From positions 1 through 64,000 of the forward strand of contig JAHHHV010000002.1 of NCBI GenBank assembly GCA_019359155.1: DNA of 64,000 nucleotides, read 5' to 3'. A program made the position numbers and the translations under genes. The notes under the pieces are model-generated. The model was given only the letters and a program-made list of their open reading frames with translations, was not told the DNA's origin and did no database searches. This stretch comes from Pegethrix bostrychoides GSE-TBD4-15B (GTDB taxonomy: Bacteria > Cyanobacteriota > Cyanobacteriia > Elainellales > Elainellaceae). Positions 1 to 64,000 of the stretch are shown here, in pieces; position 1 is the first letter of the stretch; every line of letters begins with the position of its first letter.

Positions 1-754
1 GCGCTGCCACGATGTTGTACGTCTCTTCTTCTTGTCCAAACTTGTACCCGTAGTTCTGACTCTCGGTCTCAGTCGTCTCTCTCACCAGCGAAGAGGTCAC
101 TAGCGAACCGTGCATCGCACTGAACAACGCGCCTCCAAACACACCGGCCACACCCAGCATGTGGAACGGGTGCATCAGGATGTTGTGCTCGGCTTGGAAC
201 ACAAACATGAAGTTGAACGTGCCGGAGATACCCAACGGCATCCCATCTGAAAAGCTGCCTTGGCCAATCGGGTAGATCAAGAACACGGAGGTGGCAGCAG
301 CAAGTGGAGCGCTGTAAGCCACGCAGATCCAAGGACGCATCCCCAGGCGGTAGGAAAGCTCCCATTGCCGACCCATGTAGCAGAACACGCCAATCAAGAA
401 GTGGAAGCAAACTAGCTGATAAGGGCCACCGTTGTAGAGCCACTCGTCGAGAGAAGCGGCTTCCCAAATTGGGTAGAAGTGCAGACCAATGGCATTGGAG
501 GAGGGCACAACTGCTCCAGAGATGATGTTGTTGCCGTACATCAGGGAGCCAGCGACCGGCTCGCGGATGCCGTCGATGTCCACGGGGGGAGCGGCGATGA
601 AGGCGATGATGAAGCAGATGGTGGCAGACAGCAATGTTGGGATCATCAGCACGCCGAACCAGCCCACGTAGATGCGGTTGTCGGTGGAGGTGATCCAACT
701 GCAGAAACGCTCCCAAACGCCAGCGCTTTCGCGTTTTTGGTAAGTGGTAGTCAT
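1..754 (-). CDS. psbA: Photosystem II D1 protein, 5' part (cut by window edge)
   Basis: D1 is the reaction-centre core subunit of photosystem II in the thylakoid membrane; it binds the Mn cluster, P680 chlorophylls, pheophytin and QB. The reading frame starts at an ATG at 754 and gives [17 protein letters not shown]; 251 complete codons are present, up to just before the QB pocket, and the rest lies left of the window. Asp170, Glu189, His190, His198 and His215 are at the expected places, so this is a functional D1 and not a rogue or chlorophyll f-synthase form. Residue 130 is Gln (context YMGRQWELS), which in cyanobacteria with several psbA copies marks the low-light or standard isoform rather than the Glu130 high-light one. 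The gene is divergent from gcvH, with an AT-rich 486-base region between them that must hold its promoter. A long ORF in another frame on the same strand is a shadow. Confidence 0.97.
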
Positions 755-1010
755 AATTGCTTAGGTTGCAAAAGATTAGAGAATGTATGCAGCAAGTTGA
801 ACTTGACTGTACTTGATATCGTAAAAGATAAATCAGATGAAACTCAATAATTGACTGCATTTGTAACTGTTTTTAACCAAGTTTTATTAAGTCGTATTTC
901 CACTTATTAAGAGAACTCGTTTTGTTGCTGAGTGAATCGCCACGGGACTAGCCTAAGATTTGTTGAAACCTAGTTCAGATAAAGCAGGCGAGTCCAAATT
1001 TCAGCAGAGG

Positions 1011-1032
1011 CAAGCTATTTCCAAGCTATTTC
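1011..1032. repeat. Tandem duplication, 11 bp x2
   Basis: The unit caagctatttc occurs twice head to tail without mismatch in the psbA-gcvH intergenic region. It belongs to the set of short tandem duplications seen throughout the window. Confidence 0.8.
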
Positions 1033-1170
1033 ATATATATTGATCAAGCCTTATCTAAACTTAATCTTTATAATCGAGAGGAAAAATTAATGAATTGGAC
1101 TGCGGCCAGTCTTAATTCCTGAGTTCCGACGAGCGGAGGCCAGAAAAATTCCGGCTCCCCCATTGTTTGA

Positions 1171-1219
1171 GTCTAGTCTCTTCAGTAGACTGCTGGCAGG
1201 AGAGTTGAACGAGACTCTC
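1171..1219 (+). promoter_or_regulatory. Two small hairpins in the gcvH leader
   Basis: Two stems can be drawn in the region just upstream of gcvH: gtcta/tagac (1171-1175 with 1186-1190) and a 6-bp stem gagagt/actctc (1200-1205 with 1214-1219), the second about 20 bases before the ATG. The short stem followed by a purine-rich stretch faintly recalls the last part of a glycine riboswitch, but the conserved core of that riboswitch was not found. Function unknown. Confidence 0.25.
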
Positions 1220-1240
1220 AAGACCACCACGGAGAACGCT

Positions 1241-1630
1241 ATGGCATTTGACTACCCGGACGATCTGAAGTATTCCGACAGCCACGAGTACGCCCGACTA
1301 GACGGCGAAATCGTCACGATTGGCATCACTGAGTTTGCAATTGATCAGCTGGGCGACATTGTGTTTTTGGAGCTGCCGGATGTGGGCAACGAAGTCGAGA
1401 AGGGCGAAACCTTTGGCACTGTCGAGTCAGTCAAGGCGGTTGAGGATCTGAAAGCTCCGGTGACTGGAACCGTGATTGAACGCAACGAGGCGCTGATTGA
1501 AACGCCTGAGCAGCTGGCTGAAGATCCATACGGCGCAAGCTGGATGCTGAAAGTGCGGATTGAAGATATCACCGAGCTAGATGATGCGATGTCGGCAGAT
1601 GAATATCAACAGCAGGTAGAGGGCGGCTAG
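1241..1630 (+). CDS. gcvH: Glycine cleavage system H protein
   Basis: GcvH carries the aminomethyl group on a lipoyl-lysine between the P, T and L proteins of the glycine cleavage complex, which in cyanobacteria serves photorespiratory glycine breakdown. The product is 129 residues, the normal family length. The lipoylation site is Lys65 in the context VESVKAVED, preceded by the usual lipoyl-domain strand pattern from about residue 20 to 90. The ORF can be extended upstream to a TTG at 1163, but the ATG at 1241 is preferred: it follows a purine-rich ggag and gives the conserved N-terminus [17 protein letters not shown]. The gene stands alone; gcvP, gcvT and lpd are not in the window. Confidence 0.96.
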
Positions 1631-1768
1631 GGCGAACAGCGCACTGATTCTGCCAGTCTGGAAGCTGGGAATTCTGAATCGCTGAAGACTCTGTGAAGTT
1701 TAATGGGCTGAAACCGCTCTGAATTGCCGGAATGGTAACCAGTCGTTATGCCTGAGACATTGCCTAAA

Positions 1769-1816
1769 CGCCCAGAAGATGAAGCGCCCAGAAGATAAAG
1801 CGCCCAGAAGATAAAA
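1769..1816. repeat. Tandem repeat, 16 bp x3
   Basis: Three head-to-tail copies of cgcccagaagataaag (first copy with one change, last base of the third different) fill the space just before the S4-domain gene. The repeats end about 26 bases before its ATG, so copy-number change would alter promoter or leader spacing. Confidence 0.85.
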
Positions 1817-1842
1817 TAGGATCAGTTCCAAATTTAGAAACC

Positions 1843-2637
1843 ATGCCGTCCAGAGAACTGCTGCCCAGAGAAGATCTGCTGAAGTCGATTGAAAACCGCG
1901 CAGCCGCAGTGCGGATCTTAGATCAAGCCGAGCAGGCGCTCAAGACCTGGGAAGTTGTCTGCACCGACTTCCTCTCGCCGCCGGAGCTAGCCGACGCGCA
2001 GCAGATGTTTGCCCGCCTCACCGACTTGCAGTATGTGGCCTGGGGCGGCTATCCGCAGGCCGAGCGACAGCGGCTGGCGATTGCTCGTGCCGAGATGCCG
2101 CTAGATGCCGCGCAGGTGGCCACAACAGTCCTGGAGATTGCGGGCAACTTTCTGTTTGACTCAGCTAGCCACCGCGATTTTTTAGGCGCAATGCTGGGGA
2201 CGGGCATTGTCCGCGAAAAGGCAGGTGACATTCTGGTGCTGGGCGAGCGCGGGGCGCAGGCAATTGTCGTGCCAGAGCTAGCCGACTTCTTGACGATGAG
2301 CCTGACGCAAGTTCGCTCCGTGCCCGTCAAAACTCAGCCGATTGATCCCAGCGAGCTGAAGGTGAGGGAACCCAAGAAGAAAGAGCTGACGACCGTAGAA
2401 GCCTCAATGCGGCTAGATGCATTGGCCTCAGCGGGATTTGGCATGTCGCGCAGCAAGATGACCGACTTGATTGCCGCAGGCGACGTGCGAGTGAACTGGA
2501 AGGAGATTACGCAGTCTAGTCATGCGCTCAAGCCGGGAGATCTGGTGGCGATTCGCGGCAAGGGACGATTAGAGGTGGGCGAGGTGGCAATCACCAAAAA
2601 AGATCGCTATCGCGTGCAGCTGACGCGACTTGTCTAG
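1843..2637 (+). CDS. Photosystem II S4-domain RNA-binding protein (YlmH-like)
   Basis: This 264-residue protein matches the cyanobacterial family of YlmH-type proteins named for photosystem II S4 domains. The N-terminal ~180 residues form the YlmH-like region (for example FARLTDLQYVAWGGYPQAER and FLGAMLGTGIVREKAGDI). Residues ~185-250 form an S4 RNA-binding module, with the pattern SAGFGMSRSKMTDLIAAGDV followed by VNWKEITQSSHALKPGD. Relatives bind RNA or ribosomes; the precise role in photosynthesis is not established. Its 3' end overlaps that of the convergent devA gene by 4 bp. Confidence 0.88.
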   Translation: MPSRELLPREDLLKSIENRAAAVRILDQAEQALKTWEVVCTDFLSPPELADAQQMFARLTDLQYVAWGGYPQAERQRLAIARAEMPLDAAQVATTVLEIAGNFLFDSASHRDFLGAMLGTGIVREKAGDILVLGERGAQAIVVPELADFLTMSLTQVRSVPVKTQPIDPSELKVREPKKKELTTVEASMRLDALASAGFGMSRSKMTDLIAAGDVRVNWKEITQSSHALKPGDLVAIRGKGRLEVGEVAITKKDRYRVQLTRLV

Positions 2638-3335
2638 CTGGCTAGGCTTTCGTCGGTTTCTAGCCTGCCATCCACCAGCGTAATAATTCGATCGGCTACG
2701 TCGAGGATGCGGTTGTCATGCGTCACCATCAAAATTGTTTTGCCCTGGCTTTTGGCTAGCTCCTGCATCAGCGTCACCACTTCCCGTCCCGACTGCTTAT
2801 CCAGCGCGGCGGTTGGTTCATCGGCCAAAACGAGCGCTGGCTGATTCACCAAGGCGCGAGCAATGGCCACCCGTTGCTTTTGACCACCCGACAGAGCGCT
2901 GGGCTTGTAGTCTACGCGATCGGCTAAGCCGAGTTGGCTCAGCATCTGCACCGCTTTCTGGCGCTTATCACCCCAGCGATCCAATAGCTCCACAGCCATC
3001 TCAACGTTTTGGCTAGCGGTCAGCGATTCAAACAGATTATGCGCCTGGAAAATAAACCCAATGTTGCGCCGCACGGTTACCAATGCCGCCCGACTCAGCC
3101 CGACAATCTCTTGATCTAAAACTTGTAGACTGCCCTGTTGCACGGTTCGCAGCGCCCCAATCAGCGTCAGCAGAGTCGTTTTGCCAGAGCCTGAAGGGCC
3201 AGTCATGATCACAATTTGACCTCTGGGCAAGTCTAGATCGATGTCGTAGAGCACCTGTTTACGCAGATCTCCCTGCCCAAAAAAGTAGCTGAGCTGCCGG
3301 ATTTGGACGGCAGTGCTGGAAGCAATCCGTGTCAT
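2634..3335 (-). CDS. devA: DevA-type ABC exporter ATPase
   Basis: This is the 233-residue ATP-binding subunit of a DevBCA (MacB-like) exporter. It has Walker A GPSGSGKTT, the signature LSGGQKQRVAIARAL, Walker B LVLADEPTAALD and a switch histidine in MVTHD. In heterocyst formers DevBCA with a TolC-type channel exports envelope glycolipids; relatives in other cyanobacteria export lipid-like or unknown substrates. It is the last gene of a leftward four-gene operon, and its ATG overlaps the stop of the upstream permease (ATGA), which implies translational coupling. No TolC gene is nearby. Confidence 0.93.
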   Translation of the reverse strand: MTRIASSTAVQIRQLSYFFGQGDLRKQVLYDIDLDLPRGQIVIMTGPSGSGKTTLLTLIGALRTVQQGSLQVLDQEIVGLSRAALVTVRRNIGFIFQAHNLFESLTASQNVEMAVELLDRWGDKRQKAVQMLSQLGLADRVDYKPSALSGGQKQRVAIARALVNQPALVLADEPTAALDKQSGREVVTLMQELAKSQGKTILMVTHDNRILDVADRIITLVDGRLETDESLAS

Positions 3336-4516
3336 AGCCCAAACACCTCCGCCGGATCAGCAGTCTGGACTTTGCGAACGGCAATTGCCCCCGAAATTAA
3401 GCACATCAGCACCGTGGCAATGAACAGATTGATGATGCGCGTCTGGGTCATTTGCATCAGCAGGCCGGTGGCGTTAGCGGTTAGCTTATAGAGTCCGGCG
3501 CTCACCAAGCAGCCTGGAATAAATCCCATCACCGCCAAAATCACCGCCTCCTGTATCACTACGCCCAGTAAATATAGATTTGAGTATCCCATCGCTTTTA
3601 GCGTCGCGTATTCTGACCAGTGATCGGATATATCTGTATAGAGAATCTGATAAACCAAAATAATTCCTACCGCAAAGCTCATCACTGCCAGCAGTGAAAA
3701 CACAAAGCCAATGCTGGTATTTTCACGCCAATAATTTAGCTCTTGTTCGACAAACTCAGCTTTAGTCATCACTTTTACGTCCTTGGGCAGCGCCTCGCTT
3801 AAGGTTCTAGCGAGCACGTCCGGGGCTTGATCGGGAGCCAGCTTCAGCAGCCCTAAATCAATTGTGCTCAGGTCACGGCTGTCTTCGTCGGGGCCAAGAC
3901 GACCAAAGTAGCGCAAGAAGTTTTGGTCGCTCATTACCACATTGCCGTTGCCAGAAGCAAAGTCAGTGCCTAGCTCGAAGCTGCCCACAACTTTGATCTG
4001 CTGCTCATCGACTTCGGTGAGGGTTCCTGCTGCGCCGCTGCCCACTTCTGGCCGCGATCGCTGATCCAGCAGCGCTGTCCAGGGCATCTGAAGCTGCCTC
4101 AGGCTCTCGGTGATGCCGGGGAGCTGCAGCACCGGATCGCTGAGGTTAAAGGCAATCACCCGCAGCGGACGAGTCCGGCGCGTTTCGGGGTTTTTCCAGT
4201 AGGCAGTGGTGGTGTAGAGCGGATAGGCCGCCTCAACACCCGCGTAAGCCTGCGCCTGATAGAGCCGCTGTCGGGCAATTTGCTCTGGCACAAACATATT
4301 GTTTTTGAGCGGGCTAATCAGTACTACGTCACCGTTCAGCAGCTTCAGCAACTGCACTTGGCTGTCGTAAAGCGCGTTTTCAAAGCCACGGAAGATAAAC
4401 ATTAGCAGCACTGAAAATGCGACCCCGGCCAGCGAGGTGAGCAGCCTGCGGCGTTCGTAGGTGAGGTTAAACCAGGCGAGCGGGGTACGTCGGACAAACT
4501 GACTGAATCTCACCAT
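3332..4516 (-). CDS. devC: DevC-type ABC exporter permease, second copy
   Basis: This is a 394-residue FtsX/MacB-like permease: one N-terminal membrane helix (about residues 25-45), a large periplasmic domain and three C-terminal helices with the family motif YQILYTDISDH...EYATLKAMGYS. The ORF extends upstream, but the ATG at 4516 (MVRFSQFVRRTPLAWFNLTY) is chosen because it overlaps the stop codon of the preceding permease as TGATG and aligns with that paralogue's N-terminus. It differs clearly from the other DevC of the operon, so the transporter may use a heterodimeric membrane domain. Confidence 0.92.
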   Translation of the reverse strand: MVRFSQFVRRTPLAWFNLTYERRRLLTSLAGVAFSVLLMFIFRGFENALYDSQVQLLKLLNGDVVLISPLKNNMFVPEQIARQRLYQAQAYAGVEAAYPLYTTTAYWKNPETRRTRPLRVIAFNLSDPVLQLPGITESLRQLQMPWTALLDQRSRPEVGSGAAGTLTEVDEQQIKVVGSFELGTDFASGNGNVVMSDQNFLRYFGRLGPDEDSRDLSTIDLGLLKLAPDQAPDVLARTLSEALPKDVKVMTKAEFVEQELNYWRENTSIGFVFSLLAVMSFAVGIILVYQILYTDISDHWSEYATLKAMGYSNLYLLGVVIQEAVILAVMGFIPGCLVSAGLYKLTANATGLLMQMTQTRIINLFIATVLMCLISGAIAVRKVQTADPAEVFGL

Positions 4517-5658
4517 CAAAACACCTCGGCTGGATCGGCTAGTACCACTTTGCGGACTGAAATCACGGCGGAAAGAATGCACATGCTAAGCGTTAGCAGC
4601 AGCACAAACAGGGCGCGTTCCCACTCCATACCAATCGGCAAACCGCCTGCTGTAGCGCTGCGGGTGAGTTCATATAGCCCCAGCGAAATAATAAAGCCGG
4701 GAATATAGCCCAGCACGGCCAGGATAATCGCCTCTTGAATGACTGTCTGCACCAGAAAGCCGCTGCGGTAGCCCATCGCTTTCAGCGTCGCATATTGCTT
4801 CATATGGTCAGCGATATCGGTATAGAGAATTTGATAGACAATAATCACGCCAACAATACAGGAGATAGTCACGCCCAAGCCAAAGATAAAGCCGATGGAG
4901 GTGGTACTGATCCAGTAGGTGCGCTCGCGATCGACAATCTGCGGCTTGGTCAGCACGATCACATCTTTGGGCAGAGCCGCCGCGAGCGCTGCTGCTACCC
5001 GATCAGGATCGGACTCTGGCTGCAGCTTGATCAGCCCGACGCTGATTAGGTTGAGCGGGAATGGATCAAAAAAGCGGCGAAAGTTCTGGTCGCTCATCAG
5101 CAGCGTACCGTCTGCCGCGAAGCCGCCACCGAGGACATACTGACCGCCCACGGTCACCCTGCGTCGCTCTAGCTCGGTGATGGTTCCTGCCTGCTGCGAT
5201 CCAAATTCGGGCCGCGACAGCCGATCGATGAGCGTGGTGTCTGGGCGACGCAGGGCATCCAGATTTTGGGGTGAGCGAAACTCCGGGTCGAGAAATACTG
5301 GATCGTCCGGGTTGATGCCAAACACAAAAATTGAGCGATTCTTGCGGGTTTCGGGGTTGCGCCACTGCCCATATCCAGCGTAGATCGGCATAGTTCGCTC
5401 AACGCCTGCAAAGCCTGCGGCCTGGTAGAGACGTTCGCGCGGGAACGCTTTATTGGTGCTAATTTCCAGCGTTTGGGGCGAGAGCAGAAATACATCAGCG
5501 TCAAACTGGCTGTAGATCTGCGAGGCGGATTTAGCCAGCGCGCCGAGAAACCCCAGATTCATGAAAACCAGCAGCACCGCAAAAGCCACTCCAGCAATCG
5601 CCACCAGTAGTCGCGTTTTTTCGTGCGTCAGATTGAGCAAAGCCAGCGGCGTTTTCAT
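4516..5658 (-). CDS. devC: DevC-type ABC exporter permease, first copy
   Basis: This 380-residue permease starts MKTPLALLNLTHEKTRLL and has the same architecture as its downstream paralogue: an N-terminal helix, a periplasmic domain, and a C-terminal block of helices with YQILYTDIADHMKQYATLKAMGY. It ends in ADPAEVF, and the other copy has the same sequence near its C-terminus, evidence of an old tandem duplication. It starts 9 bases after the devB stop and is translationally coupled to the second devC. Confidence 0.92.
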   Translation of the reverse strand: MKTPLALLNLTHEKTRLLVAIAGVAFAVLLVFMNLGFLGALAKSASQIYSQFDADVFLLSPQTLEISTNKAFPRERLYQAAGFAGVERTMPIYAGYGQWRNPETRKNRSIFVFGINPDDPVFLDPEFRSPQNLDALRRPDTTLIDRLSRPEFGSQQAGTITELERRRVTVGGQYVLGGGFAADGTLLMSDQNFRRFFDPFPLNLISVGLIKLQPESDPDRVAAALAAALPKDVIVLTKPQIVDRERTYWISTTSIGFIFGLGVTISCIVGVIIVYQILYTDIADHMKQYATLKAMGYRSGFLVQTVIQEAIILAVLGYIPGFIISLGLYELTRSATAGGLPIGMEWERALFVLLLTLSMCILSAVISVRKVVLADPAEVF

Positions 5659-5667
5659 GGCTCTACG

Positions 5668-6831
5668 TCAGTTCGCAACGTCAATTCGCACATCAACTTG
5701 CAGATTGGTCAAGGCAGCCACAGACTGGCTGTCATCCAGCTTCACCTTCACCTCCACCACGCGCGAGTCGGCGTTGGCGGCAGGATCGTCATCCAGCACA
5801 TTGTTTTTGAAGATCTGCCAGCCGATTTCGGAGACTTTGCCTGTCAAGGGCTGCTCAAATGCGCCGTTGCGGCTGGCAACTGTGGCGGACTGTCCCAGCT
5901 TGATGCGGCTCACATCCGTTTCGTACACCTCAGCCACGGCGACCATCTGGCGGGTGTCGCCCAAGTCGAGAATCCCATCTTCGCCAATTGCCTCGCCCGC
6001 TTTGGTAATGATCTTGAGAATGCGGCCATCGCGGGGAGCGCGAATCACGGTACGGTCGAGCTTAGCCTGGGCGAGCTGAAGGTTTTGGCGAGCCGATTCG
6101 GCGGTGACTTGGGTTTGGCTCAGGGGCAGGTTAGCGCGCTCGACTTGAAGCTGGGCTTCGGCGTTTTTGATTTCGGTCTGCTGGCGAGTCTGAATCCGGG
6201 TGAGGTTGGCGCGGGCGCTATTCAGCTTTTCCTGGGCTTGACGAGCAGCACTGATCTGGCGGTCGAGATCTTGCTTGGCAAGCGCTCCCTGGGCGTAGAG
6301 TTCCTCAAAGCGCTGCAAGTCCTGGTTGGCCAGCTCCAGATCGGCTGCCAACTCGCGGATGTTGGCCTGCTGGGCAGCAATTTCGGCGGCGCTGGGGGCG
6401 GCAACCTGCTGGACGCGGGTCTGGGCTTCCTGGATTTGGCTCTGGCCGTAGGCGGTTGTGGCCTGGAGGCTGCGTTCGGCTTCGTTGAGCTGGCTGGCGG
6501 CATAGTCGCGCTCGGCTTTGCGTTCGCCATAGCTTTCTAGATAGGCCAGCAGATCTCCAGCTTTGACTATATCGCCCTGCTTGACCTGAAGCCGCTGGAT
6601 GCGCTCGCCCGATGGCCCTCCAACTCGAACAACTTCGCTTTGAGGTTCGATCCGACCCAGTGCGACAACCTCAACGCGCTGGGGCAAGGCGGCAGTCTCG
6701 GCGGTTTCGGCAGGAGCAGGCGAGCGACTCAGCAGCCGGATTAGACCCAAACCTGCCGCGCCCAACGCCAGAAACGTAGCTAGGGCTGCAACTGCCCAGC
6801 CGGAACGGAAATTCTTTTTGGAGATTGCCAT
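5668..6831 (-). CDS. devB: DevB-type membrane fusion protein (HlyD family)
   Basis: This is the periplasmic adaptor of the exporter, linking the DevC/DevA inner-membrane pump to an outer-membrane channel. The 387-residue product has one N-terminal membrane helix (residues ~11-33), a half-lipoyl motif near VKQGDIVKAGDLLAYLES, a long coiled-coil hairpin rich in Ala, Gln and Glu (about 105-265), then the second half-lipoyl TVIRAPRDGRILKI and a beta-barrel domain. It is the first gene of the leftward devB-devC-devC-devA operon; the promoter should lie in the 6832-7060 gap. Confidence 0.93.
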   Translation of the reverse strand: MAISKKNFRSGWAVAALATFLALGAAGLGLIRLLSRSPAPAETAETAALPQRVEVVALGRIEPQSEVVRVGGPSGERIQRLQVKQGDIVKAGDLLAYLESYGERKAERDYAASQLNEAERSLQATTAYGQSQIQEAQTRVQQVAAPSAAEIAAQQANIRELAADLELANQDLQRFEELYAQGALAKQDLDRQISAARQAQEKLNSARANLTRIQTRQQTEIKNAEAQLQVERANLPLSQTQVTAESARQNLQLAQAKLDRTVIRAPRDGRILKIITKAGEAIGEDGILDLGDTRQMVAVAEVYETDVSRIKLGQSATVASRNGAFEQPLTGKVSEIGWQIFKNNVLDDDPAANADSRVVEVKVKLDDSQSVAALTNLQVDVRIDVAN

Positions 6832-7060
6832 ACGTTTTGTCTAACCGACCTGTCTAACTAGGGCTACTCTGCCCAAGCTCTATTTTTAACTGTTTTTAAC
6901 TATTTTTAAGATTTTTGAAGTTTCTTAGGTTTTGTTGCATTGCTTTTGGGTTTCACAAATGAGCTTTTGCAGCGGCATCCACCCAGTGAGCATGCTAGTT
7001 CTACTTTGCCAAGAGATCGGCGATTGAGCATCCTCCAGTCGGGCAGTCGGATAAACGCAG

Positions 7061-8164
<1,104 letters not shown>

Positions 8165-8185
8165 CTAGCGCTACTTAGTCCGACG

Positions 8186-9556
8186 TTACCCTATGCCACT
8201 CGGTTTAATTGCTGCTAGTAGTGAGTCCCAAGTTGAGAACTGAATGCCCAGCCCAAATCGCCCCAGCCCTAGTAGCGCGAGTCCACCTAGCAGCAGCGCT
8301 GTTGCCTGCAAATCCTGTCGCAGACAGCCCATGCCCTCACGCTGTAGCCCAAAGCTGACGCTGGCGTAGTAGAACAGATCATTGAGCGCTACGGCCACAA
8401 TTGCCCCAACAACCCCAATCTGGTGATAGCCGAACCAAATGCCGCCGACCGTGCAAAGCAGCCGCAGGAAATTACCGACCGTGGTGTACTGGACGCGACC
8501 AATGGCGATTAGGGCTGAGTCAATTGTGGCGCAGAGCAGGCGCGGCCAAATGCCCAGCGCTAAAATCGGCAGCATCCAGGCGGCAGCGGTATAGCGCTGG
8601 TCATAGAGCGCCAGGATCAGCAGATCGCCTAGGCCAATCATCAGCACCATGCCGAGCGTGAGCACGAGCAGCAGTTTTTTACGGTGACGCAAAATCGCAG
8701 CCCGCAGCTCAGGACGCGGCAGATCCACCATTTTGGCAGCCGCAGGCAAAATAATTCGCATACTCAGGGCTAGCGTCAGCTGGCGGGGCAGGTCGCTCAG
8801 CATCAGCGCGATCCCGTAGATGCCCAGCATATCTAGCGGCAGCAGCTTCCCCAGCATTAGCCGATCTGCCTGTTCGGCCATGAAAGTGAGGGCAGTTGAG
8901 ACAAAGATCCAGCGCCCCAGGCTAAAGATTTCCTGAACAGCGCTTTTCTCCCAGCAAAACTGGTTACGGAGTCCTGGAATCAGCTGATAGCTCCAGACCA
9001 GCCGCACAATGCTGACCACTAAATTGCCGCTGACTAGCGCCCACATTGTCGGGCTGTGGTAAGCCCAAACTACCATTACCGCAGTTTGAATGGCCTGCGC
9101 TGTCAGCTCCAAAACGGTAAGCTGCCGCACCGCCATATGACGCTCCAGCGTGTAAGTGGCCGTTGAGCTAAATCCATCCAAAATGGTGGTCAGTCCCACA
9201 ACCGGAATGATCCACTGCAGCTGCGGCTGATTATAGAGCACCGCCATTGGATAGCTGAACAGCAGGCAGGCCGTCCACAGTCCCAGTCCTCGAATGACTT
9301 TAAGTGTCCAGGCTGTGTTGACAAAATCAGGCTCATCGCCGCGCTTGTTTTGGATGATGCTGAGACCAACGCCCACATCAGAAAACAGGTTTAGCCCCAC
9401 GATGAAAATATTGACCAGCGCCATGAGTCCAAAAAACTCTGGAAACAGTAGGCGTGTTAAGAGTAGATTGCTGCCGAATCGGAGAATTTGACCCAGGCCA
9501 TAGCCTGCTACAGTCCAGAAAGCGCCCCGAATAACTAGCTTTTTTAATACGCTCAT
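8186..9556 (-). CDS. Oligosaccharide flippase / polysaccharide biosynthesis membrane protein (Wzx-like)
   Basis: This 456-residue protein is almost entirely hydrophobic, with about 12-14 membrane segments, and starts MSVLKKLVIRGAFWTVAGYGLGQILRF, a typical N-terminus of MATE/MOP-superfamily O-antigen flippases. It would move a lipid-linked sugar across the inner membrane. No glycosyltransferases adjoin it, so the substrate cannot be inferred. Confidence 0.87.
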   Translation of the reverse strand: MSVLKKLVIRGAFWTVAGYGLGQILRFGSNLLLTRLLFPEFFGLMALVNIFIVGLNLFSDVGVGLSIIQNKRGDEPDFVNTAWTLKVIRGLGLWTACLLFSYPMAVLYNQPQLQWIIPVVGLTTILDGFSSTATYTLERHMAVRQLTVLELTAQAIQTAVMVVWAYHSPTMWALVSGNLVVSIVRLVWSYQLIPGLRNQFCWEKSAVQEIFSLGRWIFVSTALTFMAEQADRLMLGKLLPLDMLGIYGIALMLSDLPRQLTLALSMRIILPAAAKMVDLPRPELRAAILRHRKKLLLVLTLGMVLMIGLGDLLILALYDQRYTAAAWMLPILALGIWPRLLCATIDSALIAIGRVQYTTVGNFLRLLCTVGGIWFGYHQIGVVGAIVAVALNDLFYYASVSFGLQREGMGCLRQDLQATALLLGGLALLGLGRFGLGIQFSTWDSLLAAIKPSGIG

Positions 9557-10033
9557 ATCCTAATTAATTAAGGTGACGCTCCCCACTTGCATCGTTATGT
9601 GACTCAATTCTGTACTGCGGTATCCAGGCAGGCCACCTTCTAAGGGTTGTAATTTTACGATCAATCTTTCCTATACGCAGGCATATACGCAGGATCACTA
9701 CACCAAACTCTGACTCAGTCATGGATTGACTCAGCTTCTCAGGGGTATCTTCTCAGAGGTGGTCAGAAAAATGACGTTTAGGAGAGGGGTGTCTAATAAG
9801 CCGTTGATCTAATCTATGAGGGAACCGCTCTCAGGGAATCTTTTGCGCCTAACTCTAGTGAACTACGCTTGCTTCGCTAGGTTCCCACCAAAATCATGAA
9901 CAAAAATACGCCATTTAGCTGAGATCGGCTATAGAGACCTCCGACTCAACGCTCAGCAGGCCGATTAGATTAGAGGCAGAATTAAAGTCTAGAGTCAGGC
10001 TGAATTGTAGGCGCAGCAGCGCCAGATCAAGCG
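9557..10033. other. Intergenic region between flippase and histidine kinase genes
   Basis: This 477-base stretch separates the divergent flippase and histidine kinase genes and must hold both promoters. It contains an imperfect direct repeat of atacgcagg (9673-9693). No small ORF of recognisable family, tRNA or strong terminator was seen. Confidence 0.45.
9673..9693. repeat. Short direct repeat, 9 bp with 12-bp period
   Basis: The motif atacgcagg occurs at 9673-9681 and again at 9685-9693, separated by three bases. It is one of the small direct duplications of the window. Confidence 0.6.
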
Positions 10034-11449
10034 ATGTTTCAGAAAACGCGACGACGGTTAGCATTTTGGTATACAGGCGTTACGGCAACGCTGCTGCTGC
10101 TGTTTGCTATCGGTTTCTACTTCTACGTGCGCCAGACCTTGATTGAGCGCGTGGATGATACGCTGAGCCACGTCGTCGAAATTGTGCAGCGCTCTCTGGT
10201 GATTGAGCCAGAGAGCCAGCCAGAGAGCCAGCCAGGAAGCCACAGCTTTGAGCCGCCGCGCGCCTCGCCCATGCAGGTGAATCTAGAGGCCAGCTTTCCT
10301 GACTATGCTGCCGCAGTTGAAGATGATCACATTGACCTAGAGTGGTTTAGCCCAGCCGGAGAACTGCTCTGGTCTACCTTCTCTGCCCCTACCGATATTC
10401 CGCTGCATCCCAGCAGCGGCGAGACTGTCTATGGTCAGATCGCGCCCCGACTCGATACCGCTGACGATCCGCTCTATTCGCCCAGCTTTGCGCTGCGTCA
10501 GGTCACGCAGCGTGTCGAGAATGACCAGCAGCTCTTGGGCTATCTGCGAGTCAGCCATCCCTGGTTTGAGGTAACCAAACCCAGCCGTCAGCTGATCTGG
10601 GATTTGGGCTGCGGGCTGCTGCTGGTTGTGGGGGCGGTAGCGGCGATTGGCTGGCTGCTCTCAGGACTGGCCATTGCGCCAATTCGGGATGCCTACCAGC
10701 GGCTCAAGCAGTTCACAGCAGATGCTTCGCACGAGTTACGGAACCCGATTGCCGTGATTCAAACCAACGTGCAGGTGGCGCTGGCTGATCCTGATCCGTC
10801 CTTGCAGCAAGATCAGCTCCAGGTCATTGAACGCCTGACGCGCCGCCTGGGACGACTCGTAGACGACCTGCTGTTTTTGGCGCGTCAGGATATGCGTCAA
10901 GAGGCAGGCGCTGCAAAATCTCAGACAGTGAGCCTGGGCAAACTGCTGCAAGAGGTGGTTGAAGAGCAGCAGGCGCTAGCCACCGAACGCAATTTGAGCC
11001 TGACGCTGCAAGTTGAGTCGGATGCCGCCAGCCTGCACCTTAGCGGCGATGCTGACCAGCTGACTCGACTGTTTACAAATTTGATTGGCAACGCTGTGCA
11101 GTATACGCCCAGCGGTGGTCGGGTGGTGGTCGGCCTCCAGCGCCAGAAGCTCCAGGGCAGTCCGGGGCTGCAAGTCCAGGTGCAGGACAGCGGCATTGGT
11201 CTGTCAGAAGCAGCGCTGCGGCATATTTTCGATCGGTTTTATCGCGTCGATCCAGCTCGCAGTCCTGCAACGGGGACGGGGCTAGGGCTAGCGATTGCCA
11301 AGGCGATTGTCGAAAGTCATCAGGGTTTAATCGAAGCCACCAGCCAGCCAAGTCAGGGGAGCTGCTTTACGGTTTGGCTACCCTGCTCCAAAAGTGCTGC
11401 TGCAACACCTGCCAGCGCGAGCAGTGCCAGTAGTCTCGGTGTGCCGTAA
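10034..11449 (+). CDS. Sensor histidine kinase (orphan)
   Basis: The 471-residue protein has a membrane helix at about residues 13-30, a periplasmic sensor region to about 185, a second helix (~187-209), then the DHp domain with phospho-acceptor His233 in FTADASHELRNPIAV and a HATPase domain with N box LFTNLIGNAVQY, G1 DSGIGL and G2 GTGLGLAIAK. No response regulator is adjacent, so the partner is elsewhere. The sensor region holds an in-frame 12-bp duplication (10211-10234) giving ESQPESQP. The last ~27 codons overlap the 3' end of the convergent DUF2358 gene by 83 bp. Confidence 0.92.
   Translation: MFQKTRRRLAFWYTGVTATLLLLFAIGFYFYVRQTLIERVDDTLSHVVEIVQRSLVIEPESQPESQPGSHSFEPPRASPMQVNLEASFPDYAAAVEDDHIDLEWFSPAGELLWSTFSAPTDIPLHPSSGETVYGQIAPRLDTADDPLYSPSFALRQVTQRVENDQQLLGYLRVSHPWFEVTKPSRQLIWDLGCGLLLVVGAVAAIGWLLSGLAIAPIRDAYQRLKQFTADASHELRNPIAVIQTNVQVALADPDPSLQQDQLQVIERLTRRLGRLVDDLLFLARQDMRQEAGAAKSQTVSLGKLLQEVVEEQQALATERNLSLTLQVESDAASLHLSGDADQLTRLFTNLIGNAVQYTPSGGRVVVGLQRQKLQGSPGLQVQVQDSGIGLSEAALRHIFDRFYRVDPARSPATGTGLGLAIAKAIVESHQGLIEATSQPSQGSCFTVWLPCSKSAAATPASASSASSLGVP
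10211..10234. repeat. In-frame tandem duplication, 12 bp x2
   Basis: Two perfect copies of gagagccagcca lie inside the histidine kinase gene and encode a repeated ESQP in its periplasmic region. The reading frame is kept. Confidence 0.8.
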
Positions 11450-11810
11450 TCTGCCCTGCGGCATTCACCTCTAGCTCACTCCAGCCAGAGATTTGAATGC
11501 GCGGCTTCCAGGGCAACGGCGTGGTCCAGTGCAGCGTCCAATCGCTGCGGATTTGGCTGCCGCTGCGGCTAATCTGATGTAGATCGAGCTGCGGATCGCT
11601 AAACAGTCGCTCAATCATCTGGATCATTTGCCGATAGCGCTCGCGTCCCCGAAATTCGGTGACGGGATCTCTAAAGTAAACATTCTCTGCGTATAGCTCG
11701 TAAGTCTGATTCCTTGGAAAATTATGATAGTCCGCTGTTAAGATAGCCAAAATGTCACCTGAGGGGCTGACGGATTGGGGAACAGGTTGGGGAGAGGTTG
11801 ATTCGGCCAT
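11367..11810 (-). CDS. DUF2358 family protein
   Basis: This 147-residue protein has an SnoaL/NTF2-like look and matches DUF2358, found in cyanobacteria and plastids with no established function. Typical blocks are ILTADYHNFPRNQTYELYAENVYFRDP, where the family usually keeps a Phe-x-Asp-Pro, and the GRERYRQMIQMIERLF helix. The C-terminal DYWHCSRWQVLQQHFWSRVAKP is encoded inside the region overlapping the histidine kinase 3' end (11367-11449). Confidence 0.85.
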   Translation of the reverse strand: MAESTSPQPVPQSVSPSGDILAILTADYHNFPRNQTYELYAENVYFRDPVTEFRGRERYRQMIQMIERLFSDPQLDLHQISRSGSQIRSDWTLHWTTPLPWKPRIQISGWSELEVNAAGQITAHRDYWHCSRWQVLQQHFWSRVAKP

Positions 11811-11865
11811 ACGTGGTGTAAAGGCTATTAATTAATCTATCCATCGATTCAGCTGATCCATTTGG

Positions 11866-11891
11866 CAAGTGATTGAGCCAAGTGATTGAGC
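11866..11891. repeat. Tandem duplication, 13 bp x2
   Basis: Two perfect head-to-tail copies of caagtgattgagc lie between DUF2358 and the next rightward gene, in the probable DUF2358 promoter region. Confidence 0.8.
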
Positions 11892-12011
11892 CGAGATCTG
11901 TAGTTTAACGCTTGGCGAAATTGAAATATTTCGTTACATTCAGTTCATAAACGTGGTTTAACCAAGCCGCTCGATCTCGATTAATCCCTTTCCTAGCCTG
12001 ACTTTACTCAA

Positions 12012-12308
12012 ATGTTAACTAGCATGTTAAGTCCCTCTGAGCCGCAAGCCTCAAATTCTGAACCCACGCCGATCTTTTCGCAAAAGCTTGTAGACTGCTG
12101 CCATATTCGCCTGCCTGATACCCCTAAGCCCACCAGCGCTATCCACTATGAAGGGCGGTACTATGCCTTCGTTAAATTCTTCCCATCCGTCGAAACCGCT
12201 CGCCAGAAGGCAGCCTTAATGACTCGACGCGGCAATCTGGTGCTGCTGACTCGCATTCCCAAGGGGCTAGTGCTTTGGGTTCATGAAGCAGATGCTCAGC
12301 CTCTCTAG
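12012..12308 (+). CDS. Conserved small cyanobacterial protein of unknown function
   Basis: This 98-residue soluble protein has a compact core from about residue 25: CCHIRLPDTPKPTSAIHYEGRYY, FVKFFPSVETARQKAALMTRRG, then LLTRIPKGLVLWVHEADA. It looks like a real conserved protein by composition and codon use, but I cannot name a function. It starts at ATG 12012; an internal ATG at residue 5 is an alternative. It lies 24 bases ahead of the DUF3146-like gene, so the two are probably cotranscribed. Confidence 0.7.
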   Translation: MLTSMLSPSEPQASNSEPTPIFSQKLVDCCHIRLPDTPKPTSAIHYEGRYYAFVKFFPSVETARQKAALMTRRGNLVLLTRIPKGLVLWVHEADAQPL

Positions 12309-12332
12309 ACCTGTAGTACCTAACTTGGTGTA

Positions 12333-12620
12333 ATGCCTGACCCTGAAGTAGAAGAAGTGAGTAGAAGAAGACTGCCCCAAACCACGGCCTACGTCCGAAT
12401 CACGCATCAATCTTGGCTACAAGGTCGGATTGAGGGAGAGGTGCAGGCCAGCGCCTATGAATGGCAGTTTGAATGGCGGTTTAAGCAGGGAGAGCTTTCG
12501 GTGCAGCCTTCGCTGGGTCGGGCGCTGATTAAAGAGCCGCTGACTCGCTTTCTAGAGCAGTGCGACTATCAGCTAGAGCCGGGGGGTGACTATTCATTTA
12601 CCATCCGAGCTGAGCTTTGA
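12333..12620 (+). CDS. DUF3146-like small cyanobacterial protein
   Basis: This 95-residue protein resembles the cyanobacterial family DUF3146, with the blocks AYVRITHQSWLQGRIEGEV, YEWQFEWRFKQGELSVQPSLGRALIKEPL and YQLEPGGDYSFTIRAEL. Function is unknown. The family name is recalled, not searched. The first codons contain a repeated agtagaagaag, so the true start may be a little downstream. Confidence 0.7.
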   Translation: MPDPEVEEVSRRRLPQTTAYVRITHQSWLQGRIEGEVQASAYEWQFEWRFKQGELSVQPSLGRALIKEPLTRFLEQCDYQLEPGGDYSFTIRAEL

Positions 12621-12863
12621 GGTAGACCGCTTGGGTAAACTGCTGAGACAAACTGCTTGCAGGCTTGACCAATTCCAAAACTGGCCAGTCGGGCGAAGTG
12701 AATTCAGCCTTGATTTGGTAGGCTAATCGCCCTCGAAGTCATGAGTTAAACATGCGTTAAGTCAACCGTTAAATCAACGTCAATTTGAGGCTTTGTCCCT
12801 ATCGGCCTGTGTTAAATTGAGCGTACTTGCCTAGCAGTCTATACTCCTCGGTTCAATTCAGAT

Positions 12864-14180
12864 ATGGCGATTTCAAAACGCGGACTTGTTTTAGGTGCTA
12901 CGGCTGCTGCCGTCACCGCAGCCACTGTCACAGGTGCAGGGCTACATCTCTCACAAGGACAAGCTTTCTTTCAAGAAAGTCCTAAAGAGCTGATCGACGA
13001 AGTTTGGCAGCTCATCGACCGCAACTATGTGGACGGCACCTTTAACCAGACGGATTGGCAGGCGGTGCGTCAAGAATATCTAGGCCGCCCCTACAGCAGC
13101 AAAGAGCAAGCCTACGAGGCGATCCGTGAGATGCTGGGCAAGCTAGACGATCCCTACACGCGGTTCATGGATCCACGAGAGTTCAAGAACATGCAGATCG
13201 ACACGTCTGGTGAGCTGAACGGTGTCGGGATTCAGCTATCTCAAGATCCTGATACCAAAGAGCTGCTGGTTGTCTCGCCGATTGAAGATTCGCCCGCATT
13301 CCAGGCTGGCATTATGGCGCGTGATGTGATCGTCAAGATTGATGGCCAAGACACGCAGGGCATGGATACCAACGACGCAGTCAACTTGATTCGTGGTCCA
13401 GCCGGAACGACCGTCAAGCTAACGATTCGGCGCAACAATCAAGAAACCGACTATGACCTCCAGCGTGCCCGGATTGAACTACATCCAGTCAAATACAGCT
13501 TGCAGCAGGGTAGCCAAAACGAAAAGGTCGGCTATATCCGCCTGACGCAGTTTAGTGCCAATGCCGCTGACGAAATGCGCACCGCGATCGAGGAGCTAGA
13601 GTCTCAAAACGTCGATGGCTACGTGCTAGATCTGCGAATTAATCCGGGCGGGCTGCTCTATGCCAGCGTTGACATTGCCCGGATGTGGATTGAAGAAGGC
13701 GTGATTGTCTCAACAGTGAACCGTCAGGGAATCTCGGAGCAGGAAACCGCGAACGGCACAGCCATTACCAATAAGCCGCTGGTGGTGCTCGTCGATGGCG
13801 GGTCGGCCAGCGCTAGCGAGATCCTGTCGGGTGCGCTGCAAGACGATAAGCGGGCTATCTTGATTGGCAGCAAAACCTTTGGCAAAGGGCTGGTGCAGTC
13901 GGTGCGGGGGCTGGGCGACGGATCAGGGATGGCCGTCACTATCGCCAAATACCTGACTCCCAGCGGTCGAGATATTAACCATGCTGGCATTGAGCCAGAT
14001 ATCAAGGTAGACCTGACGGACGAGCAGCGCCAGCAGCTATTTGGAATCGACAACAAGATTGGCACCGCAGGTGACCTGCAATATAGCAAGGCGCTGGAGA
14101 GCTTGAGTCAGCAAATTGCTGGGGCTTCTGGTAGCCCACAGGCCGGCGTGAAGACTCTTGATCAAAAGCTCAAGCCATAG
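12864..14180 (+). CDS. ctpC: Carboxyl-terminal processing protease (S41), CtpC type
   Basis: This 438-residue tail-specific protease has an N-terminal signal or membrane anchor (residues ~6-27, MAISKRGLVLGATAAAV), a PDZ domain (~105-190, with GVGIQLSQD and VVSPIEDSPAFQAGI) and an S41 catalytic domain. The Ser/Lys dyad is Ser316 in GGSASASEI and Lys341 in KTFGKGLVQ. Such enzymes act in the periplasm or thylakoid lumen. CtpA matures D1; the start sequence here fits the CtpC group better, which is not the D1-processing enzyme. The subgroup call rests on recalled similarity. Confidence 0.85.
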   Translation: MAISKRGLVLGATAAAVTAATVTGAGLHLSQGQAFFQESPKELIDEVWQLIDRNYVDGTFNQTDWQAVRQEYLGRPYSSKEQAYEAIREMLGKLDDPYTRFMDPREFKNMQIDTSGELNGVGIQLSQDPDTKELLVVSPIEDSPAFQAGIMARDVIVKIDGQDTQGMDTNDAVNLIRGPAGTTVKLTIRRNNQETDYDLQRARIELHPVKYSLQQGSQNEKVGYIRLTQFSANAADEMRTAIEELESQNVDGYVLDLRINPGGLLYASVDIARMWIEEGVIVSTVNRQGISEQETANGTAITNKPLVVLVDGGSASASEILSGALQDDKRAILIGSKTFGKGLVQSVRGLGDGSGMAVTIAKYLTPSGRDINHAGIEPDIKVDLTDEQRQQLFGIDNKIGTAGDLQYSKALESLSQQIAGASGSPQAGVKTLDQKLKP

Positions 14181-14208
14181 CCCGGTTGACACTGCTTTTT
14201 TTGTGCTA

Positions 14209-14412
14209 TTAGCTGGGCGAACATTTGCCTGCCCGGATTAGCCCCACGCGCCGCGCGGTGGCTTCATCTTGCGTCGCAAACGGCCCCCACTGCTCAACAG
14301 GAGCCTTGTCTTCCGACTCCTCACCCGGAGCGCTACCTTCTGCCAGCTCAATCTGGCTAATCTCGCAGTGGCCATCGCTGTGCTTCAAAATGTACCAGGG
14401 TGTTTCGTTCAT
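14209..14412 (-). CDS. Small conserved cyanobacterial protein
   Basis: This 67-residue protein (MNETPWYILKHSDGHCEI at the start, EQWGPFATQDEATARRVGLIRAGKC near the end) belongs to a small cyanobacterial family that databases often mislabel as transposase-related. Nothing in it suggests a transposase. The ATG at 14412 is preceded on the minus strand by a purine-rich site (aggagaacc). It is convergent with ctpC. Function unknown. Confidence 0.72.
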   Translation of the reverse strand: MNETPWYILKHSDGHCEISQIELAEGSAPGEESEDKAPVEQWGPFATQDEATARRVGLIRAGKCSPS

Positions 14413-14554
14413 AGCTAGGTTCTCCTAATGTCAGATGATTCGATTGAACCAGTAGCTAGGAGTATAGGAACTTTAACGCTACGATTGGCCTATCTTCAGG
14501 CTTAATCCTGCAATATTTTGGAATATCAGCTCATTTACATAAATCTTTAGCTCT

Positions 14555-15142
14555 ATGTCAACGCAACCTGAGACTCAGCCGGCGGTACGCCCATCTGAGG
14601 GCTGGTGGGTCAAGCTGAGGCAATCTCAGCGAGAAAATCTGCAAATCTTGCTGATCGCGCTGGCTTTGGCTATTCTGATTCGCCTGTTTATCGCCGAGCC
14701 GCGCTACATTCCCTCTGACTCAATGGAGCCAACCTTACTCGTTGGCGATCGGCTAGTTGTCGAAAAGCTAAGCTATCGCCTACATCCGCCTCAAACGGGC
14801 GATATTGTGGTGTTTCAGCCGCCGATACAGTTTCAGGAGCAGTTTGGATTTCTGCCAGACAAGGCGTTTATCAAGCGCGTGATTGGGACAGCGGGCGATC
14901 GGGTGCAGGTGCAGGAGGGTGTGGTTTATCTCAACGATCAGCCTCTGTCAGAAGCCTATATTGCAGAGCCGCCTGCCTATGAGATGCCGATGGTGCAAGT
15001 CCCAGCAGACAGCCTGTTTGTGATGGGCGACAACCGCAACAACAGCAATGATTCGCATGTCTGGGGCTTTCTGCCGCGTCAAAACCTGATTGGTCGCGCC
15101 GTGCTGCGCTTCTTTCCGTTCAATCGGGTAGGTGGCCTTTAG
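14555..15142 (+). CDS. lepB: Signal peptidase I
   Basis: The 195-residue type I signal peptidase removes signal peptides on the outer face of the cytoplasmic and thylakoid membranes. One N-terminal membrane helix (residues ~29-46) is followed by the nucleophile Ser56 in IPSDSMEPTL and the general base Lys107 in FIKRVIG. The box GDNRNNSNDSHVWG, the usual C-terminal family motif, is intact. Its last 4 bp overlap the 3' end of the convergent HhH gene. Confidence 0.95.
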   Translation: MSTQPETQPAVRPSEGWWVKLRQSQRENLQILLIALALAILIRLFIAEPRYIPSDSMEPTLLVGDRLVVEKLSYRLHPPQTGDIVVFQPPIQFQEQFGFLPDKAFIKRVIGTAGDRVQVQEGVVYLNDQPLSEAYIAEPPAYEMPMVQVPADSLFVMGDNRNNSNDSHVWGFLPRQNLIGRAVLRFFPFNRVGGL

Positions 15143-15684
15143 ATCCAATCTTGAGGCGGTTGCAGCGAACGCTCAGGTACGCTCAGATGATGCATTAAAC
15201 GAGCCGTCGTCTCGGCAGACCAGCATAGCCGTTGCTGAAGGTCAGGTAGGCTGCGGTAGCGCCCTTGCTGCCGCTCCTGCACAATTGCGGTGGCCTGCTC
15301 GATTTCAAGACCTGGAATCTGCATGAGAGCTGCCAGCGAGGCGTGATTAGGGTCAATTCGGGGCGAGGCTTCGTAGCAGCAGAATTGTAGAATTGGGGCT
15401 AAAGGCCGAACTCGCGCCAGGGACAGGTTTAGCGCTGCCGCCAGATCTTCAAGCGCATAGAATTCAACGCCTGACTGGCTCAGCTCAACGAGCCGCCGCG
15501 CCTGATGAATCGACAGACCGGGCAGCCGCAGCCAGTCATCTAGGCTCGCCTGATTCACGTCGAGTCGCACTCCCATCGCTGCTGCTGCCTGTAGCTCTGG
15601 AATAGAAGCAAAGCGATAGTAAGGATCGCGAAGTTTTGCCTGCCGCTGCGGAATTAGCCTCTCGAACCAGCTTAGTTTGCTCAT
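15139..15684 (-). CDS. Helix-hairpin-helix (ComEA-like) protein
   Basis: This 181-residue protein has tandem helix-hairpin-helix motifs: LDVNQASLDDWLRLPGLS with HQARRLVEL, and IDPNHASLAALMQIPGLE with QATAIVQER. These are the ComEA/T2SK-type repeats that bind DNA backbone in competence proteins. No signal peptide or membrane anchor is seen, so a cytoplasmic DNA-binding or structural role is as likely as DNA uptake. It lies 10 bases downstream of the TM2 gene. Confidence 0.82.
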   Translation of the reverse strand: MSKLSWFERLIPQRQAKLRDPYYRFASIPELQAAAAMGVRLDVNQASLDDWLRLPGLSIHQARRLVELSQSGVEFYALEDLAAALNLSLARVRPLAPILQFCCYEASPRIDPNHASLAALMQIPGLEIEQATAIVQERQQGRYRSLPDLQQRLCWSAETTARLMHHLSVPERSLQPPQDWI

Positions 15685-15694
15685 GCTGCACCCG

Positions 15695-16054
15695 TCACAT
15701 CTGATTTACCAAATGCCGCCGCTTCTGCTCAAACTCATACTCAGAAATTAAGCCTTCTTGGCGCAATGCCTCCAGCTGTCGCAGTGCCTCAGCTAGCTCT
15801 CCAACCTGACTGGCTCTGGCCACAGAAAAGCCCCACCGCTGGCTAAATTCCTCGTGATCATGGAACAAATACCACAGTCCTTCTAGGGCGCTCGCCACCC
15901 TAGAAATCGGCGTTCCGCTCAGCAGCAGATAGACGAATCCCCAGCGATATTGCCCCAGATAAAATTTGTGCAGTCCCGGCAGCAAAATCCCGGAAAATGC
16001 CAGCGCAGCAGCAATTTTGCGGTTCTTGTTGTGTTGAAACATGTAGTTAGACAT
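15695..16054 (-). CDS. TM2-domain and SHOCT-like small membrane protein
   Basis: The 119-residue protein has a TM2-type N-terminal part (KIAAALAFSGILLPGLHKFYLGQYRWGFVYLL, with the Gly-x-His-x-Phe-Tyr-x-Gly pattern) and a C-terminal SHOCT-like helix pair (ALRQLEALRQEGLISEYEFEQKRRHLV). Two membrane segments are likely. Family function is unknown. A second ATG at residue 5 is also possible as start. Confidence 0.8.
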   Translation of the reverse strand: MSNYMFQHNKNRKIAAALAFSGILLPGLHKFYLGQYRWGFVYLLLSGTPISRVASALEGLWYLFHDHEEFSQRWGFSVARASQVGELAEALRQLEALRQEGLISEYEFEQKRRHLVNQM

Positions 16055-16576
16055 GCAGAGGCAAACCTACAAATACGGCGCAAAGATATGGCGCAAAAAC
16101 GCGGCGCAAAGACCGAGACCAAACTAAGTACTCAACATATTCTACTGAGATTCAAAGCCGAAATCCCAAGCCTGTCTAATCTAGGAATATTGGCGGCAAC
16201 TTTTGAATGCTCAAACTTGTTACAAAAACTTGTCACAAAGGGCTATGTCACATTGCCCTAGTTTGAGCTAGGGTATAGATAAATCAAGGTAAACTCGCCG
16301 CAAAACTAGCTGTAAAGCCAATCTCGAAGCTGGCTACTGCTGAAGCTCTACCGCCAGACGACTGCTTTCAGTACCAGCTATAGTATAAAACGCTGCCTCC
16401 TAGAAATACTCTTCGGCGATATCCGCAGCCGCGAAGCGAGATAGCCCGCATTGCCTGCCGCTCTCTTTGCCGCTTCACTAGAAGCAAGGGAGAAGTTAGG
16501 GATGTGATGAGGGGAGACACCCCTTCTCTGCCCAGATTTCTGTATACTATACCCAAACTTCATAAGCCGCCCGCTG
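16055..16576. other. Intergenic region with repeat-like element
   Basis: This 522-base gap between divergent genes (TM2 protein and J-domain protein) holds three spaced ggcgcaaa copies (16077-16110) and a candidate mobile fragment at 16379-16551. Short ORFs on the minus strand inside it have a Ser/Arg/Leu-rich composition like that of repeated noncoding DNA and are not accepted as genes. Confidence 0.5.
16379..16551. mobile_element. Candidate non-autonomous element (MITE-like)
   Basis: A ~173-base block is bounded by 9-bp inverted ends, tatagtata (16379-16387) and tatactata (16543-16551). It holds an internal GC-rich stretch and a short stem aggggagacacccct. The size and TA-rich ends fit a small non-autonomous element, perhaps IS630-like. 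No second copy is in the window, and the right end could equally be the -10 region of the downstream gene. Confidence 0.3.
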
Positions 16577-17464
16577 ATGACACAGCTCCTTTTTTCACCA
16601 GAATGGCTCAATCTGCTGACTGATCCCTATGCTGTGCTGGGTATCTCTGTGGCGGCAGATGAACGCCGAGTTTTAAAGCGCTATCGCAGCGTCGCTAAGC
16701 TGCTGCATCCCGACAGTTTGATACAGGTCGATCCGGCCACGATGGCGCTTGCCAGCCAGCTTTTGGCGCGGCTCGTCAACCCAGCCTATCAGCGGCTCAA
16801 GCAGGAAAAGGAGCGTGCCGAGACGGTGGCGATGCTGCGGATCCGCGTCCGGCGGATGAGCCGAGAAGAAACCGGACAGCCTCAGAGCGCGGTTGCCCGC
16901 AGGCTGCTGAATCTGCCGCTGCACAAAGCCGATATCTATTATGAGCAGTCGGTTACAGAGCTGGCTGAACAGCAATACCAGCAGTTTGAACAGTTTGAAT
17001 CAATTACCGCGCAGCTGAGCGAGCTGCATCTAGCCTATTTACGGCTGAAGATGGGCGAGCCAGTTATCCGCGAAAAGCGCACCGGAATTGTGGCTGCACC
17101 CCAGGCCAAGCCGATTCAGTTTGCGCCTGGTCACGATGGCCAAGTGTCAGTCAACTATGCCCAGCGCCACTACTATCGCGCCCAGGAATATGCTAAGAAG
17201 GCTACTTGGCTGCGGGTAGTGGCCGAGCTGCGGGATGCAATCGTCTTAGAGCCAGATCGGGCTGAGTACCACTCGCTGCTGGCGCAGGCTTATTTGATGC
17301 AGAACCTGACGGGCATGGCCAAAGTGCATTTCCGGCAGGCGCTGAAGTTTAACCCGCGTGACCCGCTAGCCATACAGTATGCCGAGCGACTGCACCTCCT
17401 CGAACCCGAAAAGGTGGCAGCCAAGGCGGGCGGTCTGTTCAGCCTATTTGGTAAAAAGCGCTAG
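16577..17464 (+). CDS. J-domain protein with C-terminal TPR region
   Basis: This 295-residue protein starts with a J domain (residues ~16-75; TDPYAVLGISVAADERRVLKRYRSVAKLLHPDS), keeping the His-Pro-Asp that stimulates DnaK ATPase. The C-terminal third carries TPR-like helices (ATWLRVVAELRDAIVLEPDRAEYHSLLAQAY and MAKVHFRQALKFNPRDP). It is probably a specialised co-chaperone of DnaK with its own client. Its stop is immediately followed by the pyrB ATG, so the two are transcribed together. Confidence 0.88.
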   Translation: MTQLLFSPEWLNLLTDPYAVLGISVAADERRVLKRYRSVAKLLHPDSLIQVDPATMALASQLLARLVNPAYQRLKQEKERAETVAMLRIRVRRMSREETGQPQSAVARRLLNLPLHKADIYYEQSVTELAEQQYQQFEQFESITAQLSELHLAYLRLKMGEPVIREKRTGIVAAPQAKPIQFAPGHDGQVSVNYAQRHYYRAQEYAKKATWLRVVAELRDAIVLEPDRAEYHSLLAQAYLMQNLTGMAKVHFRQALKFNPRDPLAIQYAERLHLLEPEKVAAKAGGLFSLFGKKR

Positions 17465-18463
17465 ATGGCTTTGAGTTGGGCGCGCCGCCATATTCTTTCG
17501 CTGGCTGACTTCCAGCCCGCTGAGTATGACGCGGTGCTGCAAACGGCGGCTAGCTTCCAGGAAGTGTTGTCTCGCCGCACCAAAAAAGTGCCGGCGCTAC
17601 AAGGCCAGGTGGTGGCAAATCTGTTTTTTGAGCCTTCGACCCGCACTCGCAGCAGCTTTGAGCTAGCCGCCAAGCGCCTCTCCGCCGATACGCTTAATTT
17701 TGCGCCCAGCACCTCCTCGCTCACTAAAGGCGAGACGATTTTGGATACGGCCAAGACCTACCTGGCGATGGGCACGGACATTATGGTGATTCGACATCGG
17801 GAAGCGGGCGTGCCGCTGGCGATTGCTCAGGAAATGGACAGACTAGAGTCGCGGGTGGGCGTGTTCAATGCTGGAGACGGGCAGCATGAGCATCCGTCGC
17901 AGGCACTGCTGGATCTGTTCACAATCTGTCTGCTGCTTGATCCTGAGAAGCCGCGCTTGTCTTTGCTGCAAGGCAAGAAAATTGCGATTGTCGGAGATGT
18001 GCTGCATTCGCGAGTGGCGCGTTCCAACATTTGGAGCCTGACGGCCAGCGGTGCGGAGGTGCATCTGGCCGCGCCGCCGACGTTGTTGCCCAAGCCGTTT
18101 GCTGAGTTTGTCACCGCCGATGCTCAAAATCTGGATCGCCAGCTGTTTTTGCATTGGTCGCTGAACCCGGCTTTAGAAGCTGCCGATTTTGTGATGACAC
18201 TGCGCCTGCAAAAAGAGCGAATGATGCAGCATTTATTGCCCAGCCTGCGCGAATATCACCAGCAGTTTGGCATTACGCATCAGCGATTAAAGCGCTGTCG
18301 TCCTGAGGTAAAGGTGCTGCATCCGGGCCCGGTAAATCGCGGCGTTGAAATTAGCTCCGAACTGATGGACGATCCGCAGTTCAGCTTGATTTCGCAGCAG
18401 GTGACGAGCGGTGTGGCGGTGCGGATGGCGCTGCTCTATCTGATGGGCAGCGGCAAAGTCTAA
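17465..18463 (+). CDS. pyrB: Aspartate carbamoyltransferase catalytic subunit
   Basis: PyrB joins carbamoyl phosphate and aspartate, the first committed step of pyrimidine synthesis. The 332-residue product has the carbamoyl phosphate motif [13 protein letters not shown], the loop [33 protein letters not shown] and [11 protein letters not shown], all intact. It starts at an ATG directly after the stop of the J-domain gene. No regulatory subunit gene is present, as is usual in cyanobacteria. Confidence 0.97.
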
Positions 18464-18473
18464 GCCTGACGGC

Positions 18474-19895
18474 TCAGCTACCAAACTCTGGGCGATGCTG
18501 CCAGGGATATGCCGCCATCAGCTGAGCAGCTAGCGCCAAAATCGTCGCCTCATCGGCTGGACGACCCACAAGCTGGATGCCTAGCGGTAGTCCTTGAGTG
18601 GTCAATCCAGTTGGCAACGCAATCGCAGGCTGGCCGGTGGCGTTAGCGGGCGGACAGGGCGCAATCCACTTAATAATTTGCTGCAAGGCTTCAGCAGGCA
18701 GCAGATTTCCCCACTCGCTCACCTGAATCGCCGGGTGCAGATAGACGGGCAGCAGCAGCGCGTCGTAGTCCTGAAAAAAAGCAACAATCTGCCGGGAGAG
18801 TATCTGCATGGTGGCGACCGCTCTCAGGTAATCGCCGCTGCTGTCCGGCTGAGACAGCAGCCAAGCGTTGAATGGACTCAATGCTGCTGGCGGCAAACCT
18901 GCCATGCTGACTCCGGCTCGCCAAACCACTAAAAACGGCTCTACCAATCCGGTGAAATCTGGGCAGGCTGGCTCTAGATAATGCCCCAAGTTTTCGAGTC
19001 GGCGTGCTGTTTCTAGGACCGCTTCAGCGCAGTCGGCATCAGCCTGAGCAATCGGCGGGATCTCAGTGCTGTAGGCAATTCGGCAGGGCGGCGGCGGCGT
19101 CTGGACAGTTTGTAAAACAGTTTGCAAAAAAGGCTGAGCCGGATTGCTGAGCCAGTATGGGTCGCCCGTCACCGTACCAGCCATCACGTCGAGTAGGGCA
19201 GCGGCATCGGTGACGGTATGCGCCAGAATGCCCTGCGTGCCAATGCCGCTCTGATGATCGCCCAGCGGAGCCGCTGAGATCCGGCCTCTAGCGGGCTTGA
19301 GGCCGACTAACCCGCAGCAGAAGGCTGGCCCGCGCACCGAGCCGCCGCCATCTGAACCCTGCGCCACTGGGCTGAGTCCAGCAGCGACAGCAGCAGCAGC
19401 TCCCCCGCTAGAGCCTCCTGGCGTGTGGCTCAAGTTCCACGGGTTGCGGGCAGGCGGCATCCCCACTGGCTCTGAGTAGGGCAGCGAGCCTAGCTCTGAA
19501 ACTGTCGTTTTACCTAGGATTACAAAGCCCGCCTGCTTCAGCCGCGTGATCACTGCATCATCGTGAGCGCTGATATGCTGCGCCATCGCCAGACTGCCAT
19601 ACAGACAGCGCACGCCCTGCACTGCCGTCAGATCTTTAATGGCAATTGGCACACCAAAAAACGGCGGCAGGTCATGACTGTCATTTGCCATCACCCTGAC
19701 CAGCCGTTCGGTTTTAGATTTAGCATCCGCGATGGCTAGCTCAGCAGTCACGGTCACAAAGCTGCCGAGCTGCGAGTCAAGGCTCTCGATCCGATCCAAA
19801 TAAAGCTGAGTCAGCTCCAGCGGCGAGACTTGCCCTGTGCGGATTAGGTGCGCCTGCTCTAGCGCAGGCGTGAAGGCCAGATCGGTCTGGTTCAT
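18474..19895 (-). CDS. Amidase-signature family hydrolase
   Basis: The 473-residue enzyme has the Ser-cisSer-Lys triad of the amidase signature family: Lys87 in IAIKDL, Ser162 in TPGGSSGGAAA and nucleophile Ser186 in GSDGGGSVRGPAF. It hydrolyses an unknown amide. It is not GatA, because the gat context and GatA-specific blocks are missing. An in-frame 12-bp duplication at 19105-19128 gives LQTVLQTVQT. It is convergent with pyrB, leaving a 10-base gap. Confidence 0.88.
   Translation of the reverse strand: MNQTDLAFTPALEQAHLIRTGQVSPLELTQLYLDRIESLDSQLGSFVTVTAELAIADAKSKTERLVRVMANDSHDLPPFFGVPIAIKDLTAVQGVRCLYGSLAMAQHISAHDDAVITRLKQAGFVILGKTTVSELGSLPYSEPVGMPPARNPWNLSHTPGGSSGGAAAAVAAGLSPVAQGSDGGGSVRGPAFCCGLVGLKPARGRISAAPLGDHQSGIGTQGILAHTVTDAAALLDVMAGTVTGDPYWLSNPAQPFLQTVLQTVQTPPPPCRIAYSTEIPPIAQADADCAEAVLETARRLENLGHYLEPACPDFTGLVEPFLVVWRAGVSMAGLPPAALSPFNAWLLSQPDSSGDYLRAVATMQILSRQIVAFFQDYDALLLPVYLHPAIQVSEWGNLLPAEALQQIIKWIAPCPPANATGQPAIALPTGLTTQGLPLGIQLVGRPADEATILALAAQLMAAYPWQHRPEFGS
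19105..19128. repeat. In-frame near-perfect 12-bp duplication
   Basis: The unit acagtttgtaaa is repeated as acagtttgcaaa inside the amidase gene, keeping the frame and giving two QTV-type repeats in the protein. Confidence 0.65.
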
Positions 19896-19954
19896 GGCGG
19901 GTTAAGTCAATCAGCAAACTGCTCTGACTGTAGCAGGCGAGGGCTACGTTCCAG

Positions 19955-20476
19955 CTAGCGCGGTGCAGAACCTGATTGCGGTATTGCGGCACGCTGAGCT
20001 TGTTGAGCCGCCTGCCGCTGAGCCATCTGCTGAGGCGTAAGCTGAGGCACCTGCTGCGTTACTTTAGCTGCCTGCCGCTCGGCCTGCCGTTCTGGGAAGG
20101 CGCATTCTACCGTAACTTTAATATTGCAGTTGACCGTACCCGCCGCGATGTAGGGCACACCCGCGCCGCCGCTGACGTTCATCCCAAATTCCAACGTCAC
20201 TTTTTCAACGTTGGCTAAAGCGGCATCGTTGAAGGCGTTGAGCGTGTATTTGGTGTAGGTCTTAATCGTGCTTTCAATGGCGTTAAAGCTCTGAGCGCTG
20301 GCCTCCAGTCCTTTAGTGCTGGCTCGCCCTAGAGAATCGACCCAGCCTTTCTGTCCAGTCCGACCGACTTCGCCCGTTTCAGCGGCTGGCTCAACGGCTG
20401 GCGCTACCACATCTTCGGTAGCTTCAACGTAGATAACCGTGCCATCCTCAAGCTGAATTGGCTGTAACTGACTCAT
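19955..20476 (-). CDS. Trypsin-co-occurring domain (Trypco1 / CU044_2847) protein
   Basis: This 173-residue protein matches the CU044_2847 (Trypco1) family: start LQPIQLEDGTVIYVEATED, then FNAIESTIKTYTKYTLNAF, VEKVTLEFGMNVSGGAG and a final strand IKVTVECAF. The C-terminal ~45 residues are a Gln/Ala-rich tail. The family was defined by its association with trypsin-like proteases in predicted conflict and stress systems. No protease is adjacent here; one is about 10 kb away. The ATG at 20476 is chosen over an upstream TTG because an aaggggttt-type ribosome site precedes it. Confidence 0.8.
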   Translation of the reverse strand: MSQLQPIQLEDGTVIYVEATEDVVAPAVEPAAETGEVGRTGQKGWVDSLGRASTKGLEASAQSFNAIESTIKTYTKYTLNAFNDAALANVEKVTLEFGMNVSGGAGVPYIAAGTVNCNIKVTVECAFPERQAERQAAKVTQQVPQLTPQQMAQRQAAQQAQRAAIPQSGSAPR

Positions 20477-20566
20477 TATCAAACCCCTTGCACAAGCTTA
20501 ATTTTGGTAGATGCCTCGAAAGTACCCAAGCCTGAGCCGCGTCGAATCAGGTGTCACACCCCCTAA

Positions 20567-20595
20567 GCCTCAGATACGCCTCAGATACGCCTCAG
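20567..20595. repeat. Tandem repeat, 11 bp x2.6
   Basis: Two full copies and a partial third copy of gcctcagatac lie just beyond and over the 3' end of the zinc-ribbon gene, overlapping its stop codon at 20592-20594. Confidence 0.75.
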
Positions 20596-21170
20596 CTGCG
20601 ATCCAGCCAGCCCCGGATGCGCACCCGACTAGCGACATACAGCGGAATTTGATAATGCTCGGCAATCAGCCAGCCCACCATCAGCAGATGTACGCCAAAG
20701 GTGCAGGCCAGCCAGACCAGCGGAAACCAAGACCAGAGGCTCCCCGGTAGCGGTGGAAACAGATAGGCCATCAGCCCCACAATTGATCCAGGCAGCAGTA
20801 CCAGCACCAAACTCACAAACCAAACTACCGCCGTCAGGCTAGGGTCGTCGCGGTGAGTAGACTGCCAGCCTCGGCCAGTCCAGCGCCAGGATAGAGGCTG
20901 AGCGCTATCGACCACCTGCACGGTTTGATTTTGCAGATTGGCGGTGAAAATATGGCGGCAAAAGCTGCAAGCAAAAGCATCCATCAGCGTCAGCTCGGCA
21001 ATCTGACCGTGTCGACAGATTGGGCAAATATAGCTGTCGTGATAGCTGAGGCTCTGAAATTCGCGTTTGGCACTGAGATTATTTGGATCGAGCTTGACAT
21101 TCAGGCTGGATGAAGCTTGAGTAGGCGGGACAACGCTAGGCGGGTTCCAGTCTGGGATTGGCTGGGTCAT
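20592..21170 (-). CDS. Zinc-ribbon membrane protein of unknown function
   Basis: The 192-residue protein has a Cys4 zinc ribbon, CPICRHGQ followed by CSFCRHIF, at about residues 49-76, and two membrane helices near the C-terminus (TAVVWFVSLVLVLLPGSIVG and LVWLACTFGVHLLMVG). The ATG at 21170 (MTQPIPDWNPPS) is chosen over the longer ORF start because the extra residues look non-conserved and low in content. It appears to be a cyanobacterial conserved protein; role unknown. Confidence 0.72.
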   Translation of the reverse strand: MTQPIPDWNPPSVVPPTQASSSLNVKLDPNNLSAKREFQSLSYHDSYICPICRHGQIAELTLMDAFACSFCRHIFTANLQNQTVQVVDSAQPLSWRWTGRGWQSTHRDDPSLTAVVWFVSLVLVLLPGSIVGLMAYLFPPLPGSLWSWFPLVWLACTFGVHLLMVGWLIAEHYQIPLYVASRVRIRGWLDRS

Positions 21171-21271
21171 GGCATCCGGTGACAAAGAGCTAGAAGGCAG
21201 AGCTGCGCCAGAACATCTAGGCAATATCTAGATAGACTCAGTTGCTTGGCACTTCTAGCTAGAGCAGCCGA

Positions 21272-22060
21272 TTAAAGCGATCCAACCAGCGCACCTGAGC
21301 CGACTGAGCGAACAATTTCTCGTCCTGCTTGCTCTAGGATAACAACAGGCTCTAGCCCCATCTCAACTCGCTTAATTAAAACCTGACCGTTGGCCACCCG
21401 CTCCCCAACTGCCGCATAGCGACTGGTATATTCGTCAGCCGCTTTGATAATCACGTTGGTCTTGCCGCCCACCTGCACCACGCCGCTAATTTCCAGCGAT
21501 TCGGCAGCGCTGCGGGGCGGTGCCATCGGGCTAATGCCGGGGACGCTAACCGTCGGCAGATTTCCCGCAGCCAGCGGCGGTAGTGTTGCCGAAGCGGGCA
21601 GCAGGGGCGGCAGCGGAAAGACCGCAGGCGGCGGCGCTGGAGCTGGCGCGACCGGAACTGGCGCGACTGGAATCTGGACAACGGGTGCAGGATTGACTGC
21701 GGGTGCTCCGGCAGGCCGAACCTGCACGACTGTCGGAGCTAGACCCAGCGAAGCAAACGGGTCAGGTCGTCCACTGTCGATTTGCGGGACGCGCTGGGCG
21801 GAGGTGGTAAGCGGAATCAAGTTCGGGATAGGGTTGGACTGAACGGCTGAGCCTGCAACTGAGCCTGCAACCAGCGGATTTGGGAAGAAGTCTTGGGAGT
21901 CTAGGGGCGATGGCTCAGGCTGGGCTGCCGCAGTTGATTCATCCACAGCTGCCACTTCAGCAGGGACGCTCGGCTCGTTTTGGGAGGCCAATTTATTTGT
22001 GCAGCCTGCGCTCAGACAAAGTAGGCCAGCGATGCCCAACCACCATCTATTTCCACGCAT
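21272..22060 (-). CDS. Proline-rich lipoprotein with PilP-like C-terminal domain
   Basis: This 262-residue protein has a lipoprotein signal (GIAGLLCLSAGC, lipidated Cys20), a long Pro/Ala/Val-rich linker (about 30-175, including repeated PVAP), and a folded C-terminal domain of ~75 residues (LEISGVVQVGGKTNVIIKAADEY...VGERVANGQVLIKRVE) that resembles the PilP/GspC-type beta domain. Type IV pilus PilP proteins link the inner-membrane PilNO complex to the secretin. No pil genes lie nearby, so the pilus link is an inference. A 12-bp duplication occurs near 21848. Confidence 0.72.
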   Translation of the reverse strand: MRGNRWWLGIAGLLCLSAGCTNKLASQNEPSVPAEVAAVDESTAAAQPEPSPLDSQDFFPNPLVAGSVAGSAVQSNPIPNLIPLTTSAQRVPQIDSGRPDPFASLGLAPTVVQVRPAGAPAVNPAPVVQIPVAPVPVAPAPAPPPAVFPLPPLLPASATLPPLAAGNLPTVSVPGISPMAPPRSAAESLEISGVVQVGGKTNVIIKAADEYTSRYAAVGERVANGQVLIKRVEMGLEPVVILEQAGREIVRSVGSGALVGSL

Positions 22061-22202
22061 CGTCTCATCCCCACAAAATAGCTCTCATCAAATAATAATT
22101 GCGCTGCGCCAAAATGGACTATTTTCTTTTGGAAGAAGATATTTGGCCAGCGCAGTGTAGCAAATACGCAGCAATCTGAAATTGCCTAGTAAATTGCCCA
22201 GT

Positions 22203-22224
22203 AAAAAGGCGCATTGCTGCGCCT
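22203..22224 (-). terminator. Intrinsic terminator of the Gld-type ABC operon
   Basis: On the minus strand a perfect 7-bp stem aggcgca / tgcgcct with a 4-base loop is followed directly by a run of five T. It lies 110 bases past the stop of the last gene (22334) of the leftward ABC operon. Confidence 0.8.
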
Positions 22225-22333
22225 GTGAGGAGCGTGTTGAATTGACTAAGCCTCAACTACAGCGCCCCCAACGTCGATTCCAGAATTGTTGAAATTAATT
22301 TTGAAACTGAATTTTAAGCTGTTGGTGCTAGAA

Positions 22334-23008
22334 CTATTGGTCAGAATTTGGTGAGGCTTCGGGTGGAGTTTCGGGTGGAGTTTCCGGCAACACCGAGGGC
22401 GAAGCTGACTCAGAGGGTTCAGGACTCGCTTTCTGGCTCGATTTTTCGTCGGCTTTCCACTCGTCTAGCGGGCGGTTGACGGCGTTATCAAAGTTGGGCG
22501 AAACCAGCACCACCTGGAGATCTTTGGCATCAGCAGGTGGATCGATCTGGGCGTAGAAATGCGTCCGATTGAAGTCATATTCGCCGATCACCAGCTGATG
22601 CGTTTTTTGATCCTTGAGCGTCAGATCAATCGTGGCGGTCGGCTGATGCAGGCCAAACTGCTCGCGATCGGTGAGCGGCACGGTGAGGGTGCGGGGCGTT
22701 TTGTCAGAAGCCAACAAATCCAGCAGAAAGGCGAGCGACGGATCGCTGGCCGCCGTTTTCTCTGGCTCCAGCATTTGCCATTTACCGTCTTGATCGCGCT
22801 CAAACTTGAGGCTGTGCAGGCGAGTCTTCAGGGTCAGGCTTTGAATATCGGCAGCTGGGAAGGTAAACAGCGGCTGTTCGGCTTCCGTTACGGTCTGCGA
22901 CTTGTCATCGGCGGGCTTAGGTGCGGGCTGCTGCGCCACTAGCGCCACCACGCTGCCTAAGGTCAAGGCAGCTAGCAAAAGTCCCAAGGTTGTCGGCTGA
23001 ATTTTCAT
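22334..23008 (-). CDS. DUF4340 protein of Gld-type ABC system
   Basis: The 224-residue protein has an N-terminal membrane anchor (residues ~5-25) and a DUF4340 domain (FPAADIQSLTLKTRLHSLKFERD, LASDKTPRTLTVPLTDREQFGL, HQLVIGEYDFNRTHFYAQI). DUF4340 genes regularly follow GldG-type genes in ABC operons linked to gliding or exopolysaccharide export; the biochemical role is not known. The acidic, Pro/Ser-rich tail includes a 12-bp in-frame duplication (22358-22381). Its ATG abuts the gldG-like stop. Confidence 0.84.
   Translation of the reverse strand: MKIQPTTLGLLLAALTLGSVVALVAQQPAPKPADDKSQTVTEAEQPLFTFPAADIQSLTLKTRLHSLKFERDQDGKWQMLEPEKTAASDPSLAFLLDLLASDKTPRTLTVPLTDREQFGLHQPTATIDLTLKDQKTHQLVIGEYDFNRTHFYAQIDPPADAKDLQVVLVSPNFDNAVNRPLDEWKADEKSSQKASPEPSESASPSVLPETPPETPPEASPNSDQ
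22358..22381. repeat. In-frame tandem duplication, 12 bp x2
   Basis: Two perfect copies of ttcgggtggagt encode a repeated PETP in the tail of the DUF4340 protein. Confidence 0.8.
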
Positions 23009-24622
23009 CTAGCGTCTCCTCCACCAGATCAGCGCCGCCGTCCCAAAACCCAGCAGCGGCAGCAGCACCAGCGCCAGCAGCACCGAGCTAATCTGCTGCG
23101 CTCCCGACATCACAATCCGGCGGTTGGTCATTTCTTTGGGGCGAATCGAGAGCACCTGATCATCCTGCTGACTCAGCCAGCTCACAGCATTCAAAAACAG
23201 GTCGCCGTTGAGCTGCTGGTCAAACAGCCCATCTGTGGCAAAGCTGGAGCTGCCAATGACGACGAGCCGCGCTTCGGGCTGAGTTTTCTCGGCTTCGTCA
23301 GGTGAGGGCGAAGGGCTAGGACTTGGCTCTGGGGGCTTGGCGGCTTCAGGCGTTTCAACCGTGCGGCTGAATGCAGCGCCCATGTCAAAGGGGCCTTTGG
23401 GATCGGCAGGGTCAGCTTTGACTGCGCCTGTGCCTGCTTCGATTTGCTGCGCCTGCGTCTGGGCAGAGGTGGTGAGCAGTGCCGTAGCCTGGACTTGATC
23501 AACCGGCGAGATTTGCAGAGGTCGCGCCAGTGGGAAAAACGAAATGCCGTTTTTGAAGCCCTGCGTAATCGGGTGCTCACCGTATTGGCTGATGATCACC
23601 ACGCCTGCCCCTAGCCCCGACTGTTCGCCTGCCGGATCGATCACCAGTCGGTCGCTCAGCGTCACGCCCCAGGGCTTCAGCAAGCCGTCCAGATTGGGAT
23701 CGGTTTGGGGATCTATCAGCATCATCAGGCCACTCTTGCGCTTCAGGTAGTCTTCCAGGGCAGTGACTTCTGAGGGCAGCAAGCCTCGCTGCGCTCCGGC
23801 CATCACCACAACGCTGGCATCTTCCGGGATTTTGGGATTCTCAGCCAGATTCAGCGGCTCAGCTGTCAGGCTCTCTTCGCTTAACCGCTGCTGCACCTGC
23901 GAGAAGCCGCCCTGCCCCGCCTCCAGACCTCGCTCGCCATGCCCCTGCAAGAAATAGACCTTGCGCGGCTGGCTGTCTGCCTGGGCAATGCCATTGGTCA
24001 GCTTGCGCTCTGAGAGCTTTTCCTGAGGATTAACCGTCTGCACCAGCCGCCGCTTGCCGTCTGTTTCCAAGTAGAGTTCGCCAAGCTGCTGCACGCCGAA
24101 CTCGCGCGCCACCCCTGGTTTTGCCTGCGGATCGACAAACTCATAGCTAAACTGGCTGGTCTCGCGCCGATAGTTATCGAGCAGCTGCCGATCGATTGGG
24201 CTGGGGCTAGGCGTAAAAATCCAGGCTTTGACCGGCTGCTTCAAGTCACCTAGCACCTGCTGCGTCTGGGGCGCAAGCGTGAACAGCTGGTTCTCAGTCA
24301 GGTCAATCTGGCTGCTATAGCGCGTCCCCAAAAAGTTGACGAAGCCCAAAATCAGCAAGACCGAGAGCGTCGCCACCACGGCATTGGTGCCCACCTGCGT
24401 TGAGCGCTGACTCCAGAAGCTTCGCCCGGCATAGCCACCCAAAATCAGCCAGCCAATCAGCGCCACCAGCCCCGCCAGCACGATGGTGATAGGCGCTGCC
24501 GTCCAGCCAGCAATTGCGCCTGCGGTGAGTCCGGCAATTACCAAGCAAAGCGCCAGCCAGAGCAGATATTTAGCGTATTTCTTAAAGGAACTGAGCGAAC
24601 GGCTCGGAGAAGTCAGCTTCAT
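23009..24622 (-). CDS. GldG-family ABC auxiliary protein
   Basis: The 537-residue protein has N-terminal membrane helices (about 18-65 and 84-100), a large extracytoplasmic GldG-type domain (SQIDLTENQLFTLAPQTQQVL, VYFLQGHGERGLEAGQGGFSQV, LMMLIDPQTDPNLDGLLKPWGV) and a final helix near 512-533 (SVLLALVLLPLLGFGTAALI). GldG pairs with the GldF permease and GldA ATPase. A proline/glutamate linker lies near residues 420-455. It is the third gene of the leftward operon. Confidence 0.87.
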   Translation of the reverse strand: MKLTSPSRSLSSFKKYAKYLLWLALCLVIAGLTAGAIAGWTAAPITIVLAGLVALIGWLILGGYAGRSFWSQRSTQVGTNAVVATLSVLLILGFVNFLGTRYSSQIDLTENQLFTLAPQTQQVLGDLKQPVKAWIFTPSPSPIDRQLLDNYRRETSQFSYEFVDPQAKPGVAREFGVQQLGELYLETDGKRRLVQTVNPQEKLSERKLTNGIAQADSQPRKVYFLQGHGERGLEAGQGGFSQVQQRLSEESLTAEPLNLAENPKIPEDASVVVMAGAQRGLLPSEVTALEDYLKRKSGLMMLIDPQTDPNLDGLLKPWGVTLSDRLVIDPAGEQSGLGAGVVIISQYGEHPITQGFKNGISFFPLARPLQISPVDQVQATALLTTSAQTQAQQIEAGTGAVKADPADPKGPFDMGAAFSRTVETPEAAKPPEPSPSPSPSPDEAEKTQPEARLVVIGSSSFATDGLFDQQLNGDLFLNAVSWLSQQDDQVLSIRPKEMTNRRIVMSGAQQISSVLLALVLLPLLGFGTAALIWWRRR

Positions 24623-24650
24623 AAAAAATTAGGTTGAACCTTTTCAAAAT

Positions 24651-25451
24651 CTAGGAGCGCTGGAACCGGAAGGCTTCAATCGACTGAGCGGTGAGAAATA
24701 GACCCAGCAAAATATAGCTGACAAACACCAGAATGCTGCTGCTGTCAAAAATCCCCTGGGTGAGCGTGTTGTAGTTTTTGATCAGCGATAAATGTTTTAG
24801 CCCATCGCCGACTGGCCCAACTAGGCTATTGGCCACCAGCTCGATCACCCAGAGCACCAGCACTAGCCCAAAGGTGAGAATTGCCGCCAGAATCGTGCTG
24901 TCGGTCAGTGACGAGACAAACATCCCCAGCGACAGAATTGCCCCAGCCAGCAGCACCAGCCCCAGATGCCCCAGCAACATCACCGTTAGCGAGGCAGGCG
25001 GATCTGAGGCGCTGACGGCAATCGCCTGATAGAGCAGCAGCGGCAGCAGCAGCGTGATGAAAAACGTGATTGCCCCTAGCCACTTACCTAGCGCTACCAC
25101 CCAATTGGTTAAAGGCGAGGTGGCCAATAGCTCCAGCGTGCCGCGCTTGCGTTCTTCGGCATATAGCCCCATCGAAATCATTGGCAAAATGAACATGGCC
25201 AGCGAACTCAGCGTGCCGAGAAAAAAGCTGAGAAACTGATAGGGCACGTCAGTTGGCTGACCCGTCACGCCCATCTGATCCCGCAGGGCAGACTGGGCAA
25301 TTAGCCCCTCTGGGCCGAGCAAAATTGCGAAGAAGAAAAAGCCGCTCAGCAGCCAGAATACGCCTGCAATCACGTAGGCAAACGGTGAGGCGAAGTAGCT
25401 TTGCAGCTCGCGGCGGTAGATGGCAATCAGGTTGGCAAAAATTACGCGCAT
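24651..25451 (-). CDS. ABC-2 type permease (GldF-like)
   Basis: The 266-residue membrane protein has six predicted helices and starts LIAIYRRELQSYFASPFAYVIAGVF, the standard opening of GldF-type ABC-2 permeases. It also shows AMFILPMISMGLYAEERKRGTLELLATSPL, the conserved cytoplasmic coupling segment. It is encoded directly after the ATPase gene (stop at 25452, ATG at 25451), so the two are cotranslated. Confidence 0.9.
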   Translation of the reverse strand: MRVIFANLIAIYRRELQSYFASPFAYVIAGVFWLLSGFFFFAILLGPEGLIAQSALRDQMGVTGQPTDVPYQFLSFFLGTLSSLAMFILPMISMGLYAEERKRGTLELLATSPLTNWVVALGKWLGAITFFITLLLPLLLYQAIAVSASDPPASLTVMLLGHLGLVLLAGAILSLGMFVSSLTDSTILAAILTFGLVLVLWVIELVANSLVGPVGDGLKHLSLIKNYNTLTQGIFDSSSILVFVSYILLGLFLTAQSIEAFRFQRS

Positions 25452-26555
25452 TTAGGCATCTCCTGGCTCGGCGTTCGCTGGATCTTCTGGATTGTCCAAA
25501 TCGACTGGCTCAGCGACGGCGACTGCCTCCGCTGGGGCTGCTTTTGTGTCTGCTTTCGCCCGCTCGTCGGCTTGCGCCATTTCCTCTGGGTCAATTACCT
25601 TCTCTTCAGTTGTCAGCTCTAAGAACACATCTTCCAGCGTGACGCGGGTGCGCCGCATTTCAAACAGCCCTAGCCCCGCCTGCACGACTGCCGCCGCAAT
25701 CTCACCACCCGGATCGGGCAGATTGGCCTCCAGCGCCACCCGCAGCCGAAAATGCTCGGCGGGCAGACTCTCATCGGCTATTTGCTCCACGCTCTTAACG
25801 CCGGGTAGCAGACTGGGCATTTGTTGAATCTGCCAGTCTAGCTGCGCCGGATTGCCCGCCACCTCTAGCTCGTAGCCATCTCCGCCTGCCAGCTCGGCCA
25901 TGAGTTGTTCAGGAGTGTTGGTGGCGACGACGCGCCCTCGGTTGATGATCGCCACGCGGCTGCAAGTCATGCTGACTTCGGGCAGGATATGCGTCGAGAG
26001 AATAATCGTATGTTCGCCCGCTAGACTCTTGATCAGGTTTCGCACGTCGATGATTTGGCGCGGATCTAGCCCGACAGTCGGCTCGTCTAAAATAATGGCG
26101 GGCGGGTCATGCACAATGGCTTGGGCGATGCCAACCCGCTGCCGAAATCCCTTCGAGAGCTTGCGGATCAGCACGCTCCGCTTTTCGAGCAGGTTGCACC
26201 GCTTCAGAGCATTTTCGACCTGCGCGATGCGATCACCTGCCGCCACGCCTTTGATCCGCGCCACGAAATGCAGAAACCCTTCCACCGTCATGTCAGTATA
26301 GAGCGGCGGCGTTTCGGGCAGGTAGCCAATCTGTCGCCGCACGGCCATCGAGTTTTCATGCACGTCAAATCCGGCGATGCGGGCAGTGCCGCTGCTGGCT
26401 GGCAGATAGCCCGTCAGAATCCGCATTGTGGTGGTTTTGCCAGCACCATTTGGCCCCAAAAAACCCAGAATTTCGCCTTTCTCCACGGAAAAGGTGACAT
26501 CCTGAATAGCAGGAGTGGAGCCATAAATTTTGCTCAGATGTTCGACTTCAATCAT
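25452..26555 (-). CDS. ABC transporter ATPase (GldA-like) with acidic C-terminal tail
   Basis: The 367-residue ATPase has Walker A GPNGAGKTTT, signature LSKGFRQRVGIAQAI, Walker B AIILDEPTVGLD and H-loop STHIL. The region after ~residue 215 is the usual GldA-type C-terminal domain; the last ~40 residues form an Ala/Glu/Asp-rich tail. It is the first gene of the leftward operon ATPase - permease - GldG - DUF4340. Such systems are linked to gliding, polysaccharide or adhesin export; the substrate here is unknown. Confidence 0.9.
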   Translation of the reverse strand: MIEVEHLSKIYGSTPAIQDVTFSVEKGEILGFLGPNGAGKTTTMRILTGYLPASSGTARIAGFDVHENSMAVRRQIGYLPETPPLYTDMTVEGFLHFVARIKGVAAGDRIAQVENALKRCNLLEKRSVLIRKLSKGFRQRVGIAQAIVHDPPAIILDEPTVGLDPRQIIDVRNLIKSLAGEHTIILSTHILPEVSMTCSRVAIINRGRVVATNTPEQLMAELAGGDGYELEVAGNPAQLDWQIQQMPSLLPGVKSVEQIADESLPAEHFRLRVALEANLPDPGGEIAAAVVQAGLGLFEMRRTRVTLEDVFLELTTEEKVIDPEEMAQADERAKADTKAAPAEAVAVAEPVDLDNPEDPANAEPGDA

Positions 26556-26717
26556 GGGTGAAGTAAGGGGCGAGGAATGGGATGCGAGCGCTATGCTGTT
26601 ATATCCGAAGCTGGGCAGTTTGGACAGAATTGAACATTAAAAGTTTCAACGGGCAATTGTAGCTAAAAGATCTGGATCTCTGGGAAATCCGGGGAACCAA
26701 GACGTGACACAGACTGG

Positions 26718-27518
26718 TTAGCTTGCCGTAGGGGCTGGAGCGGTTGCAGTTGTCTCAGCCTGATCTGCCGACCGATCTCCTGACAGAGCTGCTGGCTGCA
26801 TGTAGTCTGGAAATCCGGGAATCGGCTTGAGCTCTGGCAGTCTGTAGGTTAGTGCCTTGCTGGTTTGTTTGTGCAGCCCCACAATCGCCTCGGCCAGCTT
26901 CACGGCAGCGGCGACTGCATCAATGATGGGAATGCCCAACCGCTGCTCTAGCTCCAGATCCAGACGACTCATCCCGGCACAGCCCAGACAGAGCGCCTCG
27001 GCACGATCTTGCTCCATTGCTAGCCTTCCAGCAATTTCCAGGGCATCTAGCGTTTGCTGCCGCGCATTTTCGGTTTCAATCACCGGAATGCCCGTGGTGC
27101 GAATTGAGACACAGCGTTGGGCAAAGCCCGTTTTGGCAATGGTCTTCTCAATCATATCCAGTGCCCGATGTTGCGTTGTCACCACGCCCCAACGCGCCGC
27201 CAGCATATTGGCCACATACATACTCGCCTCGGCAATGCCAATCACGGGTTTGGTTGTCACTTCGCGAGCCGCTTCCACGCCCGGATCGCCCCAGCAGGCA
27301 ATCACAAAGGCATCAAACTGGTCTTTGCCCAGCACCACCTGCTCTAGAATGCCGGGGATTGCCAGATACTCGTCGTAGTAGCTTTCGATAGACTGAGGGC
27401 CAGTCTTGGGCTGCGTGGTGATGACTGTAGTTTGCGGGGCGCGTGCCGCCTGTGCAGATTCGTCGATGCCCTGCGTCATCGGTTCGTAGGTATTGCCGTT
27501 GATTACCTGAATTCGCAT
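26718..27518 (-). CDS. Aspartate/glutamate (hydantoin) racemase family protein
   Basis: The 266-residue enzyme has the two catalytic cysteines of the Asp/Glu racemase superfamily, in FVIACWGDPGVEA and LCLGCAGMSRL, with the family block VIGIAEASMYVANML between them. The start MRIQVINGNTYEPMTQGI at 27518 is used in place of an ORF extension of eight residues, because IQVINGNTN-type N-termini are typical of hydantoin racemases. It would interconvert an amino acid or hydantoin derivative by a two-base mechanism. The Ala/Thr/Pro-rich C-terminal tail looks unstructured. It is the last gene of a leftward three-gene group. Confidence 0.84.
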   Translation of the reverse strand: MRIQVINGNTYEPMTQGIDESAQAARAPQTTVITTQPKTGPQSIESYYDEYLAIPGILEQVVLGKDQFDAFVIACWGDPGVEAAREVTTKPVIGIAEASMYVANMLAARWGVVTTQHRALDMIEKTIAKTGFAQRCVSIRTTGIPVIETENARQQTLDALEIAGRLAMEQDRAEALCLGCAGMSRLDLELEQRLGIPIIDAVAAAVKLAEAIVGLHKQTSKALTYRLPELKPIPGFPDYMQPAALSGDRSADQAETTATAPAPTAS

Positions 27519-27581
27519 CAAGCTAAATATAGCAGCAGACATGGCGGTACAGAGTGCAACAGTCGTATTTTACAGCAGTCA

Positions 27582-27619
27582 TATTTTACGGTACTGTTCA
27601 AATTTTACGGCACTGTTCA
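27582..27619. repeat. Tandem repeat, 19 bp x2 plus partial copy
   Basis: Two near-identical 19-bp units (tattttacggtactgttca and aattttacggcactgttca) lie upstream of the Asp/Glu racemase gene, with a degenerate related stretch just before. They sit in its presumed promoter region. Confidence 0.75.
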
Positions 27620-27792
27620 GGTTGGCAGATTCTCTACTCAGAGAATTGTCTGATTGAGGGATCATCTAGGCATTACCTACGGTTTGAGAACAGGCGGTAA
27701 ACATAAAAAAATAATTGTTGAGAATGAATTTCTTATCAATTTTTTATCAAAAAAACAGCTTGCAGGGCGTTGGTTGAGGATAGTCAAGGTGA

Positions 27793-28863
27793 CTAAGCAC
27801 AGCTGATAAACTGCTTGCTCACAAAAGGAGAAGTCATTGCTGACAGCAGCCCACCATAGTCTAAGCTGAACTTGACTTCACTGCCAATTTTCAAATTCCG
27901 GTGTCTACTGTCGAGCACAACATGATCGCTGCTAGATCCGAGTATCTCCAGATCGTCATTTGGTTTTAGACCAGAGACCAGAACGTCCTGTCTGCCCAGA
28001 GCAATAATAATGCGCTGATGAATTCCTCGATCGAGAAATGTCGGGACGTTTCCGAAAGCATCTCGGCAGATTTCTCCAAACGGCAAAGAGGGCTTTTCCT
28101 TGGACTCGATGACTTCAGCCGTTAATTCAAAGGCGCTAGTACATAAACCCGGAATTGCCTGCTGGTTGACAGTTTCACGCCCCAGGAGAATCGATTCGCC
28201 TAGCCGGAGATTATTAATTCTGCCAACTGTTTGTGCAGACTCATACCACTCATAGTTTGCTGAATTGCCACCTGAAACTATCTCTAAGTTAATTTGAAAT
28301 TCTTTTTCAATGGCCTCAGCGAGTTCGGACAGCTCGCGCATTTTTTGCATATCTGGCTTAATGCCGCCATAGCAGGCTAAATTGCAGCCGATGCCAATCA
28401 CTTTGACGCTGGATAGCTCAAGCGTTTTTTTGACGAACTGGAGCATGTCACAGGGCAGAATCCCCTCGCGCAGATCGCCCAGCTCTACCATGACAATGAT
28501 CTGATGAACCTTCTGAGATAGATTTGCGTAGTAGCAAAGCGCTTTCACCGTCTGAAATTCTGTATTCAGACTAATGTTCACATCCTGCACCACAGATTCT
28601 GCTTGACTCAAAGCCGTGCGAAGCAGCACAAACCGAGCTGAGACTCCGGCTTGCTTCATCTTTTGAATGTTCTCAAGGCGTGAGTCTGCGATAAATTTTA
28701 CGCCTCCTTGAATCATCGCCTGGGCAATTAAGGGATCACCCAGGGTTGCCTTAGAAACCCCCATTAGAGAAATACCTTTTTGCCCATAACGTTCAGATAG
28801 AATCTGAGCGTTATGCTGAATTTGAGATAGGGAAATCTCGATTCTGGGTAGCAATGCTTTCAT
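27793..28863 (-). CDS. Fold-type III PLP-dependent racemase (alanine/ornithine racemase family)
   Basis: The 356-residue enzyme starts LPRIEISLSQIQHNAQIL and places its PLP-binding lysine at Lys38 in MGVSKATLGD. Further blocks are VMVELGDLREGILP, IGIGCNLACYGGIKP, LEIVSGGNSANYEW and INNLRLGESILLGRE, as in the alanine/ornithine racemase-like (YhfX-type) group rather than biosynthetic Alr. It would racemise a small amino acid. It is AT-richer than the flanking operons and lies 81 bases downstream of the DUF1611 gene. Confidence 0.86.
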   Translation of the reverse strand: MKALLPRIEISLSQIQHNAQILSERYGQKGISLMGVSKATLGDPLIAQAMIQGGVKFIADSRLENIQKMKQAGVSARFVLLRTALSQAESVVQDVNISLNTEFQTVKALCYYANLSQKVHQIIVMVELGDLREGILPCDMLQFVKKTLELSSVKVIGIGCNLACYGGIKPDMQKMRELSELAEAIEKEFQINLEIVSGGNSANYEWYESAQTVGRINNLRLGESILLGRETVNQQAIPGLCTSAFELTAEVIESKEKPSLPFGEICRDAFGNVPTFLDRGIHQRIIIALGRQDVLVSGLKPNDDLEILGSSSDHVVLDSRHRNLKIGSEVKFSLDYGGLLSAMTSPFVSKQFISCA

Positions 28864-28944
28864 CTATGCTTCTATTCATTTTGTCAAAATATTTTCTGTC
28901 GAAATATTTTGAGATGTTTTTCTGAGATGTTTTTCTGCCTGCCT

Positions 28945-30063
28945 CTATCTCGCTACTAGCAGAGGCGCTGGCAAATGAGCCTGCTTGATTTTTTGATTGA
29001 GCTTCGGAAAATAGCTGCATAGGCTTTGAATTAGCTTCTCACACCCGTAGTTCAACACGTCTGTTGTGGGCAGTCGTAGCCGACTCTCATAGTCCGCGAT
29101 GATTGCTGGAATCTCCGCGTCCGTCAAGGCTTCGTGACTCAGCGCGATGGCAATCACCTGAGACTGGGAGATCGCTTCAATCAGCTGAATTTCACTCTCG
29201 ACCGTCGGCATTGCCAAATGCGGAAAATCACATCGGAATTTTCGAGCTGGCGGGTGCTGGAGAATAACGCTGTCCGGCATACTTCCCTTCAAAATTCCCA
29301 GAGAACTCATGAACGCAGGATGGCTGATTGCGCTCTGTCCCTCCACCAAAATCACGTCAGGATTTTCACCCTCAAATGCTCGAACGACCGCATGTTCTAT
29401 CTCACCAATCACGAACTGAGACACGAGCGCGTCGATAGATGCACCATACTTAGCTCCCTGCATCAGGCTAGTCTGTCCTGTTGCCACCAGCACCGACTTG
29501 ACGCCCAGCCTGTTGAGCGCTTTGTTGAGTTCGACTGCTGTCGTCATCTTCCCGCAGGCACAGTCCGTGCCGAGTACAGCAATCACCGGAACATTGACTT
29601 GAGCGATTTGACCTGTAAAGACATGCAAATCTTCCAGCTTCGGAGATTTTCTAATGTCCTGGATTTGAACGCCGCACTGACTCGCCATCTGCACAAATTC
29701 TGAATCCTCAGAAAAGAATTCGTGAAGGCCATTGATGATGTTCATACCTGCCTGCATGGCTTGCAAGATGAGAATCCTTTCTGCCGCCGAAATCCGAGCA
29801 TCTAAGGGCGCTTTCCCGTAGATGTAGCAATTGGGAACCTCTGAAAGCTGCGCCAAAGCTGCCTCTAAATTGGCAAAAATAGGAATGCCGTTCTGCTGAT
29901 CTCCTAGCGCTGCTCCGGCATCCTGACCTGCCAACGCGCTGTCGATCACTCCGACGATGCTGTAGATCTCAGAATGTCGAACCAAGCCTGCGGCAGTTTT
30001 TCCATCTACAAAGCCAAACTGATTTTCGCAGTAAATCAGAGCCGTTTGTTTTACGTCTACCAT
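28945..30063 (-). CDS. DUF1611 family protein (DgcN-like)
   Basis: The 372-residue protein matches DUF1611. It has an N-terminal Rossmann-like half (ALIYCENQFGFVDGKTAAGL) and a P-loop-type half with GTDCACGKMTT (residues 165-175) followed by LVATGQTSLMQGAKYGASID and ILVEGQSAISHPAF. DUF1611 members called DgcN act as N-acyltransferases on D-glutamate in a D-Glu degradation route, partnered by DgcA or dipeptide epimerases. Here the partner is a PLP racemase instead. It is the first gene of the leftward group. Confidence 0.84.
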   Translation of the reverse strand: MVDVKQTALIYCENQFGFVDGKTAAGLVRHSEIYSIVGVIDSALAGQDAGAALGDQQNGIPIFANLEAALAQLSEVPNCYIYGKAPLDARISAAERILILQAMQAGMNIINGLHEFFSEDSEFVQMASQCGVQIQDIRKSPKLEDLHVFTGQIAQVNVPVIAVLGTDCACGKMTTAVELNKALNRLGVKSVLVATGQTSLMQGAKYGASIDALVSQFVIGEIEHAVVRAFEGENPDVILVEGQSAISHPAFMSSLGILKGSMPDSVILQHPPARKFRCDFPHLAMPTVESEIQLIEAISQSQVIAIALSHEALTDAEIPAIIADYESRLRLPTTDVLNYGCEKLIQSLCSYFPKLNQKIKQAHLPAPLLVAR

Positions 30064-30174
30064 TGATAATTTATTTCTTGTTTATTTTTTCAAGCTGTTC
30101 TGAAATCTCAAGAGGCTATCTTGGAGCTGCCAAGCCTCTAACTACCTATATTCTGGCTACTTAATATGTTCTGG

Positions 30175-30206
30175 CCAATATGTGTTCTAGCCAATATGTG
30201 TTCTAC
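30175..30206. repeat. Tandem repeat, 16 bp x2 plus a degenerate copy
   Basis: Two copies of ccaatatgtgttctag (the second ends in c) lie upstream of the DUF1611 gene, and a degenerate copy lies just before them (about 30160-30174). Confidence 0.8.
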
Positions 30207-30518
30207 CAACTAGGCTCTGTCTGCGGGCTTTAACTTGCACTCGGCTTGTCCCAAATGAAAGCCTTTAAATATCTTTTGATTCGTTCAGACGATTGCTCAA
30301 ACTGCGCGTAGCGCCAGCTGTTGATTTGATTTGAAAAGCTTGAGCAATGTAGATTTTGCAACGAAAATCTCAAGCCTTGATTGAGCTTTGGTTTGAATCG
30401 GCATTGACTCAACTGTAGCACAATATACTTTTTTGCATGAGGACACCTGGTGTTAGGCCGCTGACAGGATGCGGACAGCAGGCTACGAGCTGCCAGTCTG
30501 AAACCTGAACCGGTAGCG

Positions 30519-30544
30519 CTATTCTCTCTTTTGAGAGAGAATAG
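30519..30544. promoter_or_regulatory. Perfect 10-bp inverted repeat upstream of the serine protease
   Basis: Arms ctattctctc and gagagaatag are separated by ttttga. The element lies about 50 bases before the protease ATG. It is not followed by a T run on the plus strand, so an operator or a leader hairpin is more likely than a terminator. Confidence 0.45.
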
Positions 30545-30596
30545 TTGTAAGCGGTGAATGATGACCTGATCGCCACGAACCCCTGATGAATGTCAA

Positions 30597-31910
30597 ATGA
30601 ATGCCAAACTCCAATTCCTCGATCGGATGCGGCCTGCCCAACGGCGGCTGATTGCCTTGACGGTACTGCTGGCGCTCCTGCCAGTCGGCGTTAGCCTGTT
30701 CAAAAAAGCCCCTACTCCAGAGGCCAACCCTCAGTTTGAACAGGCTTATCAGGCGGTTTTGCAGCTCAGTCAGTCACCTTCTGAGCATACGAAGCGATTT
30801 AGCTATGGCGGAATTAGTCAGCTTGACTATGATCGCTGGCGGCAGCTCAACAGCAAGCCCATTGCCGATATTGACAAAATTCGCCCTGAAGAAGTCAAGG
30901 CGATCTATCAAGAGCAGTGGCAAAAGGGCGACTGCGCCCAGTATGTTGCGCCGCTGGATGTGACCTGCCTCGACAGCATGATTAGCTTTGGCGATATTCA
31001 AGGCAAACAGCTGCTAGCCGATCTGCCTGCTGATCCCGCTCAGGCAGCCATGCTGGTGGTCGAACGCCGCGAGCTAGAGCGCCGTGAACAGGTGCGTCCA
31101 CCCCTGACTCCCAGCAAGCGCCTCACTCTGCGAGAAGGAGTTAGACGCGATCAGGCGCTAGCTGACCTAATTGCCTTGCCGTCCGTCTCCCCGAAGCAAT
31201 CTGGCCTGCCGCCTGCCGTTTCGCCCAATGCTCCAGCCCGATCCAATACCGCCCAGTTGGCCGGTCAGATCTATACGGCGCTGCGACCCTCAACCGTTGA
31301 GATTGAAGACCGCACTCGGCGCGGCTCTGCTTCAACCGCAGCAGGCGTAATTTTGACGGCTGATGGCCTGGTCATGACTAACTACCATGTGGTGGCCTCA
31401 GACTCGCGCCCCCGCGTCAAGCTCTCGGATGGACGGGCATTTGTAGGGTTGGTGATTTTGGTAGACGAATCGCTGGATTTGGCGCTGGTGCAGCTCCAGG
31501 GTGCCAGCGATTTGCCCGTAGCTCCGCTGGCTGAGAGTACGGCGCAATTGCAGGTGGGTGATCAGGTCTATGCCATTGGCTCGCCGCTGGGCAAAAGCTG
31601 GAAGCTGTCGCAGGCGCAGGTGATTGAGCTAAACAGCACTTGCGCCAACGGCAGCTCGCCATTGCGCTGCATTCGGACTCCCAGAGGCTTTTTGCAGCCC
31701 GGAAATAGCGGTGGTCCTTTGATTGATGAGAGCGGGCAGGTGATTGGTATTAACCGAGCCGTGCAGCAGTCTACGGGCGAAGGCGTGAGCATTCCGGTTG
31801 AGACGGTCAAGCAGTTTTTAGCACAGCGCTCCAGCCAGCCCCCTGGCGCTGTACCTGGACCTAACCCGCTGAGACTGCCGCTCCCGAATCCGTTTAGACG
31901 CTGGATTTGA
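30597..31910 (+). CDS. Membrane-anchored trypsin-like (S1C) serine protease with extra N-terminal domain
   Basis: The 437-residue protein has one N-terminal membrane helix (residues ~17-34), an extra domain at ~45-135, a charged linker and an S1C protease domain from ~220. The triad is His264 (TNYHVVAS), Asp294 (ESLDLALVQL) and Ser371 (LQPGNSGGPL), all intact. No PDZ domain follows, unlike typical Deg proteases. The N-terminal domain has the layout of GH108-type peptidoglycan hydrolases (YGGISQLDYDRW, VKAIYQEQWQKGDC, CLDSMISFG), but the expected catalytic Glu is not evident. It probably acts in the periplasm, perhaps at the wall. It is convergent with the ABC-F gene. Confidence 0.85.
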   Translation: MNAKLQFLDRMRPAQRRLIALTVLLALLPVGVSLFKKAPTPEANPQFEQAYQAVLQLSQSPSEHTKRFSYGGISQLDYDRWRQLNSKPIADIDKIRPEEVKAIYQEQWQKGDCAQYVAPLDVTCLDSMISFGDIQGKQLLADLPADPAQAAMLVVERRELERREQVRPPLTPSKRLTLREGVRRDQALADLIALPSVSPKQSGLPPAVSPNAPARSNTAQLAGQIYTALRPSTVEIEDRTRRGSASTAAGVILTADGLVMTNYHVVASDSRPRVKLSDGRAFVGLVILVDESLDLALVQLQGASDLPVAPLAESTAQLQVGDQVYAIGSPLGKSWKLSQAQVIELNSTCANGSSPLRCIRTPRGFLQPGNSGGPLIDESGQVIGINRAVQQSTGEGVSIPVETVKQFLAQRSSQPPGAVPGPNPLRLPLPNPFRRWI

Positions 31911-32027
31911 TGCGGCGCTAATTTTGCTGCTTGAAGCTCGCGCTAATTCTGCTCAATAGCGGCTCCGTCGTCGTGCTTTGAAGGCCGGGGCGAATTGTTC
32001 TAGACTGTACGCAGTCCGCACTGGGGT

Positions 32028-33932
32028 TTAAACCAACTCAGCCAGCTCCAGCCAGCGTTCAGTTGAGGTGGCAATCGTTTGCTCTAGAGCTGCAAGCTGA
32101 GCGGTCAGATCCTGCATTGCGCTAAATTCGGCGGGCGGATTTTCGCAGAGCTGCTGTTCGAGCCGGGTTTTCTCGGCTTCGAGATCCGGAATTTTGGTCT
32201 CAAGCTGTTCAAACTCGCGCTTCTCTTTGTAAGACAGGCGACGCTTAGATTCAACGGGGGGCGCGGCAGGTGCAGCCGCTTCGACAGCTTTCTCTAGCTT
32301 TTCTTCGGCTTCCGGCTTGGTTGCTTCGGTCTGCTGATAGTCGAGATAGACGGAGTAATTGCCGGGATATTGCCGGACGTTGCCGCCCTCCTCAATCGCA
32401 AAAATGCTTTCTACCGTGCGATCGAGAAAATAGCGATCGTGCGAAACTACAATCACGCAGCCGTTGAAACTTTCGAGATATTCTTCTAGGATCGCTAGCG
32501 TCTGCACATCTAGGTCGTTGGTTGGCTCGTCTAAAATCAGCATGTTGGGCGCTGACATCAGCACGCGCAGCAGAAACAGCCGTCGCTTTTCGCCCCCCGA
32601 CAGCTTGCTAATTGGCGAATACTGCTGGCTGCCTGGAAACAAAAACCGCTCTAGCATCTGCGAGGCCGTAATCACCGAGCCGTCTGAGGTTTTAACCAGT
32701 TCAGCGACATCTTTGAGATATTCAATCACGCGCTGATTTGGATTGACGCTCAGATCGTCGGAATGCTGATCAAAGTAGCCAATATGAATGGTGCTGCCGA
32801 TTTCCACCGTACCGCTATCGGGCTGCACCTTGCCCGTAACCATATTCATCAGCGTGGTTTTACCCGCACCGTTACCGCCAATAATCCCAATTCGATCGTC
32901 AGGATTAAACTCGTAGCTAAAATCTTTGATCAGCGTCCGGTCACCGTAAGCTTTGCTAATGCCGTGCAGCTCGACCACTTTTTTACCAATCCGCCGTCCG
33001 GCAGTCGAAATATCGATCTTGCCTTGCTGCTGCTTAAACTCTTTGGTCTGCATCTCGCCGATCCGGTCAATGCGGGCTTTTTGCTTAGTGCTGCGGGCTT
33101 TGGGGCCGCGCTTCAGCCATTCTAGCTCGCGCCGCAGTACGCCCTGATGCTTGCGCTGTGAGCTAACTTCGGATTCTTCAGCCAGCGCTTTCTTCTCCAG
33201 ATAGTAAGAATAGTTGCCGTCGAAGGTATACAGATCGCCGCGATCGAGTTCGACAATCCGGTTGGTAACGCGATCGAGAAAATAACGGTCGTGGGTAATT
33301 AAAAACAGCGCGCCACGATAGCGGTTCAGATAGCTTTGCAGCCATTCTACCGAGAGCGCATCGAGATGGTTGGTTGGCTCGTCCATCAGCAGCACGTCAG
33401 GGTCAGAGAGTAGGGCAGTCGCCAGCGCAATCCGCTTGCGGTAGCCGCCTGAAAGATCGCCAACTCTGGCCTCCAGATCATCAATGCCCAGCTTGGAGAG
33501 CACAATTTTGGCTTGAGTTTCCAGCTCCCAGGCTCCGGTCGCGTCCATCTGCTCCATCACCGTGGAGAGCCGCGCCATCAGCTTGTCCGGGTCGCCTGAC
33601 CCATGCGCTAGCTTGTCAGAGATCTCTTCATATTGGCGCACCAGCTTCATTTGGTTGCCGCTGTCGGCAAAGATTTGCTCGATTACCGTGCGATCTTCGT
33701 CCACCTCCGGCTGCTGCGGCAAATAGACAATTCGCACACCCGAATTCAGCAAGCGCTCGCCGCTGTCGATGGGTTCAAGTCCAGCAATCATTTTGAGCAG
33801 AGTGGATTTACCGGAGCCGTTGGTGCCAATTAGCCCGACCTTATCGGTGGCTCCCAGACTGAAGTTGGCATCCTTGAGAATCTCCTTGATGCCAAAATCT
33901 TTTTTTACCCCTTGCAATGTAAAGATGCTCAT
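32028..33932 (-). CDS. ABC-F family ATPase (Uup-like)
   Basis: The 634-residue protein has two ABC ATPase domains and no membrane segments. Walker A motifs are GTNGSGKST and GGNGAGKTT; signatures are LSGGYRKRIALA and LSGGEKRRLFLL; Walker B motifs are LLMDEPTNHLD and LILDEPTNDLD. The interdomain linker (about 240-310) holds the charged LKRGPKARSTKQKARI helix of the Uup group, and the C-terminal ~100 residues form a coiled coil as in Uup. ABC-F proteins act on ribosomes or, for Uup, on branched DNA or ribosome assembly. It is 54 bases downstream of ddl. Confidence 0.92.
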   Translation of the reverse strand: MSIFTLQGVKKDFGIKEILKDANFSLGATDKVGLIGTNGSGKSTLLKMIAGLEPIDSGERLLNSGVRIVYLPQQPEVDEDRTVIEQIFADSGNQMKLVRQYEEISDKLAHGSGDPDKLMARLSTVMEQMDATGAWELETQAKIVLSKLGIDDLEARVGDLSGGYRKRIALATALLSDPDVLLMDEPTNHLDALSVEWLQSYLNRYRGALFLITHDRYFLDRVTNRIVELDRGDLYTFDGNYSYYLEKKALAEESEVSSQRKHQGVLRRELEWLKRGPKARSTKQKARIDRIGEMQTKEFKQQQGKIDISTAGRRIGKKVVELHGISKAYGDRTLIKDFSYEFNPDDRIGIIGGNGAGKTTLMNMVTGKVQPDSGTVEIGSTIHIGYFDQHSDDLSVNPNQRVIEYLKDVAELVKTSDGSVITASQMLERFLFPGSQQYSPISKLSGGEKRRLFLLRVLMSAPNMLILDEPTNDLDVQTLAILEEYLESFNGCVIVVSHDRYFLDRTVESIFAIEEGGNVRQYPGNYSVYLDYQQTEATKPEAEEKLEKAVEAAAPAAPPVESKRRLSYKEKREFEQLETKIPDLEAEKTRLEQQLCENPPAEFSAMQDLTAQLAALEQTIATSTERWLELAELV

Positions 33933-33986
33933 GCTCGTCGCCCAGAATTCTAACCAGAACTATCACCAGCACCTTAACATATTGGG

Positions 33987-35024
33987 CTAGTAGCTCTCTG
34001 AGGCCCGCGCTTGCGCCAGCTCAACAAGCCGCACAACTAGCTCTGGAAAGGCAATGCCACTGGCCTCCCAAAGCTGCGGATACATGCTGGTGGCGGTAAA
34101 ACCGGGCATCGTATTAATTTCGTTGATCAAAATCTCGCCTGTGGCTTCCAGATAAAAGAAGTCCACCCGCGAGATTCCGGCTCCATCCACAGCCAGAAAT
34201 GCCTGCACCGCCATCTCCTGGATTTTGCGGCTGACTTCTGGTGGCAGCTGGGCGGGAATATGCAGATCGGCTTTGCCAGCAGTGTACTTCGTTTCGTAGT
34301 CATAGAAGTCGCTGCTGAAGCTGATTTCGCCTACGACCGAGGCCTGGGGCTGATCGTTGCCTAATACGGCACATTCGACTTCCCGTGCCGCCACGCCCGC
34401 CTCGACAATCAGGCGACGGTCATAGCCAGCCGCGCTGTGCAGTGCCGCCTCTAGCTCGGTGCGGCTGCGAGCTTTAGCGATACCGACCGAAGATCCGAGG
34501 TTGGCGGGCTTGATGAAGCAGGGATAGCCCAGCTCGACTTCAATTTGATGGCAGAGCTGAGAGAAACTGCCGGGGGCGCGAACTTGGCTGCGCGTCGCGG
34601 CGAGATATTTGACCTGCGGCAGTCCAACCTGGGCAAAGGCGCTTTTCATCGCCAGCTTGTCCATCCCAATCGCCGCAGCCAGCAAGCCGCAGCCAACAAA
34701 CGGCACCTGCATGAGCTGTAATAGCCCCTGAATCGTGCCGTCTTCGCCATTTGGCCCATGCAGCATTGGAAACCACAGATCGACCTGACGCGCCGTTGCC
34801 GGAAACTCCCAGAGCCTGCCAGCTTCTAGGCTGGGATGCCCAGAATCCAGCACCCGCTGCGCCCGTTCCCCTGCCTGCCAGATGCCGTCTTTCTGAATGT
34901 AAAACGGCAGAATTTGATACTGGTCGTGGGCTTTTAGCGCTTTGACAATTGCCTGAGCTGAGCTGATCGAGACTTCATGCTCGCCAGAGCAACCGCCAAA
35001 TAAGGCTCCAATTCGCAGCGTCAT
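33987..35024 (-). CDS. ddl: D-alanine--D-alanine ligase
   Basis: The 345-residue ATP-grasp ligase makes D-Ala-D-Ala for peptidoglycan. Seen are the N-terminal [31 protein letters not shown], the ATP-grasp loop [16 protein letters not shown] and the metal-binding [17 protein letters not shown]. It is transcribed leftward ahead of the ABC-F gene and is separated from dps by a strong hairpin. A D-amino-acid-like gene group lies about 4 kb away but not in the same operon. Confidence 0.95.
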
Positions 35025-35109
35025 AGTTTTTTCTGCTAGCTCGCTAAAGGTTGCAGCTAGCGTACTGTCTCAGGCCAATTCTTTCAAGTGCTCCCAAGTG
35101 ATCTCGCTT

Positions 35110-35154
35110 CCAAACAAAGGAGCAGACGGATTTTGCGTCTGCTCCTTTGTTTGG
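35110..35154 (-). terminator. Long perfect hairpin downstream of dps
   Basis: A 19-bp perfect inverted repeat (35110-35128 with 35136-35154) has a 7-base loop. Read on the minus strand, the 3' arm is T-rich (ctcctttgtttgg), which suits termination of the leftward dps transcript 50 bases past its stop. There is no separate T run, so the hairpin may also stabilise an RNA end. Confidence 0.75.
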
Positions 35155-35205
35155 GGTGGATTCTAGGATGAATTAGTTGGGATGAATCGGAAGTCACTGC
35201 GCGCT

Positions 35206-35757
35206 CTAATTATTCGTACCTACAAAGGCTAGCGTCAGGCTGTCATGTGCCAAGAAGTGATCGAGATGGAACGCGCGCTCTTCGGTTTCCAGCAGAATTT
35301 TCTCATAGAGGTAGCGGGTGGCGCGGTCGCCCAAGCTTTCAGCCTGTGCTGCCTGTCGCCGGATCACCTGAATAATTGCCTGCTCAGCCTGCAAGTCATG
35401 CTCAATCATGGTGCGGCAGCTATGGATATCGTCAGATTCGGGGTTGAAACAGCAGAACTCGGCTAATTTGGTAAAGCTGGCAACTGGCACGCCGCCCAAT
35501 CCATTCAGCCGTTCGCCAAATTCATGCACATAGCCCTGCACTTGCTCATAGCTTTCATTGAAGAATGCATGCAGTGAGTAAAACTCTGAGCCTTCAACGA
35601 CAAAATGGTGCTTTTGATATTGCAAATAGAGCGCCTGAAAGCTTGCCAAGCCTACGTTTAAGCCTTCGCAAATCGAAGTAGTCACGTTTAGTTCCAGCAT
35701 GACTGGATTGGCACGCATCTGGCCAAAAGTCTGCACAATCGTTTCGGCTGTAGACAT
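35206..35757 (-). CDS. dpsA: Dps-family ferritin-like protein (DpsA)
   Basis: The 183-residue protein matches cyanobacterial DpsA-type mini-ferritins, which oxidise and store iron and protect DNA from peroxide. The signature [25 protein letters not shown] holds the expected His/Glu pattern, followed by [18 protein letters not shown] and the C-terminal [25 protein letters not shown]. The start [15 protein letters not shown] at 35757 is preceded by aggggaagct and is preferred over the nine-residue longer ORF. Its own transcript probably ends at the long hairpin downstream. Confidence 0.9.
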
Positions 35758-35983
35758 AGCTTCCCCTCTTAACCTAAATAGCATCTAGATAGAGAAATTG
35801 ATTTCAGAATCAACTTCCTTGTCACTATATCGATCCTATTTGAAGTAGTCAACTCGTCATTTTTTAATAGTAGAAGTAATTCTCAATATGTTTTAAGGCC
35901 GTTGCGAATTACTTTCAGCTTGTCTGAGTTGCTTCTATGCATACCAGCAGATGAATGTCTTCGCATCGAGGGCTGTATTCAGC

Positions 35984-37492
35984 CTAACCCAGCCGCTTAA
36001 TCAGGTGATCTGCGACTCTCAGCGCGTTGGCAATGACCGTCAGAGCGGGGCTAGTACTAGAACTCGACGGGAAGAAGCTGCTGTCCACCACATAAAGGTT
36101 GTCGATATCGTGGGTACGGCAGTTGAGGTTGAGCACCGAAGTATCTGGGTCTTCACCGAATCGACAGGTGCCGCACTGATGAGCCACCACCTGAATGGGT
36201 GTGCTGCCATGCGGATGGATATTCTTGGCAAAAATTGACTGCTTGGCGCTGCGGTCTACCTGCTTCAGAGCTTCCTGCCAGCGGTAGAGCAGTCGGTCAT
36301 GCGCTTCGAGGTTATTCAGCTCGTAGTCCAAGTAAATTTTGTTTTTCTCGAAGCGTACCCGGTTGTCGGGCATCGGCAGATCCTCGGTTTGCAGCCACCA
36401 GCCAATCGAGCGCGTAGCCAGCTGACGCAGGCTAAAATTCGGCATCACCTTAGTCAAAACCGAGAAAATTGGTGGCGCTTCCGAGAAAATCACGTCTTGT
36501 AAAATGCCGCCAGAGTTTTGGATATGCCCCATCGGGAACGGAAAATCTGGGTCGCCCCAGTAGAAATCGTTGATGGAGACCGAGCGCTGAAACAGGCCAG
36601 AGTTTGCCGAAGTGCTCTGCTGCATCAGCACCGTCATCGACTGCTTCATCAGGTTACGACCCACCAGCCCATTCCGGTTGGCGATACCATCCGGCCATTT
36701 CTCATTGCAGGAGCGCAGCAGCAGAGCCGCCGAGTTAATCGCGCCACAGGCCAAGACGATAATATTTCCCAAAAACAGAAAGCACTCGTCGCCAATTTCA
36801 ACCTGCACCGCCTTAATCGCTAGCCCGGAAGGATTCGTGATCAGGCCAACCACTTTGGCCGAGGTCTTCAGTGTCACGTTCTCGGAGCCTTTGATAGCGG
36901 GCGAAATGCCCGTATCTTCAGCGTCCGTTCGCCCTTGGTCGCCCAAGCCAATTGGCAGATAGGCCGGATGCAGTCCTTGCTCGCTCAGCGCGGTGCAGAT
37001 TTCGGCCACATGCGGCTCATGCTCAACTGGCGCGAAGGGATAGTCAGCACTGCGGGGTGGCTCGGTCGGGTCGTCGCCAGCTTTGCCATGCACCTGATAG
37101 AGCGCCTCGGCTTCGCTGTAGTAGGGTTCAAAGTCGGCGTATTTTAGCGGCCATTCTGGGGAAACGCCTTTCTGGTGCTGTACTTCCTCAAAGTCGCGTT
37201 CGCGCATCCGCATCAGCGCGCCGCTGTAGATCTTGGTATTGCCGCCCACCGAGTAGCTGGTTTGGGGATAGAACGTTTCGCCGTTTTTGTCAAACCACTG
37301 TTCGGGAGCGTGATACAGCTCTTTTTTGAAGACCTCAATATCTTCTAGCTCCGAGCTTTCCTTTTCAAGAAACTCGCCGCGCTCCAGCACCAGGATTTTT
37401 TTACCCGTCACCGCCAGCTTACGCGCTAGAGTGCCGCCGCCTGCGCCTGTGCCAATAATGATTACGTCGTAAGTTTGATCATCAATAATCAT
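35984..37492 (-). CDS. GMC-family FAD oxidoreductase
   Basis: The 502-residue flavoprotein has the dinucleotide fold DVIIIGTGAGGGTLARKLA at the N-terminus, the E-x-G-type FAD block near LERGEFLEK, SYSVGGNTKIYSGALMRMRERDF and the C-terminal GMC block HQCGTCRFGEDPDTSVLN...VVDSSFFPSSSSTSPALTVIANALRVAD. It oxidises an unknown alcohol or related substrate. It lies 61 bases downstream of the oxidase subunit III gene in the same direction, so it may be cotranscribed with the oxidase and feed it electrons; that link is an inference. Confidence 0.88.
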   Translation of the reverse strand: MIIDDQTYDVIIIGTGAGGGTLARKLAVTGKKILVLERGEFLEKESSELEDIEVFKKELYHAPEQWFDKNGETFYPQTSYSVGGNTKIYSGALMRMRERDFEEVQHQKGVSPEWPLKYADFEPYYSEAEALYQVHGKAGDDPTEPPRSADYPFAPVEHEPHVAEICTALSEQGLHPAYLPIGLGDQGRTDAEDTGISPAIKGSENVTLKTSAKVVGLITNPSGLAIKAVQVEIGDECFLFLGNIIVLACGAINSAALLLRSCNEKWPDGIANRNGLVGRNLMKQSMTVLMQQSTSANSGLFQRSVSINDFYWGDPDFPFPMGHIQNSGGILQDVIFSEAPPIFSVLTKVMPNFSLRQLATRSIGWWLQTEDLPMPDNRVRFEKNKIYLDYELNNLEAHDRLLYRWQEALKQVDRSAKQSIFAKNIHPHGSTPIQVVAHQCGTCRFGEDPDTSVLNLNCRTHDIDNLYVVDSSFFPSSSSTSPALTVIANALRVADHLIKRLG

Positions 37493-37553
37493 GTCATTCT
37501 CCTGGGGATAAGCGAGGGGCGAGCAGAACCTCTGACTCAGCGATTACCAAAGG

Positions 37554-38156
37554 CTACTGCCAAACGTAGATTAAGCCGTACAAGATAATCCAGATTACGT
37601 CTACAAAGTGCCAGAACAGCGAAGTCGCATCCACGCCGAAGCTGCTCTTGTCATAGTTGCCGGGAATAAACGAGCGAAAAAACATAATGGTCTGGAGCAA
37701 CACGCCTGTCATCACATGCAGCCCGTGGAAGCCAGTGAGCAGATAAAATGTCGCGCCATAGAGTCCAGAGGTGAGGCCAAACTCCAAACCGCGCCATTCG
37801 ACCGCCTGACCATAGAGAAAATAGCTGCCCATCAGCATGGTGGCCAGCAGAAAAAACCGAAAGCCCCAGAGCCGCTTGTCATGTAGAAACCGCTCGGCTA
37901 CATAGATCACAAAGCTGCTGGAGATCAACACCACGGTGTTAATTGCCGGGTCACGGGTATCGAGTCCCTCCACGCCCGCAGGCAGCCAGTCTGTGGAGGT
38001 AGTTTTGTAGACGATATATCCGGCAAAAAAGCTGAGGAAAATCACGCTTTCAGAGAGCAGAAACACCCAGAAGCCAAATTTACTGTTGGCCTCCTCATTA
38101 TGTTCCTCAACAATTCCGGACTCAATCTGGTTGGCGATTGATGCTTCTGAAGTCAT
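37554..38156 (-). CDS. ctaEII: Heme-copper oxidase subunit III (ARTO type)
   Basis: The 200-residue protein has five membrane helices and the family blocks KFGFWVFLLSESVIFLSFFAGYIVY, GATFYLLTGFHGLHVMTGVLLQ and LFWHFVDVIWIILYGLIYV. It is the last oxidase subunit of the leftward operon, 37 bases after subunit I. The suffix II is given because subunit II of the same operon lacks CuA ligands. Confidence 0.9.
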   Translation of the reverse strand: MTSEASIANQIESGIVEEHNEEANSKFGFWVFLLSESVIFLSFFAGYIVYKTTSTDWLPAGVEGLDTRDPAINTVVLISSSFVIYVAERFLHDKRLWGFRFFLLATMLMGSYFLYGQAVEWRGLEFGLTSGLYGATFYLLTGFHGLHVMTGVLLQTIMFFRSFIPGNYDKSSFGVDATSLFWHFVDVIWIILYGLIYVWQ

Positions 38157-38193
38157 GGGGCTTTGGGGGGTATAGAGTGCGTTTAGAGGCGAA

Positions 38194-39873
38194 TTATCCC
38201 GGCGATTCGGCGAGTTCAGCCAGGTTAGAAACTAGCGGCTCGTCTTTGCCATAGCCATAGGGTTCGGCAATCACAATCGGCAGATGCTCAAAATTCTCGA
38301 CGGGCGGCGGCGAGGAAATCAGCCACTCCAGTCCAATCGCCCGCCAAGGGTTGTTTCCTGCCTTCTCGCCTTGAATCCAAGAGCTGACCATATTGAGAAT
38401 AAACGGTAGCGTCGAGAGGCCGAGCAAAAAACCGCCCAGACTCGCCAGCACGTTCCAAAAGGCAAACTCCGGGTCGTAGGAAGCGACTCGACGCGGCATT
38501 CCCATCAGCCCCGCCGGATGCATGGGCAGGAAGTTGAGCGTCGTGCCCAGCCAAGTCAGCCAGAAATGCACCTTGCCCAAGCCTTCGTAATACATCCGTC
38601 CGGTCATCTTAGGAAACCAATGGTAGATGGCAGCATAGATGCCAAATACGACAGTGCCATAGACAACATAGTGAAAATGACCCACTACAAAATAGGTGTT
38701 GTTGACGTGAATATCCACGGGCACAGAACCTAGCATAATACCAGTAATCCCGGCAAACACAAAGTTGACTACGCCTGCCATCGCAAATAGCATCGGCGTA
38801 TCCAGCCGCAGCTTGCCGCCAAACGCTGTCGCTACCCAGGCAAAGACCTTAATCCCAGTCGGCACAGAAATGCTCATCGTCGTGAACATAAATAGCATCC
38901 GCATCCAGCCGGGAGTGCCGCTGGCATACATATGATGCACCCAGACAATGCCGCTGAGTCCAGTAATAATCAGCGACGAAACCGCCACCACCCGATAGCC
39001 AAACAGCGGCTTGCGGGCATAGACCGGAAACAGCTCTGAGAAAATTCCAAACACTGGCAGCACAATCACATAGACCGCTGGGTGCGAGTAGAACCAGAAA
39101 AAATGTTGATACAGCACCGGATTGCCGCCGTTTTCGGGGCGAAAGAAGCTCGTGCCCGCGACAATATCGAGCAGCAGCATGACTGCGCCAGCCGTTAAGG
39201 CAGGCAAGCCAAACAGCTGAATTAGCTGCGCCGCCAGCACTGTCCAGACGAAGGCGGGCATCCGGAAAAACGTCATGCCGGGAGCACGCATCTTAAAAAT
39301 GGTGGTGACAAAATTCACTGCGCCCATAATCGACGAAACGCCGGAAATGGCCACTGCCAGCAGCCAGAGCACCTGTCCATTGATCAAATTTCCGGTTGGG
39401 TTTTGCAGACTCACCGGCGGATAGGCCCACCAGCCCGACTGCGACGGGCCACCCGGCACAAAAAAGCTGCCCATCATCAGCACGCCTACCACCGGCACCA
39501 TCCAAAAGGCGGCGGCATTCAGGCGCGGGAAGGCCATATCGCGCGCCCCAATCATCAGGGGCACAAGATAGTTGGCCAAGCCGACCAGCACCGGAAACGT
39601 CCAGAGGAACAGCATCACCGAGCCATGCATCGTAAACATGGCGTTGTAGATGGTGCGATCTACCAGGTTGGCTTCGGGCGTAATCAGCTCGCCGCGAATA
39701 ATCATGGCGAACAGTCCGCCCACCAAAAAGAAAATAAACGAGGTGACGATATATTGAATGCCGATCACCTTATGGTCGGTGCTGAAGCTAAAAAATCGCT
39801 TCCAGTTGTCTGGCGCACCGGGATAGGGCTGAGCGCGGTTGCCGTCAAGGGCTTCGACTGAGAGATTCGCCAT
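38194..39873 (-). CDS. ctaDII: Heme-copper oxidase subunit I (A2 type, ARTO)
   Basis: The 559-residue catalytic subunit holds hemes and CuB. Twelve membrane helices are visible, with heme and CuB ligands in MHGSVMLFLW, FYSHPAVYVIVLP, VHHMYASG and VVGHFHYVVYG. The motif YSHPAVY has Ala where A1-type oxidases have the proton-channel Glu, so this is an A2-type enzyme. The ATG at 39873 (MANLSVEALDGNRAQPYPGAPDNWKRFF) is used; the longer ORF adds ~100 residues that are a shadow of the subunit II gene. It is followed by subunit III and preceded by subunit II. Confidence 0.93.
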   Translation of the reverse strand: MANLSVEALDGNRAQPYPGAPDNWKRFFSFSTDHKVIGIQYIVTSFIFFLVGGLFAMIIRGELITPEANLVDRTIYNAMFTMHGSVMLFLWTFPVLVGLANYLVPLMIGARDMAFPRLNAAAFWMVPVVGVLMMGSFFVPGGPSQSGWWAYPPVSLQNPTGNLINGQVLWLLAVAISGVSSIMGAVNFVTTIFKMRAPGMTFFRMPAFVWTVLAAQLIQLFGLPALTAGAVMLLLDIVAGTSFFRPENGGNPVLYQHFFWFYSHPAVYVIVLPVFGIFSELFPVYARKPLFGYRVVAVSSLIITGLSGIVWVHHMYASGTPGWMRMLFMFTTMSISVPTGIKVFAWVATAFGGKLRLDTPMLFAMAGVVNFVFAGITGIMLGSVPVDIHVNNTYFVVGHFHYVVYGTVVFGIYAAIYHWFPKMTGRMYYEGLGKVHFWLTWLGTTLNFLPMHPAGLMGMPRRVASYDPEFAFWNVLASLGGFLLGLSTLPFILNMVSSWIQGEKAGNNPWRAIGLEWLISSPPPVENFEHLPIVIAEPYGYGKDEPLVSNLAELAESPG

Positions 39874-39904
39874 GAGGAAAAAACAAGAAAGGGTTAAACG
39901 GGAA

Positions 39905-40879
39905 CTAAACGGGTGGGCTGTCGGGAGCCTGCTTGGGCGCGAAGTTGACGATTGGCGGCGGGGCGGGCGGTATGGTCTCCCAGCCGCGAACGATCGTCTG
40001 CTCAGCAGCGCGGTTGTACTCAAACGCAGCTCGGTTATAGGCAGGGCTAGGCGCTCGATTGGCGGCATCTGCCAGCCAGCTCTGGTAGGCTTGGGGCGAC
40101 TCAACCACAACGTCAGCCTGCATCGCCGCGAAGTAGGTGCCGCTGTACTGCGAGTCGCGCAGGCGATAAGTGCCAATCCGGGTCGGCGTGAACTCGAAGT
40201 CGATGGTTTTGTTGGGAATAATATCTTGCTTCAGCCGGAAAGCTGGGATGTACAGGCCGTGCAGCACGTCGTCTGAGGTCAGCTCCAGCTTGATCCGGTG
40301 GTCAACGGGCAGATGCAGCTCGGTGCTCGTGATGTCTTGGCCGTTCTCGCCGGGATAGTGAAAGATCCAGGCCCACTGCTTTGCCTGCACCGCAATCCTG
40401 GCGCTGGGCAGACCTGCTGTTGGTGAATCTGGCAGCGAATCTGGCAGCGAATCATCCATTGGCTCGGCGTAGGCGGCTTCCATCGTGGCAGGCATGTGCA
40501 AATGCACCATTTCCATCGGCCCCCGCACGTCCATCTGCTCATAGACCTGGTAGCTGTAGGCAGCAATCCAGATCACCAGCGCAAACGGAATCGCTGTCCA
40601 GACGATTTCTAGCGTGATGTTGCCTTCAATGGGCGGCCCGTCGCTGTAGTCGTAGCGTCCGGCGCGTGAGAACAGCACCGAATAGCCCAGCGTCCCCGCC
40701 ACGCCCAAAAAAATAAACGTGCCCAACGCCGTCAAGAAGCTAAACAAATCGTCGATCAGCTCAGACTCAGCCGAGGCTTGAGGCGGAAACCAGGTGTAAG
40801 CCTGCTGTCCCATCCAGAGACTGGCTAGCGTCATCAAAATTGTCGCGCCCACCAATGTCACAATCAGCCGCATCTTCAT
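39905..40879 (-). CDS. ctaCII: Heme-copper oxidase subunit II lacking CuA ligands (ARTO)
   Basis: The 324-residue subunit has two membrane helices and a cupredoxin domain. In the CuA loop, where typical subunits have C-x3-C-x3-H-x2-M, this one reads RDSQYSGTYFAAM: Asp242, Ser246 and Phe250 replace Cys, Cys and His, and only the first His (about 207, DVLHGLYIPAF) and Met253 remain. It therefore cannot bind the usual CuA centre and is unlikely to accept electrons from cytochrome c, as in the cyanobacterial ARTO quinol oxidase. ATG 40879 is taken; TTG 40885 is possible. A 12-bp duplication gives DSLPDSLP. Confidence 0.9.
   Translation of the reverse strand: MKMRLIVTLVGATILMTLASLWMGQQAYTWFPPQASAESELIDDLFSFLTALGTFIFLGVAGTLGYSVLFSRAGRYDYSDGPPIEGNITLEIVWTAIPFALVIWIAAYSYQVYEQMDVRGPMEMVHLHMPATMEAAYAEPMDDSLPDSLPDSPTAGLPSARIAVQAKQWAWIFHYPGENGQDITSTELHLPVDHRIKLELTSDDVLHGLYIPAFRLKQDIIPNKTIDFEFTPTRIGTYRLRDSQYSGTYFAAMQADVVVESPQAYQSWLADAANRAPSPAYNRAAFEYNRAAEQTIVRGWETIPPAPPPIVNFAPKQAPDSPPV
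40425..40448. repeat. In-frame tandem duplication, 12 bp x2
   Basis: Two perfect copies of gaatctggcagc in the subunit II gene encode a repeated DSLP in the loop before the cupredoxin domain. Confidence 0.8.
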
Positions 40880-40920
40880 AAACAAATCGCCCTAAAAAAC
40901 TAGGATCAAAGAATTATTGC

Positions 40921-41520
40921 CTAGAGCGCCGCATTCGGGTCTTCGCCGGCTCTCAGAAGCTGGTCAGCCGTGACGTGAACGCCAAACTCGCCGCCCAAAT
41001 GCGCTCCTAGCGTGCCGTGAGCAAACATTAGGCCAAAAATCAGCAGCCCCACAAAGACATAGCTCCACTGCACCTGCCGCCCCATGTCCTTGCGCCAGGA
41101 AAACCGCTGGAAGCCTCGCCAAATTGCCATGCCGACAATCAGCAGCAGCAGCAGCACGCCGCCGACTCCATGCCAGAGCATGGTTTCCATTGCCTTGAGA
41201 CCCCAGGCGCTTGTCACCTCGGGGTCAACCTGTGCCAACATGATCTCGTAGAAGCCTGCTGCCACTGTAAAGAAAGTAATCACGGCTGCGGCCACCATGT
41301 TGTACCAGCCCACGTCGTAGAAGTTGGAGCGGGTAGCCGGAATCGAGAGATATTTGAACACGGGCTGCTCAAATGGGTAGAGCAACCCAACAATGTCAAA
41401 GGCGATCGCCACAATGAACAACCCCAGCGTCAGATGAACCAGGTTGGGGTGAATCGGCACGATGTAGGGCAGGCCATTCGAGCCGAGGCTGGAAATTTGC
41501 TCCACTAACTCTGAATTCAC
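40921..41520 (-). CDS. DUF2231 membrane protein B of the oxidase operon
   Basis: The 199-residue protein has four membrane helices and the DUF2231 pattern IHPNLVHLTLGLFIVAIAFDIVG with paired histidines. The GTG at 41520 is chosen because it overlaps the upstream stop (GTGA) and a gaggagg site lies 6 bases before it; the longer ORF extension reads through the paralogue's 3' end. It is 41 bases upstream of the subunit II gene, so it belongs to the oxidase operon. The membrane histidines could bind heme or quinone, which is an inference. Confidence 0.85.
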   Translation of the reverse strand: MNSELVEQISSLGSNGLPYIVPIHPNLVHLTLGLFIVAIAFDIVGLLYPFEQPVFKYLSIPATRSNFYDVGWYNMVAAAVITFFTVAAGFYEIMLAQVDPEVTSAWGLKAMETMLWHGVGGVLLLLLIVGMAIWRGFQRFSWRKDMGRQVQWSYVFVGLLIFGLMFAHGTLGAHLGGEFGVHVTADQLLRAGEDPNAAL

Positions 41521-42089
41521 AGCAGGCCTCCTCGCATCGCTTCGACTACGGGTACAGTATGCAGGCCGTATACCCAAACCAGCAAATCACCCAGATAGGT
41601 CTGGACAAAGACCAGCAGCGTCAGCGCCAGCCCTGCGCCTACATAGGCAATCGGCAGACTTTTGGGATCTTTGGAGCGAATGATATAGCGCCAGCCCGTC
41701 ACTGCCGCCAAAATGCCTGACAGCGACCAGCCCAGCAGCGTATGCAGGTTTAGCACCGAGAGCGAAGCGCTGTAAGGCTCGGCCAGTCCGGCTTCAATTT
41801 GCCCGAAAATCACGGCAATAAAAATCGAAACTGTGGCAAAAAACATATTCCACCAGCCCACCTCAAACAGGCGACTGTTCTTGCTGAAGTAGCCAATCAC
41901 GTCGCAGAGGACGGCAAACAGCACCATCGCAATCACAAAATGCACCACGATCGGGTGCATGGTATCAGGGTAGGGCAGGTTGTGGTCGTTGAGTTGAGGC
42001 AGAAGATCGTCAAACACGGGATTCTCCAACAGCGTTTTCCAGGGGATCGATAGCTCTGTTCTCCAGCGCAGATTCTGCAAGCCTATCAA
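41517..42089 (-). CDS. DUF2231 membrane protein A of the oxidase operon
   Basis: The 190-residue protein has four membrane helices and MHPIVVHFVIAMVLFAVLCDVIG, LHTLLGWSLSGILAAVTGWRY and a final helix. It is a paralogue of the next gene. The start is uncertain: the ORF begins at a TTG (42089) with no clear ribosome site, and the conserved part begins near NPVFDDLLPQLNDHNLPYPDTMHP. It is the first gene of the leftward operon DUF2231-DUF2231-ctaC-ctaD-ctaE(-GMC). Confidence 0.8.
   Translation of the reverse strand: MIGLQNLRWRTELSIPWKTLLENPVFDDLLPQLNDHNLPYPDTMHPIVVHFVIAMVLFAVLCDVIGYFSKNSRLFEVGWWNMFFATVSIFIAVIFGQIEAGLAEPYSASLSVLNLHTLLGWSLSGILAAVTGWRYIIRSKDPKSLPIAYVGAGLALTLLVFVQTYLGDLLVWVYGLHTVPVVEAMRGGLL
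41527..41533 (-). promoter_or_regulatory. Ribosome binding site deciding a GTG start
   Basis: gaggagg on the minus strand lies 6 bases before the GTG at 41520 and inside the end of the upstream DUF2231 gene. It supports coupled translation and the short form of the downstream protein. Confidence 0.7.
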
Positions 42090-42172
42090 GCCTGCTATAC
42101 CAAAATATGTATTACTGAACTCAATGCGGATTTTTTTCGGAAAGTCTTAAGATAAAGCCTCAAGGTGAAGTC

Positions 42173-43441
42173 TCAAGCAGATGGAGCCGCATCGAGAGTT
42201 GGGTTATCTACCTGCATTCTAAATTTTAGACCGTCAGGTGCGAAGTCAGGCGCAAGCCGCACCAGAGAGGCTCCGTAGCGCAGGTCTTTTTGGCGGGACA
42301 GCCAGCGACGAGAAATCAGCGGACGCGTCAGCGGAGCCGCTAGCCTGAGCGCTTGCCGCAGAAGCGGCTGCTGGGCAATCAGATTTGCCTGTCCCTGCTC
42401 GTGCTGCTGGAGCGTTTGCGCCCGCCGAATCTCTGGCTCACGCTCGGCCTGGATCTGCGCGAGTGCCTGATCGATGGCGCTGGCTGTGCCGTTTGCTTTT
42501 AACAGCGGCGCCAGCTGATTGACCGCGACGATCACGTCCCGCAACGCTAGATTGATGCCCTGCGCCCGGATTGGAGCCATCGGGTGCGCCGCATCGCCCA
42601 GCAGCAGCAGACCGGGGCGAAACCAGCGCGGACAGCAGCCAAACAGCACGTTCAGTAAAACTGGCGCTTCTAGGGCGGCGGCATGGGTTTGCAGATGGGT
42701 GGCAAACCAGTCGGGGCCAATGGCGGCTAGTCGGGTTGGCCAGTCGAGGTTTTTCCAGTCAAAAGCTGTGTCGCGTGGCAAGATATAGGCGAGCTTGAGG
42801 CTACCATCCCAGGAGCTATAGGCTCCCAGGCTCTCAGAGCCGCGAATAAAGCCATAGAAAATCGAGCGCTGGGGGACAGGCAGCGGTGCGGGCAGCCGAA
42901 ACCAGAGCAGATTGCTATCGTAGTCGCGCCGTTGCAGCCGCAGATCGGCCAGTCGGCGCAGCGTCGAACCGCGTCCGTCAGTGCCAATCACCAGATCTGC
43001 CGCTATCTCCTGCATCGCTCCAGCTTGGTTGCCCCGCACCCCTGCCACCCGCTCTTGCTGGTAGATCAACGCTTGGACGCTGCCCTGCATGAACCGAAAC
43101 CCCGGATACTGCTGAGCTTTGGCAACCACGGCTTTGAGGAAAGCAGGCTGCGAGACAATAGTGGTCTGGAGTCCAGCTGGCTCGTCAATCTGCACGACTG
43201 GACAGCCTTCAACCAGCATCTCCCAGCGCTGGATTGTTTGAGTCGGGATTTGGTCAAGCAAGCTCTGTAAATCCATTTGAACTAAGGCATCTAGGCCACT
43301 GGGCATTAACCCCTCGCCGCGAAACAGTCGCTCAAAGTCTGGGGCTGCCTCAATCAGCGTTACCTCAAGTCCTTGACGCGCCAGCAGGTAGGCCAGCGCT
43401 GCTCCGGTTGGCCCTGCCCCAACGATCACGGTTTTAGTCAT
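42173..43441 (-). CDS. FAD-dependent monooxygenase (UbiH/PHBH-like)
   Basis: The 422-residue flavoprotein has the N-terminal FAD fold TVIVGAGPTGAALAYLLARQGLEVTLIEAA, the DG motif VIGTDGRGSTLRR and the second FAD motif LLLGDAAHPMAPIRAQGINLALRD. It would hydroxylate an aromatic or related substrate. Nothing in the surroundings names the substrate. It lies 83 bases upstream of the DUF2231 gene start on the same strand (the far side of a gap), so it may or may not be cotranscribed. Confidence 0.87.
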   Translation of the reverse strand: MTKTVIVGAGPTGAALAYLLARQGLEVTLIEAAPDFERLFRGEGLMPSGLDALVQMDLQSLLDQIPTQTIQRWEMLVEGCPVVQIDEPAGLQTTIVSQPAFLKAVVAKAQQYPGFRFMQGSVQALIYQQERVAGVRGNQAGAMQEIAADLVIGTDGRGSTLRRLADLRLQRRDYDSNLLWFRLPAPLPVPQRSIFYGFIRGSESLGAYSSWDGSLKLAYILPRDTAFDWKNLDWPTRLAAIGPDWFATHLQTHAAALEAPVLLNVLFGCCPRWFRPGLLLLGDAAHPMAPIRAQGINLALRDVIVAVNQLAPLLKANGTASAIDQALAQIQAEREPEIRRAQTLQQHEQGQANLIAQQPLLRQALRLAAPLTRPLISRRWLSRQKDLRYGASLVRLAPDFAPDGLKFRMQVDNPTLDAAPSA

Positions 43442-43586
43442 ATTTCATCATAAAATTCCGTCGCAAAATCAGGCTAGGCTGAGATGATACCGAGACTATG
43501 TTGAACATCTGCCGGCTCCGTAGTGGTACTGAGTTTTTTTTGGGGTGAGAGAATTATCATTTAAGTTGCGAACTGGGGCTTAAACT

Positions 43587-45578
43587 ATGGCGACGACAAG
43601 ACTGCCGGATGACTCAACTGCGGGCGCTCGTAATCTCGGAACACTAGATCGGCGCAGAAGGATCAGAGGCTCCTTGAGTATTAGTAGTAGGGTGCTCGAT
43701 CTAGATGATTTCTTCAAGTTCAACGTTGCCTCTAATGAAACGAATGTTGTTCTAGCGCTGAGAAATTTACAAGCCAATGCTGACCTACGTCTTTTAGATT
43801 CGGCGGGCGCTTCGATCGCATTTTCAGGCAGGCGTGGTAGAAGAAATGAGCGCATTGCCAGAACTCTGGAGGCTGGAGAATATTTTATTCAGGTGAGCCA
43901 AGATGGAGTTAACACGCGCTATACCCTAGTAGCAACCCCGCTTGATGCGTTGGGACGACCCGTTGATCCAGGCAATGGCGGGGGCGGTGATTTTCCACCT
44001 CCAATCACACCTAGTCGTGATCCGGGCAGCATTCCAGCCACAGCCTTTGATACCGGAGTTCTGGTTGGCAGCACAGCTTACAGAAACACGTTGTCTAACA
44101 CCGATACAGCTGATTTTTACAGCTTTACGCTGAACCAAAGCAGTCAGTTTCGGCTCTTGACCAACAGTGTAGAAGGTGGTGATGTCGAAACTAGTCTGGT
44201 CTACGATATCAACGGTAATCAGATTGTAGATGGTCAGGACGTGCTGCAAACTGGCTCAATTATAAACAAAGCGCTGGGCGCAGGCACTTACTTTATCGGC
44301 GTTACCCCAACTACGATTACAGCCGACGAGGTCAGCTACACGCTGCAATTTCGACAAACGACGATCACTGGCCTCAACCCAACTGCTGATCCGCCGCTGG
44401 GCTTGGGTGGCGCAACCGACTTGGGAGTGGTTGTAGGTTCATTGTCACGGCAGCAGATTGTCAGCACGTCTGATGTGTCCAATCCTGCGCTTGTAGGAAC
44501 TTTCGACTCGACGGATATTTACAAGTTCACGCTCACCTCTGAAGCTAGTAACTTCTCGGCATTGGTAAATACAACCCAGACGACAGGCGACCTCACCTTC
44601 TCGCTGATCTACGACGAAAACGGCAACGGTATCGCCAATCCAGGTGTAATTAACGACCAGGGCTTTGTAATCCTTGGAGATTTCCCTGGAGGCGCATTTA
44701 CAGGGAGCAGCGAAGGCGGCTCAGCTCTGGCAATCAACAAGACGCTGGGAGCAGGAACCTATTTCTTGGCCGTAACCCAGAAAGCTGTAACTGAAAATAC
44801 AACCTACAGCCTTGACTTGTTTGTCAATAATACAATCACTGGACTGAGTGCAGTCGGTGATCCGGCCAATGGTAGTATTAGCACTGCGTTTAATGTGGGC
44901 GTATTGACGCAAAACGTTAGCTTTAAGCAGTTTGTCGGCATCACTGATCCGGTCGATGTCTACACCTTTACGGTTGATCAACCGCGCAATGTCATCATCC
45001 GGTACAACGGTACACCAGAGCTAGCTGGGATTCGGTTTGGTCGAGATTATGACGGTAACGGCATTTTAGACCCGTATGAGGATCTCAATGACAACCGCAT
45101 CCTTGACCCAGGTGAAGGCCGCAGTGGTCCCGGTGGTACCTTCTTTCCATTTACTGAAGATGTGAACGGAAATGGTGGACTTGATCCCGGTGAAGACAGG
45201 AACGGCAACGGGAGATTAGATCTCACAGGAGACGACACCAACGGGAACGGTGTCTTCGACCCACCCGAAGATATCAACGGCAATGGCTTGTTAGACCGGG
45301 ACGTGTTTGCGCCCGATCTAGTTAACGACCCCGCTTACTCTCCGTTGCCGCCCTTCTTTGACCAAGAGGCCGCATTTGACAATACGATTGACACTTTCTT
45401 GACACCTGGAATCGCAACCGATATCTATGTCAATTTGCCCTACCGAGGGATCTTGCCAACTGGCACCTATGTTGTAGAGATTAACCGTCAAACAATTCAA
45501 ACCGATCTGGGAGATGGATTGGCTCGATATGGTGGGGCCAACATCATCTACAACCTGTCGTTCATTCTAGATCCCTAG
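43587..45578 (+). CDS. PPC-domain protein with calcium-binding repeat region
   Basis: The 663-residue protein has four regions of the bacterial pre-peptidase C-terminal (PPC) type beta domain (about 20-115, 150-255, 275-415 and 430-480), each with a DTADFYSFTL / DSTDIYKFTL / DPVDVYTFTV-like strand and an AGTYFIGVTP / AGTYFLAVTQ-like strand. Residues ~490-575 hold six D-x-N/D-x-N/D-G-x-L/I-D calcium loops (DGNGILDP, NDNRILDP, NGNGGLDP, NGNGRLDL, NGNGVFDP, NGNGLLDR). No signal peptide is seen, so if it is exported it would need a signal-less route such as type I secretion. It is followed by a strong terminator. Confidence 0.82.
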   Translation: MATTRLPDDSTAGARNLGTLDRRRRIRGSLSISSRVLDLDDFFKFNVASNETNVVLALRNLQANADLRLLDSAGASIAFSGRRGRRNERIARTLEAGEYFIQVSQDGVNTRYTLVATPLDALGRPVDPGNGGGGDFPPPITPSRDPGSIPATAFDTGVLVGSTAYRNTLSNTDTADFYSFTLNQSSQFRLLTNSVEGGDVETSLVYDINGNQIVDGQDVLQTGSIINKALGAGTYFIGVTPTTITADEVSYTLQFRQTTITGLNPTADPPLGLGGATDLGVVVGSLSRQQIVSTSDVSNPALVGTFDSTDIYKFTLTSEASNFSALVNTTQTTGDLTFSLIYDENGNGIANPGVINDQGFVILGDFPGGAFTGSSEGGSALAINKTLGAGTYFLAVTQKAVTENTTYSLDLFVNNTITGLSAVGDPANGSISTAFNVGVLTQNVSFKQFVGITDPVDVYTFTVDQPRNVIIRYNGTPELAGIRFGRDYDGNGILDPYEDLNDNRILDPGEGRSGPGGTFFPFTEDVNGNGGLDPGEDRNGNGRLDLTGDDTNGNGVFDPPEDINGNGLLDRDVFAPDLVNDPAYSPLPPFFDQEAAFDNTIDTFLTPGIATDIYVNLPYRGILPTGTYVVEINRQTIQTDLGDGLARYGGANIIYNLSFILDP

Positions 45579-45998
45579 TCCAATATCTCAGGCAGTTAGC
45601 CTAAAATAAAGGCGAGGAAGATTAGCTCTCCCTCGCCTTTATTAGTGTGACAATTTAGCGTAACCGCTTCGGATCAGGAATCCAGCCCTCAACTTGCAGT
45701 TGAGTTTGCATAACCATTACAGAATCAAAACAACCAAAAATCTCAGATCCAGATCGCATAGTCAGACTCTCAGCACCCTCAACCCTGAACAGGTCGAGCA
45801 TTTCCAGGCTTGATATTACTCACGGCTACGGCTGGCCGGGAAACTTTAGCGCTGAAGCGAAATCTGGATGGAACAACACTTACATACAGAATACACTGAA
45901 ACCTCGTGAACCTCCCATAGCCCTCACCCAGAATCTCTCTCCCGGAATAGCCAAGGGTTCGATAAAATTCTTAAATATCCCAATTCACCCCGAATCCC
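45579..45998. other. Intergenic region before ileS
   Basis: The 420 bases hold the terminator of the PPC-domain gene (45605-45643). The rest is the presumed ileS promoter and leader. No T-box, tRNA or small ORF of known family was seen. Confidence 0.5.
45605..45643 (+). terminator. Terminator of the PPC-domain gene
   Basis: A perfect 13-bp stem aataaaggcgagg / cctcgcctttatt with a 13-base loop lies 27 bases past the stop. The A/T-rich foot of the stem replaces a separate T run, and it could act in both directions. Confidence 0.8.
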
Positions 45999-48935
45999 GT
46001 GACCCGAACAGAACCCGGAAGCTACAAAGATACCGTCAATCTGCCCCAGACCCAATTTGACATGCGCGCCAACGCCGCCAAACGCGAGCCAGAGCTGCAA
46101 CAATTTTGGGCTGAGCATCAGATTTACCAGCAGCTATCTGAGCAAAATCCGGGCGAGCCGTTCATTTTGCACGATGGCCCGCCCTACGCCAATGGGGCGC
46201 TGCATATGGGGCACACGCTCAACAAAGTGCTCAAAGATATCATTAACAAGTACCAGATCCTGAAAGGCCGCAAGGTGCGCTACGTGCCGGGATGGGACTG
46301 CCACGGCCTGCCGATTGAGCTGAAGGTGCTGCAAGCCATGTCGGCAGAAGAGCGCCAGAGCCTCACGCCCTTGGAGCTACGCCAGCGCGCCAAAGCCTGG
46401 GCGCAAGGACAGGCCGAGCAGCAGTCCGAGAGCTTCCAGAAGCTGGGGATTTGGGGCAACTGGCAGCATCCCTACCTGACGATGCAGCCGGAATACGAAG
46501 CCGCCCAGATTCGCGTGTTTGGTCAGATGGCGCTCAAGGGCTATATCTACCGAGGCTTTAAGCCCGTTTACTGGAGTCCTAGCTCTCGCACGGCACTGGC
46601 TGAGGCCGAGTTGGAATATCCCGATAAGCATATCTCGCGCAGCATCTACGTCGGCTTTCCGGTCACAGAACTGCCGGATTCTGCCGCCGCCTTTCGCCCC
46701 TATGCCGAGGGTCTGGGCGTAGCGATTTGGACAACAACTCCCTGGACGATTCCGGCCAACTTGGGCGTGGCGGTCAATCCAGAGCTGAGCTATGTCGTGG
46801 TGGAAGTGGCAGGCGACGCGCCCTATCGCTATTTGATCGTGGCCAAAGATCTGGTGGCGGCGCTCTCGGCCAAGCTAGAAACCGAGCTGATGGTGCGCGC
46901 TGAGCTGATGGGCAAAGCGCTGGAGCATACTGCCTATCGACATCCGCTGTTTGAGCGCCGCAGCGAGATTTTAATTGGCGGCGACTATGTCACCACCGAG
47001 TCGGGGACAGGGCTGGTGCATACGGCTCCGGGGCACGGCATGGATGACTTTGCAGTAGGCAAGCGGTATGGGTTGCCGGTGCTAGCTCCGGTGGATGACG
47101 CCGGGGTGTTTACGGCTGAGGCAGGACAGTTTGCCGGACTGCCGACCGTGGATGAGGTGACGGTGGAAAAAGGCAAGCCCAAGTTTAAGCTGAGTGCCGG
47201 AAATGCAGCGGTGATTCAGGCCCTAGAAGCTGCCGGAGCCTTGCTGAAGCAAGAGTCCTACGACCACCGCTATCCCTACGACTGGCGCACCAAGCAGCCC
47301 GTCATGTTCCGCGCCACCGAGCAGTGGTTTGCCTCAGTGGACGGCTTCCGCGAGCAGGCGATGCAGGCCATTTCTGAGGTGAAGTGGATTCCGGCACAGG
47401 GCGAAAACCGGATCACGGCGATGGTTTCGGAGCGTGCCGACTGGTGCATCTCGCGGCAGCGAACTTGGGGCGTGCCGATCCCGGTATTCTACGACGAAGC
47501 CACCCATGAGCCGCTGCTGAACGCCGAGACGATTGACCATATCGAAGCGCTGTTTGCCGCTAGAGGCTCCGATGCCTGGTGGGAGCTATCGGTGGCAGAG
47601 CTGCTGCCCGAAGCCTACCGCAACAATGGCCGTCAGTATCGCAAAGGCACCGACACGATGGATGTCTGGTTTGACTCCGGCTCGTCCTGGGCGGCGGTGG
47701 TCGAGCAACGTCCGGCCTTGCGCTATCCGGCTGACCTGTATTTGGAAGGCTCTGACCAGCATCGAGGCTGGTTTCAGTCGAGTCTGCTGACCAGCGTCGC
47801 GGTACATGGACATGCGCCCTATAAATCGGTGCTGACGCATGGCTTCACGGTGGATGAAGACGGCAACAAGATGAGCAAGTCGCTGGGCAACGGCATCGAC
47901 CCGCTGCTGGTGATCGAAGGCGGCAACCTGAAGCTGAAGGGCAAAACCGCAGTGTTGCCTGCCTATGGCGCGGACGTGCTGCGGCTCTGGGTTTCGTCGG
48001 TGGACTACTCCAAAGACGTGCCGCTGAGCCTGAATATCCTGAAGCAGATCAACGAGATTCGCGGCAAGATCCGCAATACGGCGCGGTTTTTGCTGGGCAA
48101 CCTGCATGACTTTGATCCGGCAACGCAGGCTGTGCCCTACGCCGAGCTGCCCGAACTGGATCGCTATATGCTGCACCGGATTAGCGAAGTCTTTGCCGAA
48201 GCCACGGATGCCTTTGAAACCTACCAGTTCTTCCGCTTCTTCCAAACCATTCAAAATTTCTGCGTCGTTGATCTCTCTAACTTTTACCTGGATATCGCCA
48301 AAGATCGGCTCTACATTAGCGCTCCAGATGCAGCCCGTCGGCGTAGCTGTCAGACAGTGCTGGCGATTGCGCTGGAAAGCCTGACTCGCGCCATTGCCCC
48401 GGTGCTGTCGCATTTGGCTGAAGATATCTGGCAGTATTTGCCCTATAAAACGCCCTATCAGTCGGTATTTGAAGCGGGCTGGGTGCAGATTAACTCAAGC
48501 TGGCAGCAGCCGCAGATGGCTCAAACCTGGCAGCAGCTCCGCCAGATTCGAGATGCGGTGAATCAGGTGTTAGAAAAAGCCCGCACCGCCAAAGATATTG
48601 GCTCGTCGCTGGAGGCAAAAGTGCTGCTTTACGTCACCGATGCGGAACTGCGGCAGCGCTTGCAGGCAATCAACCCGGCTGATAGTTTGAGCGGCAACGG
48701 CGTGGACGAACTGCGCTACCTGCTGCTGGCCTCGCAGGTGGAGGTGCTGGAAACCCCGGACGCGCTAGCGGGGCTGAAATATCAGTCGCAGGCAGATGCA
48801 CTGGGCGTGGGCGTAACCGACGCATCGGGCAAAAAGTGCGACCGCTGCTGGAACTACTCAACGCAGGTGGGCGAATCAACCGAGCAGTCGCTCATCTGCG
48901 AGCGCTGCGTGGCGGCACTAGAAGGACAGTTCTGA
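45999..48935 (+). CDS. ileS: Isoleucyl-tRNA synthetase
   Basis: IleRS charges tRNA-Ile. The 978-residue product has the class I HIGH-type motif GPPYANGALHMGHTLNK, the editing (CP1) domain with TTTPWTIPANLGVAV and ESGTGLVHTAPGHG, the KMSKS motif in NKMSKSLGNG, the anticodon-binding domain and a C-terminal zinc motif KKCDRCWNYSTQVG...LICERC. The start is a GTG at 45999 (VTRTEPGSYKDTVNLPQTQFD); homologues begin close to this point, so an alternative slightly downstream is possible. It stands alone, rightward. Confidence 0.96.
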   Translation: MTRTEPGSYKDTVNLPQTQFDMRANAAKREPELQQFWAEHQIYQQLSEQNPGEPFILHDGPPYANGALHMGHTLNKVLKDIINKYQILKGRKVRYVPGWDCHGLPIELKVLQAMSAEERQSLTPLELRQRAKAWAQGQAEQQSESFQKLGIWGNWQHPYLTMQPEYEAAQIRVFGQMALKGYIYRGFKPVYWSPSSRTALAEAELEYPDKHISRSIYVGFPVTELPDSAAAFRPYAEGLGVAIWTTTPWTIPANLGVAVNPELSYVVVEVAGDAPYRYLIVAKDLVAALSAKLETELMVRAELMGKALEHTAYRHPLFERRSEILIGGDYVTTESGTGLVHTAPGHGMDDFAVGKRYGLPVLAPVDDAGVFTAEAGQFAGLPTVDEVTVEKGKPKFKLSAGNAAVIQALEAAGALLKQESYDHRYPYDWRTKQPVMFRATEQWFASVDGFREQAMQAISEVKWIPAQGENRITAMVSERADWCISRQRTWGVPIPVFYDEATHEPLLNAETIDHIEALFAARGSDAWWELSVAELLPEAYRNNGRQYRKGTDTMDVWFDSGSSWAAVVEQRPALRYPADLYLEGSDQHRGWFQSSLLTSVAVHGHAPYKSVLTHGFTVDEDGNKMSKSLGNGIDPLLVIEGGNLKLKGKTAVLPAYGADVLRLWVSSVDYSKDVPLSLNILKQINEIRGKIRNTARFLLGNLHDFDPATQAVPYAELPELDRYMLHRISEVFAEATDAFETYQFFRFFQTIQNFCVVDLSNFYLDIAKDRLYISAPDAARRRSCQTVLAIALESLTRAIAPVLSHLAEDIWQYLPYKTPYQSVFEAGWVQINSSWQQPQMAQTWQQLRQIRDAVNQVLEKARTAKDIGSSLEAKVLLYVTDAELRQRLQAINPADSLSGNGVDELRYLLLASQVEVLETPDALAGLKYQSQADALGVGVTDASGKKCDRCWNYSTQVGESTEQSLICERCVAALEGQF

Positions 48936-48958
48936 CGGGAGTTCTACCAGCCCAGCAT

Positions 48959-48996
48959 GGTTAACTGGTAAGCAATAGGTTAACTGATAAGCAATA
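48959..48996. repeat. Tandem repeat, 19 bp x2
   Basis: Two copies of a 19-bp unit, ggttaactggtaagcaata and ggttaactgataagcaata, differ at one base. They lie between ileS and exbD, just before the exbD start. Confidence 0.85.
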
Positions 48997-49016
48997 GCCA
49001 ATAGAGATACATAGCT

Positions 49017-49427
49017 ATGAACTTTAAGCGCAGTTCGAGAAGGTCGAAGATTCCAGACGTGAATCTGGTGCCGATGCTAGACGTGCTGATGGTGGTGCTG
49101 ACTTTTTTCATTATTGTCTCCATGACGCTGACTTTACAGCAGGGCGTAGAGATCGATCTGCCCTCTGACGACGCTTCGCCTAGCCCTGAAGCAGAACCGC
49201 CTAAAGTGGCGATCATTAAGCTTGACTCGCAAGGCCAAGCCCAGTTTGACGACAAGCCTGCCGAAACCTCTGCTCTCACTGCCCAAGTCAAGGCATTCTT
49301 GGCCGAAAACCCTAAGGGCAACGTCGTGCTACAACCCTCGGAACAGCTGCCCTACGACCAGGTGGTAACGCTGCTAGGCGATTTGAAGCAGGCGGGTGGG
49401 GAGCGGGTGTCGTTGGCTATTGAGTAG
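49017..49427 (+). CDS. exbD: ExbD/TolR-family biopolymer transport protein
   Basis: The 136-residue protein has the family layout: a short basic N-terminus (RSSRRSKIPDVNLVPMLDVLMVVLTFFIIV) with the essential membrane Asp in PMLDVLMV, one membrane helix, and a periplasmic domain with KLDSQGQAQFDDKP and VVLQPSEQLPYDQVVTLLGDL. It would work with an ExbB/TolQ proton channel to energise outer-membrane transport. No exbB or tonB is in the window. It lies 81 bases downstream of ileS. Confidence 0.88.
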   Translation: MNFKRSSRRSKIPDVNLVPMLDVLMVVLTFFIIVSMTLTLQQGVEIDLPSDDASPSPEAEPPKVAIIKLDSQGQAQFDDKPAETSALTAQVKAFLAENPKGNVVLQPSEQLPYDQVVTLLGDLKQAGGERVSLAIE

Positions 49428-49451
49428 TGAGCAGATTCAGCGTCAATCCAG

Positions 49452-49799
49452 CTAGCGATTCGAGAACGCAATCAGCAGGCTGACTGTCCCCAAGCCCGCC
49501 AAGATCCACCAGCCCTCGTTGCCCTTGAATCGCAGCCCGGTTGATCGATGGCGGCGCGGTGGCGCGACAGCGACAGCATTCACGTCCTGATAGAGCGTAC
49601 ATTCTTTGGCGTAGGGGCGCTGCGGATAGTTGCAGGTGTTGTCGGCTTCGTAGGTACAGCTTTGGCAGAGGTAGGCTTTGCCCTCGGCGCGATAGAGCGG
49701 AATGCCGGGATGTCCGTGGGCTTTGAGCGGCGTGCGGCAGAAAGGGCAGACAATTGCCTGAGAGTCAACAGATTGGTGGCAGGTGGGACAGGTAGGCAT
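49452..49799 (-). CDS. Cyanobacterial zinc-ribbon protein, membrane-anchored
   Basis: The 115-residue protein starts MPTCPTCHQSVDSQAIVCPFCRTPLKAHGHPGIPL, with a Cys4 ribbon, a second cysteine cluster YLCQSCTYEADNTCNYPQRPYAKECTLY (Cys-rich, with a likely metal site) and one C-terminal helix (WWILAGLGTVSLLIAF). The start at 49799 is chosen over the longer ORF because the Cys ribbon begins there and homologues I recall begin likewise. Function is unknown. It is convergent with exbD. Confidence 0.72.
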   Translation of the reverse strand: MPTCPTCHQSVDSQAIVCPFCRTPLKAHGHPGIPLYRAEGKAYLCQSCTYEADNTCNYPQRPYAKECTLYQDVNAVAVAPPRRHRSTGLRFKGNEGWWILAGLGTVSLLIAFSNR

Positions 49800-49880
49800 G
49801 ACCTGGATCTGGGAATCAGCAATTTGATCGTAGCTCAAGCTTTGCCCAGGATCTTGGCTCAAGGCTCAGCTCAGATTTTG

Positions 49881-50192
49881 CTAAACCTGCGTGCGTTTGC
49901 GAACCTGATAGCGCAGAGCCTCGACAATTTTATAGGTGGCATTGCCCATTGCCGCATTAAATTGAGCTTCGGTACGCTGAAGTTCCGCCTCTGGAATCGC
50001 CTTCCACTGCTCAAAACTCGCCCAATGCACCACCAAAACGACCTCAGAGAGATCGTCCGGGCTAATCCAGACTTCTTTGTTCAAAAATCCTGGATAGCTC
50101 GCCAGCTTTGTCGTCCAGATTTCGGCATCTTTTTGGACAAACTGTTCGCGCAGTTCGGGCTGTACTTCGATTTTGAGCCATTCAATTTCCAT
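49881..50192 (-). CDS. TIGR03792-type antibiotic-biosynthesis-monooxygenase-like protein
   Basis: The 103-residue protein starts MEIEWLKIEVQPELREQFVQKD and contains SYPGFLNKEVWISPDDLSEVVLVVHWASFEQWKAIPEAEL, the ferredoxin-like ABM fold of the TIGR03792 family. The ATG at 50192 is preferred to a longer start because the upstream residues come from a 18/19-bp tandem duplication. It is a small protein of unknown enzymatic role, maybe a heme- or quinone-related monooxygenase. Confidence 0.8.
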   Translation of the reverse strand: MEIEWLKIEVQPELREQFVQKDAEIWTTKLASYPGFLNKEVWISPDDLSEVVLVVHWASFEQWKAIPEAELQRTEAQFNAAMGNATYKIVEALRYQVRKRTQV

Positions 50193-50229
50193 TGTGGATT
50201 TTATGGGTTCTGTGGGTTTTATGGGGTTC
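50193..50229. repeat. Tandem repeat, 18/19 bp x2
   Basis: The units tgtggattttatgggttc and tgtgggttttatggggttc lie directly upstream of the TIGR03792 start. They differ by one substitution and one inserted base, and sit in the leader or promoter of that leftward gene. Confidence 0.8.
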
Positions 50230-50476
50230 ACTCATGATCATCAATTTGCGACAGGAATTCACGACAGGCGCTGAGGGCGGAGATTGCGTTGTCGGGAGTA
50301 CGGCAGTCCGACTCTTGGCTATGGCGATTAAATCAGCCAAATTTGCCAAAATAGAACTGTACGCTGGAGCCAGCCGAATCTGACTGCCCTCTGAACGCGC
50401 TAACTGCCTGCTGCGCGCTCGAAACGATCAGGTTTGTTGCTCTCTAGACAGACTATAGAGACTATAGGAATTCAAC

Positions 50477-50800
50477 ATGGACAGCAACAATTTGCTCAAG
50501 CAGCTCTTGATGGTTGGAATTGGTACGACTTCGCTGGTGGCCGAACGGCTACGGGATGTCAGCGAACAGCTCGTCAGAGATGGCAAGCTCGATCCGGAGC
50601 AGGCCGCCACCTTTGCCAATGATATTATGCAGCAGATCAAAACTGAGCAGGGCAATTGGGAAGCCCAGATGCAGCGCCAGCTCAAGAATATGCTGCAAGA
50701 GCTAGGCGTACCGCGCCAAAACGAAATGGACGAACTGCGCGGCAGAATTGATCGACTAGAGCGGCAGGTACGCGATTTAGAAAACAAGCTCTGGCGCTAG
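50477..50800 (+). CDS. Phasin-family-like small helical protein
   Basis: The 107-residue protein is nearly all alpha-helical: KQLLMVGIGTTSLVAERLRDVSEQLVRDGKLDPEQAATFANDIMQQIKTEQGNWEAQM, then a C-terminal coiled coil MDELRGRIDRLERQVRDLENKL. This matches the phasin-like cyanobacterial family. Phasins coat polyhydroxyalkanoate granules, but these short proteins also occur in strains without PHA, and no PHA gene is in the window. The function is therefore open. Confidence 0.78.
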   Translation: MDSNNLLKQLLMVGIGTTSLVAERLRDVSEQLVRDGKLDPEQAATFANDIMQQIKTEQGNWEAQMQRQLKNMLQELGVPRQNEMDELRGRIDRLERQVRDLENKLWR

Positions 50801-50950
50801 CGCTTTAGATCTATCTCAGGGTGAGCTGATGGGGCAGCGAGCCAGAAAGCAGCCCTAAAGCAGTAAACTAGAGGCTGGATTGGCATGATCCAGTTTTACG
50901 ATGATGTTTAGCCTAGATTTAGTCTAGATTCTGAATGGCAACCCGCAACA

Positions 50951-50957
50951 GGAGGAG
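50951..50957 (+). promoter_or_regulatory. Ribosome binding site deciding a TTG start
   Basis: ggaggag ends 5 bases before the TTG at 50963, the start used for the FKBP isomerase gene. This is a strong Shine-Dalgarno match and supports the non-ATG start. Confidence 0.75.
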
Positions 50958-50962
50958 CAATT

Positions 50963-51496
50963 TTGCGAGAAATTCTGATCAGTTTTGGCGTGATGATGGC
51001 TTGCGTCGTCCTGCTAGTCGTGGCTCAGTTCACGGGACGCGGTGCTGATGCAGTGGCCTCTCCCCAAACCGTCTCAGCCACCGCGCTCAACACGGTTTTA
51101 GCTCAAGCTTCCGATTCTTCTAGCCCAGGGGCATCTGACCTTATGACCGACGAAAATATTGTTACAACGCCTTCTGGACTCAAGTATATTGACCTGGTGG
51201 AAGGCACGGGTGAAATGCCCAAAACTGGCCAAACGGTTGTGGTTCACTACACTGGCACGCTCGAAGATGGCCGCAAGTTTGACAGCTCGCGGGATCGCAA
51301 CCAGCCGTTTGATTTTCCGATTGGTGCAGGTCGAGTCATTAAAGGTTGGGATGAAGGACTCAGCACCATGAAAGTGGGTGGCCAGCGCAAGCTGATTATC
51401 CCGCCTGAGTTGGGCTACGGCGCGCGCGGCGCAGGCGGCGTAATTCCGCCCAACGCGACGCTGATTTTTGACGTGGAACTGCTTGGAGTCAAGTAA
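50963..51496 (+). CDS. FKBP-type peptidyl-prolyl isomerase, exported
   Basis: The 177-residue protein has an N-terminal membrane or signal helix (about 4-23, [19 protein letters not shown]), a spacer and an FKBP domain from ~67: [60 protein letters not shown] and [29 protein letters not shown]. It catalyses prolyl isomerisation in the periplasm or lumen. The start is TTG with a strong upstream ribosome site. The spacing to the caspase gene (137 bases) holds a 15-bp x4 repeat. Confidence 0.92.
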
Positions 51497-51500
51497 GTTC

Positions 51501-51560
51501 TGGGTCAACGAAATCTGGGCCAACCAGCTCTAGGCTAACCAGCTTTAGGCCAACCAAATC
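51501..51560. repeat. Tandem repeat, 15 bp x4 (degenerate)
   Basis: Four head-to-tail 15-bp units (tgggtcaacgaaatc, tgggccaaccagctc, taggctaaccagctt, taggccaaccaaatc) lie between the FKBP isomerase and caspase-FGE genes. The common core is (t)(g/a)ggcc/taacca. Confidence 0.85.
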
Positions 51561-51633
51561 AGTGCGCCGGAACCGCCCACTAGTCAGCGCATTAGGTTGA
51601 GTCGGGTTAAGCTAGAGCTGCGTTTGCTGTTGA

Positions 51634-53484
51634 ATGAGCCGCATGGGCAAAAACTGGGCGATTACCGTCGGAATCAATCAATATCACAACCTGAAGCCGC
51701 TGCAATATGCTCAGCGAGACGCAGAGGCGATCCAGAACTTTTGCCTGAACGAGGCGAAGTTTGAGTGGGTCTATCACTTTGCGGAGGGTGCGCCGCTGAT
51801 TCCGGTTAATCAGGGATCGCCCCTGCGCTCAGAGCCGACGCTGGGCAACTTGGAGCGGTTTTTGCGGGTCAGGTTTGAGCAGCCGTTTTTGGCGGCGGGC
51901 GATAATCTCTGGTTTTTCTTTGCGGGGCATGGCAAGCGGCACAGAGGCAGAGACTATCTGATGCCGATTGATGGCGATCCGGGCAACGTGGAGCGCACTG
52001 GGATTGCGATTCGGGATGTGGCGGATCGGCTGCGGCGCTCTGGGGCAGATAATGTGGTGCTGCTGCTGGATGCCTGCCGGGGTGAAGATGACCGGGATGG
52101 CGGGGCGGGGATTGGCACGGAGCAGCAGCAGGGCGTAATTACGCTGTTCGCTTGCAGCCCGAATGAGCTGTCGTATGAAATTGAGGAGTTGCAGCAGGGA
52201 ACGTTTACGCATTGTTTGCTGCAAGGGCTGCGGATTGCGGGCGAGAATAACTGCGCCACGGTGGAGCGGCTGTATCAGCATTTGCGCTATCAGGTGCCGG
52301 AGCTAAATCGGCGCTATCGCAAGGCGGCTCAGTATCCCTATGCGATTGCTGAACCTGCGACTAAGCTACATCTGATTTTGCTGCCGCAGTATGCCACATT
52401 GCAGGATGTGATGGCGCTAAAGAATGACGCACTGGAAGCGGAGGCTGAAGCCGATCTAGATTTGGCAGAGCAGCTTTGGATTCGAGTGTTGGGGGCTTCT
52501 CCTGCCGACCTACAGGCTGTTAAAGCAATTGGACGAATTGCGCTGCGCCGACGTGATCAGCCCGCAATAGCGCAAACTGTAACGGTGACATCAGCCGCCT
52601 CTAGCCGCGATGCTGAAGCGTCTGAAGCTGTGCAGTTGCAGACATTTAAATTTGAAGTCGTAACGGTTGATGCGCGAGGAGAGATCACAAACCGCCAAAC
52701 TAAGCAGGCTGAGTTTTTTGCTGAGGATTTTGGGAATGGTATTACGTTAGAGATGGTGAAAATTCCCGGCGGCTCGTTCAAGATGGGTTCTCCAGAAACT
52801 AAACTGGAGCGACACTCTACTGAATCACCACAACACATTGTTGATGTGCCCTCTTTCTTCATGGGCAAATTTGCAATCACCCAAGCCCAGTATCAGAAAA
52901 TTATGGGGAGTAATTCTGCTAATTTCAAAAGTAACAAACGCCCTGTTGAACAAGTTTCGTGGAATGATGCTGTGGAATTCTGTTCTAAATTGAGTAAGCA
53001 AACTAGATGCACTTATCGACTACCCAATGAAGCAGAATGGGAGTACTCTTGTCGTGCGGGAACAATGCTTTCCTTCCACTTTGGAGCAACAGTTACAACA
53101 GATTTAGCAAATTATCAAGGAACTGATTGGGTATATCAAGGTAAAACTTATTCGGGTTCTTATGGTGACGCTCCTAAAGGAAAATTTCGTGAGCAGACAA
53201 CTGATGTTGGTACGTTTCCACCCAATGCCTTCGGGCTTTATGACATGCATGGAAACGTTTGGGAGTGGTGCCAGGATCATTGGCACGATGACTATCAAGG
53301 AGCACCGACCAATGGTAGTGCTTGGCTGAGTGAAGATAAAAACACAGTACGGGTTCTGCGGGGCGGCTCTTGGTGCGATGATCCTTGGCTTTGCCGCTCT
53401 GCTACTCGCGTCTACGATGTTGCAGAGGTTCATAACAGCAATAATGGTTTTCGGGTAGTTTGTAGTGCTCCGAGGACTTTGTAG
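51634..53484 (+). CDS. Orthocaspase (peptidase C14) fused to an FGE-sulfatase-fold domain
   Basis: This 616-residue fusion has an N-terminal caspase-like protease (residues ~1-250): WAITVGINQYHNLKPL, catalytic His99 in FFFAGHGKRHRG and catalytic Cys148 in LLLDACRGEDDR, both intact. A helical linker (~255-335) leads to a formylglycine-generating-enzyme / C-type-lectin-like domain (~365-612): MVKIPGGSFKMGSPE, RPVEQVSWNDAVEFC, YRLPNEAEWEYSCRAG, GLYDMHGNVWEWCQDHW and RVLRGGSWCDDPWLCRSATR. Cyanobacterial caspase-FGE fusions occur as regulators or effectors, and the FGE part is a known host of retroelement-made diversity. The FGE half is AT-richer than the caspase half. No signal peptide or membrane helix. 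ATG at residue 4 is an alternative start. Confidence 0.93.
   Translation: MSRMGKNWAITVGINQYHNLKPLQYAQRDAEAIQNFCLNEAKFEWVYHFAEGAPLIPVNQGSPLRSEPTLGNLERFLRVRFEQPFLAAGDNLWFFFAGHGKRHRGRDYLMPIDGDPGNVERTGIAIRDVADRLRRSGADNVVLLLDACRGEDDRDGGAGIGTEQQQGVITLFACSPNELSYEIEELQQGTFTHCLLQGLRIAGENNCATVERLYQHLRYQVPELNRRYRKAAQYPYAIAEPATKLHLILLPQYATLQDVMALKNDALEAEAEADLDLAEQLWIRVLGASPADLQAVKAIGRIALRRRDQPAIAQTVTVTSAASSRDAEASEAVQLQTFKFEVVTVDARGEITNRQTKQAEFFAEDFGNGITLEMVKIPGGSFKMGSPETKLERHSTESPQHIVDVPSFFMGKFAITQAQYQKIMGSNSANFKSNKRPVEQVSWNDAVEFCSKLSKQTRCTYRLPNEAEWEYSCRAGTMLSFHFGATVTTDLANYQGTDWVYQGKTYSGSYGDAPKGKFREQTTDVGTFPPNAFGLYDMHGNVWEWCQDHWHDDYQGAPTNGSAWLSEDKNTVRVLRGGSWCDDPWLCRSATRVYDVAEVHNSNNGFRVVCSAPRTL
53344..53470 (+). 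other. Candidate diversity-generating variable region (VR-like)
   Basis: This is the end of the FGE-fold domain in the caspase gene. Between the fixed blocks RVLRGGSW and NGFRVVCSA, the positions that are usually Asn/Asp in this fold are Cys, Asp, Asp, Trp, Leu, Thr, Val, Tyr, Asp, Val, Val, His, Ser, Asn. Fifteen of sixteen candidate codons end in C or T, the pattern expected if each arose from an AAY codon by A-specific mutagenesis. No template repeat or reverse transcriptase is visible in the window. Confidence 0.45.
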
Positions 53485-53841
53485 CCCTCTGCTCTTTTGC
53501 CCTCTTGCCCTTTGCGCTCCGGCTCTTCTCCCTTTGCGTCTCGCGCGATCGAATTTTTTTGGCGTTGCTAAGGGATTTCGCCCCCTAAATTCCCCTTTCT
53601 TGAATGCTACAGGCTATATTCTGAGGGACATTGAGCCGAAAATGGTTCGGAAGCCCCCAGAATTGGGGGTTTGGGGCAAACGTCAGCTCCTGCTAGCCGC
53701 CTAAATTTGGCAAAGTACCTGATCCAGATTGGTCATGACCTCGCTCCGATGGCTGAGAGCAATGGGTATTGAATATTTTCAAGACCGAGAAATTCCGCTT
53801 CCAAAACCAAAACTCGATCCTGCCCATCCACTGCGAGTCTC
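53485..53841. other. Intergenic region after the caspase-FGE gene
   Basis: This 357-base stretch follows the caspase-FGE stop. It begins with a pyrimidine-rich tract (gccctctgctcttttg, then more of the same) and continues into a candidate dispersed repeat (53576-53670). A 48-codon rightward ORF at 53735-53881 overlaps the end of DUF1361 and has no recognised family. Confidence 0.5.
53576..53670. repeat. Candidate dispersed cyanobacterial repeat
   Basis: A region with the layout of common cyanobacterial intergenic repeats: gatttcgccccctaaattcc, then the hairpins ccgaa/ttcgg and ccccca/tggggg (53654-53659 with 53664-53669) followed by ggtttgggg. These CCCCC/GGGGG-type palindromic elements are often repeated in cyanobacterial genomes. 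No other copy is in the window. Confidence 0.45.
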
Positions 53842-54492
53842 CTACTCCAGTACCTCCTTGCCCATCCGCAAAAAGCGGTAGCGCAGGTACAGCCCCAGCG
53901 TGATCTGCTTCATCACCCAGTAGAACACCGTCAGCACGATAAAGGTGAGGACAATCACCGCAACGGGGCGCTTGCTCGTCAGGTCATCCAATGTGGTGGC
54001 CAAAACATCGCCGGGGCCAGTTACCAAATCCCAGCTGTTGAAGCGGCGGAAGCGTCCCATAAACACACCAACAGCACAGAGCAGATGCACCAGTAGCTCA
54101 GTAGCCCAAACAATCAGCCGCTGCGCCCCCTGCTTGCGGAGATAGTAGCCAAGGTTGATTAGGGAAATCACGTAAGCTGCAAAGCCGCCCACAATGGCCG
54201 AGAGATGCAGCGGGATCAGCACCAGCACCACAGCCCAAATAGAGAGTCCGGCTCTTGTGCCGCGAATCAGATGCACAATATCGGTGAGCAGATAGGGCGC
54301 ATTCGGCAAAAAGGCGATGAAGACAGCTAGCGCCAGCCACCAGGTCGGCTTGCGCGAGATTTTTTTGCGACGGAACAGCCAGAAGCTCAGCACCAGCGGA
54401 ATAAAGGCCAAAAATAGATTCCAGAGAATCCAGCCGCTGTAGACATTTGAGGTGGCGGTGAAAATCTCAGACAGCAGTTCGCTCATGGCCAA
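53842..54492 (-). CDS. DUF1361 membrane protein
   Basis: The 216-residue protein has six or seven membrane helices and the DUF1361 signature AVFIAFLPNAPYLLTDIVHLIR (residues ~57-78). Further features are WATELLVHLLCAVGVFMGRFRRFNSWDL and a basic C-terminus. Function unknown. A second ATG at residue 3 is equally possible. It is transcribed towards the caspase-FGE gene. Confidence 0.84.
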   Translation of the reverse strand: MAMSELLSEIFTATSNVYSGWILWNLFLAFIPLVLSFWLFRRKKISRKPTWWLALAVFIAFLPNAPYLLTDIVHLIRGTRAGLSIWAVVLVLIPLHLSAIVGGFAAYVISLINLGYYLRKQGAQRLIVWATELLVHLLCAVGVFMGRFRRFNSWDLVTGPGDVLATTLDDLTSKRPVAVIVLTFIVLTVFYWVMKQITLGLYLRYRFLRMGKEVLE

Positions 54493-54577
54493 TTTCTGAA
54501 AGTTGGTTTTGCCTCCCCCAGATTAACCTCTCACCTGCTGCAACCGACAAGTGCGGCGAAGAGACGAGTAAATCTTC

Positions 54578-54625
54578 AAATTCTCTGCCTGCTAAATTCT
54601 CTGCCTGCTAAATTCTCTGCTGGCT
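54578..54625. repeat. Tandem repeat, 16 bp x3
   Basis: Two perfect copies and one variant copy of aaattctctgcctgct lie between the start of the DUF1361 gene and the rbcL promoter region. Confidence 0.85.
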
Positions 54626-54808
54626 TTAGAGAATACGCAGCGGTATATTTCAATGCGGTAAAGCCAATGCACAGATCCGACATGTTTACGCATCTCGTAA
54701 CTTTATTTAACGAATATAAACTCTAGTTATTAATGCGCTAAGAAGTTTCAAAGTCCTACTGATTCTATTCCTGATATATTTTTGATCAAGACTGAGAACA
54801 GGGCACAA

Positions 54809-54823
54809 ATTAAGATATTCTAA
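54809..54823 (+). promoter_or_regulatory. Possible LysR-type (RbcR) binding site
   Basis: The sequence attaagatattctaa is an imperfect palindrome of the T-N11-A type used by LysR-family regulators such as RbcR, which controls rbc genes in cyanobacteria. It lies about 200 bases before rbcL. It is a weak match and many such AT-rich sites occur by chance. Confidence 0.2.
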
Positions 54824-55020
54824 AAATTGCTAGAAGATGGCAAAGTTGAAGATTGTCAAATAAGCTGTCCTGGTTCGCATCCACTTCATCACCAGAACTT
54901 GATTATTCAAGCCTGATTATTCAGAGTTGCGGTTGGTTAAGCCTGCGTCAGTTGCCTTGCTTCTGAGCCAGAAGTTGGGTTTGCTCTTGTTCGGTCGAAA
55001 TGAATCACAGGAAGGGAAAC

Positions 55021-56451
55021 ATGTCATATTCACAAACTAAAACTCAGGCCAAAGCTGGGTATCAGGCTGGGGTTAAGGACTATCGCTTAACCTACTACAC
55101 GCCCGACTACACGCCCAAAGATACCGATATTTTGGCCGCTTTTCGGGTCACACCTCAGCCCGGTGTACCCTACGAAGAAGCGGGTGCTGCGGTAGCCGCT
55201 GAGTCTTCAACCGGCACCTGGACGACCGTCTGGACCGACCTGCTGACCGACTTGGATCGCTACAAAGGCCGCTGCTACGACATTGAGCCAGTCCCCGGCG
55301 AAGACAATCAGTTTATTGCCTACATTGCCTACCCGCTCGACCTGTTCGAGGAAGGCTCTGTCACCAACATGCTGACCTCGATTGTCGGCAACGTGTTTGG
55401 CTTCAAAGCATTGAAAGCCCTGCGCTTGGAAGATCTGCGGATTCCGGTTGCCTACCTCAAAACCTTCCAAGGCCCACCCCACGGTATCCAGGTAGAGCGC
55501 GACAAAATCAACAAGTATGGCCGTCCGCTGCTGGGCTGCACGATCAAGCCCAAGCTGGGTTTGTCGGCTAAGAACTACGGTCGGGCGGTCTATGAGTGTC
55601 TGCGGGGTGGTTTGGACTTCACCAAGGACGACGAGAACATCAACTCACAGCCGTTCCAGCGCTGGCGCGACCGCTTCACCTTTGTCGCTGACGCGATCTA
55701 CAAGGCTCAGGCAGAAACAGGCGAAGTCAAAGGTCACTACCTCAACTGCACGGCGGCCACCTGCGAAGAGATGATCAAGCGGGCGGAATATGCCAAAGAG
55801 CTAGGCATGCCGATCATCATGCATGACTTCTTAACGGCTGGCTTTACCGCTAACACGACGCTGTCGCACTGGTGCCGCGACAATGGTGTGCTGCTGCATA
55901 TCCACCGCGCCATGCATGCCGTGATCGACCGCCAGAAGAACCACGGGATGCACTTCCGCGTTTTGGCTAAGTGTCTGCGGATGTCAGGTGGCGACCATAT
56001 CCACACCGGGACAGTCGTGGGCAAGCTGGAAGGCGACAAGGCTGTGACCTTGGGCTTTGTAGACCTGCTGCGCGAAAACTACGTCGAGCAAGACCGCTCC
56101 AAGGGCATCTACTTCACCCAGGATTGGGCTTCCATGCCTGGAGTGATGGCCGTGGCCTCTGGCGGGATTCACGTTTGGCACATGCCGGCACTGGTGGAAA
56201 TCTTCGGCGATGACTCGGTGCTGCAATTTGGTGGCGGCACGCTGGGTCACCCTTGGGGGAACGCGCCCGGAGCAACCGCCAACCGCGTGGCGCTCGAAGC
56301 CTGCGTCCAGGCACGCAACGAAGGCCGCGATCTGATGCGCGAAGGTGGCGATATTATTCGCGAAGCCTGCCGCTGGTCGCCTGAGTTGGCCACCGCCTGC
56401 GAACTCTGGAAGGAGATCAAGTTTGAGTTTGAGGCACAGGACACGATCTAA
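55021..56451 (+). CDS. rbcL: RuBisCO large subunit (form IB)
   Basis: RbcL is the catalytic subunit of CO2 fixation, active as L8S8 in the carboxysome. The 476-residue product starts [23 protein letters not shown]. The carbamylated lysine lies in [13 protein letters not shown], loop 6 lysine in [11 protein letters not shown], and the conserved [15 protein letters not shown] and [12 protein letters not shown] are intact. The ATG at 55021 is used, since an aggaaggg site precedes it; the longer ORF adds seven residues. It heads the rightward cluster rbcL-rbcX-rbcS, with rca following. Confidence 0.98.
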
Positions 56452-56587
56452 AGTATCTGTCTCCTGTAGCTTTAGGTGAGCTTTGGGGTTTGAGTTGAGG
56501 CAACTGTGGTTAGATCACCGTAAGGTTCTACGACTCGTGACTCACTGCAAGGCTCCAGCACAAAACTCACAGCTCACGCAAGGCTCT

Positions 56588-57019
56588 ATGGATTTCAAGC
56601 AGATTGCCAAGGATACAACCAAGGTGGTGGTAAGCTACCTCACCTATCAAGCTGTCAGGACGGTGATTGCTCAACTGAGTGAAACTGATCCGCCGCGCTC
56701 GCTCTGGCTGCATACGTTCTCAACTAAAGAGCGGATTCAGGACGGCGAGCTGTACATTCGGGATTTGTTTCAGGCCGAGCAGAGTCTGGGCTTTCGGATC
56801 CTGACCGTGCGGGAACATCTGGCCAACGAAGTCTGCGAGTTTTTGCCAGAAATGGTGCGAACCGGGATTCAGGAGGCCAATATCCAGCAGCGGCGGCAGC
56901 AGCTAGAGCGGATGACGGAGTTTGATCCGGTGCCCTCCCAGACGCATCCTGAGCAGTTGCCTGAGCCAGTCGAGCCAATTAAGCCAGCAGAGCCAAGAGA
57001 ACCTGGATCTGATCCCTAG
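56588..57019 (+). CDS. rbcX: RuBisCO assembly chaperone RbcX
   Basis: The 143-residue dimeric chaperone grips the C-terminal tail of RbcL during L8 assembly. The start MDFKQIAKDTTKVVVSYLTYQAVRTVI at 56588 is used; the ORF can be extended 35 residues with unlikely sequence. The helical core includes WLHTFSTKERIQDGELYIRDLF and LGFRILTVREHLANEVCEFLPEMVRTGI. The last ~30 residues are a Pro/Glu-rich tail. It lies between rbcL and rbcS, the usual place. Confidence 0.95.
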   Translation: MDFKQIAKDTTKVVVSYLTYQAVRTVIAQLSETDPPRSLWLHTFSTKERIQDGELYIRDLFQAEQSLGFRILTVREHLANEVCEFLPEMVRTGIQEANIQQRRQQLERMTEFDPVPSQTHPEQLPEPVEPIKPAEPREPGSDP

Positions 57020-57058
57020 TTTCGTGATTAATTTGCACTTAGTTTATTCGAGGAATCC

Positions 57059-57418
57059 ATGAAGACTTTATCCAAAGAGCGGCGCTACGAGACTTTTTCA
57101 TATCTGCCTGCGCTCACCGATGCTCAAATCGCCCGCCAGATCCAGTACACAATTGACAACGGCTTCTTCCCCTGCATCGAGTTCAACGAGGATTCAGCCG
57201 CTGAAACCTACTACTGGACGATGTGGAAGCTGCCGTTGTTTAACGCCCGCAGCCCTCAAGAAGTGATCAGCGAAGTGCAGCAGTGCCGTTCAGAGTACGG
57301 CCATTGCTACATTCGCGTTGTCGCGTTTGACAACGTGAAGCAGTGTCAGGTGATGAGCTTTATTGTGCATAAGCCCAACAGCAACAGCAGCAGCAGCAGC
57401 AGCGGCTATCGCTACTAA
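57059..57418 (+). CDS. rbcS: RuBisCO small subunit
   Basis: The 119-residue small subunit caps the L8 core. Typical blocks are [62 protein letters not shown] and [26 protein letters not shown]. It ends in an unusual Asn/Ser-rich tail ([13 protein letters not shown]), longer than in most cyanobacteria. It is 39 bases after rbcX and is followed by a terminator at 57466-57492. Confidence 0.97.
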
Positions 57419-57432
57419 AGCCAGCGGCATAC

Positions 57433-57465
57433 CTGAAATCATTCTGAAATCATTCTGAAATCAAC
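57433..57465. repeat. Tandem repeat, 11 bp x3
   Basis: Two perfect copies of ctgaaatcatt and a third ending in aac follow the rbcS stop and lie directly before the rbcS terminator. Confidence 0.85.
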
Positions 57466-57492
57466 AGAGGTGGGATAGCCTGCCTCTTTTTT
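57466..57492 (+). terminator. Intrinsic terminator after rbcS
   Basis: A 9-bp stem with two G-U pairs (agaggtggg / cctgcctct) and a 4-base loop is followed by a run of T. It separates the rbcLXS transcript from rca, which starts 24 bases later, though read-through is possible. Confidence 0.8.
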
Positions 57493-57515
57493 GTTGGGAG
57501 CTTAATTGAAACACC

Positions 57516-58784
57516 ATGAGCTACTATCTCGCACCTCGCTTCTTAGACAAACTTGCTGTCCATATCACCAAAAACTATTTGGGTCTAGCCAACGTCAAAG
57601 TGCCGCTGATCCTGGGGATTCACGGTCGCAAAGGCGAAGGCAAGACTTTTCAGTGCGAGCTCGTCTATGAGCGGATGGGGTTAAACGTGGTGCAGATGTC
57701 GGCAGGCGAGCTAGAAAGCCCCGATGCAGGCGATCCGGCGCGGCTGATTCGGCTGCGGTATCGAGAGGCGGCAGATGCCGTGAAAGTGAACGGCAAAATG
57801 GCCGTGCTGATGATCAACGATATTGATGCCGGGATGGGGCGGATCGATCAGTTTACGCAATATACGGTGAATACGCAGCTCGTGGCCGGGACGCTGATGA
57901 ATATTGCCGACAGCCCGACCAACGTCCAGCTTCCTGGCAGCTATGACTCGGAGCCAGTGCAGCGCATCCCGATTATTGTCACCGGCAATGATTTTGCAAC
58001 GCTCTATGCGCCGCTGGTGCGCGATGGGCGGATGGAGAAGTTCTACTGGGAGCCAGATCGCGAGGATCGAATTGGCATAGTTCGCGGTATTTTTGAGACT
58101 GTATCTCAGAGTGAAATTGCTCAGTTGGTGGATACATTTTCTGAACAGTCGATTGACTTCTACAGCGCTCTGCATTCGCGGCTGTATGACGAGCAGGTGC
58201 GGCAGTTTATTCAGTCTGTGGGCATTGAGCGGATCTCGCTGCGGGTAGTCAATAGTGCCGAACCGCCGCCAGAGTTCCATAGTCCGGATTTTAGCCTGAC
58301 GCATCTGATTGAGATGGGGCAGCTTCTAGTCCGCGAACAGCAGCGGATTCAAGAGCTGCGGCTAGTGCAGAGCTACAACAATTTGCATCAGGCGAGCGCT
58401 CGCCCCATACCGCAAAGTCTAATCCAGCCCAATGCTCAGCCGCCCGCCGCGAGTCTGCCCAACGGTGCCGCCAGTCCCTCAAGTGCCGTCCGCCCGCCCG
58501 CTCAACCCAACTCAACTCGCACTCTCCCGACAGCCGTTTTGCAAACGCTGCATGACATCCTTGATCGCGGCCAGCGGCTGGGCATTGAAATTGTGGATGC
58601 GCGGCGGTTTCGTACCAACTCCTGGCAGTGTTACAACATGGTCAGCCCTGACAGCAGCTTTGAGCAGGCGAGCAGCATCCTCGCCGCCTGCTTTGCCGAA
58701 CATGCTCAAGACTATATTCGGCTGGTGGGCATTGACCGCGACCGGCGGCGGTTGGTGGAGGAGATTGTGCATCGACCTGAGTGA
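57516..58784 (+). CDS. rca: RuBisCO activase with C-terminal small-subunit-like domain
   Basis: Rca is an AAA+ motor that releases inhibitory sugar phosphates from RuBisCO. The 422-residue protein has Walker A GRKGEGKT (residues 37-44), Walker B MAVLMINDID (~94-103) and the AAA+ core to ~290, then a Pro/Ala/Asn-rich linker and a small-subunit-like (SSUL) domain from ~335 (LQTLHDILDRGQRLGIEIVDARRFRTNSWQCYNM). The SSUL domain would dock Rca to RuBisCO or carboxysome components; it holds two cysteines (WQCYN and AACFAEH) that could form a redox-sensitive bond. It follows rbcS directly. Confidence 0.95.
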   Translation: MSYYLAPRFLDKLAVHITKNYLGLANVKVPLILGIHGRKGEGKTFQCELVYERMGLNVVQMSAGELESPDAGDPARLIRLRYREAADAVKVNGKMAVLMINDIDAGMGRIDQFTQYTVNTQLVAGTLMNIADSPTNVQLPGSYDSEPVQRIPIIVTGNDFATLYAPLVRDGRMEKFYWEPDREDRIGIVRGIFETVSQSEIAQLVDTFSEQSIDFYSALHSRLYDEQVRQFIQSVGIERISLRVVNSAEPPPEFHSPDFSLTHLIEMGQLLVREQQRIQELRLVQSYNNLHQASARPIPQSLIQPNAQPPAASLPNGAASPSSAVRPPAQPNSTRTLPTAVLQTLHDILDRGQRLGIEIVDARRFRTNSWQCYNMVSPDSSFEQASSILAACFAEHAQDYIRLVGIDRDRRRLVEEIVHRPE

Positions 58785-58870
58785 GCGGTGTTCCGGCCAT
58801 TTCCAGCATTCTGCTACCGCCACGCCATTCCTGTGGGATAATGGGGATCACAATTATTTTAGATTTACCA

Positions 58871-59578
58871 GTGAGCACTGTCCGCACCGTTTCCGACACC
58901 AAAAGAGCCTTCTACAGCCTGCACACCCGCCCGATTAACTCAATCTATCGGCGCGTGGTTGAAGAGCTTATGGTGGAGATGCATCTGCTCTCCGTCAATG
59001 CGGACTTTAGCTATAACCCGATCTACGGGCTGGGCGTTTTCACGACCTTTGAGCGCTTCATGCAGGGCTATCGTCCCGAAACTGACTATAACTCAATTTT
59101 TAATGCCCTCTGCCAGTCCTTGCCTGACGATCCGCAAAAATACCGCCGGGACGCAGCGCAGATGCGAGAATTGGCGGCCTCAACCAACGCCGAGGAGTTT
59201 TTGGCGCAGGTGAAGCAATTGCCAGAAGGCGCAGGCAGCCTGCTTGACGTTTTAAGGCCAGTTGCCACCCATCCCAGCTTCAAGTACAGCCGTCTGTTTG
59301 CGATTGGCCTCTACAACCTGCTTGAAATCATGAATCCAGAGCTGGTGCAGGATGAAGCCAAGCGCAATGAGGCGCTTCAGGGTTTGGCCAATAGCCTCAA
59401 GCTCTCGGATGACAAAATGCAGAAAGATCTGGAGCTATACCGAGGCAATCTCGAAAAGCTGGCTCAGGTGCGGCAGGTGATGGAAGATATCCTCAAGGCT
59501 GACCGCAAGAAAAAAGAAGAGCGCGCCAAGGCTAAAGATCTAGCCGCGACCCCACCTCAAGATTCGGCTTCAGCCTGA
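58871..59578 (+). CDS. thf1: Photosystem II biogenesis protein Psp29 / Thf1
   Basis: Thf1/Psp29 supports photosystem II biogenesis and FtsH function. The 235-residue product starts with a GTG at 58871 (VSTVRTVSDTKRAFYSLHTRPINSIYRRVVEELMVEMHLLSVN), the conserved family start. The longer ORF reaches back over the end of rca and gives an unlikely leader. The C-terminal half is a helical coiled coil (NSLKLSDDKMQKDLELYRGNLEKLAQVRQVMEDILKADRKKKEER). Confidence 0.92.
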   Translation: MSTVRTVSDTKRAFYSLHTRPINSIYRRVVEELMVEMHLLSVNADFSYNPIYGLGVFTTFERFMQGYRPETDYNSIFNALCQSLPDDPQKYRRDAAQMRELAASTNAEEFLAQVKQLPEGAGSLLDVLRPVATHPSFKYSRLFAIGLYNLLEIMNPELVQDEAKRNEALQGLANSLKLSDDKMQKDLELYRGNLEKLAQVRQVMEDILKADRKKKEERAKAKDLAATPPQDSASA

Positions 59579-60289
59579 CGGCTCTGAGCTATGTTCAGGC
59601 TCAGGTTTAAGCTCAAGCTTGGCATCGGGCTGAACTCGTCGCTCGGCCAGCGTCGTTGAAATGATTTGGGCATTGGCTAAAATGAGTGCCTGAGCAATAG
59701 ACTTGAGCTTGTCATACAGGTCAGAAGTTTCTGGAGTCGGGACAAACTGCTGAATGGGCGGCGGGTTGGCTGGCCAGATTTGATTGGGGGGCAGGCTGAT
59801 TTTTTCAGGGAGCGCCAGATGAAACTGCTGTGAGGGTTTGTAGGGCGGAATCTGCGATTGATTCCCCATCCGCGAAGCAGGCAGCATAATCAGCGGCGGG
59901 GCGGCTGAGTCGGGCGGCGGCGATTCAGGCTGGAGAACCTCCAGATCAGGTGTAGCGCTGGGTATTTCTGACGTAAAGAGCAGCGGCAGCGTCCGTCCGG
60001 CCACCATCCGTTCAAACTCCCGGCTAAAGTGACGCAACGGCTTGCCGCGCCGCTGCCAGAGATCGAGAATCTGCCAAACCGACACAGCCTTGTAGCGCCC
60101 CTGATAGAGCGCTTCAACCACAGCTTCATGCAGCCACAGCGCCGGATACAGGTTTAGCCATTGATCAATCCAGCGTTCGGGGCTATACCCAGCCAGATCG
60201 AAGCTATAGCGAATCAGCAGCAGCTCAATTTCTGCCGCCATTGCAGCCTGAGTTGTCTGTTGGTATCTTGCTTCCTGATGCCCTGTCAT
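59570..60289 (-). CDS. Conserved cyanobacterial protein of unknown function
   Basis: The 239-residue protein has a conserved N-terminal domain (residues ~15-110) with EIELLLIRYSFDLAGYSPERWIDQWLNLYPALWLHEAVVEALYQGRYKAVSVWQILDLWQRRGKPLRHFSREFERMV. A Pro-rich, probably disordered linker and a short C-terminal helix (DLYDKLKSIAQALILANA) follow. ATG 60289 (MTGHQEARYQQTTQAAM) is chosen over a start 45 bases upstream. Function unknown. Its 3' end overlaps the end of convergent thf1 by 9 bp. Confidence 0.78.
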   Translation of the reverse strand: MTGHQEARYQQTTQAAMAAEIELLLIRYSFDLAGYSPERWIDQWLNLYPALWLHEAVVEALYQGRYKAVSVWQILDLWQRRGKPLRHFSREFERMVAGRTLPLLFTSEIPSATPDLEVLQPESPPPDSAAPPLIMLPASRMGNQSQIPPYKPSQQFHLALPEKISLPPNQIWPANPPPIQQFVPTPETSDLYDKLKSIAQALILANAQIISTTLAERRVQPDAKLELKPEPEHSSEPSG

Positions 60290-60403
60290 GCTGCCGCAGT
60301 AGTTTATACCCAAACTGTAAGCGGGAAACTGCAATAGCGGATCGGGTTCAGAGAAAATTTATCTTTTTAGGGAGCTTTTTAAGAATCTTGTAAAACTATC
60401 CCG

Positions 60404-62881
60404 TTAGTTTACGCCTTCCACCACGCCGCTGTTGACCGGATCGCTGCCCAGCCCGGAGAACGGCCCCGGATCGCCCGTCCAGTTAAAGTCATTCAGCCGG
60501 AAGCTGACTGAAGCAGAGCTGCGCCCCGTGCTGTAGGTGGCACTAATGCTGTAGGTGCGGCGGCTGTATTCCAGCGTCAGCACTGTGTCAATATCATCGC
60601 CTGAGTCCAGGTTGTAGCTAGCCTGTATGCCGAACCGCAGCGGCCCGTAGATCTGCTGCGTGATGCCGCCGCTAACCACCTGCTCATCCGCCACCCGATC
60701 AAACAGAAAGGGCGATTCGCCGTCCAGAATTGTTTTGGCATAGCCAAGATTAAAAGCCGTGTAGTCAAAAAATCGCCTTGAAAAATGACCAAACTGCGCC
60801 AGCAGCGTTACGCCGCCCCGCAGGCTAGCCTGATGTTCACCGTTGCTGTAGACGCTGTAAACGCCTCTGCTGTCCAGGTTAATACCCACGTAGGGCGTTA
60901 GGGGGATAGGGCTGTAGCGTAGTCCTTCAGTGGGCGTGGGGGGTAAAGCTGTTCCCGTCCAGAGGAAAAACAGGCGGCTCAGCGTCACGGCAGCCTGATA
61001 GCGTGTCAGGTCAACGCAGCCGTTGCCGGTAATAGCTCGATCATCTGGATCAATGCAGCTTAAGTCGCGGTCGGCATCCAGCGGCGTAAAAATATCGGGC
61101 GTACCGGGCGGCACGAGGCTGCGATCCAGCGGCAGCAGGTCGCGCTGATCGGTCTGAGCATTGATGTACTGCAAGCTGCCTTGATATCTCAGGTTGATCA
61201 GGCTGCCGCCCAGCACATACTGCGGCGAGGTGACGACCAGCCCCAGGCTGCTCTGGACATTTTGAAAGCCCAAAGAGCCGTTGAACAGGCGGTTGCGATA
61301 GCTGTATTCCAGTGCAACGCTGTGGTTGAAAACGAGCTGCTGGGCTCGGACGCTGGCGCGCAGGTTGTCTTCGATATCTGAGAAATCTAAGCTGCTGAAG
61401 CTGGCGACTGCCTGAGCTGTGGTGGTGGGCGTAAACCGGAAGTCGGCGTCGGCAATTAAGCCATAGTGATCCGAGTCAAGGAGGAAATTGCCCTGATCAA
61501 TGGCCCGCTGCACCAAAATCTGGGGCGTGAGGCTAAAGCTGACCAAAGGCGAGCTGTAAAGATTAAACGAGCGCTGGATAAAAAAGCCGTCGCGATCATC
61601 TTCGTCATAGCCAAAGTTGAGCAGTCCTGAATCGCGGCTGCGGCTGTCTAGGACGATCCGGTTGACCAGTAGCGGCAGCGAAAACCCCTGATCGAACACC
61701 AGGCGCGGATTTCTAGCTCTGATTTCGGCCTGGGTTGGCGAGAGGCGCGTATAGGTGACGCGCGGAGAGCGCAGCTCTAGTTCGGGTGGTGAGAAGGGGT
61801 CGTTGGTCAGGCTGACATTATCGGCTACCAGATTGCCCCCGATAAATTCTGCTCGCTCGGCCTCAAATCGCAGTCGGTTAATCTGCTGGGTGTTGTTGGT
61901 GTTGTTGCCGAAGCCGAACGAAGGGCCGGGTACGCCGCCTGCCACCTGCAAAGGCTGGGCTGCCGAGATCTGTTCGGTAACAGGTCGCAGCCCTCTGGTG
62001 CCCAAACTAGGGGCGGTGTCGGTGTCAAAGTCACGCTCGGTGGCAGGCAGCAGCAGTTCGCCTCTGGCGGTCAAGATGCTGCCTTGATTGGTGCCGAAGT
62101 TATAGTCGAAACGCTCGCCGCGCAGCACCTGATCGCCGCGCGTCAGGACGGCACTGCCTTCGGCTACGGCCACTCGGTTGGGAATATTCACCCGCACCCG
62201 ATCCGCTGTCAAGATGCCTTGGCGGAATCGAATCTCAACGTTGCCGTCTGCTTTAAAGATCTGCTGGCGTTCGTCAAACTCCTGGCGGTCGCCGCGCACC
62301 TCTAGCACTTCCCCCAAAGCCTGCGGATCGATGAGCAGGCTGGGACTGCTGGGCGAGGGGCTAGCTGAAGGATTACCTGGAGTTTCAGGGGCTGGAGTTT
62401 CAGGGGTTGGAATCTCTAATATTTCCCCTGTGCCGTTCGGCTCTGGCAGCGGTTGAGCGAGCGGCGGAGACAGATCAAGGGGGAGCGAAGGCTGTGGAGC
62501 AGGTTGCTGAGCAATCTGGCGACTGGGAGATTGAGTCAGCGTATCCAGTTCGCGGAGTGGTACAAATCTGGCAGGCTGGACTAGATTTGGCTCTGGGATT
62601 GCTCTAAATCCAGGCTCAGATGCAGCCGAATCCAGCAGGTTCACTCCTGACAGTCCCGTTCTGGAGCCAGCTGGAGGAGACTGCTCTGCGATCAGACAGC
62701 TAGCTTGCGCGCAGTTGCCTAAATCGGGCTGTTGGATCTGATGGTTCTGCTGGATCTGATTGCTCTGGTGGCTCTGAGCAGGAATAAAATCGATAGGCGG
62801 AGCAGATGCTTTTGGGGCAACAGTGACGACCGCAGCAGTGACGACTGGAGGGAGAGCAGGCGGCGAAACTGGATAGGGCAT
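60404..62881 (-). CDS. DUF3769 outer-membrane beta-barrel protein (LptD/OstA-related)
   Basis: The 825-residue protein has a Pro/Gln-rich N-terminal region (to ~170), an OstA-type domain (~185-260, with EVRGDRQEFDERQQIFKADGNVEIRFRQGILTADRVRVNIPN) and a C-terminal barrel region made of alternating hydrophobic strands, ending in the last-strand pattern RSSASVSFRLNDFNW. This matches DUF3769, the cyanobacterial relative of LptD, which probably assembles or secretes lipopolysaccharide-like material at the outer membrane. No signal peptide is seen at the ATG, and an upstream stop codon blocks extension, so the export signal is unclear. Confidence 0.88.
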   Translation of the reverse strand: MPYPVSPPALPPVVTAAVVTVAPKASAPPIDFIPAQSHQSNQIQQNHQIQQPDLGNCAQASCLIAEQSPPAGSRTGLSGVNLLDSAASEPGFRAIPEPNLVQPARFVPLRELDTLTQSPSRQIAQQPAPQPSLPLDLSPPLAQPLPEPNGTGEILEIPTPETPAPETPGNPSASPSPSSPSLLIDPQALGEVLEVRGDRQEFDERQQIFKADGNVEIRFRQGILTADRVRVNIPNRVAVAEGSAVLTRGDQVLRGERFDYNFGTNQGSILTARGELLLPATERDFDTDTAPSLGTRGLRPVTEQISAAQPLQVAGGVPGPSFGFGNNTNNTQQINRLRFEAERAEFIGGNLVADNVSLTNDPFSPPELELRSPRVTYTRLSPTQAEIRARNPRLVFDQGFSLPLLVNRIVLDSRSRDSGLLNFGYDEDDRDGFFIQRSFNLYSSPLVSFSLTPQILVQRAIDQGNFLLDSDHYGLIADADFRFTPTTTAQAVASFSSLDFSDIEDNLRASVRAQQLVFNHSVALEYSYRNRLFNGSLGFQNVQSSLGLVVTSPQYVLGGSLINLRYQGSLQYINAQTDQRDLLPLDRSLVPPGTPDIFTPLDADRDLSCIDPDDRAITGNGCVDLTRYQAAVTLSRLFFLWTGTALPPTPTEGLRYSPIPLTPYVGINLDSRGVYSVYSNGEHQASLRGGVTLLAQFGHFSRRFFDYTAFNLGYAKTILDGESPFLFDRVADEQVVSGGITQQIYGPLRFGIQASYNLDSGDDIDTVLTLEYSRRTYSISATYSTGRSSASVSFRLNDFNWTGDPGPFSGLGSDPVNSGVVEGVN
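62377..62406. repeat. In-frame tandem duplication, 15 bp x2
   Basis: Two perfect copies of ctggagtttcagggg inside the Pro-rich N-terminal region of DUF3769 encode a repeated TPETPAPETP-like stretch. Confidence 0.8.
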
Positions 62882-63116
62882 ATGCTAATCGCAACAACAT
62901 CGACGGCAAGCCAACTACGGCAGCCTACCGTCTAATCTAGACTGCAAGGCGCTCAGCAATTGTTCCGGCTGCCTGAGGCTGGATCTTGAGCAGAGCTTCC
63001 TAGGCAGCGCACAATCGCCAATGCAGCAAAACTGCCGGATCATAGCCTGAGATAGCCTGAGTCAGCGGCAGGCCGTTAAACCTGCTCAACAGAGGCTAGA
63101 CCTGGAGGTAACGCAA

Positions 63117-63233
63117 TTATTCCATATCGCGGCGGTTGGGGTTGCGCGACGGGTCATTTGACAAAAAGCCAAACACAAACAGCCCGATGAAGAAAAATAC
63201 GACGATATAAACCACAACCTTGAGGGTAAACAT
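63117..63233 (-). CDS. psbI: Photosystem II reaction-centre protein I
   Basis: PsbI is a single-helix subunit of the photosystem II core beside D1 and CP43. The 38-residue product starts [20 protein letters not shown] and ends [18 protein letters not shown], matching the family in the helix and in the C-terminal NPxRRD motif. It lies between DUF3769 and a DCC oxidoreductase gene, all leftward, and is too short for standard ORF lists. A second PSII gene in the same window is psbA. Confidence 0.94.
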
Positions 63234-63378
63234 GCAGCGTCTCCGGCAAAATAGCTGTTAATTAAGCCTCACCATCATACAGAAACATGACCCCCTTTGA
63301 AGCAAAATCCGGGCATTTGACTCAGGGTGCACTTCACGCTTTTGAGGCCAGCTTTTAAGACACATTTTTAAGGCTGAT

Positions 63379-63816
63379 TTAAGACTGACAAGCCCCATCG
63401 CTACAGCCCGGTTGGGCGACGGGATAGACCGATTGATAAGTGCCGTCTCGCTGCCCAAATAGCCGATAGCGGTTATCCCGCACTTGGGCGTAGAGCTGGT
63501 CGCCTGTCCATTGGGCACCGGGTAAGCGCCGATAGGCTTCGACAAACAGCTGGCCCAGCGGCAGATTGCCCACCGATAGCAGCTGGCTGATTTCTTCAAT
63601 TGCCAGACTGCCCTGCCAGCGCCGATCTGAGCAGTCGCCGTCGATCAAAATGATGCCAAGCTCGCAGTCTGCGGGCTGGATCCCGAAGCGATCTAAAGCC
63701 TGCTGATCCTGCATGGGTGCATAGTCAAACTGCCGTCCTTGATCAAACTGCTCTAGAAGTTTGACTGAATTGACACAGAGATTACAGTTTCCGTCATAGA
63801 TCACGTGGTATACCAC
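63379..63816 (-). CDS. DCC-family thiol-disulfide oxidoreductase-like protein (DUF393)
   Basis: The 145-residue protein has the family signature YDGNCNLCVNSVKLLEQFD with the DxxCxxC motif, then a DUF393 core and a C-terminal stretch VYPVAQPGCSDGACQS with two further cysteines. Members are thioredoxin-fold redox proteins of poorly known function. It lies 145 bases upstream of psbI in the same direction, so it might be cotranscribed with psbI. Confidence 0.86.
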   Translation of the reverse strand: MVYHVIYDGNCNLCVNSVKLLEQFDQGRQFDYAPMQDQQALDRFGIQPADCELGIILIDGDCSDRRWQGSLAIEEISQLLSVGNLPLGQLFVEAYRRLPGAQWTGDQLYAQVRDNRYRLFGQRDGTYQSVYPVAQPGCSDGACQS

Positions 63817-63926
63817 TCAAGCTCTCCTGAGTTTTTGCCTGAAACTTGTGCTGAGACTCCGAGCCAGCCTGAAACAGCTCTAAGTCTCGTGCAGCTCTCT
63901 GCATTCTACAAAATTCAAAATTCTCT

Positions 63927-63946
63927 CAGGCGATTTCAGGCGATTT
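63927..63946. repeat. Tandem duplication, 10 bp x2
   Basis: Two perfect copies of caggcgattt lie upstream of the DCC oxidoreductase gene, near the right end of the window. Confidence 0.7.
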
Positions 63947-64000
63947 CTTGAGCAGGCTCTCCGGGGTGGCGGGTAGCCTTCAACATAAATTTTGTGTAAA

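Follow-up and report, generated by a model that had tools for sequence, protein, structure and literature searches.

A type-2 DUF1611 gene and an ornithine-racemase-like gene form a conserved pair, with predicted D-amino acid chemistry, in Pegethrix bostrychoides and distant relatives

The window analysed here is a stretch of 64,000 nucleotides of Pegethrix bostrychoides GSE-TBD4-15B (contig JAHHHV010000002.1). Its ORF list confirms the three adjacent leftward genes of the first-pass annotation, minus-strand ORFs at 26718-27542, 27793-28863 and 28945-30063, with Pfam matches to PF01177, PF01168 and PF07755 plus PF17396, respectively. The ORF at 28945-30063 encodes a 372 amino acid DUF1611 protein, here called type 2, and is the first gene of a pair whose second gene (27793-28863) encodes a 356 amino acid ornithine-racemase-like fold-III PLP enzyme (PF01168, 82.6 bits). 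The spacer between racemase and DUF1611, read from the sequence, measures 81 bp (28864-28944), and in this putative intergenic spacer a perfect 10-bp AT-rich inverted repeat was spotted by eye (28885-28894 and 28902-28911). A gap of 250 bp separates the pair from the third gene (26718-27542), which encodes a 274 amino acid protein of the allantoin/hydantoin racemase type (PF01177, 172 bits). In 1-kb steps the GC content falls to 45-52% across 27000-31000, against about 55%. The three genes had been described as lying in an AT-rich region, which among the 49 ORFs of the window holds for the PLP racemase (GC3 z -2.36), to a lesser degree for the DUF1611 gene (z -1.25), and not for the third gene, then labelled an Asp/Glu racemase (z -0.44). 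The window contains 11 promoter-like sites against 3.9 (sd 2.1) in shuffles and 3 terminator-like sites against 4.2, neither of which was used as evidence, and no Rfam match at gathering score.

Both domains of the DUF1611 protein score above the gathering cut-off (PF07755, 228.4 bits against 25; PF17396, 76.4 bits against 22.6), and the predicted architecture is a Rossmann-like N domain with a BioD/MinD-like P-loop domain. The solved structures closest to its model (pLDDT 86.8) are 2obn (Z 38.7) and 2g0t (Z 35.1); DgcN (7xrj) aligns with a Z of 30.4 and an rmsd of 4.3 over 321 residues. The P-loop TDxAxGK and the TGQ and EGQ motifs, invariant among 39 aligned DUF1611 sequences, are common to DgcN, as is the two-domain fold. 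Against the DgcN model NF041892 the protein scores 153 bits, below the curated cut-off of 480 and below the 232 bits of the type-1 copy in the same genome.

The second protein is placed in the fold-III PLP racemase superfamily by PF01168 and by its predicted fold, an alanine-racemase-type barrel with an invariant PLP lysine. Its model (pLDDT 90.7) matches alanine racemases with Z up to 29.1 (5yyc), and the lysine, K38, is kept in 33/33 aligned sequences. It shares a full-length family with the ornithine racemase Orr (NF040742), against which it scores 395.1 bits; the cut-off of 480 bits is reached in none of 291 cyanobacterial genomes. The Acetoanaerobium noterae protein, 40% identical to it, scores 549.6 bits, above that cut-off, and is encoded one gene from OraE in the same gene row, whereas the ORFs listed for 22000-35000 of the window include no ornithine aminomutase gene. 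The Orr loop SGGNSSSIYL reads SGGNSANYEW in the window racemase. The tyrosine that is the second base of alanine racemase would presumably fall around residues 280-294; no tyrosine is found there in any of the 33 racemase sequences, in a part where the alignment to alanine racemase is loose, and the Acetoanaerobium Orr likewise has none in this region. The sole invariant tyrosine beyond residue 231 is Y336 (33/33). Since a conserved tyrosine is missing at 280-294, the enzyme could also be a lyase or catalyse a one-sided reaction. Both enzymes of the pair are small and apparently soluble.

A racemase of this kind is carried by 33 of the 291 cyanobacterial genomes, and at all 33 loci a type-2 DUF1611 gene lies upstream on the same strand, the spacer being at most 100 bp, or the genes overlapping, in 32. 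This count leaves out 8 of 41 genomes with weak racemase matches (18-24 bits), among them G181 (locus L088), where a 24%-identity match stands without DUF1611; it includes one genome with the racemase match in two pieces (G228) and some loci with short or broken DUF1611 ORFs (L082, L085 and L087). Nodosilinea nodulosa PCC 7104 and Leptolyngbya sp. PCC 6406 are among the cyanobacterial carriers. In 80 named loci, the best of at least 541 relatives and therefore biased to close ones, the pair is retained in 77, again with DUF1611 upstream on the same strand; 74 of these 77 have a spacer no longer than 100 bp, and the ORFs overlap in 36, with start codons picked mechanically. The near copies among these best 80 come from many bacteria and some archaea, although many of the loci are MAG contigs whose phylum labels may be false through binning errors. 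Chance cannot account for a linkage kept in 33/33 and 77/80 loci. The earlier claim that the DUF1611 partner is a PLP racemase is borne out, and the pairing is nothing special to the window genome. The link fades with distance from the window racemase: of seven plasmid racemases of 39-47% identity read in context, three have DUF1611 and four do not. One search with the racemase gave no viral copies. A literature search over titles and abstract beginnings of open-licence papers returned no paper on the pair, which is a weak negative.

The common cyanobacterial type-1 DUF1611 (PDB 2obn, the Ava_3511 kind), to which a second copy in the genome of the window belongs (471.6 bits against 2obn), has the same fold as the window protein at 30-34% identity and differs in its usual neighbour, a DgcA-like enolase-superfamily gene. 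Of 40 type-1 stretches, hand-picked and mostly from long contigs, 26 have such an epimerase gene no more than 300 bp away and none has the PLP racemase; at the type-2 loci the counts are 0/33 for the epimerase and 33/33 for the racemase. The one type-1 partner scanned matched PF02746/PF13378 and reached 222 of 400 bits with the DgcA model. Sequence separates the types cleanly (40/40 and 33/33), and their partners are mutually exclusive.

That the pair is a horizontally transferred unit, as the first-pass annotation had suggested, is plausible. A single clade for the window's family is rejected (p-AU 0.00047, with the bootstrap unsettled and the group chosen after seeing the tree, from which L154, with a racemase ORF below 300 amino acids, was excluded), and 12 of the 13 pairs sampled are AT-richer than the flanking DNA. 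Differential loss may instead lie behind the distribution. Within the genus, the surroundings of the allantoin-racemase gene and of the trypsin-like gene upstream vary in gene order, so that no empty site can be read there. A stress island was considered and rejected: GroEL occurs in 2/32 cyanobacterial pair stretches and 0/40 controls, numbers too small and looked for post hoc, as was its presence on two of the three pair-bearing plasmids.

For the pair as a whole a D-amino acid chemistry is likely. Our preferred reading, held tentatively and with confidence short of even, is a mobile two-gene module in which the PLP racemase flips a free amino acid and the type-2 DUF1611 protein N-acylates the D-form. 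The fold-III enzyme would racemise the free amino acid through a Schiff base on Lys38, and the DUF1611 protein would then acylate the amine of the resulting D-form, using acetyl if it works as DgcN does. This second step would drive the balanced racemisation one way and withdraw the D-amino acid from circulation as an N-acyl-D-amino acid. We infer this order, racemisation before N-acylation, because a PLP racemase requires a free amine. Judged by kinship, the racemase would take ornithine or arginine and the DUF1611 protein glutamate. Such a pathway might serve synthesis, detoxification or salvage.

The nearest known system is the DgcN-DgcA D-glutamate pathway, reportedly described by Yu et al. 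in the ISME Journal in 2023. To our knowledge, acetylation of D-glutamate with an epimerase partner is the sole known function of a DUF1611 protein. Like the window pair, DgcN-DgcA joins a DUF1611 protein to an enzyme inverting the alpha-carbon; DgcA, however, is by its NCBI name an enolase-type racemase of N-acetyl-D-Glu acting after acetylation, whereas the predicted partner here is a PLP racemase of free amino acids and the proposed order is the reverse. The pathway is named or cited in PMC12363236 and PMC10845958. Racemisation followed by N-acylation is supported by the tight linkage of the two genes, by the exclusive partnerships of the two DUF1611 types, by the likeness of the DUF1611 fold to DgcN, titled an N-acetyltransferase, and by the kinship of the racemase to Orr. 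It is weakened by both proteins missing the curated cut-offs (DgcN 153/480 bits, Orr 395/480 bits) and by the presence of DUF1611 in just 3 of the 7 distant plasmid contexts.

Exchanged and fused partners also bear on this reading. Of the 80 top loci kept from at least 541 relatives, 39 fall outside the cyanobacterial set, and 24 of these have a VanX-like M15 dipeptidase, fused to the C-terminus of the racemase (14/39) or encoded separately nearby (10/39). Aquimarina has a protein of the fused form. Among the 15 others some contigs have almost no downstream sequence (none in L164, 257 bases in L139). PF01427 is above cut-off in all seven scanned of these 24, and four translations inspected contain SxHxxGxAxD and ExWH stretches, which we take to be Zn-ligand-like. 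These domains would suit a salvage role, in which cell-wall turnover yields short peptides of D,D or L,D type and the pair, with the dipeptidase where one occurs, frees their D-amino acids and returns them to the L-form, the DUF1611 protein activating or processing peptides and not performing a final capping. We think salvage unlikely, as the 41 loci of the window's cyanobacterial set, some on short contigs, contain no VanX-like M15 gene, the VanX equivalog cut-off is reached by none of three M15 proteins scanned, and the gene substituting for DUF1611 in three loci is of ligase and not hydrolase type. The dipeptidase does fit release of a D-amino acid equally well, and this weakens the N-acylation reading, as does the want of a consistently linked deacylase among the loci surveyed. 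In its favour, an M20 deacylase gene lies between the two genes in a single MAG (L107).

The substitute just mentioned is a D-Ala-D-Ala-ligase-like ATP-grasp gene, found in the place of DUF1611 in 3 of the 80 top loci kept from at least 541 relatives. It lies 1 bp ahead of the racemase ORF at two of them, L136 and L144; at L155 the two ORFs overlap. The BioD/MinD ATP-binding kind of the P-loop domain means that the DUF1611 protein could itself be a ligase or a kinase; the domain matches dethiobiotin synthetase (Z 15.0), and the protein has a weak match, 33 bits where 200 are required, to the model TIGR04066 for peptide maturation. An ATP-dependent, BioD-like ligase joining the D-amino acid to an amino acid or other acid, with a D-residue dipeptide or peptide-like metabolite as product, nevertheless seems unlikely, since the whole-protein fold and motifs fit DgcN and all three replacements come from MAGs (two archaeal, one bacterial).

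Van-type sets comprise a VanT racemase, a D-Ala-D-X ligase and a VanX or VanXY dipeptidase, and we know of no DUF1611 protein in them. The outer versions of the module resemble them in that the fold-III racemase is accompanied by a VanX-like dipeptidase or by an enzyme resembling D-Ala-D-Ala ligase; they differ in that the outer-module proteins scanned stay below the Van equivalog cut-offs, and the window's own set of loci is without the dipeptidase. As VanX-like and ATP-grasp partners would also act on D-residue amide bonds, they support racemisation followed by N-acylation. A wider version, which we consider rather unlikely, is a mobile pathway of many bacterial phyla and some archaea, in which an Orr-type racemase is followed by a DUF1611 or ligase-like amide lock that a fused dipeptidase reverses in some lineages; the amide, an N-acyl-D-amino acid or a peptide with a D-residue, would be a compound not yet described and perhaps a stress or salt metabolite.

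The first-pass annotation had counted the third gene into a three-gene D-amino-acid module as a member of the Asp/Glu racemase family. Its best structure matches are the allantoin/hydantoin racemases 3qvj (E 7.5e-51) and 5lfd (E 7.6e-49). Matches to it occur in 25 of 35 genomes searched, the window's own included, and six neighbourhoods read gave its homologues no steady partner. The cyanobacterial neighbourhood survey that had been proposed upheld the pair but found the third gene near it at 1 of 33 loci, that of the window. A three-gene module is therefore very improbable: the adjacent genes share one strand, but the third is allantoin/hydantoin-racemase-like, has native GC3, follows a 250-bp gap and is absent beside the other 32 cyanobacterial pairs. 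We judge it an unrelated neighbour, and what had been read as three D-amino-acid genes as two and a bystander.

The racemase pair represents a second DUF1611 partnership, exclusive of the one with the epimerase. Across distant phyla it is retained at 77 of the 80 top loci kept from at least 541 relatives, and the exchanges and fusions seen there are informative, bringing in a VanX-like dipeptidase, a D-Ala-D-Ala-ligase-like enzyme and, once, an M20 deacylase. The function of the pair would hint at roles for many proteins now carried as alanine/ornithine racemase family or DUF1611.

The three leftward (minus strand) open reading frames of the first-pass annotation are all present: a PF01177 gene ('Asp/Glu racemase' family, 26718-27542), a fold-III PLP racemase gene (27793-28863, PF01168) and a DUF1611 gene (28945-30063, PF07755 with PF17396). 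Their grouping as a three-gene D-amino-acid module is rejected. The unit is composed of two genes, DUF1611 and PLP racemase (the pair), and the PF01177 gene is a bystander, whose product has allantoin and hydantoin racemases as best matches among solved structures (3qvj, 7.5e-51; 5lfd, 7.6e-49) and which lies close to the pair in one of 33 cyanobacterial loci, the window itself. It was matched in 25 of 35 genomes searched (own genome counted, some matches weak). In six fetched neighbourhoods of this gene (L174-L177, L182, L183; L-numbers designate fetched loci) the window's neighbour genes do not adjoin it, and the remaining window-protein matches are all below 34% identity and to common families. 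The D-alanine-D-alanine ligase gene near the pair (33987-35024), which exceeds the cut-off of a D-Ala-D-Ala ligase model, is read as a probable housekeeping gene.

The racemase is present in 8 of 60 relatives, adjoined in all eight by a DUF1611 match, as seen by comparing coordinates. Within 291 genomes of the class, 41 gave any racemase match, 33 of them at 287 bits or more and eight weak and partial (18-24 bits). All 33 carry a same-strand DUF1611 reading frame upstream, 32 of them no more than 100 bp from the racemase and the remaining one 283 bp away; the gene-neighbourhood survey proposed earlier as a check finds the PLP racemase as a recurring partner. Apart from the pair, no gene family is common to more than five of the 34 loci compared. 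GroEL, sought post hoc, was found in 2 of 32 cyanobacterial pair loci versus 0 of 40 controls, numbers too small to indicate a link.

Cyanobacterial DUF1611 proteins fall into two types. The control set was 40 stretches centred on the common DUF1611 (type 1); the type-1 query scores higher in 40/40 controls and the type-2 query, the window kind, in 33/33 pair loci. A DgcA-like epimerase gene of the enolase superfamily is within 300 bp in 26 type-1 stretches and farther away in three; it was not found in the other 11, nor in any of the 33 pair loci. The PLP racemase was found in none of the 40 type-1 stretches. The DgcN-DgcA-like pair is therefore often split or incomplete in cyanobacteria, the eleven 15-kb stretches lacking an epimerase match being L193-L195, L197, L201, L202, L209, L212, L219, L229 and L230. 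The window's genome carries one DUF1611 of each type. Its type-1 copy belongs with 2obn (471.6 bits) and is preceded by an enolase-superfamily gene, whose best NCBIfam match is DgcA (222 bits, cut-off 400).

Beyond cyanobacteria, one scan across genome contigs gave at least 541 confirmed racemase relatives. Of the best 80 of these, 77 have a same-strand DUF1611 upstream, with a spacer of 100 bp or less in 74 of the 77 and overlapping frames in 36 (starts chosen mechanically). Racemase matches occur in 21 plasmid records. Three of the seven plasmids read in context carry the pair, under generic NCBI gene names (Vibrio parahaemolyticus, V. europaeus and Phaeobacter porticola); it was not found on the other four, which include those of Acetoanaerobium (ornithine racemase, Orr, near the aminomutase OraE), Ilyobacter (Orr by cut-off) and Roseateles. 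The last of these (L190) encodes at 5992-7779 an Orr-like racemase joined to a domain of the arginase family, with genes for a D-amino acid dehydrogenase and a 5-guanidino-2-oxopentanoate decarboxylase alongside; this looks like a D-arginine route and points to arginine for that racemase branch.

Other genes lie near the pair in some loci. GroEL is within 5 kb in five separate groups of 102 (L078, L084/L131, L098, L185, L186; two are plasmids), with GroES alongside in L098, L185 and L186. In Aquimarina loci GroES alone and SPFH/Band-7 genes recur; SPFH is also found in L094 and L113, and in L086 by clustering only. A protein of about 170-210 aa (Pfam match in 0 of 2 scanned) is encoded immediately before DUF1611 in L106, L108 and L111 (Nitrospinota, Nitrosomonas); in L098 and L129 its distance upstream is a few hundred bases. 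On two Vibrio plasmids (L184, L185) the racemase gene overlaps at its end with a gene resembling type II secretion pilotins (PF16549).

The GC content of the window drops from about 55% to 45-52% across about 27000-31000. The AT-rich character ascribed to all three genes holds for the PLP racemase (GC3 z -2.36 among 49 window reading frames), more weakly for DUF1611 (-1.25), and not for the PF01177 gene, whose GC3 is normal (-0.44). By eye, the spacer of the pair contains a perfect 10-bp AT-rich inverted repeat (28885-28911), and near-repeats of agaacacatattggc are seen 5' of DUF1611 (30140-30225). In 12 of 13 sampled loci the pair has a higher AT content than the flanking sequence. In a tree of 80 racemases the window clusters with Acaryochloris, Halomicronema, ESFC-1 and three other cyanobacteria (7 rows, 100/95); nested within the cyanobacterial part are rows that carry the labels Nitrospinota, Thermodesulfobacteriota, Pseudomonadota and Planctomycetota. 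Support is weak at several inner forks of the tree, and bins may be mixed. Placing all four members of the window family in a single clade was rejected (p-AU 0.00047, for a group named after the tree was seen and with bootstrap unsettled). Horizontal transfer, as suggested in the first-pass annotation, is the simplest reading, although an ancient presence followed by many losses may also account for the distribution.

The modelled racemase (pLDDT 90.7) has its best structural matches in alanine racemases (Z up to 29.1); beta-hydroxyaspartate aldolase, D-threonine aldolase and D-serine dehydratase (26-27) and E. coli YhfX (25.9) come close behind. Lys38 is invariant in 33/33 aligned sequences. 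None of the 33 has a tyrosine at 280-294, which is likewise missing in the Acetoanaerobium Orr (549.6 bits); Y336 is the sole invariant tyrosine beyond residue 231. The DUF1611 model (pLDDT 86.8) matches 2obn (38.7), 2g0t (35.1), DgcN 7xrj (30.4) and then BioD (15.0), and 39 aligned sequences share an invariant P-loop TDxAxGK, TGQ and EGQ.

In PMC12363236 and PMC10845958, DgcN is described as the key gene, working with DgcA, in a pathway that racemises acidic D-amino acids and their amides. In the PDB, the title of entry 7xrj calls DgcN an N-acetyltransferase, and the NCBI name of DgcA is N-acetyl-D-Glu racemase. Judged by title and abstract opening, none of the open-licence papers listed in the literature searches deals with the pair.

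Outside the cyanobacterial set there are 39 loci (L134-L173 minus L154), of which 24 have a VanX-like M15 peptidase, fused to the racemase in 14 and nearby in 10; none of the other 41 of the 80 has one. PF01427 is above cut-off in all seven scanned of the 24, and a VanX equivalog cut-off is reached by none of three scanned. L107 has an M20 deacylase between the two pair genes. Salvage of D-residues by the pair is considered less likely than the route favoured below. ATP-dependent ligation is slightly less probable again; in the three exceptions among the 80 loci (L136 and L144, Heimdallarchaeota MAGs; L155, a Pseudomonadota MAG) a gene with the C-terminal ATP-grasp domain of D-Ala-D-Ala ligase takes the place of DUF1611.

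Both proteins score below the curated cut-off of the characterised family to which each is related (DgcN for DUF1611, Orr for the racemase), and the pair is therefore classed as a variant, neither DgcN-DgcA nor Orr. While the DgcN-DgcA system adds the acetyl group first, the order proposed for the pair is the opposite: a PLP racemase requires a free amine, so racemisation would precede acylation. With this order we tentatively favour a route in which the PLP racemase would flip an amino acid from L to D and the DUF1611 enzyme would then N-acylate the D-amino acid.
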